Assembly: GCA_020854115.1 (NCBI GenBank)
Contig: JADZGC010000009.1
Coordinates: 1-36,543 of the forward strand
Length of the DNA: 36,543 bases
Source: a bacterium
GTDB lineage: Bacteria; Patescibacteriota; Saccharimonadia; CAILAD01; GCA-016700035
Reading direction: 5' to 3'
The position numbers and the translations under genes were made by a program. Of this stretch, positions 1-36,543 are shown in pieces. Every line of letters begins with the position of its first letter. The stretch's first letter is position 1. The notes under the pieces were generated by a model. It saw only the letters and a program-made list of their open reading frames with translations. It was not told where the DNA came from and did not search any database.

Positions 1-356
1 AAGACTAGTTTAGTCTAGTTACGTGCTTCCTTTCGGAGCAGTTCGAGTAACTTTGTGTACATGTTCTCATGTCTCATATTATACCCGAATTCACATTCTT
101 TGAGATGCAGGTTGAAATGGTCTTTTCCCAGCCCTCATGGTTTAGCTGGTCGCACTTTGGCAATACTCCAGAAGTTTTAGATACCGCTCATGTGGTTTTT
201 GGATTGTTCCGAGCGACAAATTCATTCTGCCCGCTCCACGGCCACGGACACCACCCACGCGACGTGGACCAAAGCCTTGAGTCGGGCCGCTAAACTGCTT
301 CTGATCGCACAACCTGATAAAGGAAACATCGAAACTGCTCATGCTAAAATACATAC
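1..356. other. Left-edge stretch without a supported gene
   Basis: I see no convincing gene here. Open frames exist on both strands (69-293 plus, 142-354 minus), but neither has a ribosome binding site or a recognisable domain, and they overlap each other. Positions 2-15 hold a small inverted repeat (AGACTA, 3-nt loop, TAGTCT) without a T-run, so it is not a clear terminator. The right end carries the promoter of the permease. The stretch could be the remnant of a gene or the tail of a structure cut by the window edge. Confidence 0.4.
342..350 (+). promoter_or_regulatory. Extended -10 promoter of the permease, leaderless geometry
   Basis: TGcTAAAAT ends 6 nt before the ATG at 357, so the predicted transcription start falls on or next to the start codon. 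No Shine-Dalgarno sequence can fit. The same geometry recurs at 2377, 6212 (minus) and 6241. Confidence 0.6.
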
Positions 357-1553
357 ATGACTTCGAAAAAAATAGAGCTCAAGCGCAGCATATCGCTGCC
401 AATCCTCACGCTCTTCGGGCTTGGAAATGTCCTCGGTGCAGGTATCTATGTCTTGATAGGCAAAGTCGCCGGCGAGGCCGGTACCGCAGCGCCACTATCG
501 TTCATCATTGCCGCCGGTATCGCGGGGCTGACAGCCCTATCGTATATGGAGCTCTCACACCGCTTCCCAGTCAGCGCAGGCGCGAGTGCCTATGTACATG
601 AGGGCTTGAAGCTCAAGCCGCTGGCGCAGTTCGTTGGACTGCTTATCCTCTTGTCTGCGATATTCTCATCCGCCACCCTTGCGATCGGCTTTGCTGGGTA
701 CATGCAAAGTTTTGTCGATATCTCAACGCCAATTCTCGTCATTTTGCTTTTCCTAGGACTCGGCGCAATTACAGCCTACGGTATCGCCGAATCTTCAAAG
801 ACTGCAGCCATCATAACCATCTTAGAGATCGTAGGGCTAGCTATGATTATCTGGGCAGGGCGCGATATCTTAGTGAGCTTAGATACATACCAGTCGGTAC
901 AAACGTCTCGGGTATCTATTACGGCTATTCTGGGTGGTGCTTTTTTAGCTTTTTATGCCTTCATAGGTTTCGAAGATATCGTCAATGTAGCCGAAGAATC
1001 TAAGGCGCCTGCAAAAATCATGCCCTTAGCAATCATCATTGCGCTGATCGCAGCGACCGTACTGTACATTCTGGTAGTCATTGTTGCCACCCACTCAATC
1101 CCAATTGAAAGTCTAGCCGCCTCTCAAACCCCACTCGCCGACATTTTTACAGGCATCACAAAAACTCCTGGCACACTCATCTCGACCATCGGTATTCTTT
1201 CGGCTATCAACGGCGTATTAGTACACCTCGTACTCGTATCGCGGCTGTTATACGGTATGGCTCAGCGCGGCCTCATTCACGCTCACTTCGGAGCAGTACA
1301 TCGTAAGACGCGCACGCCCATCTTAGCCACCATCATCTCGGTAATCGTCATGACAGCAGCCGCGCTCAGTCTGCCGATTGTTTCTCTCGCAAGCCTGACA
1401 AGCTACGTCGTACTGATTCTATTCTGTCTGGTAAATTTAAGCCTGATTGTTATTAAGTTCAGGCCAGCCGCCAGACAGCCCAAACTATCTATCCCGATCA
1501 TTATTCCGATACTTGGCTTAATACTTTCAGCGCTGATGGTATTCGTTGGCTGA
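357..1553 (+). CDS. APC-superfamily amino acid permease
   Basis: Predicted inner-membrane amino-acid/cation symporter or exchanger of the APC superfamily. The N-terminus has the helix-1 signature of the family (GLGNVLGAGIYVLIGKVAGE, about residues 21-40), where the unwound Gly-rich segment binds the amino-acid backbone. About eleven hydrophobic helices follow. At 398 aa it is shorter than common relatives (430-480 aa) and seems to lack the last one or two helices. The substrate cannot be read from sequence; import fits an organism presumed to depend on scavenging. The start at 357 is supported by the -10 element 6 nt upstream and the lack of any Shine-Dalgarno site. Confidence 0.88.
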   Translation: MTSKKIELKRSISLPILTLFGLGNVLGAGIYVLIGKVAGEAGTAAPLSFIIAAGIAGLTALSYMELSHRFPVSAGASAYVHEGLKLKPLAQFVGLLILLSAIFSSATLAIGFAGYMQSFVDISTPILVILLFLGLGAITAYGIAESSKTAAIITILEIVGLAMIIWAGRDILVSLDTYQSVQTSRVSITAILGGAFLAFYAFIGFEDIVNVAEESKAPAKIMPLAIIIALIAATVLYILVVIVATHSIPIESLAASQTPLADIFTGITKTPGTLISTIGILSAINGVLVHLVLVSRLLYGMAQRGLIHAHFGAVHRKTRTPILATIISVIVMTAAALSLPIVSLASLTSYVVLILFCLVNLSLIVIKFRPAARQPKLSIPIIIPILGLILSALMVFVG

Positions 1554-1587
1554 GAATACGTTACAATCTATAAAAGGAGGACATGGT

Positions 1588-2070
1588 ATGGGGCCAACAC
1601 CAAAAGAGCGAGCTGAAAGACAACCGGACATTGGGGCCATTGAAGCTGAGAAGAATCAAAATGCGCAAGACCTAAAGAAGATTGTGCAGGCGCAATCGGA
1701 GCGCGAGCCGCAGGAAGAAGTGGTTGAGAAAGGTGACGCATTCTTGTCGAAGCGTACAAGTGGCGCAATGACTATATTACACCACCTGACGCACTTGCCC
1801 GAAAAAAGAGATGACTACGGAGGTAATACATCAGATCGAGCAGTGAATGCACTACTCAAGACAATGGGGGTCGTCGTGGCTGCAATTGGGGTTAAGGCCG
1901 GCATCAGTGCCGATCAAGTACCCGTACTAGCCGAAACGATTGTTGGTACAACTAGTTTTGGACTGTTGGCAACATCGATTTTGCAGGGGATGCTTGCAGA
2001 CAGTGAGACCCGAGATTTGCGAAGACTTTCAAATCAACCGCATGCTACTGATGGGGAGTCTGTAGCATGA
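1588..2070 (+). CDS. Hypothetical protein with C-terminal hydrophobic segment
   Basis: I do not recognise this 160-aa protein. The first ~100 residues are polar and charged (many E, K, Q) and probably flexible or helical. Roughly residues 90-145 contain two moderately hydrophobic stretches (MGVVVAAIGVKAG and GTTSFGLLATSILQG), so it may be membrane-associated. I chose the ATG at 1588 because GGAGG lies 7 nt upstream; a longer in-frame TTG start at 1546 would overlap the permease. Its stop overlaps the next start (ATGA), so the two are translationally coupled and probably act together. Confidence 0.7.
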   Translation: MGPTPKERAERQPDIGAIEAEKNQNAQDLKKIVQAQSEREPQEEVVEKGDAFLSKRTSGAMTILHHLTHLPEKRDDYGGNTSDRAVNALLKTMGVVVAAIGVKAGISADQVPVLAETIVGTTSFGLLATSILQGMLADSETRDLRRLSNQPHATDGESVA

Positions 2071-2354
2071 ATATCCAGGAAATCACAACTCTAGACCAGC
2101 TCAAGACACACCTCTTGGAGCGTGGCGCCAACAATGAACAGGTGAACCAGCAGGTCGGCAAACTCGGGGACGTCATTGTCCTCGAAACGCTCGCTACACT
2201 ATTATCTCAGCGACCACCATCTGAGAAACTCGCAAACGACGATGCTGCAGCAGAGTATATCCGCACCAACTTTAGTAGTGAAGAAATCAGCCAGCAACTA
2301 GAAGAAACTGCCACAGATCTCGTGCAAGAATACCTTACTGCCATAGCTAGTTAG
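2067..2354 (+). CDS. Small acidic helical protein, unknown function
   Basis: A 95-aa soluble, acidic, probably all-helical protein without signal peptide or membrane segment. It starts inside the stop codon of the previous gene (ATGA at 2067-2070), implying coupled translation. It resembles the short acidic proteins found as orphan families in CPR genomes, but I cannot name a family. There is no cysteine, and no catalytic motif is visible. Confidence 0.65.
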   Translation: MNIQEITTLDQLKTHLLERGANNEQVNQQVGKLGDVIVLETLATLLSQRPPSEKLANDDAAAEYIRTNFSSEEISQQLEETATDLVQEYLTAIAS

Positions 2355-2376
2355 AACACCTTCTTGATTACGCTTA

Positions 2377-2385
2377 TGCTATGAT
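2377..2385 (+). promoter_or_regulatory. Extended -10 promoter of glycerate kinase, leaderless geometry
   Basis: TGcTATGAT ends 6 nt before the ATG at 2392. The predicted transcript would start at the A of the start codon. No good -35 is visible at the expected distance, as is common with extended -10 promoters. Confidence 0.6.
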
Positions 2386-2391
2386 GATCGT

Positions 2392-3660
2392 ATGATCATC
2401 AAGAACATGAACAATCTCGCCAAGACACCTCTGCGTCGAGATGCTCTCGAGATCATTGAGGCTGGCTATGAAGCAATCAGTATCGAGTCAATCTTCCGCA
2501 ACGCCGTAAAACTTCATGATAATCAATTAACCATCGCGGACCAGACTTTTGACCTTGATGAACATGAGGAAGTGTATGTCGTCGGTGCCGGTAAAGGTTC
2601 GGCACTCGCCGCGCAGCAAATCGAACGCATTCTCGGAGCGGGGCGCATTTCGTCTGGTCTCGTTATCGACCTCACTCGTCATCGTCTGAAGAAAATCCGT
2701 TCACTGTCGGGCACTCATCCATTACCATCAGAGAAGAACATCCGAGCCACCAAAAAACTTGTCGAACTCCTCAAGCGCACCCGTAAGAACGACCTGGTGA
2801 TCGCTATTATTTGCGGCGGCGGCTCAGCGTTAGCATGTCAGCCAGGTGGGTTAACCTGCCTCGAGCTACAATTCATTAGCTCAGTACTATTGCGCGCCGG
2901 CGCAACAATCCAAGAAATCAATACCGTTCGCAAGCACGTTTCACTCTTTCATGGTGGTCGCATGGCGGCATATGCGTATCCGTCAACGGTAGCAAGCCTC
3001 ATCATCTCCGATGTACCTGGTGATGACATTAGTATGGTTTCCTCGGGGCCAACCGTACTTGATAAAACCACGCGCCTACAAGCTCAGCGCATCACCAAAA
3101 AATACGGACTACCAAACATTCAGCTCCTCGAGACCCCAAAAGACACGAAGTACTTTAAAAAAGTACACAATATCCTGCTCGCGAATGGCAAGACGACACT
3201 TGATGCCATGCGCCACAAAGCCCGATCGCTTGGCTACAAGCCTCGCACGTATGACTCACATCTCAATGGGCTCGCCAAGCAAGTAGGGCCGACGCTCGCA
3301 AAAACCGTCAAGCCAGGTGAAGCACTTATCGCCTGCGGCGAAACTGAAGTCGTGGTAACTCATCCCGGCAAAGGCGGTCGCAATCAAGACCTTGTGCTAT
3401 CATCCATCCAACACTTACCGCAACATTCCGCAATCATCTCAGCCGCCTCAGATGGAAAGGACAATGTTCCGGTGGCCGGGGCTATCGCCGATAGCGTATG
3501 GACAGTCTCTCAATGTCGTCGTAAACGAATCGATCCACAGGCCGCCGTCGAAAAAAATCGCAGCTATCGTGCATTGCGTCGGCTCGGTGACCATCTACAA
3601 ATCAAAAAAGTGACGGCCAATGTCTCTGACTTCGTGCTCGTACTGAGAGACAAGCAATGA
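2392..3660 (+). CDS. gckA: Glycerate 2-kinase (DUF4147/MOFRL family)
   Basis: Phosphorylates D-glycerate with ATP to 2-phosphoglycerate, which enters lower glycolysis. The 422-aa length and block order fit the family: VVGAGKGSALAAQQIE (~residues 64-79) in the N-terminal Rossmann-like domain, GGGSAL (~142-147), the TVRKHVS..HGGRMA stretch (~183-196), SDVPGDD (~205-211), and a C-terminal MOFRL domain with CGETEVVV and GGRNQDLVL followed by ASDGKDNVPVAGA. The stop overlaps the start of the dehydrogenase (ATGA), so the two enzymes are translated together. This suggests a hydroxypyruvate-to-glycerate-to-2PG route, although the partner could also be a lactate dehydrogenase. Start 2392 is supported by the leaderless promoter. 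Confidence 0.9.
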   Translation: MIIKNMNNLAKTPLRRDALEIIEAGYEAISIESIFRNAVKLHDNQLTIADQTFDLDEHEEVYVVGAGKGSALAAQQIERILGAGRISSGLVIDLTRHRLKKIRSLSGTHPLPSEKNIRATKKLVELLKRTRKNDLVIAIICGGGSALACQPGGLTCLELQFISSVLLRAGATIQEINTVRKHVSLFHGGRMAAYAYPSTVASLIISDVPGDDISMVSSGPTVLDKTTRLQAQRITKKYGLPNIQLLETPKDTKYFKKVHNILLANGKTTLDAMRHKARSLGYKPRTYDSHLNGLAKQVGPTLAKTVKPGEALIACGETEVVVTHPGKGGRNQDLVLSSIQHLPQHSAIISAASDGKDNVPVAGAIADSVWTVSQCRRKRIDPQAAVEKNRSYRALRRLGDHLQIKKVTANVSDFVLVLRDKQ

Positions 3661-4673
3661 GCCGCAAGAAACCGACACTAATCATTTATTCGAGTAGCAG
3701 GGCTGACGAACTGCTGTTTCGCCGCAGCTTCCCATACCATGAAGTCGTCGGCATTCCTTCTCCTGTCATAGATCCTAGTTGTCCAGCAGTCAAACAAGCA
3801 GAGGTTATCGCGATACATGTCGCGAGCCACGTTGGTGCAACTCAACTCAAATATTTTCCGAGGCTCAAGCACATCGCCTGTCGCTCAACTGGGTATGACA
3901 TGGTTGATATTGGGGCTGCAAAAAAGCGCGGGGTCATCGTCACAAATGTGCCAAGCTACGGTGAGCATACCGTTGCAGAATACGCCATGCTCCTAGCCAT
4001 GCTTGTGCTGCGGCGCATACCGGCCACCCTTGACGCCGTCAGCCAAGGAGATATTAGTGCCCAAGAACTCACTGGGCACGATCTAGCAGGTAAAACGCTC
4101 GGCGTACTCGGGACTGGTCGAATTGGACTACGAGTGATTCATATTGCGCGCGGCTTCAATATGCGCGTCATCGCCCACGACGTCTACCCAGATCACAACA
4201 AGGCAATAGAGCTCGGCTTTGAATATCGTGTATTTAATGATGTACTAGAGCAGTCGGATATTGTAAGTCTCCATATGCCAGGCACCAAGCAAAATACCCA
4301 CATCATCAATGCCTCGGCACTCGCCCGCATGAAACCATCAGCCGTGCTCATAAACACAGCGCGCGGCTCACTCGTCAGTACCAACGCACTCATTAAAGCT
4401 CTCAAATCCAACCAGCTGGCAGGCGCCGGCCTGGATGTTGTAGAAGGTGAGCAATATCTAGATCTTGATGAAGAACTACACATGATCGCCGAGAAACGCA
4501 CCATTCCAGCCGACGTAAAAAACTTAGAGATACTGCGCGCACTTCCACAGGTGATTATGACCTCACACAATGCCTACAACACCACAGAAGCTCTGATGCG
4601 AATCCGCGAAACCACACGCGATAATATCCGCTCAGTGATCGATGGCACGCCACAGAACGTGGTGAGCAAATAG
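3657..4673 (+). CDS. NAD-dependent D-2-hydroxyacid dehydrogenase
   Basis: Cytosolic oxidoreductase interconverting a 2-oxoacid and its D-2-hydroxyacid. The substrate-domain block RSTGYDMVDIGAAKKRG and VAEYAM precede the NAD-binding GTGRIG (~residues 151-156), with Asp/Tyr after the second strand (HDVYP). The catalytic Arg is in NTARGSL, a Glu lies in the VVEGE region, and the catalytic His is in TSHNAYNTTEA near the C-terminus. The 338-aa length is normal. The long acidic stretch after VVEGEQ and the TSHNA..TEEAL-like end resemble D-lactate dehydrogenases; coupling to glycerate kinase instead suggests hydroxypyruvate/glyoxylate reductase. I cannot decide between them. Confidence 0.88.
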   Translation: MSRKKPTLIIYSSSRADELLFRRSFPYHEVVGIPSPVIDPSCPAVKQAEVIAIHVASHVGATQLKYFPRLKHIACRSTGYDMVDIGAAKKRGVIVTNVPSYGEHTVAEYAMLLAMLVLRRIPATLDAVSQGDISAQELTGHDLAGKTLGVLGTGRIGLRVIHIARGFNMRVIAHDVYPDHNKAIELGFEYRVFNDVLEQSDIVSLHMPGTKQNTHIINASALARMKPSAVLINTARGSLVSTNALIKALKSNQLAGAGLDVVEGEQYLDLDEELHMIAEKRTIPADVKNLEILRALPQVIMTSHNAYNTTEALMRIRETTRDNIRSVIDGTPQNVVSK

Positions 4674-4684
4674 ACTCTGTCAGG

Positions 4685-4690
4685 TATACT
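4685..4690 (+). promoter_or_regulatory. -10 box of the alpha/beta hydrolase
   Basis: TATACT ends 8 nt before the ATG at 4699; no Shine-Dalgarno sequence lies between. This fits near-leaderless transcription. No clear -35 element is visible. Confidence 0.5.
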
Positions 4691-4698
4691 AGTAGTCA

Positions 4699-5532
4699 AT
4701 GTTGCCCGATTCAATACATCGTTTATTGCGCATCCCGTACGTACTAAAAACTCGCTGCTATGGCCACGGCAAAATAACTATTGTCTTTCTCCATGGCATA
4801 GCCTCTTACAAAGAGATCTGGCAACCCATCATGCAGCCACTCGAGCATGAATATCGCTGCGTCACCATCGATCTCCTTGGGCATGGGCACAGTTCGAAGC
4901 CCACGAATATCCATTATGATGTGCGGGCACATATACGATCGATTCGCTGGACACTCTTCTGGCGAGGTATTTGGAGACCAAAGATTATTGTCGGCTATTC
5001 GATGGGAGGTATCATCGGCGTCCACTGGACACGTCTACACCCACGATGGATCGAAAAGCTCGTGCTCGTGTCAATGCCTATCTACCATCACGCTGCAGAG
5101 TCAAAAGATATCAGGCTCGAAAATCTCATCGACAAAGGATATTTAACATTTTATAAAGTTCTACGCAACGCGCCGCGCGACTTGATTATTCGTTCCGCCC
5201 GGGCATTAGTTAGCCACATGCCAACTCTCAATATGCAGGCTCGACTCGATGAGCAAAACTGGTATCCAGTGGTCAGCTCGCTCAAGCACACTATCGAAGA
5301 GCAAACCACCACGCATGATATCAAGTCACTTCCAAATGACCTACCAATAGAAGTACTCTACGGGTCTCTCGATCAAGTAGTGCTCGCCAACAACCTAAAA
5401 AAGGCCTTCATCGAGCGGCCGCGCACCAGGCTCACACGCGTAAACTCAAGCCATGAAATACGACCAAAAATGTATCAAGCTATCGTCCGAGCTATTATTC
5501 GCGAACCGGAGCCTGCCGAGCAGCTCGAATAA
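4699..5532 (+). CDS. Alpha/beta-fold hydrolase
   Basis: A 277-aa serine hydrolase of unknown substrate. The oxyanion-hole block FLHGIASYKEIW is near residues 30-41 and DLLGHGHS follows. The nucleophile elbow is GYSMGG (Ser ~101), the acid is probably Asp in YGSLDQVV (~224) and the base His in NSSHEIRP (~252). No signal peptide, so it is probably cytosolic. Its 3' end overlaps the convergent LOG gene by 38 bp with no terminator between. Esterase, lipase or C-C hydrolase activity are all possible. Confidence 0.85.
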   Translation: MLPDSIHRLLRIPYVLKTRCYGHGKITIVFLHGIASYKEIWQPIMQPLEHEYRCVTIDLLGHGHSSKPTNIHYDVRAHIRSIRWTLFWRGIWRPKIIVGYSMGGIIGVHWTRLHPRWIEKLVLVSMPIYHHAAESKDIRLENLIDKGYLTFYKVLRNAPRDLIIRSARALVSHMPTLNMQARLDEQNWYPVVSSLKHTIEEQTTTHDIKSLPNDLPIEVLYGSLDQVVLANNLKKAFIERPRTRLTRVNSSHEIRPKMYQAIVRAIIREPEPAEQLE

Positions 5533-6205
5533 TTTCATCTGGATCATCACCAATCGTAAAGAGCCGCATATCTCGTTCGGAGATATAACCATCACGTAGT
5601 GCATAACTCGACAACATTCGCTCAATCGGCTGCCAATATCGGCTGCCAAAACAATAAATTGGAATTGGCTGGATCTTGCGAGTCTGTATAAGCGTAATGA
5701 GTTCAAAAAACTCATCGAGAGTACCATATCCACCTGGAAAAAAAATATACATTGACGCAGCAAAGCTTAAGGCTACTTTACGTGAAAAGAAATAATGAAA
5801 CTTAAGCTCACGATTCGCGTAATGATTTTTTGGCTCAGCGTTCGGTATATCTATCTGAAAGCCAACTGACACACCGCCAGCTTCTGCGGCCCCACGATTT
5901 GCCGCTTCCATGATGCCAGGACCCCCGCCAGTCACAATTGCTAGTCCTGCGTCTTTAGCTAGGCGGTAGGCGAGCCGACGAGCCTCACCATAGTATTGAT
6001 TTCCTTCACGAACAGCATTAGAGCCAAAAATGCTCACACTCTTCGGCAGCTCTTCCAAGAGATCAAATGCTCGACGAAATTCCGTCTCAATACGCTCGAC
6101 ACGCTTCGTCGTCTCGGGGTCTTCGCCAGGATGAGTCTCGTACATCGTGCAAAGTTCTCGCATTCGGGCACGTGAGTAATCATGAGACTTGTTTGGCTTA
6201 ACCAT
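5495..6205 (-). CDS. LOG-family Rossmann protein (TIGR00730-like)
   Basis: Member of the family once annotated as lysine decarboxylase; characterised members are nucleoside 5'-monophosphate phosphoribohydrolases that release a free base. The two diagnostic motifs are present: GGGPGIMEAANRGA (mid-protein) and PGGYGTLDEFFE. Length is about 236 aa. Two Met codons are close together (6211 and 6205). I chose 6205 because the extended -10 TGgTACAAT sits exactly 6 nt upstream of it, matching the leaderless geometry of neighbouring genes, whereas a transcript from that promoter would not contain the 6211 codon. Confidence 0.85.
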   Translation of the reverse strand: MVKPNKSHDYSRARMRELCTMYETHPGEDPETTKRVERIETEFRRAFDLLEELPKSVSIFGSNAVREGNQYYGEARRLAYRLAKDAGLAIVTGGGPGIMEAANRGAAEAGGVSVGFQIDIPNAEPKNHYANRELKFHYFFSRKVALSFAASMYIFFPGGYGTLDEFFELITLIQTRKIQPIPIYCFGSRYWQPIERMLSSYALRDGYISERDMRLFTIGDDPDEIIRAARQAPVRE

Positions 6206-6211
6206 AAGCAT

Positions 6212-6220
6212 ATTGTACCA
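6212..6220 (-). promoter_or_regulatory. Extended -10 promoter of the LOG gene, leaderless
   Basis: Read on the minus strand, TGgTACAAT ends 6 nt before the ATG at 6205. It overlaps the upstream ATG at 6211, so it decides the start codon. Confidence 0.6.
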
Positions 6221-6240
6221 GAATTAGATCATATCGATCG

Positions 6241-6249
6241 TGCTACAAT
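6241..6249 (+). promoter_or_regulatory. Extended -10 promoter upstream of the P-type ATPase
   Basis: TGcTACAAT ends 7 nt before an ATG at 6257 that opens a 12-codon ORF. It lies divergent from the LOG promoter, with about 20 bp between the two -10 elements. Confidence 0.6.
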
Positions 6250-6256
6250 AAGAAGC

Positions 6257-6295
6257 ATGAATACTCAATGCGAACAGGCAATCGCAGCTCGATGA
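6257..6295 (+). CDS. Possible leaderless 12-codon upstream ORF
   Basis: The ATG at 6257 is where a transcript from the -10 at 6241-6249 should begin. It opens a 12-codon frame (MNTQCEQAIAAR) whose TGA overlaps the in-frame ATG of the ATPase at 6292 (ATGA). This is the arrangement expected of a coupled leader peptide. It could equally be chance, with the ATPase starting at 6268. Confidence 0.35.
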   Translation: MNTQCEQAIAAR

Positions 6296-8610
6296 GTACC
6301 TCGCAGCGCCGCTTCTGGAAAGATATTGGTGCGATCGTCTTGCGCCACACCGTCAGCGTCGTTACGTTTGTAATGGGCAGTGTGATAATCCTCCTTCTTT
6401 GGTTTGGCGAGGTGCGTGACGCATTATTTATATCAAGTGTACTGGTCATCAATATCGCCACTGGCATCATCCAGGAAATCCGAGCACGCATCGTTCTCGA
6501 ACGACTGGCGAGTATGCTGCCCCGTACTGCTCGACGACTGTTCGAAGATGGCACAACCAAAGACATCCCAATCGAGCAAATCCATATCCACGATCGGCTA
6601 TCAATACGTACCGGCGATCAGATACCCGTCGATGGTCGTCTGTTGAATTCAGTAGGACTTGAAGTCAACGAAGCTTTTTTGACTGGCGAATCTACTAGTA
6701 TAGTGAAAAAACTTGACCAGGTGGTGTATGCTGGCAGCTTCGTCACCGCGGGTGAGGGAATCATCCAGGTAGTCGCCGTGGGGCACGAGACCAAGCTAGG
6801 GGCGATGACCGACGAGGTCAAAAAACATGAGTGGCACAGCACCCCAATCCAGCGCGCTTTGGCTGGCATAATTAGTGTCTTGAGCTACACTCTCATCATC
6901 GCTGTCATTGCCTTATTCGTACGACAACAGTACGTCGGCGGCGATCCAGTCTCTCTTATAAAACAAATAGCAGCCCTAACCGGAACTATCATCCCTGAAG
7001 GATTGATCCTAGCCTCAACGCTGCTCTTTGCGTATGGCGCTATCAAACTCCTACGTCGCCAAGTTCTTCTGCAGCATATTCATTCCGCGGAAGCGTTAGC
7101 TCGACTGCAAATACTGTGCCTAGATAAAACAGGCACCCTGACCGAACAGAGCGTCACGCTTGGCGAAGTGATTGCCCAGAGCGGGCAGACCAAGCAAGCC
7201 GTAATCCGGGCAGCCCAGCAATATTTCACAAGCTCTGATCCAAAAGGTACACTGGCTCAAGCACTTGGAGCCAGCAAGCCAGGCAATGCTACAGTCACCA
7301 GGAGCTTCGCTAGCGAGCGTAGATATGGCGTCGTCAGGACTGCTTCGCGACAAATCGTAGTAGGTGCACCCGAATCCTTGAGCCAACGCTTCCGCTTTAT
7401 AGTCGGCAGTCGCCTCGAGCAGGCGATCAAAGACTGCACAGAGCGTGGTCAGCGAGTGATACTCGTGGCCACGGCTGGTCGAAATAGTACACTCAAGCAC
7501 CAATCTCGATTGCAAATACTTGGTGTTATTGCCTTCGAGCAGGCGATCAAAAAAACAGCCCCAAAAACACTAAGCTTCTTTAAGAAACGAGCTGTAGCAA
7601 TCAAAATTATTTCAGGCGATCACCCAGCAGCCGTAAAAGCTGTCGCCCAATCTTTGCAGCTCGTCGACCATGAAGAAGCGGTCATACTGGGGACAAAAAT
7701 AGCCAATAAGCAACCTCATGAGTTGGTGCAAATTGTGCGCGAACATACACTTTTCGCACGCATCTCACCACAACAAAAAGCGCAGCTCATCAAGGCCTGC
7801 CAAAAGGTAGGTTACACTGGGATGGTGGGGGACGGAGCCAATGACGCGCTGGCGATCAAGAAAGCCGACCTAGGCATAAGTATGTTCGACGCCGCCGAAA
7901 TAACTCGTTCTGTGGCGGATATCATCCTGCTCAAAAACCAATTCGATGACCTTCCAAAGGGTGTTCGTTTAGCTGACTCAATTATTACAACTATGGAGCT
8001 CATTGGGGCATTATTCTTAAATAAAGTCATCGTAGGTCTCACGCTGCTAGTGACGGCACTGATCACGGCTACGCCGTATCCATTCTCTCCACGCAATATT
8101 ACGATCTTGAATTACTTCATCATCGGGCTCCCAATACTTATTTGGACGCTCTACCCGCGTGATCGACGACGCACCGCCTTCGAACCAGGGTACTTGCGAC
8201 AAATCATGCCCTTCGTGCTTGCCAATGGGCTTATTACATCGGTAGTAAGTGTTGCGGCATTTATCATGGCACGTATATATTACATTGACGTACATATGAC
8301 CCTCTTTACGACTACCCTCACGCTCGGCATGAGTATGCTCATCATTGCTCCACGAGCCTTAGACATTACACCGACTAAAGACTACTCACGTCGTGTTGGC
8401 GCAGCACTTCTGTTTTCGCTATGCGCATTAGCTGGCTTCTTTATGATCGAGCCGGTGCGTCAATTCTTTGGGCTGAGTGGACTACAATCTGACTGGCTGA
8501 CGCTAGGTATCTCGATCTCATGCGCGGCGATTTTAGTGCAATTTATTTCACTCCATCGCCATGCCATGTCACGTATCGGCTTCTGGCTCAGTGCAAACGG
8601 CCGCCTGTAG
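6292..8610 (+). CDS. P-type cation-transporting ATPase
   Basis: Inner-membrane ion pump of ~772 aa. In order: actuator domain with LTGES (~residues 130-134), transmembrane helix 4 with the Pro-containing TGTIIPEGL, phosphorylation motif DKTGTLT (Asp ~278), hinge GDGAND (~513), then C-terminal hydrophobic helices. No N-terminal heavy-metal CxxC domain is present, which argues against a copper/zinc pump. PEGL in helix 4 points to the P2/P3-like (Ca, Mg or monovalent cation) side. The nucleotide-binding domain is short. Alternative starts are 6268 and 6292; I prefer 6292 because it is coupled to the 12-codon frame that begins at the promoter, but this is uncertain by eight residues. Confidence 0.9.
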   Translation: MSTSQRRFWKDIGAIVLRHTVSVVTFVMGSVIILLLWFGEVRDALFISSVLVINIATGIIQEIRARIVLERLASMLPRTARRLFEDGTTKDIPIEQIHIHDRLSIRTGDQIPVDGRLLNSVGLEVNEAFLTGESTSIVKKLDQVVYAGSFVTAGEGIIQVVAVGHETKLGAMTDEVKKHEWHSTPIQRALAGIISVLSYTLIIAVIALFVRQQYVGGDPVSLIKQIAALTGTIIPEGLILASTLLFAYGAIKLLRRQVLLQHIHSAEALARLQILCLDKTGTLTEQSVTLGEVIAQSGQTKQAVIRAAQQYFTSSDPKGTLAQALGASKPGNATVTRSFASERRYGVVRTASRQIVVGAPESLSQRFRFIVGSRLEQAIKDCTERGQRVILVATAGRNSTLKHQSRLQILGVIAFEQAIKKTAPKTLSFFKKRAVAIKIISGDHPAAVKAVAQSLQLVDHEEAVILGTKIANKQPHELVQIVREHTLFARISPQQKAQLIKACQKVGYTGMVGDGANDALAIKKADLGISMFDAAEITRSVADIILLKNQFDDLPKGVRLADSIITTMELIGALFLNKVIVGLTLLVTALITATPYPFSPRNITILNYFIIGLPILIWTLYPRDRRRTAFEPGYLRQIMPFVLANGLITSVVSVAAFIMARIYYIDVHMTLFTTTLTLGMSMLIIAPRALDITPTKDYSRRVGAALLFSLCALAGFFMIEPVRQFFGLSGLQSDWLTLGISISCAAILVQFISLHRHAMSRIGFWLSANGRL

Positions 8611-8617
8611 TTTTTAC

Positions 8618-8646
8618 TTGTCACAATAGTATCAGCACGTCACAAT
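8618..8646 (+). promoter_or_regulatory. Sigma-70-like promoter of the 311-aa membrane protein
   Basis: TTGTCA, 17-nt spacer, CACAAT, ending 9 nt before the ATG at 8656. There is no Shine-Dalgarno sequence between, so the transcript would be nearly leaderless. Confidence 0.45.
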
Positions 8647-8655
8647 GAAGTTATC

Positions 8656-9591
8656 ATGCTATTTCTTCGACGTTTCTTCTTGGCGCTCATCGGACTAATC
8701 TTCCCACTGATCCTTATCGGCCATACAATCACATACTTGCTCAATTCTGGTGTAAGTACGAACGCCCTCCTCAAACAATCCGGCGCCTACTCAATCGCTG
8801 CTGAACAAATGCGCAGCGTCATTATCGGCTCTCAGCGAATCCCCGAACAATACCAAACTATTTTCAACAAGTCAGTTAATGACGCAATCACTGACCAATC
8901 CGTAGAGTCAGTTATCCAGCCGGCATTGGTTGATATTGTAATCTGGATGCAGCAGCCACAAGACACTCCAGCGCCTGACGTAATACTTATCATTAAGCCG
9001 ATCAAGGATTCATTATTAGTGGCCCTACAGGCGAACGAACTGCCCGCGCCTGAGCTGAATTTTTTCTCCACCACCCTCACACAACAAGTACCGGATCAAA
9101 TCAAGCTATCCGGCCTGCAACAACTCACTGGTGCGCAAGGTGCGCAAACAACCACAACGTCAGCCGAGGGTTCTCCTGAGAGTTTTCAGACTACTGTCCA
9201 ATCGATCAAGAACACGTATACACTGATACAAAATAGCCTAGTTGCGCTCACCATTCTGGCTCTATGTCTTATCGCCGGATACGCACTTTCGGCTCGCGCC
9301 TCGCGCGTCAATATGATGATGGCACCGGCGCTATTACTAGCCATCGAGAGCGCCTTACTATTTACGCTAGCTATCGCGCTGCCCATGCTCGCCAAATCGT
9401 CAGGCGCTATCACGCTCACTGACTTGCCATTGCGCATAGCGGGTCAAATTGCCACACAAGTCACATTCCCAAGTGCGGTGACCTGGGTCATAGCAACCAT
9501 CATCTACGTATTAAGCCTCTTACTATGGCGACGCAACACGGTGCGCAGACAAGGCGGTCCGATCATAAAAACTAACTTACCGCGACGCTAA
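8656..9591 (+). CDS. Hypothetical membrane protein with large exoplasmic domain
   Basis: I do not recognise this 311-aa protein. One N-terminal hydrophobic helix (~residues 7-30) is followed by a polar ~150-residue domain rich in Gln, Pro, Thr and Ser that should face outside, then three helices (~190-212, 218-245, 270-292) and a short basic cytoplasmic tail. This layout suggests an envelope protein. It ends 4 bp before the end of the convergent carotenoid fusion gene, and I see no terminator between them. Confidence 0.75.
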   Translation: MLFLRRFFLALIGLIFPLILIGHTITYLLNSGVSTNALLKQSGAYSIAAEQMRSVIIGSQRIPEQYQTIFNKSVNDAITDQSVESVIQPALVDIVIWMQQPQDTPAPDVILIIKPIKDSLLVALQANELPAPELNFFSTTLTQQVPDQIKLSGLQQLTGAQGAQTTTTSAEGSPESFQTTVQSIKNTYTLIQNSLVALTILALCLIAGYALSARASRVNMMMAPALLLAIESALLFTLAIALPMLAKSSGAITLTDLPLRIAGQIATQVTFPSAVTWVIATIIYVLSLLLWRRNTVRRQGGPIIKTNLPRR

Positions 9592-9595
9592 ATGC

Positions 9596-11650
9596 TTATA
9601 ATAGCTCGGTGCGCTTTTGCCACCGAGGCTTGAGTAATTCATACTGCAACGCCGACAGCAGTAATAGAAACATTACCAATACATTCGTAACTGGCGCCAA
9701 CACTTGTGCTAAGAGATTTTGCTTGCTCTCCCAAGCGACAACCCAACGGGTCACAAGCTGCGAAAAAATTGCAATCAATGACAGCATAAACATACTTTGA
9801 TCTTCCTTCATGAGGGCAATAACTGCCACAACCAACGGTCCAGTAAATAGTACCAAGCCGCCAAGAAACAACATCCAAACAATGGGGAAGTGGAAACGGA
9901 GCGCAGGATAGAATCGCTGGATGTCGTCGGCCAAAATTGAACGCAGATCTTGATGATTTTGACTTGTAGCCAAATCACTTGCTCGATACAGGCCAGCCTT
10001 TAGCCCATACTGACGGGCTCGATGGAAGAGCTCATGCTCTTCGAGCGGACTAGCCCTAACCATGCGAAATCCGCCCAGATCACGCACAGGATCAATTGCT
10101 AGCGCCAACACGCCACCGTGCACGGTCGAGCGCTCTGGAGCGTGCATTTGCATGTAAGCCGCCGGATAGGCTGCCAAAAGTAAATATTGATTGTGACTAA
10201 GAATTGTTTTTTGAGCTAATGATTTGTTTTGATCGGCAGGTAGGAGCGAGAGTAACTGTAAACGCTTCGTCGACATGGTGCTCGCGATTTGCGCCAGTGC
10301 GTTCGGATGAAGTACTGTGTCTGCAGACAGCAAGACAGCGTATTCACCAGTCGCTTTCTTGATCAGCTGGTCTGCAGCCCAGGCTTGAATACTCCAGCCC
10401 TTTTTAATTGGATCAATTTTTGTTATACGCAGCTTCGGATCTTCGTACGATCGCGCAATTTTGAGCGTATTATCCTCAGAACTAAGATCTACGAACAAAA
10501 TCTCAAAATCAGGATAATTTTGACCGAGCGCTGCCAATAATGTACTCGCGATATTCTCCACCTGATTATAGGCGTAAATCAGTATGGAAATGCGCGGCCA
10601 CTCATCAAGTCGTGTGGTTGCTGGGCGACGGAAAAGTGCTAGATTGTACATAATTAGCCCCAACTGAGCAAAGCTAGTCAAGGTGGTAGTGATCAGAAAA
10701 ATCTCATACTTCGCCACACCAACCTGAAATGGGTCAATATTCCACAGAATAAGCTGTGTGAGCCAAAAACCGACGATAAAATTCAGCCACATGAAGTTTG
10801 TCCACCCTCGTCGATAAAGATGTGACCGCGCATCGGAAGTGTACTTGAGGAAAAAGCTGGCGTTGAGCACATAGGGGAGGAGCATGACTGCCGCCAAGAC
10901 CGTAAGCGGTGGTTGGATAAACGCCACGCTTAAGCACGACAAACTATACATGACGATCGTAAAACGAATCGTTTGCCGAGCACCCCATTGCGTAGCTATC
11001 GAACGAATACCAGCGGCTCGATCAGGCTCGATGTCCTGGATCGCCCCGAGAGCGTGTGAAGCCACACCCCAGAAGAAGAATGCTGTCAGCGGCAAATCAA
11101 GTATTTGATGCGTGGGGCCTACGAGCATACCTATGAATGCCGGTCCAACAAAATGCAATGATGAGTTGATTGAATCGAGCAAGGGGACCTCCTTGAAGCG
11201 CAAGCCTTTCAACGAATAGGTATGCGCCAACACCACCACCACGAGCATGGCAAGTAATCCGGCAGGCTCCAAAACAGTCCATATCCAAACCCCCCAAATC
11301 AGCGTTGTAGCTGCAATTGCCAGCCAAATAACATGACGCCGTTCAGGTGCGACAATACTACCCTCGATACCACCCTTGCGGTCATTTTGCAGATCAGATT
11401 CATAATCAAAGATATCATTAACGCCGTAGAGCAGAATATTATATGGAAAAAGAAAATAGCTAGCGAGAACCCAGAAGGTCATCGAGATCTGTCCGCCAGC
11501 GAAAAAATACGCCACTACAAAAGGCACTGCCGTATTGATCCAGCTGACCGGGCGACTGGCTAATAAAATAGCTCGCACACTCTCCAAAAAATCATCGCTT
11601 CGAGCGCGATTTTTTGGAGAGTGCTGTGGTTGCTTGATAGATTTTTTCAT
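9596..11650 (-). CDS. UbiA-type lycopene elongase fused to GT2 glycosyltransferase
   Basis: A 684-aa two-domain membrane protein. Residues ~25-330 form a UbiA prenyltransferase with both Asp motifs: NDIFDYESD (78-86) and DIEPD (206-210). Near lycopene-cyclase genes this subfamily adds C5 prenyl units to lycopene (CrtEb/lycopene elongase), giving C50 carotenoids. Residues ~354-590 are a GT2 glycosyltransferase (ISILIYAYNQ start, SAD metal-binding-type motif, EEHELFHRA), followed by C-terminal hydrophobic helices. Elongase and glycosyltransferase are usually separate genes, so this fusion implies sequential elongation and glycosylation. The start overlaps the upstream cyclase gene by 59 bp. The exact sugar and regiochemistry are unknown; a menaquinone-type UbiA is less likely given the context. 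Confidence 0.8.
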   Translation of the reverse strand: MKKSIKQPQHSPKNRARSDDFLESVRAILLASRPVSWINTAVPFVVAYFFAGGQISMTFWVLASYFLFPYNILLYGVNDIFDYESDLQNDRKGGIEGSIVAPERRHVIWLAIAATTLIWGVWIWTVLEPAGLLAMLVVVVLAHTYSLKGLRFKEVPLLDSINSSLHFVGPAFIGMLVGPTHQILDLPLTAFFFWGVASHALGAIQDIEPDRAAGIRSIATQWGARQTIRFTIVMYSLSCLSVAFIQPPLTVLAAVMLLPYVLNASFFLKYTSDARSHLYRRGWTNFMWLNFIVGFWLTQLILWNIDPFQVGVAKYEIFLITTTLTSFAQLGLIMYNLALFRRPATTRLDEWPRISILIYAYNQVENIASTLLAALGQNYPDFEILFVDLSSEDNTLKIARSYEDPKLRITKIDPIKKGWSIQAWAADQLIKKATGEYAVLLSADTVLHPNALAQIASTMSTKRLQLLSLLPADQNKSLAQKTILSHNQYLLLAAYPAAYMQMHAPERSTVHGGVLALAIDPVRDLGGFRMVRASPLEEHELFHRARQYGLKAGLYRASDLATSQNHQDLRSILADDIQRFYPALRFHFPIVWMLFLGGLVLFTGPLVVAVIALMKEDQSMFMLSLIAIFSQLVTRWVVAWESKQNLLAQVLAPVTNVLVMFLLLLSALQYELLKPRWQKRTELL

Positions 11651-11939
11651 ATTGTTTCAGCCAGTATTCATATAGTGCCTGGGCCATATACAATCCTACC
11701 ACCAAGTAGGCCATATCTTCTATCGGCCACGAGATCATTTTGATACCCAACACTTTATTCCAGTCGTAGCGCACAATCGGCAACGACGTCAGGTACGTGT
11801 TAAATACGACCATCATAAGGTAGCAAATAAGAGCAACTTTTAGGATTCGAGGAGTTGCTCGATAGCGTACTCGCTGAACAATAAGCCACGCGAAAAGCAT
11901 AAACACGAGACAGAGCAGGAGATAGATATACTGTTTCAT
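11592..11939 (-). CDS. Lycopene cyclase subunit (CrtYd/CrtYf-like)
   Basis: Small membrane protein (115 aa, three helices) of the heterodimeric lycopene cyclase domain family. The family pattern is visible: RYDWNKVLGIKMISWPIEDMAY, with the paired acidic residues of PIED. With its partner it cyclises lycopene or elongated C50 chains at the membrane. Its ATG overlaps the stop of the partner gene (ATGA), as expected for a stoichiometric heterodimer. The C-terminus is basic. Confidence 0.78.
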   Translation of the reverse strand: MKQYIYLLLCLVFMLFAWLIVQRVRYRATPRILKVALICYLMMVVFNTYLTSLPIVRYDWNKVLGIKMISWPIEDMAYLVVGLYMAQALYEYWLKQYEKIYQATTALSKKSRSKR

Positions 11940-12313
11940 TGCGTCGCTCGCGCTTTGGGGTGTTTTTCTTCTTGTGACTTATGCGCTTCACATTCTTCCA
12001 CAATGCGTGAAACAAGCAATATGACATAACTAAGGAGCGTCAGAAAGAGCACTTCCTCTATCGGGAAATCTGGAGTCAAAAAATACAACCCGAGCACGTA
12101 GCGTGGGTTCGCGAAGAATATCTTGAGCCATATCCCAGCTGCATACCAGATACTAAAGAACAGCACCAAGCAGCCAATCGTCGCGAGCGCAGCGCGACGG
12201 GACGGCACACCGCGCCATAGGAGCAATCTATATCGCCAATCAAGCAGCGCGAGTCCAGCCAGAGAAATGATCAGAATCAAGGCATATGCCCATGGAGTAT
12301 AGAGCCAAAACAT
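11936..12313 (-). CDS. Lycopene cyclase subunit (CrtYc/CrtYe-like)
   Basis: Partner subunit (125 aa from the chosen start) with three helices and the PIEE motif in FLTPDFPIEEVLF. Together with the coupled downstream subunit it makes a complete cyclase of the actinobacterial/archaeal type. Three in-frame Met codons compete (12340, 12322, 12313). I chose 12313, giving MFWLYTPW, because TATAAT at 12321-12326 lies 7 nt upstream, the leaderless geometry seen elsewhere here. The longer starts would overlap the divergent crtI remnant. The C-terminus is charged (EECEAHKSQEEKHPK). Confidence 0.78.
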   Translation of the reverse strand: MFWLYTPWAYALILIISLAGLALLDWRYRLLLWRGVPSRRAALATIGCLVLFFSIWYAAGIWLKIFFANPRYVLGLYFLTPDFPIEEVLFLTLLSYVILLVSRIVEECEAHKSQEEKHPKARATQ

Positions 12314-12320
12314 ATATTCC

Positions 12321-12326
12321 ATTATA
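12321..12326 (-). promoter_or_regulatory. -10 box for the leftward carotenoid arm
   Basis: On the minus strand TATAAT ends 7 nt before the ATG at 12313. It lies immediately upstream of the first codon of the divergent crtI remnant, so the two carotenoid arms share almost no intergenic space. Confidence 0.45.
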
Positions 12327-12338
12327 GTCTGATGAGAC

Positions 12339-13487
12339 ATGGCAAAACGCAAAAAAACAAATTATTGTAATTGGAGCTGACGTCGGCGGACTGTGTGCTG
12401 CTGCACGTCTCGCACGCGACGGACACGACGTATCGGTCTATGAAAAAGAATCGACCGTTGGCGGTCGAGCTCATCTCATCAAACAAGATGGCTATACGTT
12501 TGACACCGGCCCGACAATCCTAATGATGACCGATGTCCTTTACGACACCTTTGAATACCGTGGGGGTCGCTCGATGGCTGCGCATCACTTTCGTAATTAG
12601 AAACCAACTACAAGACCTGGTTTCCGGACGGAGAAACCATTGAGGTGAGTCCAACCTTCCTCGCTTCATTAAAGAACTTGCCCGCATAGATCCGAACGCA
12701 CCCGAGCAGTTCTACCGATATTTTGTAGATGCTGCAAAGATCTATCGACTCGCTCGATCGAATTCTATTGACAAAAACTTTGACAAATTCCGAGACTTCA
12801 TAGGTGTCAGTGCTGGCACAGAGCTCCTTAAGCGCAGGGGACTGATGAAACTATATTCATTCGTATCACGCTACTTTGATGGTTTGCCTCTGCGTCAACT
12901 CTTCAGCTTCCAATCGATGTATCGTGGGATCACGCCGTACGGGGCCCCGGCGGCATGCTCAGTTATAATGTGTACTTTTCGGATGACTTCAAGCACAACC
13001 TCGAGAAGATCTTCCACGCCCGCGTACTCCCAAAAGATCCAGCCTTTTATGTCCATATCCCGACTAAAACCGATCCTTCATTGGCGCCGAAGAACAAACA
13101 CGTAATCTACGTCCTTGTGCCCGTCCCAAGTCTGGAGGCAGAGGTTGATTGGCTGACAGCCATCGAACAAACTCACGAACGAGTACTTGAGCGGATGCAA
13201 GCCATCATGGACCTAAAGCTCAATAAAAAGATTGAGACCGAAGCTGTATTCACCCCCCGAAGATTTTCTCAATCGTTTCAATCTCACAGACAGCTCGGCG
13301 TTCGGCCTGAGCCACTATTTCTTTTAAGTCTGGCTATTCTCGCCCGCATAATGTCAGTCGTGACATCAAAGGCCTCTACTTTGTCGGCGCCTCAACTTAT
13401 CCCGGTAGTGGTGTACCAATGGTCACGCTTTCTGGTAAGCTGGTTGCAGAACGCATACAGAAAGATCTAGAGAATGGAACCAACTGA
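12339..13487 (+). pseudogene. crtI: Broken phytoene desaturase (crtI)
   Basis: Remnant of a FAD-dependent phytoene desaturase, which would convert phytoene to lycopene. The homologous pieces lie in order but in shifting frames: IIVIGADVGGL (dinucleotide fold, second Gly replaced by Asp) then FDTGPTILMM; LETNYKTWFPDGETIEVSP; RIDPNAPEQFYRYF through SFQSMYRGITPYGAP; SYNVYFSDDF through HVIYVLVPVP; then FTPEDFLNRFNL and GLYFVGASTYPGSGVPM to the ancestral TGA at 13485. I count frame changes near 12351-12357 (A7), ~12572, ~12655, ~13252 (C6) and ~13344, a TAA within the second piece (~12597), and an internal loss of roughly 150-200 codons near 12945. Some breaks sit in homopolymers, but the deletion and nonsense codon do not. 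Confidence 0.85.
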
Positions 13488-14553
13488 CAGACTTCAGCAA
13501 CGAATCAAGCGCATAAAGACCAGCATCGACGGAGAGCTTGCCAAGCTGTGGGACAAAAAGATCGACGAAGCGGCCAAGATCGACGCCCAATATAAGCGCC
13601 TCCTGAGCGAGATGAAAAAATTCAGCCTGCGGGGCGGGAAGCGGCTGCGTCCGTATTTAGTATCGCTCGGCTATGAAGTGGCAGGTGGTAAGCACGAAAA
13701 AGACGCTATTCAGCTCGGCGTAGCCTGGGAACTGTATCATCTGTTTGCTGTGATTCATGACGACATCATGGATCAAGATGACCAACGTTATGGCGGCCCA
13801 AATATTGCCGGTGCGTATCGGCGACTCCTGCGTCGCCGACTGACCGATTCGCAAACAGAACTCCATGCTCGCAATGTGGCTCTCCTAGCGGGCGACATTG
13901 CGCTCGGCATGTCGCACGAAGTCATAGACACGATGTCAGTGGACATCGAGCTCCGAGCCCAGCTCAAAAAAGAGCTTAATCAGCTTCATTTTCATCTCGC
14001 AGCCGGTCAGCAACTTGATGATCTAGCTAGTACCGAAGCACATCTCAAGATCGATAAGATCAAGAAAATCTACATGCTTAAGACCGCTCGTTACAGCATG
14101 ATCACACCCCTCCGCAGTGGCGCGATTCTTGCTGGCGGCAATCCTACCATCCTCAACATTCTCGGGCGCTACGGACTGCATGCTGGAATTGCCTATCAGA
14201 TTGTCGATGATCTGATAGGTATGTTTGGTACTACGCGTGAGATCGGCAAACCGAATATTTCTGACCTACGTGAAGGAAAGCGAACTCTCTTGATGCATTA
14301 TGGCTTTCAATTTGCTGACGATACTCAAACGACCATTCTAAAGAAATTCTTCGGTAACACCTCCGTCACCCAAAACGATCTCAAGCTCGTGCGCAAAATC
14401 CTTACAGGTAATGGTGCGAAAGCAAAGACGACCTTTTTGGCTCAAGAAGAAGGGAAGCGCGCCAAGCAAGCTATTGGTAAACTCGCGTTACCGGGTGGGC
14501 TTGGCGATGAATTTACCGCGCTCACTGACTATTTGGTGAGCCGAACGAAATGA
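13474..14553 (+). CDS. crtE: Geranylgeranyl diphosphate synthase (polyprenyl synthetase)
   Basis: Condenses IPP with allylic diphosphates to make the C20 precursor of carotenoids. The 359-aa protein has GGKRLRP (54-60, IPP binding), the first Asp-rich motif DDIMD (96-100) followed by Arg, and the second motif as DDLIG (~245-249), where the last Asp is replaced by Gly as in some actinobacterial IdsA-type enzymes. It is apparently intact, starts within the last codons of the broken crtI, and overlaps crtB by an ATGA, so the two synthases are coupled. It might also serve quinone or lipid-carrier synthesis, which would explain its retention. Confidence 0.88.
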   Translation: MEPTDRLQQRIKRIKTSIDGELAKLWDKKIDEAAKIDAQYKRLLSEMKKFSLRGGKRLRPYLVSLGYEVAGGKHEKDAIQLGVAWELYHLFAVIHDDIMDQDDQRYGGPNIAGAYRRLLRRRLTDSQTELHARNVALLAGDIALGMSHEVIDTMSVDIELRAQLKKELNQLHFHLAAGQQLDDLASTEAHLKIDKIKKIYMLKTARYSMITPLRSGAILAGGNPTILNILGRYGLHAGIAYQIVDDLIGMFGTTREIGKPNISDLREGKRTLLMHYGFQFADDTQTTILKKFFGNTSVTQNDLKLVRKILTGNGAKAKTTFLAQEEGKRAKQAIGKLALPGGLGDEFTALTDYLVSRTK

Positions 14554-15389
14554 GTGGTTTGCGCGCCAGCTACAAGGCGTGCGCTCGAATCACACGCCGA
14601 GCCAGTTCGAGCTTCGCACTCACAACCTATCTATTTGACACCGAAAGCCGACGAGCCATCCAGGCGCTGTATGCATTCTGTCGCATAGCCGATGATATTG
14701 CAGATGACCCCCAGCTGTCGGCACGGACTAAGCGACAGCGATTGTACGCCATGCGACGAGCACTCACCCTGCAAAAAATCCCGCCTATTCAACCCGAGAT
14801 ATGGCTAGCAGTCTTCGACACCGTTCGTCATCATCGACTCCCAATAGATGAACTCACCACAGTCATTGACGGTGTAACAAGTGATATTACATTTCGCCAA
14901 CCGCTCACCATTGGTGATCTCGATCGATATAGCTATCAGGTGGCTGGTGTGGTGGGAGTGCTCTGTGCGCGCATCCTTGGAGCCCCAAAGCGTTCGACAC
15001 TATTGGGGGCAAAGCAGCTTGGCATTGGCATGCAGTACGTCAACATAATCCGTGATTTCAGCGCCGACATCGACTTACAGCGCATTTACATCCCGCAAAG
15101 TGTTTTACGCGAAGCCCAACTCAGTCCGGCCGACCTCTTAGCACGTCGCAATCTAGTAGGACTGCAACGAGCTCTCACTATTCTGACCCGACGCGCCGAA
15201 ACGCATTTCGCACACGCCACCAAACACATCGACGATTTACACCCCCAATACCAACGACCCGTACGCTACGTGCTTGCGCAGTATAGCACGCTACTCGAAA
15301 GGATTAAGCAAAAGCAGTATACTGTATACAACCAGAGGGTGCGCTTGAGTCGACTCGAGAAACTCAAGCTCGTCTGGGATAATCGATAA
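14550..15389 (+). CDS. crtB: Phytoene synthase
   Basis: Joins two GGPP molecules head to head to form phytoene. The 279-aa length is typical. Both Asp-rich motifs are intact: DDIAD (48-52, within YAFCRIADDIADDP) and NIIRDFSADIDLQRIYIP (~165-182). The N-terminal FALTTYLF block is also typical. Squalene synthase is an alternative in this fold family, but linkage to GGPP synthase, lycopene cyclase and a crtI remnant favours phytoene synthase. Confidence 0.9.
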   Translation: MSGLRASYKACARITRRASSSFALTTYLFDTESRRAIQALYAFCRIADDIADDPQLSARTKRQRLYAMRRALTLQKIPPIQPEIWLAVFDTVRHHRLPIDELTTVIDGVTSDITFRQPLTIGDLDRYSYQVAGVVGVLCARILGAPKRSTLLGAKQLGIGMQYVNIIRDFSADIDLQRIYIPQSVLREAQLSPADLLARRNLVGLQRALTILTRRAETHFAHATKHIDDLHPQYQRPVRYVLAQYSTLLERIKQKQYTVYNQRVRLSRLEKLKLVWDNR

Positions 15390-15392
15390 TCA

Positions 15393-16715
15393 ATGGCACG
15401 AAACACTTCACCACACCACCTTGCCCGCCGTCACGTCACAGTAGACGGTATACGCTATTCACTCGAAAGCGGGCGTAAATTGCGACATATCCAGCCCACA
15501 GGCACCAAGCCAAGCAGCCATACAACAGCCCGTCACACTGAATACGACCCAACAGCGATGCACCCGCATCAAGTAAGCCATCCAGTCCTCCCGTTACCGA
15601 CCAGCCGTCAACACACAAATCGCCCTATCTCAGCGTGGCAAGTCATCACCCGGTCTCTACGCCAAAAGCAAGACCGACGAGCGTTTGACGCGGCACTCAT
15701 CATTTCATTATTATCGCCCGCATTCTGGCTTTGTGCAGCCCTACCTTGGGGCATCTTAGGTGTTACACAAAGTCAAAATCTGACAGTACAGCAAGGCTAT
15801 AGCCTCATTCGCGGACTTTTGACCGCCCCGTATAATCGGATTCTTCTCATCGCAGCCCTCGCTGTTGTTACGCTCTTGATTGTGTGGCTTATCAGACATG
15901 TCTTGCAGCTAGTCGGCTACGCTGCGAATCTTCGCCACATCGACCACCGTTCAGTAGACACCGAGGCATACAGTTGGCAAGCAATCGCGAAGTCCCACCG
16001 GCTCTTAGCGATTACATTGCTCGATATCTTGCTCGCGGCCGTCAGCCTCGGCGGACTCGTCATGATTACGCTGAAGATTATGAGTATTCAGACGGCACGC
16101 TTCGTAGCCTACCAGGGGCTCGTCGTCTATTTCGTCCTGTTATTTTGCTTACTCATCCTAGCTATATTGGCCGTACACCGAACACTGGCTCGCGTGATGT
16201 TGGCCGCAACAAATCAGTCAACTAGCTTCCTAATCGTTAAGAGCATAGGATTAAGTATCAAATCGCCATCCAAAACGCTTTGGTTTGGACTTTTTTGGTT
16301 ATTGGTCACACTAGCTACTGGCAGCCTAATTTTCGCAATTATATGGTCCACCACTAGCTACGGCCAGTTCACTGTTGGTCGCAACAACATCGCTAGAGCC
16401 GGCCTAACGCTCCTGTCTACATTCTTGCTCTATGCTACGATCGTCGGCTTTACACTTTGGTCGCAAGGGTATTGGTCGCTTGTGTACCACCATTTAGCGC
16501 ACATTAATTATCGATTGGCAGTTTCACAACTCATCGTCACACGACCACATGCCAAACCGCGGCGCTCAGCTATCTTACAAGTAGTCGTAGTAATGATTGG
16601 CGCTGGGATTAGTATCGTTATCGCGCTGTCGTTACTCAAGGCCCCCACTCAGCGCTTCTTCACCTCCCTCCAAGAACGACTGCCTGAGAATATTAGTGAT
16701 TTCATTGTGAGATAA
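15393..16715 (+). CDS. Hypothetical polytopic membrane protein
   Basis: I do not recognise this 440-aa protein. The first ~95 residues are polar, rich in His, Pro, Thr and Arg, and likely disordered and cytoplasmic. About seven hydrophobic helices follow (near 105-130, 150-170, 205-230, 240-262, 297-320, 335-355, 398-420). It begins 3 bp after crtB, so it may be co-transcribed with the carotenoid genes, but nothing in the sequence links it to carotenoid chemistry. Confidence 0.75.
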   Translation: MARNTSPHHLARRHVTVDGIRYSLESGRKLRHIQPTGTKPSSHTTARHTEYDPTAMHPHQVSHPVLPLPTSRQHTNRPISAWQVITRSLRQKQDRRAFDAALIISLLSPAFWLCAALPWGILGVTQSQNLTVQQGYSLIRGLLTAPYNRILLIAALAVVTLLIVWLIRHVLQLVGYAANLRHIDHRSVDTEAYSWQAIAKSHRLLAITLLDILLAAVSLGGLVMITLKIMSIQTARFVAYQGLVVYFVLLFCLLILAILAVHRTLARVMLAATNQSTSFLIVKSIGLSIKSPSKTLWFGLFWLLVTLATGSLIFAIIWSTTSYGQFTVGRNNIARAGLTLLSTFLLYATIVGFTLWSQGYWSLVYHHLAHINYRLAVSQLIVTRPHAKPRRSAILQVVVVMIGAGISIVIALSLLKAPTQRFFTSLQERLPENISDFIVR

Positions 16716-16741
16716 ACGTCTGTATAAGGAGAACAAAAGAA

Positions 16742-16770
16742 TTGACAGCACAACCACAACAGGGTAGAAT
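16742..16770 (+). promoter_or_regulatory. Consensus promoter of the secE-nusG-rplK-rplA operon
   Basis: TTGACA, 17-nt spacer, TAGAAT: an almost perfect sigma-70 promoter, expected for a highly expressed ribosomal protein operon. Predicted transcription start is about 16777. Confidence 0.8.
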
Positions 16771-16782
16771 AGCTCTTATAAG

Positions 16783-16802
16783 AAAGCCCTGGCGGCTTTT
16801 TT
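16783..16802 (+). terminator. Terminator-like hairpin just after the operon start
   Basis: AAAGCC, loop CTGGC, GGCTTT, continuing in T residues to 16802. It lies only a few nucleotides downstream of the predicted start at ~16777. It may end read-through from the upstream membrane protein gene, or act as an attenuator in the secE leader. Confidence 0.5.
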
Positions 16803-16840
16803 AGGTTGAGCACATTTTTAAGAATATTTACGAATAGCAA

Positions 16841-17026
16841 ATGAAACGACTGATCCGATATTTCAAAAGCTCTTATCACGAGCTTCGACGTGTAATCTGG
16901 CCAAACCGCCAACAAGCGATTTTTTTGACCAGCGTCGTCTTGATATTTACTGCAGTAGTAGCCATATACTTGGCCGGATTTGATCTATTGTTCCGTACGA
17001 TTCTCGAAAAACTGCTCACACGCTAA
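16841..17026 (+). CDS. secE: Protein translocase subunit SecE
   Basis: Clamp subunit of the SecYEG translocon. The 61-aa protein has the single-helix form of SecE: an amphipathic N-terminal part with the conserved ELRRVIWPNRQQA, then one membrane helix (FLTSVVLIFTAVVAIYLAGF). It sits directly before nusG, the standard bacterial order. No Shine-Dalgarno sequence precedes the ATG. Confidence 0.92.
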   Translation: MKRLIRYFKSSYHELRRVIWPNRQQAIFLTSVVLIFTAVVAIYLAGFDLLFRTILEKLLTR

Positions 17027-17068
17027 AGCACCGAGTAAATTAATAATAAGCGAGCAATAAGCAATCAC

Positions 17069-17605
17069 ATGAAGACCACATCACCAGGCAATTGGTACGT
17101 CATTCACACCTACTCCGGCTATGAGGATCAGGTGGCACAAAACCTTCTGCATCGTATTGACACGATGGGCATGAAAGATAAGGTTTTTGATGTCGTCGTC
17201 CCGAAGGAAAACCAGATCGAGATCAAAAACGGCAAACGCCGAATTGTCGAGCGCAAAATCTTCCCAGGATATATTCTCGTCAACATGGATGTCACCGAAG
17301 ATAGCTGGTACATCGTACGAAATACACCGAATGTTACCGGATTCGTGGGTACCGGCACCACACCAAGCCCTATGAGCGAAGATGAGATTAAGCTCATCCA
17401 AAAGCGCATGGGTGTTGAAGAGCCGAAGTTCATGATCGACTACTCGATTGGTGAGACAGTCAACATCACCGACGGACCTTTCAAAGGCTTCGACGGACAA
17501 ATCAGCGAAATCGACGAAGCTAAAGGCAAGATCAAGGTACTCGTCTCGATGTTTGGTCGTGAAACCCCAGTAGAGCTCGACAGCTTGCAGGTAAAGAAGA
17601 TTTAA
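17069..17605 (+). CDS. nusG: Transcription elongation/antitermination factor NusG
   Basis: Binds RNA polymerase and couples it to ribosomes or Rho. The 178-aa protein has an NGN domain (WYVIHTYSGYEDQVAQNL at the N-terminus; FPGYILVNMD; VTGFVGTGTTPSPM) and a C-terminal KOW domain (GETVNITDGPFKGFDGQISEID). Length and order are standard. Its 3' flank leads into the first L1-like hairpin. Confidence 0.97.
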   Translation: MKTTSPGNWYVIHTYSGYEDQVAQNLLHRIDTMGMKDKVFDVVVPKENQIEIKNGKRRIVERKIFPGYILVNMDVTEDSWYIVRNTPNVTGFVGTGTTPSPMSEDEIKLIQKRMGVEEPKFMIDYSIGETVNITDGPFKGFDGQISEIDEAKGKIKVLVSMFGRETPVELDSLQVKKI

Positions 17606-17616
17606 AGAAAGTAACC

Positions 17617-17649
17617 GTGGGAGCCCGAAGAATCAGGCGCTTGCACCAC
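17617..17649 (+). promoter_or_regulatory. Putative ribosomal protein L1 binding hairpin, copy 1
   Basis: GTGGGAGCC, 10-nt loop, GGCGCTTGCACCAC, immediately followed by the AAGGAG ribosome binding site of rplK. GTGG/CCAC and GCC/GGC form two short helices around an asymmetric internal loop, the type of fold that L1 recognises in 23S rRNA and in L11-operon leaders. L1 binding would block rplK translation. A near-identical copy precedes rplA. Confidence 0.7.
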
Positions 17650-17662
17650 AAGGAGAAATATT

Positions 17663-18094
17663 ATGGCAGAAGCTAAGAAAGTATCAGCAAAACTCAAGAT
17701 GGTCATTCCAGCCGGTGGAGCAACTCCAGCACCACCAGTTGGTTCAGCTTTGGGCCAGCACGGCGTAAATATGATGGACTTCATCAACGCCTTCAACGAG
17801 CAGACTAAGGATATGCGTGGAGCACAATGCCCGACCAAGATCACAATCTACGAAGACAAGAGCTTTGATTTCGTAGTAAAAGGCACTCCAGCTAAGATGC
17901 TCATCAAGCAAGCCCTTGGCCTACAAAAGGCAAGCGGTGTACCCAATAAGGAAAAGGTTGGTAAACTAACCGACGCTCAACTCACCGAAATCGCAGAAGC
18001 TAAGATGGCCGACTTGAACGCCAATGACATCGATGCTGCCAAGAAAATCATTGCGGGTACCGCACGCTCTATGGGCGTAGAGGTCGAGAAATAA
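17663..18094 (+). CDS. rplK: 50S ribosomal protein L11
   Basis: Component of the GTPase-associated centre at the base of the L7/L12 stalk. The 143-aa protein has the N-terminal domain with [24 protein letters not shown] and the RNA-binding C-terminal domain ending with [15 protein letters not shown]. It has a strong AAGGAG site overlapping the end of the L1-type hairpin. Confidence 0.97.
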
Positions 18095-18110
18095 TCTAAC
18101 TAAATAACTC

Positions 18111-18140
18111 GTGGGAGCCTCGTGGAGGCGCTTGCACCAC
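18111..18140 (+). promoter_or_regulatory. Putative ribosomal protein L1 binding hairpin, copy 2
   Basis: The same GTGGGAGCC and GGCGCTTGCACCAC arms as copy 1, with a 7-nt loop of different sequence, again abutting AAGGAG and 12 nt before the rplA ATG. Conservation of the arms but not of the loop argues for selection on RNA structure. Confidence 0.7.
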
Positions 18141-18152
18141 AAGGAGAATATT

Positions 18153-19100
18153 ATGCCAAAGAAACCAGAAGAAATCGTAGAAGAGACTGTAGTAACAGAA
18201 GCAACCGAAGGTACTGAGGTAGTCGAAGAAGCTACCGAAGAAAAGCCTGCGAAGAAGACAGCGACTGCAAAGGCAGGGAAGCGCAGTGCTAAGGCCGCCA
18301 AGGAAGCTGAAGAAGCTGAGGCGAAAGAAGCCAAAAAGCAAGAAAAGGCTGAAGCTGCCGAAAAAGCCGATGCCCCAAAGCCAAAAGCTAAGCCGCGCGT
18401 CAAGAAGTACTCAAAGAACCAAAAGGCAATGCGTGAAGCTATCGACTTCGACAAGCTCTACACTCTCGATGAAGCAGTTGCACTTCTACAGAAGGTCTCG
18501 ACTGCAAAATTTGACCCAACCCTCGAGCTCCACATCCGTCTGGACATCGACCCACGACAAGCGGATCAAACCGTGCGCGCATCGACAGCCCTGCCAGCCG
18601 GTAGCGGCAAGACCGTTCGTGTGGCAGTTTTGACTGCCGACGACAAGAAGGCTAAGGCAGCCGCAGAAGCCGGGGCAGATGTAACTGACTCAGAGCAGCT
18701 ACTTGCAGACATCTCGAAAGGTACGCTGGACTTCGACGTTCTCGTTGCTACTCCAGACACCATGGCTCAGCTCGGTCGTCACGCTAAGACCCTCGGTCCG
18801 AAGGGGCTTATGCCATCACCGAAGAGTGGAACTGTAACTGCTGATCCAGCTGCTGCTGTGAAGGAAATTAAGCAAGGTCGTCTCGAGGTGAAGAACGACG
18901 CCAATGGAATCATTCATGCCGCTGTCGGTAAGCTTAGCTTCAAAGCAGAAGATCTTGTTGCCAACGGTCGTGCCGTACTCCAGTGCGTGCAAACAAATCG
19001 CCCATCAGGTGTGAAGGGGACTTACGTAAAGTCAATCACCGTTGCCGCCACCATGACACCAGGCGTCAAGCTCGACACTGCCGAACTCGTCGCGAAGTAA
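18153..19100 (+). CDS. rplA: 50S ribosomal protein L1 with long N-terminal extension
   Basis: L1-stalk protein and presumed autoregulator of this operon. The canonical fold begins near residue 83 (KKYSKNQKAMREAIDFDKLY) and includes TLGPKGLMPSPKSGTVT. The first ~80 residues are a low-complexity Glu/Ala/Lys-rich extension, first acidic, then alternating charged, not found in classical L1 (~230 aa). The start at 18153 is fixed by AAGGAG 7 nt upstream; the longer open frame from 18111 runs through the hairpin and is not credible. Total 315 aa. Confidence 0.95.
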   Translation: MPKKPEEIVEETVVTEATEGTEVVEEATEEKPAKKTATAKAGKRSAKAAKEAEEAEAKEAKKQEKAEAAEKADAPKPKAKPRVKKYSKNQKAMREAIDFDKLYTLDEAVALLQKVSTAKFDPTLELHIRLDIDPRQADQTVRASTALPAGSGKTVRVAVLTADDKKAKAAAEAGADVTDSEQLLADISKGTLDFDVLVATPDTMAQLGRHAKTLGPKGLMPSPKSGTVTADPAAAVKEIKQGRLEVKNDANGIIHAAVGKLSFKAEDLVANGRAVLQCVQTNRPSGVKGTYVKSITVAATMTPGVKLDTAELVAK

Positions 19101-19120
19101 TTCTGTATCACAAGAATTTT

Positions 19121-19146
19121 AAAAAGCACCCACAAGGGTGCTTTTT
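19121..19146 (+). terminator. Intrinsic terminator after rplA
   Basis: AAAAAGCACCC, loop ACAA, GGGTGCTTTTT: an 11-bp stem with flanking A and T runs, so it can work in both directions. Confidence 0.9.
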
Positions 19147-19248
19147 GGTCCCAAAAAGTAAATCCTTAGTCCTTACGCTTTTTTGCTAACTCACAACACG
19201 ATAAGCTAGTACTAGTTCGTTCACAACCCACACGCCCGAGGAGGTGTC

Positions 19249-19857
19249 ATGTCAAACGAACATCGTCGCTTCCTCTTCTCATCGAATGAAGCACCAGAGA
19301 CACGCATCGTTCGCGATTACGACGACCTAGTCGAGATCATCAGTCACTGCCGAGGACTAGGGCAAAAGATCGTACTGACCATGGGCACGTTTGATCTTTT
19401 CCACGTAGGCCATGCAAAATACTTGGCAGAGGCCAGTCGTCATGGAGATATTCTGATCGTTGGCGTTGATTCTGACGACAAGGTCAAGCGGCGCAAGGGC
19501 CCAAGCCGTCCTATCGTACCAGAAGGCGAACGAATGGAAATTCTTTGCCATCAGCGTGCCGTAGACATTGTCACGATCAAGCCATACACATCGGAGAAGT
19601 GGGAGCTCATCAAGCTGATCCACCCAGATGTACTCATCGCCACAGCGGAGACTTACACAGCAGACGAGCTCGAGCTACTTCGAGAAGAATTCTGCGGTGA
19701 AATCGTGGTTTTGACGCCAATGGCAGAAACCTCCACAACTGCAAAGATTCGTCTTATGTGGCTTGAGTTTCACGATAAGCTAGGACAGGCACTCAACCAA
19801 GCCGTACCCGCCTTCATCACGGATGTGCTGAAGAGAATGGAGAATCGCGATGACTGA
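19249..19857 (+). CDS. Cytidylyl/adenylyltransferase-family protein
   Basis: A 202-aa nucleotidyltransferase of the HxGH superfamily (RfaE/TagD-like), which activates a phosphorylated substrate with CTP or ATP. The signature is GTFDLFHVGHAKYL (~residues 46-59), followed by GVDSDDKVKRRKGPSRPIVP and the late SxTxxI-like STTAKIR. Substrate unknown; heptose-phosphate, glycerol-phosphate or cofactor activation are possible. GAGGAGGTG precedes the ATG. It overlaps the next gene by 8 bp, so it is paired with the deaminase-like protein. A weak promoter candidate is TTGCTA at 19183 with TAGTAC at 19207. Confidence 0.82.
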   Translation: MSNEHRRFLFSSNEAPETRIVRDYDDLVEIISHCRGLGQKIVLTMGTFDLFHVGHAKYLAEASRHGDILIVGVDSDDKVKRRKGPSRPIVPEGERMEILCHQRAVDIVTIKPYTSEKWELIKLIHPDVLIATAETYTADELELLREEFCGEIVVLTPMAETSTTAKIRLMWLEFHDKLGQALNQAVPAFITDVLKRMENRDD

Positions 19858-20689
19858 GGCAATCCTGTGTTATGTGCCAGTGTTCCATGAAGGATATCAT
19901 CGATTCTTCGATGAGAACCCAGTCGACAACATCCTAGTTCTCGGTGAGGACATTATTGAGCGATTCCGTCAGCTCGTAAAAGACGTGCGGCGCTTGCCGA
20001 GCCAAACGGTTGCTCAGTTACTTTCTGACCTGTACCCACATCGTCGGGTAGAGGTAATTAGCTGGGTACAAGCGCTGAAACTCAACGAGCAATTCGATCG
20101 CCTCATACTCCCAGACGAGATGGAACTGATCGAATTGCTCGATGATATCGAATACCCGGTAGAACAACGCTTGAGTATGAGAACGTTTTTGCGCTGGGAC
20201 AAAGAGCAAGTATTGCTCGCACGCCCCATCACATCTGGCGAACCTATGAGCTCGGATGTAGTGCGCCAGATGCTCGGACTCGCAAACGGACAGGCCCTAC
20301 TCTCTGGTGACTGGTGGCGTCAGGTTGGCGCAGTTCTCGCACGTGACAATACAGTCTTAGTTACGGGCTACAACCGCCATACGCCGTCGCCACATCAGCC
20401 ATACTTCGACGGAGACCCTCGAGCAAGCTTCAAAAAGGGGCAATATATCGAGCTCTCTACAGCCACACACGCTGAATCTGTCGTCATTGGTCACGCCGCA
20501 CGACAGGGTATTGCGCTCGAGGGCGCCGACCTGTACGTGACGACCTTCCCATGCCCGCCATGTGCGCAGTTAATAATGGAAGCCGGTATCGCACGGGTCT
20601 TCTACAGTGATGGATATGCGATGCTCGATGGCGAAGCGCTGCTCACTGCTGCGGACATCGAGGTGATTCGTGTGGAAACAACGAATTAA
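19850..20689 (+). CDS. dCMP/cytidine deaminase-family protein with extra N-terminal domain
   Basis: The C-terminal half (~residues 150-275) is a zinc deaminase: HAESVV supplies the zinc His and catalytic Glu, and PCPPCAQLI supplies the two zinc Cys. dCMP deaminase is the best guess, giving dUMP for the convergent thyA. The first ~140 residues (starting AILCYVPVFHEGYHRFF, with LPDEMELIE and FLRWDKE) are an extra domain that I do not recognise. Total 279 aa, twice a minimal deaminase. Its start lies inside the preceding nucleotidyltransferase gene. Confidence 0.78.
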   Translation: MTEAILCYVPVFHEGYHRFFDENPVDNILVLGEDIIERFRQLVKDVRRLPSQTVAQLLSDLYPHRRVEVISWVQALKLNEQFDRLILPDEMELIELLDDIEYPVEQRLSMRTFLRWDKEQVLLARPITSGEPMSSDVVRQMLGLANGQALLSGDWWRQVGAVLARDNTVLVTGYNRHTPSPHQPYFDGDPRASFKKGQYIELSTATHAESVVIGHAARQGIALEGADLYVTTFPCPPCAQLIMEAGIARVFYSDGYAMLDGEALLTAADIEVIRVETTN

Positions 20690-20711
20690 GCCCCTGGCGT
20701 AAGCCAGGGGC
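20690..20711. terminator. Bidirectional hairpin between convergent operons
   Basis: GCCCCTGGC, loop GTAA, GCCAGGGGC: a 9-bp perfect GC-rich stem with a GNRA-type loop. The 3' side is only moderately T-rich (ATTTCATT). It lies 1 nt after the deaminase stop and 7 nt from the HIT stop. Confidence 0.7.
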
Positions 20712-20717
20712 ATTTCA

Positions 20718-21164
20718 TTATGTGTTCGACGCGAGCTTGACCTTTACTGACTCAAAATCTTCGCTCTCTGTATCACCCACGATAAGGTGACCATGTAGAT
20801 GAGCCATGCTGGCTCCCGTGAAACGCATGTCACCAACGCGCATGAAGTGTGAGTAGGCCTTGAGCTCATACTGCCGCTTGATCATCATCAATACCAGCAT
20901 GTAGTCCTGAAAGGCATCGGCCGGAAGATCGCACAAACTATCGACATGCTTTTCTGGAACGATCAGCAAGTGTAGCTTTGTGCCCGGATATGGGAACTTA
21001 TTGGGCACAACATGCCAATACTTGCTCCGCAAAACATATTTGCGTTCCGGTGGATCGCAGAAGAGGCAGATACCCGCTTCGATCAGTCGCTCCATCTCAG
21101 CGACCTGCTCGGGAGTACGCGCCGCCTCAAGCAGGTAGTCACTTGGGTTATGACGAAGACTCAT
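20718..21164 (-). CDS. HIT-family nucleotide hydrolase/transferase
   Basis: Histidine-triad protein (148 aa) acting on nucleoside phosphate conjugates. The triad is AHLHGHLIVG near the C-terminus; upstream HLLIVPEKHV is typical. CLFCDPPERKYVLRSKYWHVVPNKFPYPGTKLHLLIV matches the GalT/HIT-like N-terminal half, including a CxxC. I chose the ATG at 21164, giving MSLRHNPSDYLL; it overlaps the end of folA by 17 bp. A longer frame to 21221 would lie deeper in folA. Confidence 0.85.
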   Translation of the reverse strand: MSLRHNPSDYLLEAARTPEQVAEMERLIEAGICLFCDPPERKYVLRSKYWHVVPNKFPYPGTKLHLLIVPEKHVDSLCDLPADAFQDYMLVLMMIKRQYELKAYSHFMRVGDMRFTGASMAHLHGHLIVGDTESEDFESVKVKLASNT

Positions 21165-21657
21165 CGCGTACCTCGATCTTTCGCTTGAAGAATAGTCGGC
21201 GAAAATCCCATAGCGCCTCATCGTTGAAGTGCTGGGTATCCGTGTCGGTCAATTCCCACACAGAGTTACCCAAGTAGGGGAAGAAGGCGTCACACCCGAC
21301 AAAGACCATCTCAAACTCGGTCAAGATGATCTCATCGGCATGCGGCAAAAACAGACGATAAATCTGTTCGCCACCGATAATAAACACCTTGCCTTCTAAA
21401 TTGAGCACCTCGTCGTAAGATACAACCTCAAATCCCTCGACAAGACTTGGTTCTTCTGCAGTTGTGAGAACCAGATTACGACGCCGTGGGAGAGGGCCGC
21501 GGAGTGATTCCGCAGTCTTTCGACCCATCACAATCGTGTGATCGGTCGTCACGCCACGGAAGAAATCCATGTCGGCCGGCTGGCGCTCCCAGGGGAGTTG
21601 ACCAGAGCGACCAAGCTCACCATTCTGCCCGCATGCAGCGATCATGACAAGTGTCAT
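21148..21657 (-). CDS. folA: Dihydrofolate reductase
   Basis: Reduces dihydrofolate to tetrahydrofolate with NADPH, regenerating the cofactor used by the adjacent thymidylate synthase. The 169-aa protein has the expected blocks: IAACGQNGELGRSGQLPW at the N-terminus, IVMGRKTAESLRGPLPRRRN, and VFIIGGEQIYRLFLPHADEI. It overlaps thyA by 4 bp (ATGG/TGA arrangement), so it is co-translated with it. Confidence 0.93.
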   Translation of the reverse strand: MTLVMIAACGQNGELGRSGQLPWERQPADMDFFRGVTTDHTIVMGRKTAESLRGPLPRRRNLVLTTAEEPSLVEGFEVVSYDEVLNLEGKVFIIGGEQIYRLFLPHADEIILTEFEMVFVGCDAFFPYLGNSVWELTDTDTQHFNDEALWDFRRLFFKRKIEVRDESSS

Positions 21658-22514
21658 GGTGCCACCGGGATTCGCTTGATAGCAGGATGCGGGTTATACC
21701 CTTCGAGCTCGAACATGTCACTGCGGACGTCCTTGATGGATGAGATTTTACCCACGAAACGCACGGTCGGCAAGACTCGTGGCATTCGCTCACGCAATTC
21801 ACGCACAACATCCTCCTGATCCTCGTAGTAGTGAGCGTTGGCGATGTGATGAACATAGAAACCCGGTTGGTAACCGGTCAGTCCACACAGGGCGAGCATA
21901 ATCGCCGCGTACTGCACCAGGTTTGACGGCACGCCAATCGGCACATCACCAGAACGCTGGATCATTTCCAGATTCAGCTTGTCGCCAAGAATGGTAACCT
22001 GTACATGGCCGTGGCAGGGTGCGATGGTCGGTGTCGGCTGATGTCCGTATGCCCTCGAAAGATGTCCGGCGAGCCAGTTAGTGATGACGTGCGTCTTCAC
22101 CTCAGGATCGCTACGAATCTGATCAACAAGAGCTTCCCACTGGTCGAATGGACCATCTGGCCCAGGGTAATTCGCGAAGACATCGCCGTATGAAGCTGGA
22201 CCGATATCACCAGTCTCCAAGCCACGCTTGGCACACTTTGCATCGGTGGCCCACGGTCCCCACCAGTTACAGCCGAATTCGGCAAATTGGTCGAGCGTGC
22301 GCGCACCATTGATCATTGCACATAGCTCGCCAATTGCGCCTCGCCAGAAACCTGAGATATCTCGCTCAGTAACCATCGGAAAGCATTTTGCCAAGCTATA
22401 GCGGAGTGTATAACCAAAGATCGTACGGGTCCGCGGGCCTTGCCGCGTCTCGGACCATTGACCCTCTTCCAGTAACGCCACTAGGAGATTGTGATACTGA
22501 GTATCAGGTGACAT
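21654..22514 (-). CDS. thyA: Thymidylate synthase, divergent
   Basis: Methylates dUMP to dTMP using methylene-tetrahydrofolate. The ~286-aa protein has the catalytic Cys in IAPCHGHVQV, QRSGDVPIGVPSNLVQYA (with the dUMP-discriminating Asn) and HHIANAHYYEDQ. The usual Arg-Arg pair that reaches the phosphate of the partner subunit is not evident: the corresponding strand reads VKTHVITNW, followed by a longer GHLSRAYGHQPTP segment. This could mark a divergent subfamily or altered substrate. Start choice: 22514 has AAAGG 7 nt upstream; 22520 and 22529 are alternatives. Confidence 0.88.
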   Translation of the reverse strand: MSPDTQYHNLLVALLEEGQWSETRQGPRTRTIFGYTLRYSLAKCFPMVTERDISGFWRGAIGELCAMINGARTLDQFAEFGCNWWGPWATDAKCAKRGLETGDIGPASYGDVFANYPGPDGPFDQWEALVDQIRSDPEVKTHVITNWLAGHLSRAYGHQPTPTIAPCHGHVQVTILGDKLNLEMIQRSGDVPIGVPSNLVQYAAIMLALCGLTGYQPGFYVHHIANAHYYEDQEDVVRELRERMPRVLPTVRFVGKISSIKDVRSDMFELEGYNPHPAIKRIPVAP

Positions 22515-22626
22515 ACCCATACCTTTCATTTCAAAGAGCTTCGAACTTATATATCTTATCAAAGCTTTAGTATCGACTTAAGCATAGCCAACATCATTCA
22601 TCGGTCATTGGCGCACGTAATATCTA

Positions 22627-22655
22627 TTGACCCATCAGCCTGTATCTGGTAATAT
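22627..22655 (+). promoter_or_regulatory. Promoter of rplJ-rplL
   Basis: TTGACC, 17-nt spacer, TAATAT, with a predicted start near 22662. It gives a leader of about 140 nt before rplJ. Confidence 0.75.
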
Positions 22656-22661
22656 ATGCAA

Positions 22662-22780
22662 GTACGAACCGAAGACAGTAGCTGGCACATAAACCTGCCT
22701 TAATCCGCTACCGAGGCCAAGACAACATCTTATATAGATATAGTCTCTCGTGTCTTCAGTGCTCGCACCGAAGATTTTTT
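22662..22780 (+). ncRNA. L10 ribosomal protein leader with attenuator
   Basis: Matches the known L10 leader in plan and conserved parts: an outer stem GAAGACA (22671-22677) / TGTCTTC (22751-22757) and an internal CCGCTACCGAGG-type bulged region. L10(L7/L12)4 binds this RNA to repress its own operon. The 3' half of the outer stem shares CTTC with the terminator at 22754-22773, so the two structures exclude each other. Confidence 0.8.
22754..22780 (+). terminator. Attenuator terminator in the rplJ leader
   Basis: CTTCAGTGC, 2-nt TC loop, GCACCGAAG, then A and six T. The stem is CTTC/GAAG plus GTGC/GCAC with an A-C mismatch. It overlaps the closing strand of the L10-binding outer stem, as expected for regulated termination. 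Confidence 0.75.
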
Positions 22781-22801
22781 CATTAAAAAAAGGAATTCAC
22801 G

Positions 22802-23335
22802 ATGGCAAAAACGCGTGAACAGAAGACGCAAGACCTCGAAAAACTGGTCGAGCGCCTCAATGCTTCAAAGCTTGCCGTCCTGACTGACTACCGCGGACTC
22901 GACGTCCCAGCCATCAACGCCCTGCGTAATGCTGGACGAGAGAAGGGGATTACCTTCACGGTCGCTAAGAATACGCTCCTCAAGCGAGCTGCCGAAGCTT
23001 CCAATAAGGAAATCACCGATCTCTCGACCTTCGTTGGGCCAATGGCAGTAGCCTTTGGTGAAGATGAGGTTGAAGCTGCTAAGCTCATCGTTGACTTCTC
23101 AAAAGACAACGAAGCCGTAGAAGTAGTCGGAGCAATTAGTGAAACTGGTGACATTCTTACTAAGGAAGAAGTCATCGCCCTCGCTAAGCTGCCGAGTCGC
23201 GAACAGCTCCTGGCCCAGGTGGTTGGCACTATTGCCGCCCCAATGTCAGGCCTCGTCCGCGTCCTCAATGGCAATGTCTCAGGATTGGTCTATGCACTGC
23301 AAGCAATTAAAGAACAAAAGGAAGCTGCTGCGTAA
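22802..23335 (+). CDS. rplJ: 50S ribosomal protein L10
   Basis: Anchors L7/L12 dimers to the ribosome and autoregulates the operon through the leader. The 177-aa protein starts [19 protein letters not shown] and contains [20 protein letters not shown] and FVGPMAVAF; the C-terminal helix ([14 protein letters not shown]) is the L7/L12 binding platform. AGGA lies 7 nt upstream of the ATG. Confidence 0.97.
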
Positions 23336-23361
23336 GGCAGTTGCGAATTAAGGAGAATATT

Positions 23362-23799
23362 ATGGCAGAAGAAACAACTGCTCCAGTAGCAGAAGAAGTA
23401 AAAGAAGAAAAGAAAGAAGTTCCAGCGAAGTTTGAAAAACTCGTTGCTGAACTCGATAAAATGAGCGTCCTCGACCTCTCAGAGTTCGTAAAGACCCTCG
23501 AAGATCACTACGGCGTATCAGCTGCCGCTCCAGTAGCGGTTGCTGGCGTAGCTGCTCCAGCCGAAGCTGGTGAAGCCGCCGAAGAGAAGACTTCATTCAA
23601 CATCTTTCTTGCCGCAGCAGGCGACAAGAAGATCGACGTCATCAAGGCTGTTCGTGAAATCACTGGTCTTGGTCTCGCCGAGTCTAAGGCTGTTGTAGAC
23701 GAAGCACCTAAGATGGTCAAAGAAGGCGCTACCAAAGAAGAAGCTGACGAAGCTAAGACGAAGCTCGAAGCTGCTGGCGCTACCATCGAACTCCAGTAA
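23362..23799 (+). CDS. rplL: 50S ribosomal protein L7/L12
   Basis: Flexible stalk protein that recruits translational GTPases. The 145-aa protein has the N-terminal dimerisation helix pair ([24 protein letters not shown]), an Ala/Pro/Val hinge and the C-terminal domain [28 protein letters not shown] Glu/Lys-rich N-terminal extension of about 20 residues precedes the usual start. ATG 23362 is fixed by AAGGAG; an in-frame TTG at 23341 is rejected. Confidence 0.97.
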
Positions 23800-23816
23800 A
23801 CCCTGTAGTTACAATC

Positions 23817-23851
23817 AAAAACACCCGCCGAATCAAAAAGTGGGTGTTTTT
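23817..23851 (+). terminator. Intrinsic terminator after rplL
   Basis: AAAAACACCC, 15-nt loop, GGGTGTTTTT, with T residues continuing. Probably ends the rplJ-rplL transcript. Confidence 0.85.
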
Positions 23852-23853
23852 GT

Positions 23854-23883
23854 TTGCATTATTTCTGGTACGAATGCTATACT
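23854..23883 (+). promoter_or_regulatory. Promoter of the conserved 180-aa protein
   Basis: TTGCAT, 18-nt spacer, TATACT with TG one base before the -10 (TGcTATACT). The first ATG in the transcript (23892, 8 nt after the -10) opens a 12-codon frame ending at 23930, well upstream of the main start at 23977. Confidence 0.6.
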
Positions 23884-23976
23884 CCGAGTAAATGCGACAG
23901 AGTATGGCGCATGAGTTTAAGGATACTTGAGGGTGGTATTCCTGTATATAACCTGCAAACAGAAAGTGAGTAACAG

Positions 23977-24519
23977 ATGGCAAACAACCCGCAAGACGAA
24001 AAAGTAACTGACCTGGCTGCTAAGCTCAAAGCAGCTGAGGAACAATTAAAACAGCTCCATGAACAGCTGGCTCACATGGGCGTTAACCCCAACCAGGCGG
24101 GCGCATCAAAACCTTCATCTCGCCAGACAGCCTATCAGAACAGCGAAGCGACAGCGGGTAAAATCATCGAGGGTGTTTTCGATGGTCAAAATATGATGGG
24201 TCCTGGGGACAAAACCTATCCGGTACCCGCCAACTACGCTTCTAAGTCCAAGCTTGTCGAGGGCGATATCCTCAAGCTTACTATTTCAGAGGATGGTAGC
24301 TTCATCTATAAGCAAATCGGCCCAATCGAGCGCAAGAAACTCATTGGCAAGATCACTCTGCAAGATGGTACGTATATGGTCGAAGCAGGCGGTAAGCTCT
24401 ACCACGTGCTCTTCGCGAGCGTCACATACTTCAAAGCCCAGCCTGGCGACGAGGTAACGGTCGTGATTCCAGCCGACCGCGTAGCCTCTTGGGCGGCCAT
24501 CGAAGCTGTGATTGGCTGA
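23977..24519 (+). CDS. CPR-type conserved hypothetical, coiled coil plus beta domain
   Basis: No function known to me. The 180-aa protein has an N-terminal coiled coil (LAAKLKAAEEQLKQLHEQL, ~residues 12-30), a polar linker, then a ~115-residue beta-rich domain with YPVPANYASKSKLVEGDIL, FIYKQIGPIERK and QPGDEVTVVIPADR. I recall similar proteins recurring in CPR genomes. The beta domain has the look of a small-barrel nucleic-acid or ribosome binder, which its place between rplL and dnaX would suit, but this is inference. It sits behind its own promoter and an ~85-nt leader. Confidence 0.75.
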   Translation: MANNPQDEKVTDLAAKLKAAEEQLKQLHEQLAHMGVNPNQAGASKPSSRQTAYQNSEATAGKIIEGVFDGQNMMGPGDKTYPVPANYASKSKLVEGDILKLTISEDGSFIYKQIGPIERKKLIGKITLQDGTYMVEAGGKLYHVLFASVTYFKAQPGDEVTVVIPADRVASWAAIEAVIG

Positions 24520-24559
24520 AATCGTAATGATCTACAGTTTCTGACCTCTCATTCTGCGC

Positions 24560-24565
24560 TATAAT
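24560..24565 (+). promoter_or_regulatory. -10 box upstream of dnaX
   Basis: Perfect TATAAT with predicted start near 24572. The -35 region is weak. The leader is short and Gly/purine rich (GAGGAGGGG). Confidence 0.55.
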
Positions 24566-24593
24566 AGGGTGAGTAATATTGGTGAGGAGGGGA

Positions 24594-26024
24594 GTGGTTC
24601 AGCTCGCTCTATATCGGTCATATCGACCATTGGACCTAGCGGATGTCGTGGGGCAAAAACATGTCACCGACACGCTCGACAAAGCTTTTCAAAAAGGCGC
24701 GATTAGTCATGCTTACTTACTGACAGGCCCACGCGGTACGGGGAAGACCAGTGTAGCGCGCATCATTGCTCGTCGCGTCAACCAGCTTCCATCCGAAGCT
24801 GACATTGCCCGCGAGCTCGACGTCATAGAGATAGACGCCGCATCAAATCGCGGCATTGACGAAATCCGTGCTCTGCGTGATAAGCTCGCCACCGCGCCTA
24901 GCACACTGCCTTACAAAGTATTCATCATCGACGAGGTCCACATGTTGACCCGCGAGGCTTTTAATGCACTCTTAAAGACACTTGAAGAGCCGCCGCCACA
25001 TGTCATCTTCGTACTCGCCACGACCGAAGTCCACAAACTACCCGATACCATCATCTCACGTACCCAACGACATGATTTTCGCCTCATCACAGCAGCTGAC
25101 TTAGCGCAAACGCTTAAAGATGTTGCAAAAAAAGAGAACATTACCATTGATGACGAAGCGCTACGCCTCATTGCCGAACAAGCCCAGGGCGGCTTCCGAG
25201 ACGCACTCAGCCTCTTAGATCAGCTGGCCAGTCGCGGTGAGGCCATTACGGGCGAGGTAGTTGCACAAACTGCCGGTATCGGTGACATCACGCTCGCCCA
25301 ATCCCTACTAACCGCTACGCTCGAGAGCGACACCAGTGGCGCCCTCGATGCTCTACAAAAACTTCTCACTGCCGGTGCCGAGCCGACTATACTGACTGAA
25401 TACCTTCTTGCATACGTGCGTTCGGAATTCTTGCGGGCTGAACCAAAGTTCGCCCAACGATATGTGCCGATATTGCGTACCCTCTCCCGCGCCACAAGCG
25501 AGCAACGCACTGCTACTATCCCAAGCTTGCCACTAGAACTCGCACTCTGGGAGCTGACACAATCCACAGTAGCTACACGCCCAACGCAATCAGCTTCTCC
25601 AGTAGCAGCAGTGACACAGCAGCCAACACCACCCAAGAAACAATCCTCGGCAACGCCCAACTCAGTACGCACTACCAAACATACACCACCAATAGCCGGC
25701 CTTAATGACTCTGTCATTGCCACCAAGGCCCTTTCTCTTATCAAGATAAAAAATAATTCCCTGTATGCTATTCTGCGCTCTGGTGAGCCAACCCTCGAGG
25801 GGAATCAACTCCTGATTCGCTGCCGCTTCCGTTTTCACAAAGAGCGCATCGAGGAAGCTCGTAATCGTCAGCTAATTGAGGCTATCTTCACAAAAGCAGC
25901 TGGACGCACGATAGAGCTGCGCGTCGAACATACCTCAGCTGATGCGCCAGCACAAGAAGCACATGATGACCAAGAGCTCGTCGCTAGCGCGCTCGAGATT
26001 CTCGGTGGGGAGGTGATCGAATAA
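24594..26024 (+). CDS. dnaX: DNA polymerase III subunit gamma/tau, lacking zinc module
   Basis: Clamp-loader ATPase that loads the sliding clamp. Walker A is GPRGTGKTS (~residues 43-51) and Walker B is IIDEVHML. The four-cysteine zinc module that normally follows ARRVN is absent: the sequence runs straight from RRVNQLPSEADIARELD into VIEIDAASNRGIDEIR. SRTQRHDF replaces the usual SRCQRFDF. A Pro/Thr/Ser linker (~340-375) separates a small C-terminal domain. Start codon is uncertain: GTG 24594 (close Shine-Dalgarno AGGAGG) or GTG 24582. It overlaps dnaB by one base. Confidence 0.92.
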   Translation: MVQLALYRSYRPLDLADVVGQKHVTDTLDKAFQKGAISHAYLLTGPRGTGKTSVARIIARRVNQLPSEADIARELDVIEIDAASNRGIDEIRALRDKLATAPSTLPYKVFIIDEVHMLTREAFNALLKTLEEPPPHVIFVLATTEVHKLPDTIISRTQRHDFRLITAADLAQTLKDVAKKENITIDDEALRLIAEQAQGGFRDALSLLDQLASRGEAITGEVVAQTAGIGDITLAQSLLTATLESDTSGALDALQKLLTAGAEPTILTEYLLAYVRSEFLRAEPKFAQRYVPILRTLSRATSEQRTATIPSLPLELALWELTQSTVATRPTQSASPVAAVTQQPTPPKKQSSATPNSVRTTKHTPPIAGLNDSVIATKALSLIKIKNNSLYAILRSGEPTLEGNQLLIRCRFRFHKERIEEARNRQLIEAIFTKAAGRTIELRVEHTSADAPAQEAHDDQELVASALEILGGEVIE

Positions 26025-27394
26025 TGGCGCAAGATACTGGGTATAGCGGCGGATCACTTGAGCGGTCACTCACACCCCCGCACAACTTGGAGGCCGAGAA
26101 GTCACTGCTTGGTGCACTGCTCATCGATTCAGATGCGCTGATTCGAGTAGCCGACATTGTTCATGACGATGACTTCTATGATCATCGACATGGTATCGTC
26201 TACGGTTCGATTCTCCATCTCTATGAACAACGCAAACCAATTGACCTGATTACAATCTCCGATCATCTCCAAGGCCTCAAAAAGCTCAAAGAAATTGGCG
26301 GCATGACCTTCCTGACTGAGCTCGCAGCTAATGTACCGAGCGCCACTCATGCAGCTGAATATGCCAAGATCGTGGCGGCTAAGGCGACGCTCCGTAGACT
26401 CGATCTAGCGGGTCACACTATCGCTGGATTCGCACACAACGAAGATAAGCCGCTAGAGGATATTCTCGATGAGTCCGAACAGGCTCTTTTTCAGGTCAGT
26501 CAAAAGCATCTCAAGCAAAACTTTATTTCAGCCAGTCAAATCCTAGTCGATAGTTTCGATCGACTCGACGCTCTACACAAGGATAAGAAGCAGTTGCGCG
26601 GTGTACCTACTGGCTTCGCGGCTATGGACAATCTCTTAGCCGGGCTACAACGCTCTGATATGATCATCTTAGCTGCTCGCCCAAGTGTCGGGAAGACGAG
26701 CTTCGCGCTAAATGTCGCAGCCAATGTCGCCATCCGTGAAGGCGTACCGGTCGGGATCTTCAGCCTGGAAATGAGTAAAGAACAACTCATCGACCGTATG
26801 CTCGCCATGGAATCAGGAATCGACTCATGGAAGCTGCGCACCGGGAATCTCGAGGATAAGGATTTTGAAAAACTCAATAGTGCCATGGGCGTACTTGCCG
26901 AAGCGCCGATCTATATTGATGATAGCGCGCTCATTAACTCACTCGAAATGCGCACAAAGGCACGGCGACTGCAGGCCGAGCACGGACTGGGGCTCATTAT
27001 CATCGACTACCTGCAGCTGATGAGCGGGCGCTCAAGCGGAGGAAGTGATAACCGCGTCAACGAGGTATCAGAGATTTCACGCTCGATTAAAGGTCTCGCG
27101 CGCGAACTCGATGTCCCAGTTATCGCCCTCTCACAACTATCCCGTGCCGTCGAATCACGCAATCCGCCGATACCCCAGCTCTCAGACCTTCGTGAATCTG
27201 GATCAATCGAGCAGGATGCAGACGTGGTTATGTTTATTTCTCGCGAAGATAGGTGGAACAAAGAAACTGAGCGCAAGAACATCGCCGACATCATCATAGC
27301 TAAGCATCGTAACGGTCCAACCGGTGATGTTGAGCTCTTCTTTAGTCCCGAACTCATGCTCTTCCGGTCACTGGAGCGCAAACACACAAATTAA
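26024..27394 (+). CDS. dnaB: Replicative DNA helicase
   Basis: Hexameric 5'-3' helicase of the replisome. The 456-aa protein has the N-terminal DnaB domain (PPHNLEAEKSLLGALLID) and the RecA-like core with Walker A ARPSVGKTSFALN, Walker B LIIIDYLQLM, and motifs SQLSRAVE and DLRESGSIEQDADVV. No intein is present. Overlap with dnaX (TAATG) indicates co-translation of clamp loader and helicase. Confidence 0.97.
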   Translation: MAQDTGYSGGSLERSLTPPHNLEAEKSLLGALLIDSDALIRVADIVHDDDFYDHRHGIVYGSILHLYEQRKPIDLITISDHLQGLKKLKEIGGMTFLTELAANVPSATHAAEYAKIVAAKATLRRLDLAGHTIAGFAHNEDKPLEDILDESEQALFQVSQKHLKQNFISASQILVDSFDRLDALHKDKKQLRGVPTGFAAMDNLLAGLQRSDMIILAARPSVGKTSFALNVAANVAIREGVPVGIFSLEMSKEQLIDRMLAMESGIDSWKLRTGNLEDKDFEKLNSAMGVLAEAPIYIDDSALINSLEMRTKARRLQAEHGLGLIIIDYLQLMSGRSSGGSDNRVNEVSEISRSIKGLARELDVPVIALSQLSRAVESRNPPIPQLSDLRESGSIEQDADVVMFISREDRWNKETERKNIADIIIAKHRNGPTGDVELFFSPELMLFRSLERKHTN

Positions 27395-27457
27395 GCACAA
27401 GTGTGTTTACTCAGTCATAATAACCAAGCTATACTCAAAGAACGAAAGAACCGACCC

Positions 27458-27973
27458 ATGCCCGAAACTAAGCCTAAGCCAAACACTGACCATCATCCCC
27501 GAACAAAAGCTACCCACGAAGTCGCGCGTGTTGGACGATTTGGTATAGTCGGTATACTCAATACGCTGATCGATTTTGGAACGCTTAATCTTCTGACTCG
27601 ACTGTTTGGACTCAGTAATCTGGCAGCTAACATTCCAGCTACGACGATCGCCATGCTGTTTAGCTTCTTCGCAAATCGCAACTTTGTGTTCAAAGCCCAC
27701 ACCCATGACTCTCAACTCAAGCAAGCGTTATGCTTTTTTGCCTTCACTGCCTTCGGCTTGTACGTACTGCAGAGTAGCGTCATATACTTCTTCGAACAAG
27801 TGTGGGTCTGGCCGATCGGAGTGGGTGTGCATGTTGCACAAACACTGGGAGTAACACGGTTGGTAGACGACCAATTTATCGTCACGAATGGCGTCAAAGC
27901 GGTTGCGACAGTCGTGAGCTTAAGTTGGAATTATCTAACCTACAAACGTTTTGTATTTAAGGAATACAAATAA
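27458..27973 (+). CDS. GtrA-family membrane protein
   Basis: A four-helix membrane protein of the GtrA family (171 aa), proposed to flip polyprenyl-phosphate-linked sugars or to assist their transfer. The family start RFGIVGILNTLIDFGTLNLL and the ending SWNYLTYKRFVFK are clear. I chose ATG 27458; TATACT at 27430 is a possible promoter, and an upstream frame from 27401 lacks support. It overlaps the next gene by one base, heading a four-gene glycosylation cluster. Confidence 0.88.
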   Translation: MPETKPKPNTDHHPRTKATHEVARVGRFGIVGILNTLIDFGTLNLLTRLFGLSNLAANIPATTIAMLFSFFANRNFVFKAHTHDSQLKQALCFFAFTAFGLYVLQSSVIYFFEQVWVWPIGVGVHVAQTLGVTRLVDDQFIVTNGVKAVATVVSLSWNYLTYKRFVFKEYK

Positions 27974-29607
27974 TGGTTGCTGGACCTAAACCACAAAAAG
28001 TTACAAAGCGGCAGCATTTTATTGCCAAGTATGGCACTTGGATTGTGTTAGCAATGATCGTACTGTTGGCAATCTTCATGCGCTTCTACCAGCTTGATCA
28101 ATTGCCTCCAGGCCTTCATCCAGATGAGGCAGCCAACGGTCAGGATGTTTTTAGGATTTTCAATCGCGACATCCGGCCGCTCTATGCCACCAATGGGCCT
28201 CGCGAGTCACTTTTCTTCTTCTTGCAGGGTATTTTCGTCTGGTTTCTAGGAAATACCATCCTAGCCCTACGCATCGCCCCAGCAATTGCGGGCGTGCTGG
28301 CTGTCATTGCTGTGTATTACTGGGGTACCGATTGGTTTGGCAGAAGGGTCGGGCTTTTGGCGGCATTCTTCTTGGCAATTAACCCGTGGGTTATCGTCAT
28401 ATCGCGTGACGGCTTTCGAGCCAGCATGACGCCATTGATGGTTGCGCTCGTGGCGTATTTCGCCGGTCGAGCCTTTAAAACTCGAAAATTGCCTTACTTC
28501 ATCGGAGCTGGTCTATGCCTAGGACTAGGGGCCTATACTTATACGGCCTTCCAGCTTATGCTCGCGGCTAGCTTTGGGCTTCTGATGTACACTGCTATAT
28601 TCCGACGCGAGCTCATCAAAAAGAATGTACGCAATATCGGTCTAGCTCTCGCCACATTCCTCCTCGTAATCACACCACTCGGGATATATACGGTGACGCA
28701 TAAGGATGCAGCCTCGCGAGCAGGTGGCACGAGCTTTTTGAATAAGGACCTTAATGGTGGCAAGCCACTGCAAACACTAGGTGAGAGTATGACGAAGACG
28801 ATATTGCAATACAACTTCGCAGGCGACAGCAACCCGCGTCATAACATTCCAAACGAACCTTATCTTAATACATTTGTTGGTATCATGTTTATTCTCGGCA
28901 TTTTGATCTCCCTGTATGCGCTGCGTCACAGTCGATACGTAGCCCTGTTGCTTATTTTTGGCGCCATGATACTCCCCGCAGCACTCACCGCAGAGGGGCT
29001 GCCACATGGATTGCGTTCAATCGGGAGTGCACCAGCAGTGATGATCCTGGTGGCAGTTGGGCTGTCTTATTTTATTGGTCGCTGGTACGCAATCTTTCCG
29101 ATCAATTCTTTCGCTCGCAATATAGGCCTTGGTTTTATACTGCTTCTCCTGGGTGCCACGCTTGTGCAAGGATACAAAGCCTACTTTGTGGCCTGGGCAG
29201 GAGATCAGAACACGTACGATGCTTATGCAGAAGACATGGCCGAGATTGCTCGTCAGTACAACACTACTATCAAAGGCACCAACCAGCCTACGACCTATAT
29301 GGTAGTTGACGGCTATTCTATACGTACCATCGACTATCTGACTCGCGCAAAGCCTGACTACAAGTACAATATCGATGATGGCTTCGGCCTCGATCGTGGG
29401 TCAGGCTGGAAGCGGCTAGAATGGGATCAAGTGAAGTCGGTGCCGCTCACGCAAGACCCGACCGTATTCTTCGTCCAAAATAACCAGCGACGACAAGAAG
29501 TTCTGGACATCTTACGCGCTAAATACCCAACTGCCAGTATTAAAGCAATGAGCTCTCCAAGCTTCCCACAACGTACACTCTATTACGAGGTCGAAGTAAA
29601 TCGATGA
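27973..29607 (+). CDS. GT39/ArnT-like membrane glycosyltransferase
   Basis: Polytopic enzyme of the PMT/ArnT type (544 aa, about eleven helices) that transfers sugar from a polyprenyl-phosphate donor on the outer face. After the first helix lies the acidic motif PDEAANGQDVF, whose Asp is the catalytic candidate in this fold. The C-terminal ~140 residues are a soluble outer domain (RQYNTTIKG onward). Target (protein, S-layer or lipid) unknown. Confidence 0.82.
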   Translation: MVAGPKPQKVTKRQHFIAKYGTWIVLAMIVLLAIFMRFYQLDQLPPGLHPDEAANGQDVFRIFNRDIRPLYATNGPRESLFFFLQGIFVWFLGNTILALRIAPAIAGVLAVIAVYYWGTDWFGRRVGLLAAFFLAINPWVIVISRDGFRASMTPLMVALVAYFAGRAFKTRKLPYFIGAGLCLGLGAYTYTAFQLMLAASFGLLMYTAIFRRELIKKNVRNIGLALATFLLVITPLGIYTVTHKDAASRAGGTSFLNKDLNGGKPLQTLGESMTKTILQYNFAGDSNPRHNIPNEPYLNTFVGIMFILGILISLYALRHSRYVALLLIFGAMILPAALTAEGLPHGLRSIGSAPAVMILVAVGLSYFIGRWYAIFPINSFARNIGLGFILLLLGATLVQGYKAYFVAWAGDQNTYDAYAEDMAEIARQYNTTIKGTNQPTTYMVVDGYSIRTIDYLTRAKPDYKYNIDDGFGLDRGSGWKRLEWDQVKSVPLTQDPTVFFVQNNQRRQEVLDILRAKYPTASIKAMSSPSFPQRTLYYEVEVNR

Positions 29608-30389
29608 ACGCCAAGGCCGGCCAACCACAGCTCACTATCCTCATACCAACGCTCAATGAAGAAAAGCGTATTGGCGCGACACTCAAAACACTCGCTCACT
29701 TCTTGAAAGAGCGCAAGTATGACGCCGAGGTCGTCGTTGTCGATGCGCTTTCAGACGACAACACTGAAAAAGTTGCTCGCGCTGAAGCGAAACACTTCGC
29801 TTCTTTCCGATACTTGCAAACCGGACCAAAGGTAGGGAAAGGCAAGCAAGTCCGTGACGGTATGTTCGCTGCCCGCGGCAAGTACATTATGTTTATGGAC
29901 GCCGACCTCGCCACCCCGCTTAAATACCTTGATGACGTGTACAGCTTAATACACTCAAAACGGCCGATCGGAATTTGTGTCCGAAATCTTTCTGACTCTC
30001 ACACCGGTTTGAGGAAATTCATTTCGACTTTTGGCAACTGGCTTACTCAAACATTACTCGTACCAGGCATACAAGACACACAATGTGGCTTCAAGGTATT
30101 TGATGCCCAGGTCGCAAAAGAAGTGTTCGGTCGCCAGCGGATCGTTGGCTGGGGATTCGATATGGAAATTCTCGCTGTAGCTCGCAAGCTCGGATATAGC
30201 ATTGAGCTGATCGAAGTTCCGGACTGGAAGGATGTCGTCGAAGGCTCTAAGATATCCGGTGGCTCAGGCTTCAAATCCCTTCAGGTGGCTTTGCAAGTTT
30301 TTATCGACTTACTCTCAATCAAGCTCGGGCTTTTAACAGGTCGTTATCGAAAGGTAAGTTTTCGTTATGTCCCGTACCAAGCTGACTAA
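29604..30389 (+). CDS. GT2 polyprenyl-phosphate glycosyltransferase
   Basis: Similar to dolichyl-phosphate beta-glucosyltransferase/mannosyl synthase (261 aa): LTILIPTLNEEKRIGATL at the start, VVDALSDDNT, GKGKQVRDGM, the DxD-type MDADLATP, and DTQCGFKVF with WGFDMEILAVA. It would load a sugar on polyprenyl phosphate in the cytosol, supplying the neighbouring GT39 enzymes with donor after flipping, for which GtrA is the candidate. Overlaps both neighbours. Confidence 0.87.
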   Translation: MNAKAGQPQLTILIPTLNEEKRIGATLKTLAHFLKERKYDAEVVVVDALSDDNTEKVARAEAKHFASFRYLQTGPKVGKGKQVRDGMFAARGKYIMFMDADLATPLKYLDDVYSLIHSKRPIGICVRNLSDSHTGLRKFISTFGNWLTQTLLVPGIQDTQCGFKVFDAQVAKEVFGRQRIVGWGFDMEILAVARKLGYSIELIEVPDWKDVVEGSKISGGSGFKSLQVALQVFIDLLSIKLGLLTGRYRKVSFRYVPYQAD

Positions 30390-31926
30390 TCGATTAGCCC
30401 CGACCTACATCCAACGTCTACCGGAGCGATGGGCAGTGTTTATACTGCTGCTAATTGCAGCTATTGCCAGGTTTCTGACAATCACCAAAGCTAGTGTGTG
30501 GCACGATGAAGGCTTCTCAGCAATGCTTGCTTCGCGCACACCGCTCGAAATATGGGCTGGCTCAGCGCGCGATGTACACCCACCGCTCTACTACGAACTG
30601 CTGCATTACTGGATGCAGATATTTGGTACCAGCGAGCTAGCTATGCGCAGCATGAGTGCCGTAGCTGGAATTGCCACCATCTTCATCATATACATACTCG
30701 TCAAGCGACATTTCGGCCGTGCAGCCGCCACAATCAGCCTCAGCCTTCTAGCCATCGCGCCTATGCTGGTTCGCTATAGCCAAGAGGCACGCATGTACGG
30801 GATCTTGGGCCTTTTCTTGATCGGAGGCACTTATGCGTTATTGCGTGCCACTGAGCATGTTCATCCAGATTGGCGCTGGTGGTCTATCTATGTACTTACC
30901 ATGGCGGCCGGTCTGTACACCCATTACTTTACGGTATTTGCTATCGTGGCCCACTGGCTGTATCTCATGACCCTTGAGCGGCCATGGAAATGGCGACTAG
31001 GCAAAAGTCGCTGGCTAAGAATCGACTGGTGGCTCGCAAATCTCGGTATGGTTGTTCTGTGGCTACCATGGCTACCGGCTTTCTACGGTCAATTCACTCG
31101 AGGACAAGGGATTAGCTGGATCCCTGCGACGACTATCTATACCTTGCCCAAGAGTGTCTGGCAAAACTTCACCTTTACTGATGCTATGGCCCTGCCGTCA
31201 TTGGTTTTTTGGGCAATCCCAGGCATTACACTCGGTCTCATTCTCTGGATCTCTTGGCTGCATAAGCACGAGCATAAGGAAATCCGAGCTCTCTTCTGGT
31301 ATACCGTTCTGCCAATCGGTGCGACCATTGCCGTGTCAACCATTAAGCCCATCTATCAAGACCGATATCTGGTATTTGCAGCCTATGGACTCTACACCTT
31401 ACTAGGAATCGCGCTCACGCAACTGATTCGCCAACATCAGGCTACCGGAGCAGCCGCCTTAATTGGTACGCTGATCATCTTCGGTATAGGGGTCGGTAAT
31501 GTTGCACGACAAGCGACTCACTCCATGAAGGTAGTCGGGGAGTACGTCAGTCAGACTGGCGATGTAGTCGTATCAGCCGAATTATATACATACTTTGATT
31601 TCAGCTATTATTGCAACTCGTGTGACGACTCAAGAAACACCTTTAAGGTCAACTACACAGATATGATCAAGCCAACTCTATTACTGAATACCTCAGCTAC
31701 ATCTTACGGCAGACCGAACGGATACGGTGAATCCAGCCTCCTGTATGATCGCGCTGATAAAATTTATGTAGACGATCTATCGACTATCAAGCCTGCAAAC
31801 GGCCGCCTCTGGATGATTGGTAAGCCCGGGGAGCAGAAATACTGGAAAGCTACTCCAGCAAACTGGCAGCAGCTCGACCAAATCAAAACCAATTCATCCG
31901 AAGCTCGTCTCTACCAAGTGCAATAA
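30367..31926 (+). CDS. GT39/PMT-family membrane mannosyltransferase-like protein
   Basis: Second polytopic GT39-type enzyme of the cluster (519 aa). WHDEGFSAML after the first helix holds the catalytic Asp-Glu candidate, and ARDVHPPLYYELLHYW plus YSQEARMYG are hallmarks of the family. A C-terminal soluble domain (from ~residue 395) contains CNSCDD. The start lies 23 bp inside the GT2 gene. Confidence 0.85.
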   Translation: MSRTKLTNRLAPTYIQRLPERWAVFILLLIAAIARFLTITKASVWHDEGFSAMLASRTPLEIWAGSARDVHPPLYYELLHYWMQIFGTSELAMRSMSAVAGIATIFIIYILVKRHFGRAAATISLSLLAIAPMLVRYSQEARMYGILGLFLIGGTYALLRATEHVHPDWRWWSIYVLTMAAGLYTHYFTVFAIVAHWLYLMTLERPWKWRLGKSRWLRIDWWLANLGMVVLWLPWLPAFYGQFTRGQGISWIPATTIYTLPKSVWQNFTFTDAMALPSLVFWAIPGITLGLILWISWLHKHEHKEIRALFWYTVLPIGATIAVSTIKPIYQDRYLVFAAYGLYTLLGIALTQLIRQHQATGAAALIGTLIIFGIGVGNVARQATHSMKVVGEYVSQTGDVVVSAELYTYFDFSYYCNSCDDSRNTFKVNYTDMIKPTLLLNTSATSYGRPNGYGESSLLYDRADKIYVDDLSTIKPANGRLWMIGKPGEQKYWKATPANWQQLDQIKTNSSEARLYQVQ

Positions 31927-31941
31927 TCACTCGATCTGCGG

Positions 31942-31969
31942 TACAATAGATAGTATCAGATTAGAGGAG
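31942..31969 (+). promoter_or_regulatory. -10 box and strong RBS before ybaB
   Basis: TACAAT at 31942-31947 is followed by AGGAGA at 31964-31969, 8 nt before the ATG at 31978. This transcript has a normal Shine-Dalgarno leader, in contrast to the leaderless genes of the left half. Confidence 0.5.
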
Positions 31970-31977
31970 ATAAAAGT

Positions 31978-32265
31978 ATGCTCGAACAAGTCAAAGCCAT
32001 GAATGAATTGCGCAAGCTTCAAAAAGAGCTCAAGCAAGTTGAAGTGGAAGCCGATGCTGGAAATGGCGCGGTAGTTGTTGTAGTCAATGGCGAACAAAAA
32101 GTCACCAGCATCAAGCTCGATAAAGAAAAATTTGACCCCGAAGACCTGCCACGTCTCGAGAAGCTGATCGAGTCAGCAGTAAATCAAGCTATGGGGACTT
32201 TGCAACGTGAAGTCGCCGATAAAATGAAAGGCCGCATGGGGGACCTCAATATCCCCGGACTCTAG
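31978..32265 (+). CDS. ybaB: YbaB/EbfC nucleoid-associated protein
   Basis: Small DNA-binding tweezer-like dimer (95 aa). Family pattern: LRKLQKELKQVEVEADAGNGAVVVVVNGEQKVTSIKLD and a helical C-terminus with MKGRMGDLNIPGL. It precedes recR, the standard bacterial order. Confidence 0.92.
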   Translation: MLEQVKAMNELRKLQKELKQVEVEADAGNGAVVVVVNGEQKVTSIKLDKEKFDPEDLPRLEKLIESAVNQAMGTLQREVADKMKGRMGDLNIPGL

Positions 32266-32277
32266 ATCGAGACTATT

Positions 32278-32880
32278 GTGACACACGTCCTACCGAAGCA
32301 AATCACACGAGCGGTCGAGGAGTTTGCAAAGCTTCCGTCGATTGGCCCAAAGACAGCAGAACGCCTGACGATGTATCTGGTGCGCTTTGGCGACCCTAGA
32401 CGGCTCGGCGAGGCGCTGATTGGCTTGCGAGATGGGCTGCAGTTTTGTGCCCAGTGCCACAGTTTTGCAATCGAGGAGCTATGTGCATTATGTCAGGACA
32501 CAAATCGCGACAACAACATAATAGCCGTGGTAGCCCAACCACTCGACATTATCGCCCTCGAACGAACGGGTTCATTCCAAGGTCGCTATCATGTACTCCA
32601 CGGCTTACTCAGCCCGATCGACGGAATAGGACCAAGTCAACTCAAGATCGATACGTTGCTGGCAAGAATATCAGCTATCGATCCGCAAGAAATCGTACTG
32701 GCCACCAATGCCACAGTGGAAGGCGAGACGACTGCTATGTATATCGCAAAGCAGCTCGCAGATTCGTCGGTCCGCGTCACGCGACTAGCACAGGGCATGC
32801 CAGTCGGTGCCGATGTCGAGTACGCCGATCAAGTCACACTATCACGAGCGTTCTCGGGGCGCACGGAGGTGCAGATATGA
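32278..32880 (+). CDS. recR: Recombination mediator RecR
   Basis: Ring-shaped DNA-repair mediator working with RecO/RecF. The 200-aa protein has the helix-hairpin-helix LPSIGPKTAERLTMYL, the four-Cys zinc finger CAQC..CALC (~57-72), and a Toprim domain (VVAQPLDIIALERTGSFQGRYHVL). The start is GTG 32278 and the stop overlaps the exonuclease start (ATGA). Confidence 0.95.
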   Translation: MTHVLPKQITRAVEEFAKLPSIGPKTAERLTMYLVRFGDPRRLGEALIGLRDGLQFCAQCHSFAIEELCALCQDTNRDNNIIAVVAQPLDIIALERTGSFQGRYHVLHGLLSPIDGIGPSQLKIDTLLARISAIDPQEIVLATNATVEGETTAMYIAKQLADSSVRVTRLAQGMPVGADVEYADQVTLSRAFSGRTEVQI

Positions 32881-33464
32881 GCACGTTTGCGGGTTTTTCT
32901 AAGGATATACTCCTGATCGACTTCGAGAGCACAGGCTTCACGCGAGACATTGATACGCAAGACATCATTGACCCAGGCGACCCCACGCAACTTGGCGCCG
33001 TCCTGCTCGACAAGCAGACACTTGTAGAAAAACAGCACTTCCTCAGTGATATTAAGGCTGACCCAGCACGACTCGATGCCTGGGTACTTGAGCATACCGA
33101 CATCACTGCCGAGCGCGTAGCAAACGCCCCGACTGCAAAAGAAGTGGCCAAGCAGTTTATCGAAACTTTTGGCGAAGATATCTATCTCGCATCGTGGAAT
33201 GTCAGCTTTGATCGGGCTTGGCTCGACACTTTCTTGCGCGCAGTCCATCGCCGCGAAACGATGTACGACTATCACCACATAGATATCTGGACGCTTGCCT
33301 ATACCTATCTGTGTGAGCTGGGACACCCTGAAATCATTCGCTCAGAAGAAACCTTCCGTGCTTTTGGACAGGATACCCGCAGTGCCCATAATGCTCTCGA
33401 CGACTGTCGTCGCACCGCCGACGTACTCCGAGCTATTATTAATCGAAAGTCACTAACGATATGA
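32877..33464 (+). CDS. DEDDh 3'-5' exonuclease (DnaQ/RNase T-like)
   Basis: A 195-aa nuclease. ExoI has DFESTG (Asp, Glu), ExoII is in ASWNVSFDRAWLD and ExoIII is HNALDDCRRTADVL (His plus Asp). It could be the proofreading epsilon-type subunit or a repair/RNA exonuclease. The start ATG 32877 lies in the recR stop; a much longer open frame from 32445 is an out-of-frame shadow of recR. Confidence 0.88.
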   Translation: MSTFAGFSKDILLIDFESTGFTRDIDTQDIIDPGDPTQLGAVLLDKQTLVEKQHFLSDIKADPARLDAWVLEHTDITAERVANAPTAKEVAKQFIETFGEDIYLASWNVSFDRAWLDTFLRAVHRRETMYDYHHIDIWTLAYTYLCELGHPEIIRSEETFRAFGQDTRSAHNALDDCRRTADVLRAIINRKSLTI

Positions 33465-34846
33465 CGCAAATCACTCTCTACAATTCACTACACCTGAAAA
33501 AAGAACCTTTTACGCCGCTCAAACCCGATCGGGTGACGATGTATTCTTGTGGACCAACCGTCTATGATCATGCACACATTGGTAACTTGCGCGCATTCGT
33601 GACGGCGGACACGCTTCAGCGTGTACTGAGATATATCGGTGGTTATGACGTACAGTGGGTCATGAATATCACCGATATCGATGACAAAATGATCGCTCGT
33701 GCCGGCGAGCTCTATCCCGATGCAGATCCAGGCGATGCCCTGGAAGAACTAACCCAGACATACCTCGGCGTATTTAAACAGGATCTTCAAAGAATTGGCG
33801 TGCAGCTCAGTGATATTGCAACTCTCCCACGAGCAACAGATCACATCGAAGAGATGCAGGCGATTGTTCGTAACCTGATCAAAGCTGAAATTGCCTACAT
33901 TTCCGAAGGTAGTGTGTATTTCTCACTCGACCACTATAAAAAATCAGGCAAAACATATGGTCAGCTAGTTGAAATCGCCCAGGATGCCAACCTGCAATCA
34001 CGTATTGATGATCAAGACCAAAAGCAAGGGGCGGGTGACTTTGCTCTGTGGAAAGCTGAAAAGCCTGGCGATCCCACTTGGGACTTCGATGTTGACGGAC
34101 AAAACTTGCGCGGTCGCCCCGGCTGGCACATCGAGTGCTCAGCCATGAGTACCAAGTATCTCGGCCAGACTTTCGATATCCATACCGGCGGTATTGACCT
34201 GAAATTTCCACACCATGAAAACGAAATCGCCCAAAATGGCGGCAAGCTAGCACACTATTGGGTGCACAATGAATTCCTCAATGTCGATTCAGAAAAGATG
34301 AGCAAAAGCCTCGGTAACTTCCGAACGCTTGACGACATCAGCCAACCGCTCGCATTTCGATTATTCTTGCTGTCTGGGCATTATCGCAGCCAAATGGACT
34401 TTACAGAAGATAGCCTCCAGGCGGCTATCCGCCGCCGTAACAGCCTCCGGGAATGGGCAAGTAAACTGATCAATAACGCCAGCTCAAAGAAGTCAAAACT
34501 TCCAGAGAAACTGACGCGGAAATTTGATGCTGCACTGGCTGATGACCTCAATACCCCGGAAGCGCTCGCAGTGATCGCCGAGGGCGAACGCTCGCTAGAG
34601 CTTGGACAGCAAATGCGTGAGTTTGCAGAGCATATCGACCAGACTCTTGGTCTTGGGCTTTTTCTAAATCAACGAAATCTACGGCTTGATGACTCGATCA
34701 TGCAATTAGTCGAAAATCGAGACGAGGTGCGTCGCCACAAAGACTTCGAACGCAGCGACAAAATACGTGACAATCTCAACCATTTGGGCGTAGGGGTAGA
34801 GGATACTTCCGATGGTCAAATAATCTGGGAATTACATAGAGCATAA
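33461..34846 (+). CDS. cysS: Cysteinyl-tRNA synthetase
   Basis: Class Ia aminoacyl-tRNA synthetase, 461 aa and full length. HIGH appears as HIGN (39-42) after the zinc Cys in MYSCGPTVYDHA; WHIECSAM and HHENEIAQ supply the other zinc ligands; KMSKS at ~279-283. The C-terminal helical tRNA domain is present, ending DTSDGQIIWEL. Overlaps the exonuclease by 4 bp. Confidence 0.97.
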   Translation: MTQITLYNSLHLKKEPFTPLKPDRVTMYSCGPTVYDHAHIGNLRAFVTADTLQRVLRYIGGYDVQWVMNITDIDDKMIARAGELYPDADPGDALEELTQTYLGVFKQDLQRIGVQLSDIATLPRATDHIEEMQAIVRNLIKAEIAYISEGSVYFSLDHYKKSGKTYGQLVEIAQDANLQSRIDDQDQKQGAGDFALWKAEKPGDPTWDFDVDGQNLRGRPGWHIECSAMSTKYLGQTFDIHTGGIDLKFPHHENEIAQNGGKLAHYWVHNEFLNVDSEKMSKSLGNFRTLDDISQPLAFRLFLLSGHYRSQMDFTEDSLQAAIRRRNSLREWASKLINNASSKKSKLPEKLTRKFDAALADDLNTPEALAVIAEGERSLELGQQMREFAEHIDQTLGLGLFLNQRNLRLDDSIMQLVENRDEVRRHKDFERSDKIRDNLNHLGVGVEDTSDGQIIWELHRA

Positions 34847-34850
34847 ATAA

Positions 34851-34875
34851 AGACCTCGAGGATGCCCCGAGGTCT
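34851..34875. terminator. Hairpin between cysS and the minus-strand small genes
   Basis: AGACCTCG, 9-nt loop, CGAGGTCT. On the minus strand it is followed by TTATTTATG, a fair T-rich tail for the cysteine-rich gene; on the plus strand the tail is poor. It probably serves both directions. Confidence 0.7.
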
Positions 34876-34891
34876 GATTGAGCTAGATGCA

Positions 34892-35056
34892 CTAGCGACG
34901 CTTGCTCCACCACTTGCCGGCGGTCCACCCGTGAGCAGATCCGGAGCACTGGTTTTTGCACTTCTGACCGCGATAGCACTGCGAGCATCCGCGCCCGCTA
35001 CAGGATGAGCAATCCTCGAGAGGACCACCACATCGTTCACACCGACCACTGGCCAA
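34892..35056 (-). CDS. 54-aa cysteine-rich zinc-ribbon-like protein
   Basis: A short frame with eight Cys in the first 34 residues, arranged as CERCGGPLEDC, then SSC, GRGCSQC and KCKNQC, and a basic Trp-containing tail (HGWTAGKWWSKRR). CxxCGG is a zinc-ribbon knuckle. The start is probably TTG 35056, with GAGGTGG about 5 nt upstream; in-frame GTG codons at 35062 and 35065 are alternatives. It lies between a promoter (35280-35308) with a small membrane protein gene and a hairpin terminator (34851-34875). It could be a metal-binding protein or a small nucleic-acid binder. No homologue known to me. Confidence 0.6.
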   Translation of the reverse strand: MASGRCERCGGPLEDCSSCSGRGCSQCYRGQKCKNQCSGSAHGWTAGKWWSKRR

Positions 35057-35094
35057 TGTCACCACCTCACTTCTTTCACTTGAGTACTAGTAGG

Positions 35095-35241
35095 TTAACG
35101 AGTGGACAATTCAGCGATTGCCATGATAAGAAAAAGGGCACCGAGGCCAAGCATCAGTAGGCGCGCGAGACAGCCGAGCAATTCTTTGATCGAGCCCCAT
35201 AGGAGCGCGACAGCAAAGCCCAGGAATACATACCCAAGCAT
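35095..35241 (-). CDS. 48-aa small membrane protein
   Basis: Starts MLGYVFLGFAVALLWG and ends IMAIAELSTR; almost entirely hydrophobic apart from the central SIKELLGCLAR, so two short helices or a hairpin. GGAG (AAAGGAG) lies about 5 nt upstream of the ATG at 35241. It is first behind the promoter at 35280-35308 and is followed by the cysteine-rich gene. Function unknown. Confidence 0.6.
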   Translation of the reverse strand: MLGYVFLGFAVALLWGSIKELLGCLARLLMLGLGALFLIMAIAELSTR

Positions 35242-35279
35242 ACGGCTCCTTTGCGGCTCGAGAGGTACGAAGTTACCTA

Positions 35280-35308
35280 TTTATACTACACGATACACGA
35301 TCTGTCAA
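35280..35308 (-). promoter_or_regulatory. Consensus promoter of the two small minus-strand genes
   Basis: On the minus strand: TTGACA, 17-nt spacer, TATAAA; predicted start near 35273. It is one of the best promoters in the window. Confidence 0.78.
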
Positions 35309-35318
35309 TAAAAGAAGT

Positions 35319-35352
35319 GGCCCGGAACCTGCTGGGGAACAGGTTCCGGGCC
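35319..35352. terminator. Strong 13-bp hairpin, probable terminator of the exported-protein operon
   Basis: GGCCCGGAACCTG, 8-nt loop, CAGGTTCCGGGCC, a perfect stem. On the minus strand it is followed by ACTTCTTTTATT, so it likely ends transcription from 36175-35394 just before the next minus-strand promoter. Confidence 0.75.
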
Positions 35353-35393
35353 GGGTACGCCACCGTACTGGGGCTAGGTGACGATCTTGCTGA

Positions 35394-35588
35394 CTAGTTC
35401 GTGCTACGGTCGCGATTCACTCGAGACCGTTTCACCTCACTAGCCCATCCAACGAGCATGAAAGCGCCCGTCATCCCCACAATCACCGCGATGTTACGAG
35501 CTGCACTCACAGTCTCGATGATTGCAGCGGTCACCAGGAGCATCACTCCCAGCAGTAGGTAGGCACGTGCCTTCATGGGACTACTCAT
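35394..35588 (-). CDS. 64-aa two-helix membrane protein
   Basis: Begins MSSPMKARAYLLLGVMLLVTA and has a second hydrophobic segment (NIAVIVGMTGAFMLVGW) and a basic tail (VKRSRVNRDRS). The ATG at 35588 overlaps the TGA of the exported-protein gene (ATGA), which fixes the start and implies coupled translation. Function unknown; possibly a partner that keeps or modifies the exported protein at the membrane. Confidence 0.65.
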   Translation of the reverse strand: MSSPMKARAYLLLGVMLLVTAAIIETVSAARNIAVIVGMTGAFMLVGWASEVKRSRVNRDRSTN

Positions 35589-36175
35589 CGACACCACCGC
35601 CCATTGCTCGTACCGAATGTCAACGGAATGACCTTAACCGGGCTGAAGGGGATGAACCCCGGGGTCATGGTGTAGCGAAAAGTCGCACACCGATCACGCG
35701 CCGCTGCATCAGCGAAGGCATCCTGCGCCCACTGTGCGTACACGCCAGTCACACCAGCACACACCGCACCGCCCACAGGGGTAGTGACGAAGGTACAGGC
35801 AATGCCGGCGATTGCCGCAGCAGTAGCCATCTTGGTGCCGGAGTAGGCACCTCCGATGAGCTTGTCCAGGAAGCGGGATGCATCTTTCGTGAAAAACACC
35901 GTGCACGTTACATAGCCACACGTCGCGGTTGCTGCCTGATTGCGCAGCAACACACGGTCGGTGTGTGTAGCCACCACCACTGGTGCCGCCCGATAGGAGG
36001 CAGACGATGACATACCTGCCATCTTCCGCGCATGCAGGACCGGCATCACAGACGGAGCCTGAGCCCCGGCTGCCGACGTCGGCATCAGCGTCGCAGCGAC
36101 TGCCATGATGGCGATGATCACGACCACAGTCGGTCGCGACCACAGTCGCTTTTTGTTGAGGTACTGCTGAGACAC
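35585..36175 (-). CDS. GC-rich exported or membrane-anchored hypothetical protein
   Basis: A 196-aa protein with a basic N-terminus, a hydrophobic segment (VVVIIAIMAVAATLM) and a signal-peptidase-like TSAAGAQA, so probably exported. The mature part has six Cys (CGYVTC, IAC, AVC, DRC, WC), suggesting disulfides, and a small-residue-rich hydrophobic stretch (TKMATAAAIAGIACTFVTTPVGGAVCAGVTGV) that could span a membrane. The start is GTG 36175 with AAAGGGG 6-7 nt upstream. By eye its GC content (near 60 %) exceeds its neighbours, and the composition recalls actinobacterial secreted proteins. No family recognised. Confidence 0.7.
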   Translation of the reverse strand: MSQQYLNKKRLWSRPTVVVIIAIMAVAATLMPTSAAGAQAPSVMPVLHARKMAGMSSSASYRAAPVVVATHTDRVLLRNQAATATCGYVTCTVFFTKDASRFLDKLIGGAYSGTKMATAAAIAGIACTFVTTPVGGAVCAGVTGVYAQWAQDAFADAAARDRCATFRYTMTPGFIPFSPVKVIPLTFGTSNGRWCR

Positions 36176-36250
36176 AATGTGCCCCTTTCATGGTTGAGAG
36201 CCTTCCCGCTTAAAGGGGAAGCAGCAGCTCGTTCTTGAGCAAACCTGACT

Positions 36251-36279
36251 ACTTTACAGTATTAATGAATTTTTGTCAA
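36251..36279 (-). promoter_or_regulatory. Promoter of the exported-protein operon
   Basis: On the minus strand: TTGACA, 17-nt spacer, TAAAGT; predicted start near 36244, giving a ~70-nt leader that contains a CTTCCC/GGGAAG hairpin before the ribosome binding site. Confidence 0.75.
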
Positions 36280-36298
36280 TACTTTTTGAGCTCAATTA

Positions 36299-36327
36299 TT
36301 GAATAATCAGATATAAAATCGTATACT
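36299..36327 (+). promoter_or_regulatory. Promoter of tRNA-Gln
   Basis: TTGAAT, 17-nt spacer, TATACT; predicted start near 36334, about 27 nt before the mature tRNA. It is divergent from the exported-protein promoter. Confidence 0.7.
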
Positions 36328-36360
36328 ATCAGGGCATTTCAGGCTCTTTTAGAAGACTAT

Positions 36361-36435
36361 TGGGACGTCGCCAAGTGGTAAGGCACCGGGTTTTGGTCCC
36401 GGCATTCGGGGGTTCGAATCCCTCCGTCCCAGCCA
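36361..36435 (+). tRNA. tRNA-Gln (anticodon TTG), CCA encoded
   Basis: A complete cloverleaf: acceptor TGGGACG/CGTCCCA, anticodon stem CCGGG/CCCGG around TTTTGGT with anticodon TTG at 36393-36395, a GGTTCGAATCC T-arm, discriminator G and genomically encoded CCA at 36433-36435. It reads CAA (and CAG by wobble). Confidence 0.95.
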
Positions 36436-36498
36436 AGACGTGCACCAAACATGACCGTAGTGCATACAGTGCAAACTCAATCTGTTTGGTACAAGTCT
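36436..36498 (+). ncRNA. Structured RNA tail co-transcribed with tRNA-Gln
   Basis: Between the tRNA and its terminator lies a long imperfect stem: AGAC, TG and ACCAAACA (36436-36451) pair with TGTTTGGT, CA and GTCT (36483-36498), with single mismatches. A small hairpin TGCA..TGCA (36461-36473) sits inside. No open frame of note. It may be a processing signal or a small RNA released by tRNA 3' maturation. Confidence 0.45.
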
Positions 36499-36509
36499 AG
36501 GAAAACATC

Positions 36510-36534
36510 AAACCGACTGCAAGGTCGGTTTTTT
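36510..36534 (+). terminator. Intrinsic terminator of the tRNA-Gln transcript
   Basis: AAACCGAC, 6-nt loop TGCAAG, GTCGGTTT, continuing in T residues to 36534. Confidence 0.85.
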
Positions 36535-36543
36535 GGTGCCAGA

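What the first reader, a model, noticed from the sequence alone, without database searches (positions are those of the whole stretch)
9596..11650. Lycopene elongase fused to a GT2 glycosyltransferase
One 684-aa frame joins a UbiA domain with both Asp motifs (78-86, 206-210) to a GT2 domain (~354-590). In characterised C50 pathways elongase and glycosyltransferase are separate proteins. A fusion predicts direct channelling from prenyl addition to sugar capping of the new end group.
Basis: partly seen in the sequence, partly recalled or inferred. Interest (0 to 1): 0.62.

Follow-up and report, generated by a model that had tools for sequence, protein, structure and literature searches.

The report
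Carotenoid elongase fused to resident glycosyltransferase-like protein
In one order of tiny Saccharibacteria-like bacteria, a carotenoid-lengthening enzyme is fused end to end with an older membrane protein of the glycosyltransferase fold that already sat at that chromosomal spot; the fusion is real and conserved, but the second half outlives the carotenoid genes, so it is probably not a dedicated pigment-capping enzyme, and in this genome the pigment pathway is itself broken.

Summary
In detail: one 684-aa frame, on the MINUS strand, joins a UbiA prenyltransferase of the CrtEb (C50 lycopene elongase) family to a GT2-fold domain. It is a clade-wide protein: 14 of 17 genomes of the window's order carry it, none of ~376 others in the class. 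The interpretation (channelling from prenyl addition to sugar capping) is only weakly supported. In other families of the class an unfused GT2 sits in the same slot (histidine kinase – GT – secE – nusG), mostly in genomes without crtI; the fusion occupies that slot with a C50 crt cluster inserted between it and secE, and no fusion genome has a separate copy. In three genomes the whole crt cluster is gone but the fusion remains; in the close pair, the GT half is under purifying selection (dN/dS 0.12) while the UbiA half has lost its first Asp motif and looks relaxed (0.52). All fusions lack the first Asp of DxD and the Lys of WxGKxxA. In the window's own genome crtI is a multiply frameshifted pseudogene with no second copy found. 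Best reading: an insertion-born fusion of a C50 elongase with a resident, functionally independent GT-like protein.

The parts
9596..11650 (-). fusion gene, 684 aa: CrtEb-type UbiA elongase + GT2-fold membrane protein
10739..11587 (-). UbiA/CrtEb half, residues 22-304 (Asp motifs 78-86 and 206-214 at nt 11419-11393 and 11035-11009)
   Evidence: NCBIfam NF009608 309 bits over cut-off; motifs
10634..10714 (-). linker transmembrane helix, residues 313-339, followed by FRRPATTR (positive side); probably the resident GT's own N-terminal anchor
   Evidence: AlphaFold2 model; inference from single-TM N-termini of stand-alone GTs
9896..10597 (-). GT-A (GT2) core, residues 352-585; SADT at 442-445 in place of DxD, EEHEL at 537-541
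9635..9889 (-). three C-terminal transmembrane helices, residues 588-672
11592..11939 (-). second lycopene-cyclase-domain protein (CycB), overlaps the fusion start by 59 nt
   Evidence: Pfam Lycopene_cyc, TIGR03462 over cut-off
11936..12352 (-). first lycopene-cyclase-domain protein (CycA)
   Evidence: TIGR03462 40.3 bits over cut-off 39.4
12343..13475 (+). crtI phytoene desaturase PSEUDOGENE: fragments in all three frames, in-frame stops, ~115-codon deletion, GxGxxG changed to GADVGG
13474..14553 (+). polyprenyl diphosphate synthase (crtE-like)
   Evidence: Pfam polyprenyl_synt
14550..15389 (+). squalene/phytoene synthase family gene (crtB position)
   Evidence: Pfam SQS_PSY 215.6 bits; best NCBIfam HpnD, below cut-off
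15393..16715 (+). membrane protein of unknown family between the crt cluster and secE, kept as a scar in crt-less relatives
16841..17026 (+). secE, the anchor gene of the ancestral GT slot
   Evidence: Pfam SecE 64.5 bits; synteny
17069..17605 (+). nusG, second anchor of the slot (followed by the rplK and rplA homologues)

Best explanation
The gene is an end-to-end fusion of two complete membrane proteins. The N-terminal half is a CrtEb-type lycopene elongase that came with a C50 carotenoid cluster (crtI-crtE-crtB diverging from CycA-CycB-elongase). The C-terminal half is a resident GT2-fold membrane protein of the class, whose ancestral slot is histidine kinase - GT - secE - nusG. The divergent cluster was inserted between this GT and secE, which put the elongase directly upstream of the GT on the same strand, and the two reading frames merged (inferred from synteny). 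Where the cluster is intact, the UbiA half most likely adds C5 units from DMAPP to the ends of lycopene, before the two cyclase subunits close the rings (family knowledge, not tested). The GT half, held on the cytosolic side by its own anchor helix, most likely keeps its older, carotenoid-independent role in modifying a membrane lipid or envelope component (inferred); its acceptor is unknown and its catalytic motifs are altered. In the window's own genome crtI is a pseudogene, so the elongase has no home-made lycopene.
For: Synteny: stand-alone GT convergent with a histidine kinase and divergent from secE-nusG in other families; G002 and G004 keep the kinase next to the fusion. Unfused cluster with the same divergent layout in G026, elsewhere in the genome (L183); genomes G025, G031, G047, G049, G052 hold both parts unfused at separate loci. 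Mutual exclusion: profile A3 of the stand-alone GT hits 76 of 195 class genomes strongly (at least 283 bits); in the 14 fusion genomes the only hit is the fusion (89-150 bits). Tree: fusion GT halves and nusG-slot GTs on one side of a branch, support 97/94, with a shared IRxxYP-like motif. Independence from carotenoids: 58 of the 76 stand-alone holders have no crtI; the fusion remains in G002, G007 and G013 after loss of crtI, crtB and the cyclases at the locus. Selection in G007/G013: GT half 5 nonsynonymous / 13 synonymous (dN/dS 0.12, p=3e-5 against neutrality), UbiA half 14/9 (0.52, p=0.10) with motif NDIFDYESD lost. UbiA tree places the elongase with CrtEb-type, away from the haloarchaeal LyeJ-type.
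Against: The orthology tree is unrooted, has long branches and gets its 97/94 support only after removing four distant Flavobacterium rows; with them the grouping is not recovered. By profile score the fusion GT halves are nearer to some unrelated stand-alone GTs (L043 184 bits, L058 166 bits) than to the nusG-slot GTs (126 bits at most). Outside the order, GT presence is associated with crtI (18 of 22 against 58 of 156 genomes, p=1e-4), though family membership confounds this. The contrast in dN/dS between halves rests on 41 substitutions (Fisher p=0.058). The Dormiibacterota contig L035 carries a similar fusion, so fusion may have some adaptive reason.
Confidence: 0.62

Rival explanations
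1. One reading: a bifunctional elongase-glycosyltransferase that adds the C5 unit and then glucosylates the new end-group hydroxyl, with channelling between the halves.
For: Conserved fusion in all 10 crtI-bearing genomes of the order that were examined; GT-A fold; weak similarity to the carotenoid 2'-O-glycosyltransferase CruG (55 bits, cut-off 600); association of the resident GT with crtI across the class; a similar fusion beside a cyclase gene in a Dormiibacterota contig.
Against: GT orthologues mostly without crtI; fusion retained and GT half constrained after crt loss; DxD and WxGKxxA altered in every fusion, more so in a sub-clade that still has an intact pathway (L009-L011); cyclisation must come between the two steps; crtI broken in this genome.
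Confidence: 0.2
2. The GT half is a catalytically dead GT2-fold domain kept as a structural or binding module, not an enzyme.
For: First Asp of DxD and the Lys of WxGKxxA are missing in all 15 fusions; one sub-clade also changes the uridine-site Asp (TDLGS to ANLDN); several stand-alone orthologues also lack the first Asp (GVDT, GVDV) and the ED pair.
Against: The second Asp of DxD (D444) is invariant in all 15 fusions and an ED/EE/ND/EN pair is kept in all of the order's fusions; most stand-alone orthologues keep DVDT and GK.
Confidence: 0.2
3. Decaying remnant: in the window's lineage both halves are on the way out after the loss of crtI.
For: crtI carries frameshifts, stops and a ~115-codon deletion with no second copy; the crtB-position branch is 2.5 times that of the nearest relative in a three-taxon comparison; related genomes deleted the cluster.
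Against: The fusion, both cyclases, crtE and the crtB-position gene are full-length and open; Asp motifs intact; UbiA, GT and crtE branches are not consistently longer than in the nearest relative (ratios 1.2, 1.3, 0.6).
Confidence: 0.12

Closest known systems
CrtEb / LbtC lycopene elongase (UbiA family, NCBIfam NF009608 PRK13105)
   Same: Score over the curated cut-off, both Asp-rich motifs, position after a CarR-type cyclase pair, tree placement with an Arthrobacter C50-type elongase.
   Different: Extended at the C-terminus by a complete GT2-fold membrane protein; desaturase partner is a pseudogene in this genome.
LbtBC of Dietzia sp. CQ4 (cyclase subunit fused to elongase; PMC6669644)
   Same: A natural fusion of a C50 elongase with a neighbouring protein; the Arthrobacter plasmid locus L175 shows the same type.
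   Different: Partner is the cyclase upstream of the elongase, not a GT-fold protein downstream of it.
Carotenoid glycosyltransferases CrtX / CruG
   Same: Weak profile similarity of the GT half to CruG (55 bits) and HpnB (89 bits).
   Different: Far below the curated cut-offs (600, 379), altered catalytic motifs, orthologues not tied to crt genes.
Stand-alone GT2 beside secE-nusG in other families of the class (unnamed; profile A3)
   Same: Same chromosomal slot, mutually exclusive with the fusion, grouped with the GT half in the reduced tree.
   Different: Not fused; ED pair absent; most keep DxD and WxGKxxA.
Bacterioruberin genes (lyeJ, crtD, cruF) reported in Lake Baikal Patescibacteria (PMC9948471)
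   Same: C50-type elongase genes in Saccharibacteria and other Patescibacteria.
   Different: LyeJ-type acyclic pathway, no fusion reported; here a CrtEb-type with a cyclase pair.

Membership tests
CrtEb-type lycopene elongase (UbiA superfamily) | Curated family score (NF009608 cut-off 217 bits) | tested here: met
   309.3 bits, residues 22-304
CrtEb-type lycopene elongase (UbiA superfamily) | Two Asp-rich metal-binding motifs | tested here: met
   NDIFDYESD 78-86, DIEPD 206-210
CrtEb-type lycopene elongase (UbiA superfamily) | Groups with elongases of cyclic C50 clusters rather than LyeJ | tested here: met
   UbiA tree, starred 100/100 split; few named references available
CrtEb-type lycopene elongase (UbiA superfamily) | Context: complete crtE-B-I and cyclase set in the same genome (typical of the pathway, not of the enzyme itself) | tested here: inconclusive
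   crtI is a pseudogene in this genome; complete sets in relatives such as L032 and L034
CrtEb-type lycopene elongase (UbiA superfamily) | Prenylation of lycopene | not testable with these tools
   needs expression and LC-MS
GT2 / GT-A glycosyltransferase | Sequence family and fold | tested here: met
   Pfam PF00535 62 bits; Foldseek hits to cellulose and hyaluronan synthases, SpsA, PcManGT
GT2 / GT-A glycosyltransferase | DxD metal motif | tested here: not met
   SADT 442-445; only the second Asp kept; same in all fusions. So it is filed as GT2-fold, not as a proven GT2 enzyme
GT2 / GT-A glycosyltransferase | Catalytic-base acidic pair (ED) | tested here: inconclusive
   EE at 537-538 here, ED in most relatives
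Carotenoid glycosyltransferase (CrtX/CruG) | Curated family score | tested here: not met
   CruG 55 bits against 600
Carotenoid glycosyltransferase (CrtX/CruG) | Occurrence tied to a carotenoid pathway | tested here: not met
   58 of 76 genomes with the stand-alone orthologue lack crtI; fusion kept without crt genes in three genomes; a statistical association with crtI exists but is confounded by family
Resident secE-nusG-slot GT of the class | Same slot between histidine kinase and secE-nusG | tested here: met
   kinase kept in G002 and G004, absent in the window
Resident secE-nusG-slot GT of the class | Phylogenetic grouping | tested here: inconclusive
   97/94 without Flavobacterium rows, not recovered with them
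LbtBC-type fusion | CarR-type cyclase domain in the same chain as the elongase | tested here: not met
   cyclase domains are separate ORFs 11592-11939 and 11936-12352

The most novel reading that the evidence does not exclude
After fusion the GT half was co-opted: in crt-intact relatives, and in this crtI-less cell on lycopene or other carotenoids taken from a host bacterium, the fused protein makes a C50 glycoside in one membrane enzyme, a route not described in any characterised C50 pathway.
Probability: 0.1. Interest if true: 0.72.

Novelty: new variant of a known kind. Interest (0 to 1): 0.45.

Why it matters
The domain pair was not found in the literature that could be searched here, and it shows how a gene cluster that lands beside a resident gene can create a fused protein whose two halves then follow separate fates: the resident half is kept and constrained while the newcomer half decays when its pathway is lost. 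It warns against inferring substrate channelling from a fusion alone. It also shows that cyclic C50 carotenoid clusters are common in Saccharibacteria-like genomes of about 1 Mb and less, and are repeatedly lost.

Tried and rejected
Assembly chimera: rejected, conserved in 14 genomes and in separate named contigs. Menaquinone-type UbiA: rejected, CrtEb family score over cut-off and cyclase neighbours. LyeJ/bacterioruberin type: rejected by score and tree. Rhodopsin link: no rhodopsin in the own genome or the order; one in 61 genomes. Relative-rate test for decay in the window genome: mixed ratios, few shared genes, not informative. Common origin of the Dormiibacterota fusion L035: its GT half does not group with the others, but a single clade is not rejected (AU p=0.20), so left open. 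True absence of the fusion in G003, G009 and G016: cannot be read, nusG is not found there either. Literature searches for a Saccharibacterial C50 fusion found none.

Full report
OBSERVATION. The frame 9596-11650 is real and lies on the minus strand. Residues 22-304 match the curated prenyltransferase family NF009608/PRK13105 at 309 bits (cut-off 217) while the related PRK12875 and PRK13595 stay below their cut-offs; Pfam gives UbiA at 42-285 and GT2 at 355-463. An AlphaFold2 model from window and public-locus homologues is confident over both halves (pLDDT 89.9, pTM 0.85) and shows the UbiA helices, one linker helix (313-339), the GT-A core and three C-terminal helices; Foldseek finds GT2 enzymes such as cellulose synthase, PcManGT, hyaluronan synthase and SpsA.

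ORGANISM. The window is part of a 790-kb, 99.5% complete genome. Its order relatives include public contigs titled Candidatus Saccharibacteria and Patescibacteria, so it is most likely an uncultured Saccharibacteria-like bacterium (inference).

DISTRIBUTION. Full-length fusions occur in 14 of 17 genomes of the order, over four families; the 13 others are 37-59% identical to the window's. In 393 genomes of the class no genome outside the order has the fusion; about 30 have a stand-alone elongase instead. The three order members without it also lack a detectable nusG, so the locus may simply be unassembled. One GC-rich (70%) Dormiibacterota contig, L035, carries a similar fusion behind a cyclase-domain gene; its GT half does not group with the others, but a common clade is not rejected (AU p=0.20).

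CONTEXT. Upstream on the minus strand are two overlapping lycopene-cyclase-domain ORFs, on the plus strand a crtI relic, a polyprenyl diphosphate synthase and a squalene/phytoene synthase family gene. This is the gene set of cyclic C50 carotenoid clusters; an Arthrobacter plasmid has crtE-crtB-crtI-CycA and a CycB-elongase fusion of the LbtBC type (LbtBC: PMC6669644). In the UbiA tree the fusions fall with these CrtEb-type elongases, apart from a group with the haloarchaeal LyeJ-type.

THE PATHWAY IS BROKEN HERE. crtI survives only as pieces in all three frames between 12343 and 13475, with in-frame stops, about 115 codons missing and the FAD motif GxGxxG changed to GADVGG. No other desaturase-like gene was found in the genome. 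Relatives have an intact crtI in the same place. So the elongase of this cell has no home-made lycopene, as far as this assembly shows.

WHERE THE GT HALF COMES FROM. In other families of the class a stand-alone GT2 of 355-547 aa lies convergent with a histidine kinase and divergent from secE and nusG. In the window's order the fusion holds that slot: the kinase is still next to it in G002 and G004, and secE-nusG-rplK-rplA follow after the inserted crt genes and a membrane protein. A profile of the stand-alone GT finds it strongly in 76 of 195 genomes; in the 14 fusion genomes the only match is the fusion. The slot position itself was checked in 13 of the 76. Genome G026 carries the same divergent crt cluster with an unfused elongase elsewhere (L183), and several genomes hold elongase and GT at separate loci. 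The simplest history is insertion of the divergent cluster between GT and secE, followed by merging of the elongase with the downstream GT. A GT tree puts fused and slot GTs on one side of a branch (97/94) when four distant Flavobacterium rows are left out but not when they are kept; profile scores also show some unrelated GTs nearer to the fused halves. Synteny and mutual exclusion therefore carry the argument more than the tree.

IS IT A CAROTENOID GLYCOSYLTRANSFERASE? Against: 58 of the 76 stand-alone holders have no crtI. In G002, G007 and G013 crtI, crtB and the cyclases are gone but the fusion remains. Between G007 and G013 the GT half shows 5 nonsynonymous and 13 synonymous changes (dN/dS 0.12; p=3e-5 against neutrality), the UbiA half 14 and 9 (0.52; p=0.10), and the first Asp motif of UbiA is lost; the contrast between halves is Fisher p=0.058. 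All fusions lack the first Asp of DxD and the Lys of WxGKxxA that stand-alone relatives mostly have, and a sub-clade with an intact pathway has changed the uridine-site Asp as well. For: across the class outside the order, GT presence goes with crtI (18 of 22 against 58 of 156, p=1e-4), though this is confounded by family; inside family f7 of the first 61 genomes p=0.11. Co-option is therefore possible but not needed.

MECHANISM. Shown: two complete modules in one chain, conserved order-wide, GT half selected without the pathway in one pair. Inferred: cytosolic placement of the GT core through the anchor helix and the basic stretch FRRPATTR; UbiA prenylation of lycopene from DMAPP (family knowledge); a carotenoid-independent acceptor for the GT half. 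Channelling from prenyl addition to capping is unlikely as a design principle because ring closure by the cyclase pair lies between the steps.

NOVELTY. The parts are known families; fusions of C50 elongases are known (LbtBC). The UbiA+GT2 pairing, its apparent origin by insertion next to a resident gene and its survival after pathway loss were not found in the searched literature. Bacterioruberin-type genes have been reported in Baikal Patescibacteria (PMC9948471).

Noticed in passing
window 12343-13475 (+): crtI pseudogene in the middle of an otherwise open carotenoid cluster; the ORF 12955-13470 is one of its fragments.
   Followed up: yes
L133 (G007), L134 (G013), L135 (G002): Whole crt cluster deleted while the fusion and the neighbouring membrane-protein gene remain as scars; UbiA motif lost in the first two.
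   Followed up: yes
window 14550-15389 (+): The synthase in the crtB position scores best against HpnD (presqualene diphosphate synthase, below cut-off) and is only about 27% identical to the crtB of other order members, so this family may have swapped its synthase.
   Followed up: partly
L022-L030, profile A3: A GT2 next to secE-nusG, convergent with a PAS histidine kinase, is widespread in the class; function unknown; some copies lack the first Asp of DxD.
   Followed up: partly
L035:4123-6114: GC-rich Dormiibacterota contig with a second UbiA+GT-like fusion; the GT part is a weak Glyco_transf_21 match with TADS in place of DxD.
   Followed up: partly
L044, L045, L049, L055, L059, L060: LyeJ-type elongases, most of them near a crtI, in other Patescibacteria: a separate acyclic C50-like set.
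   Followed up: no
G005:C10:7420-9851: A second crtI with a second, more distant UbiA in the same genome as a fusion.
   Followed up: no
G022:C7:18698-19345 (L131): The only rhodopsin among 61 relatives, in a genome without crtI.
   Followed up: no
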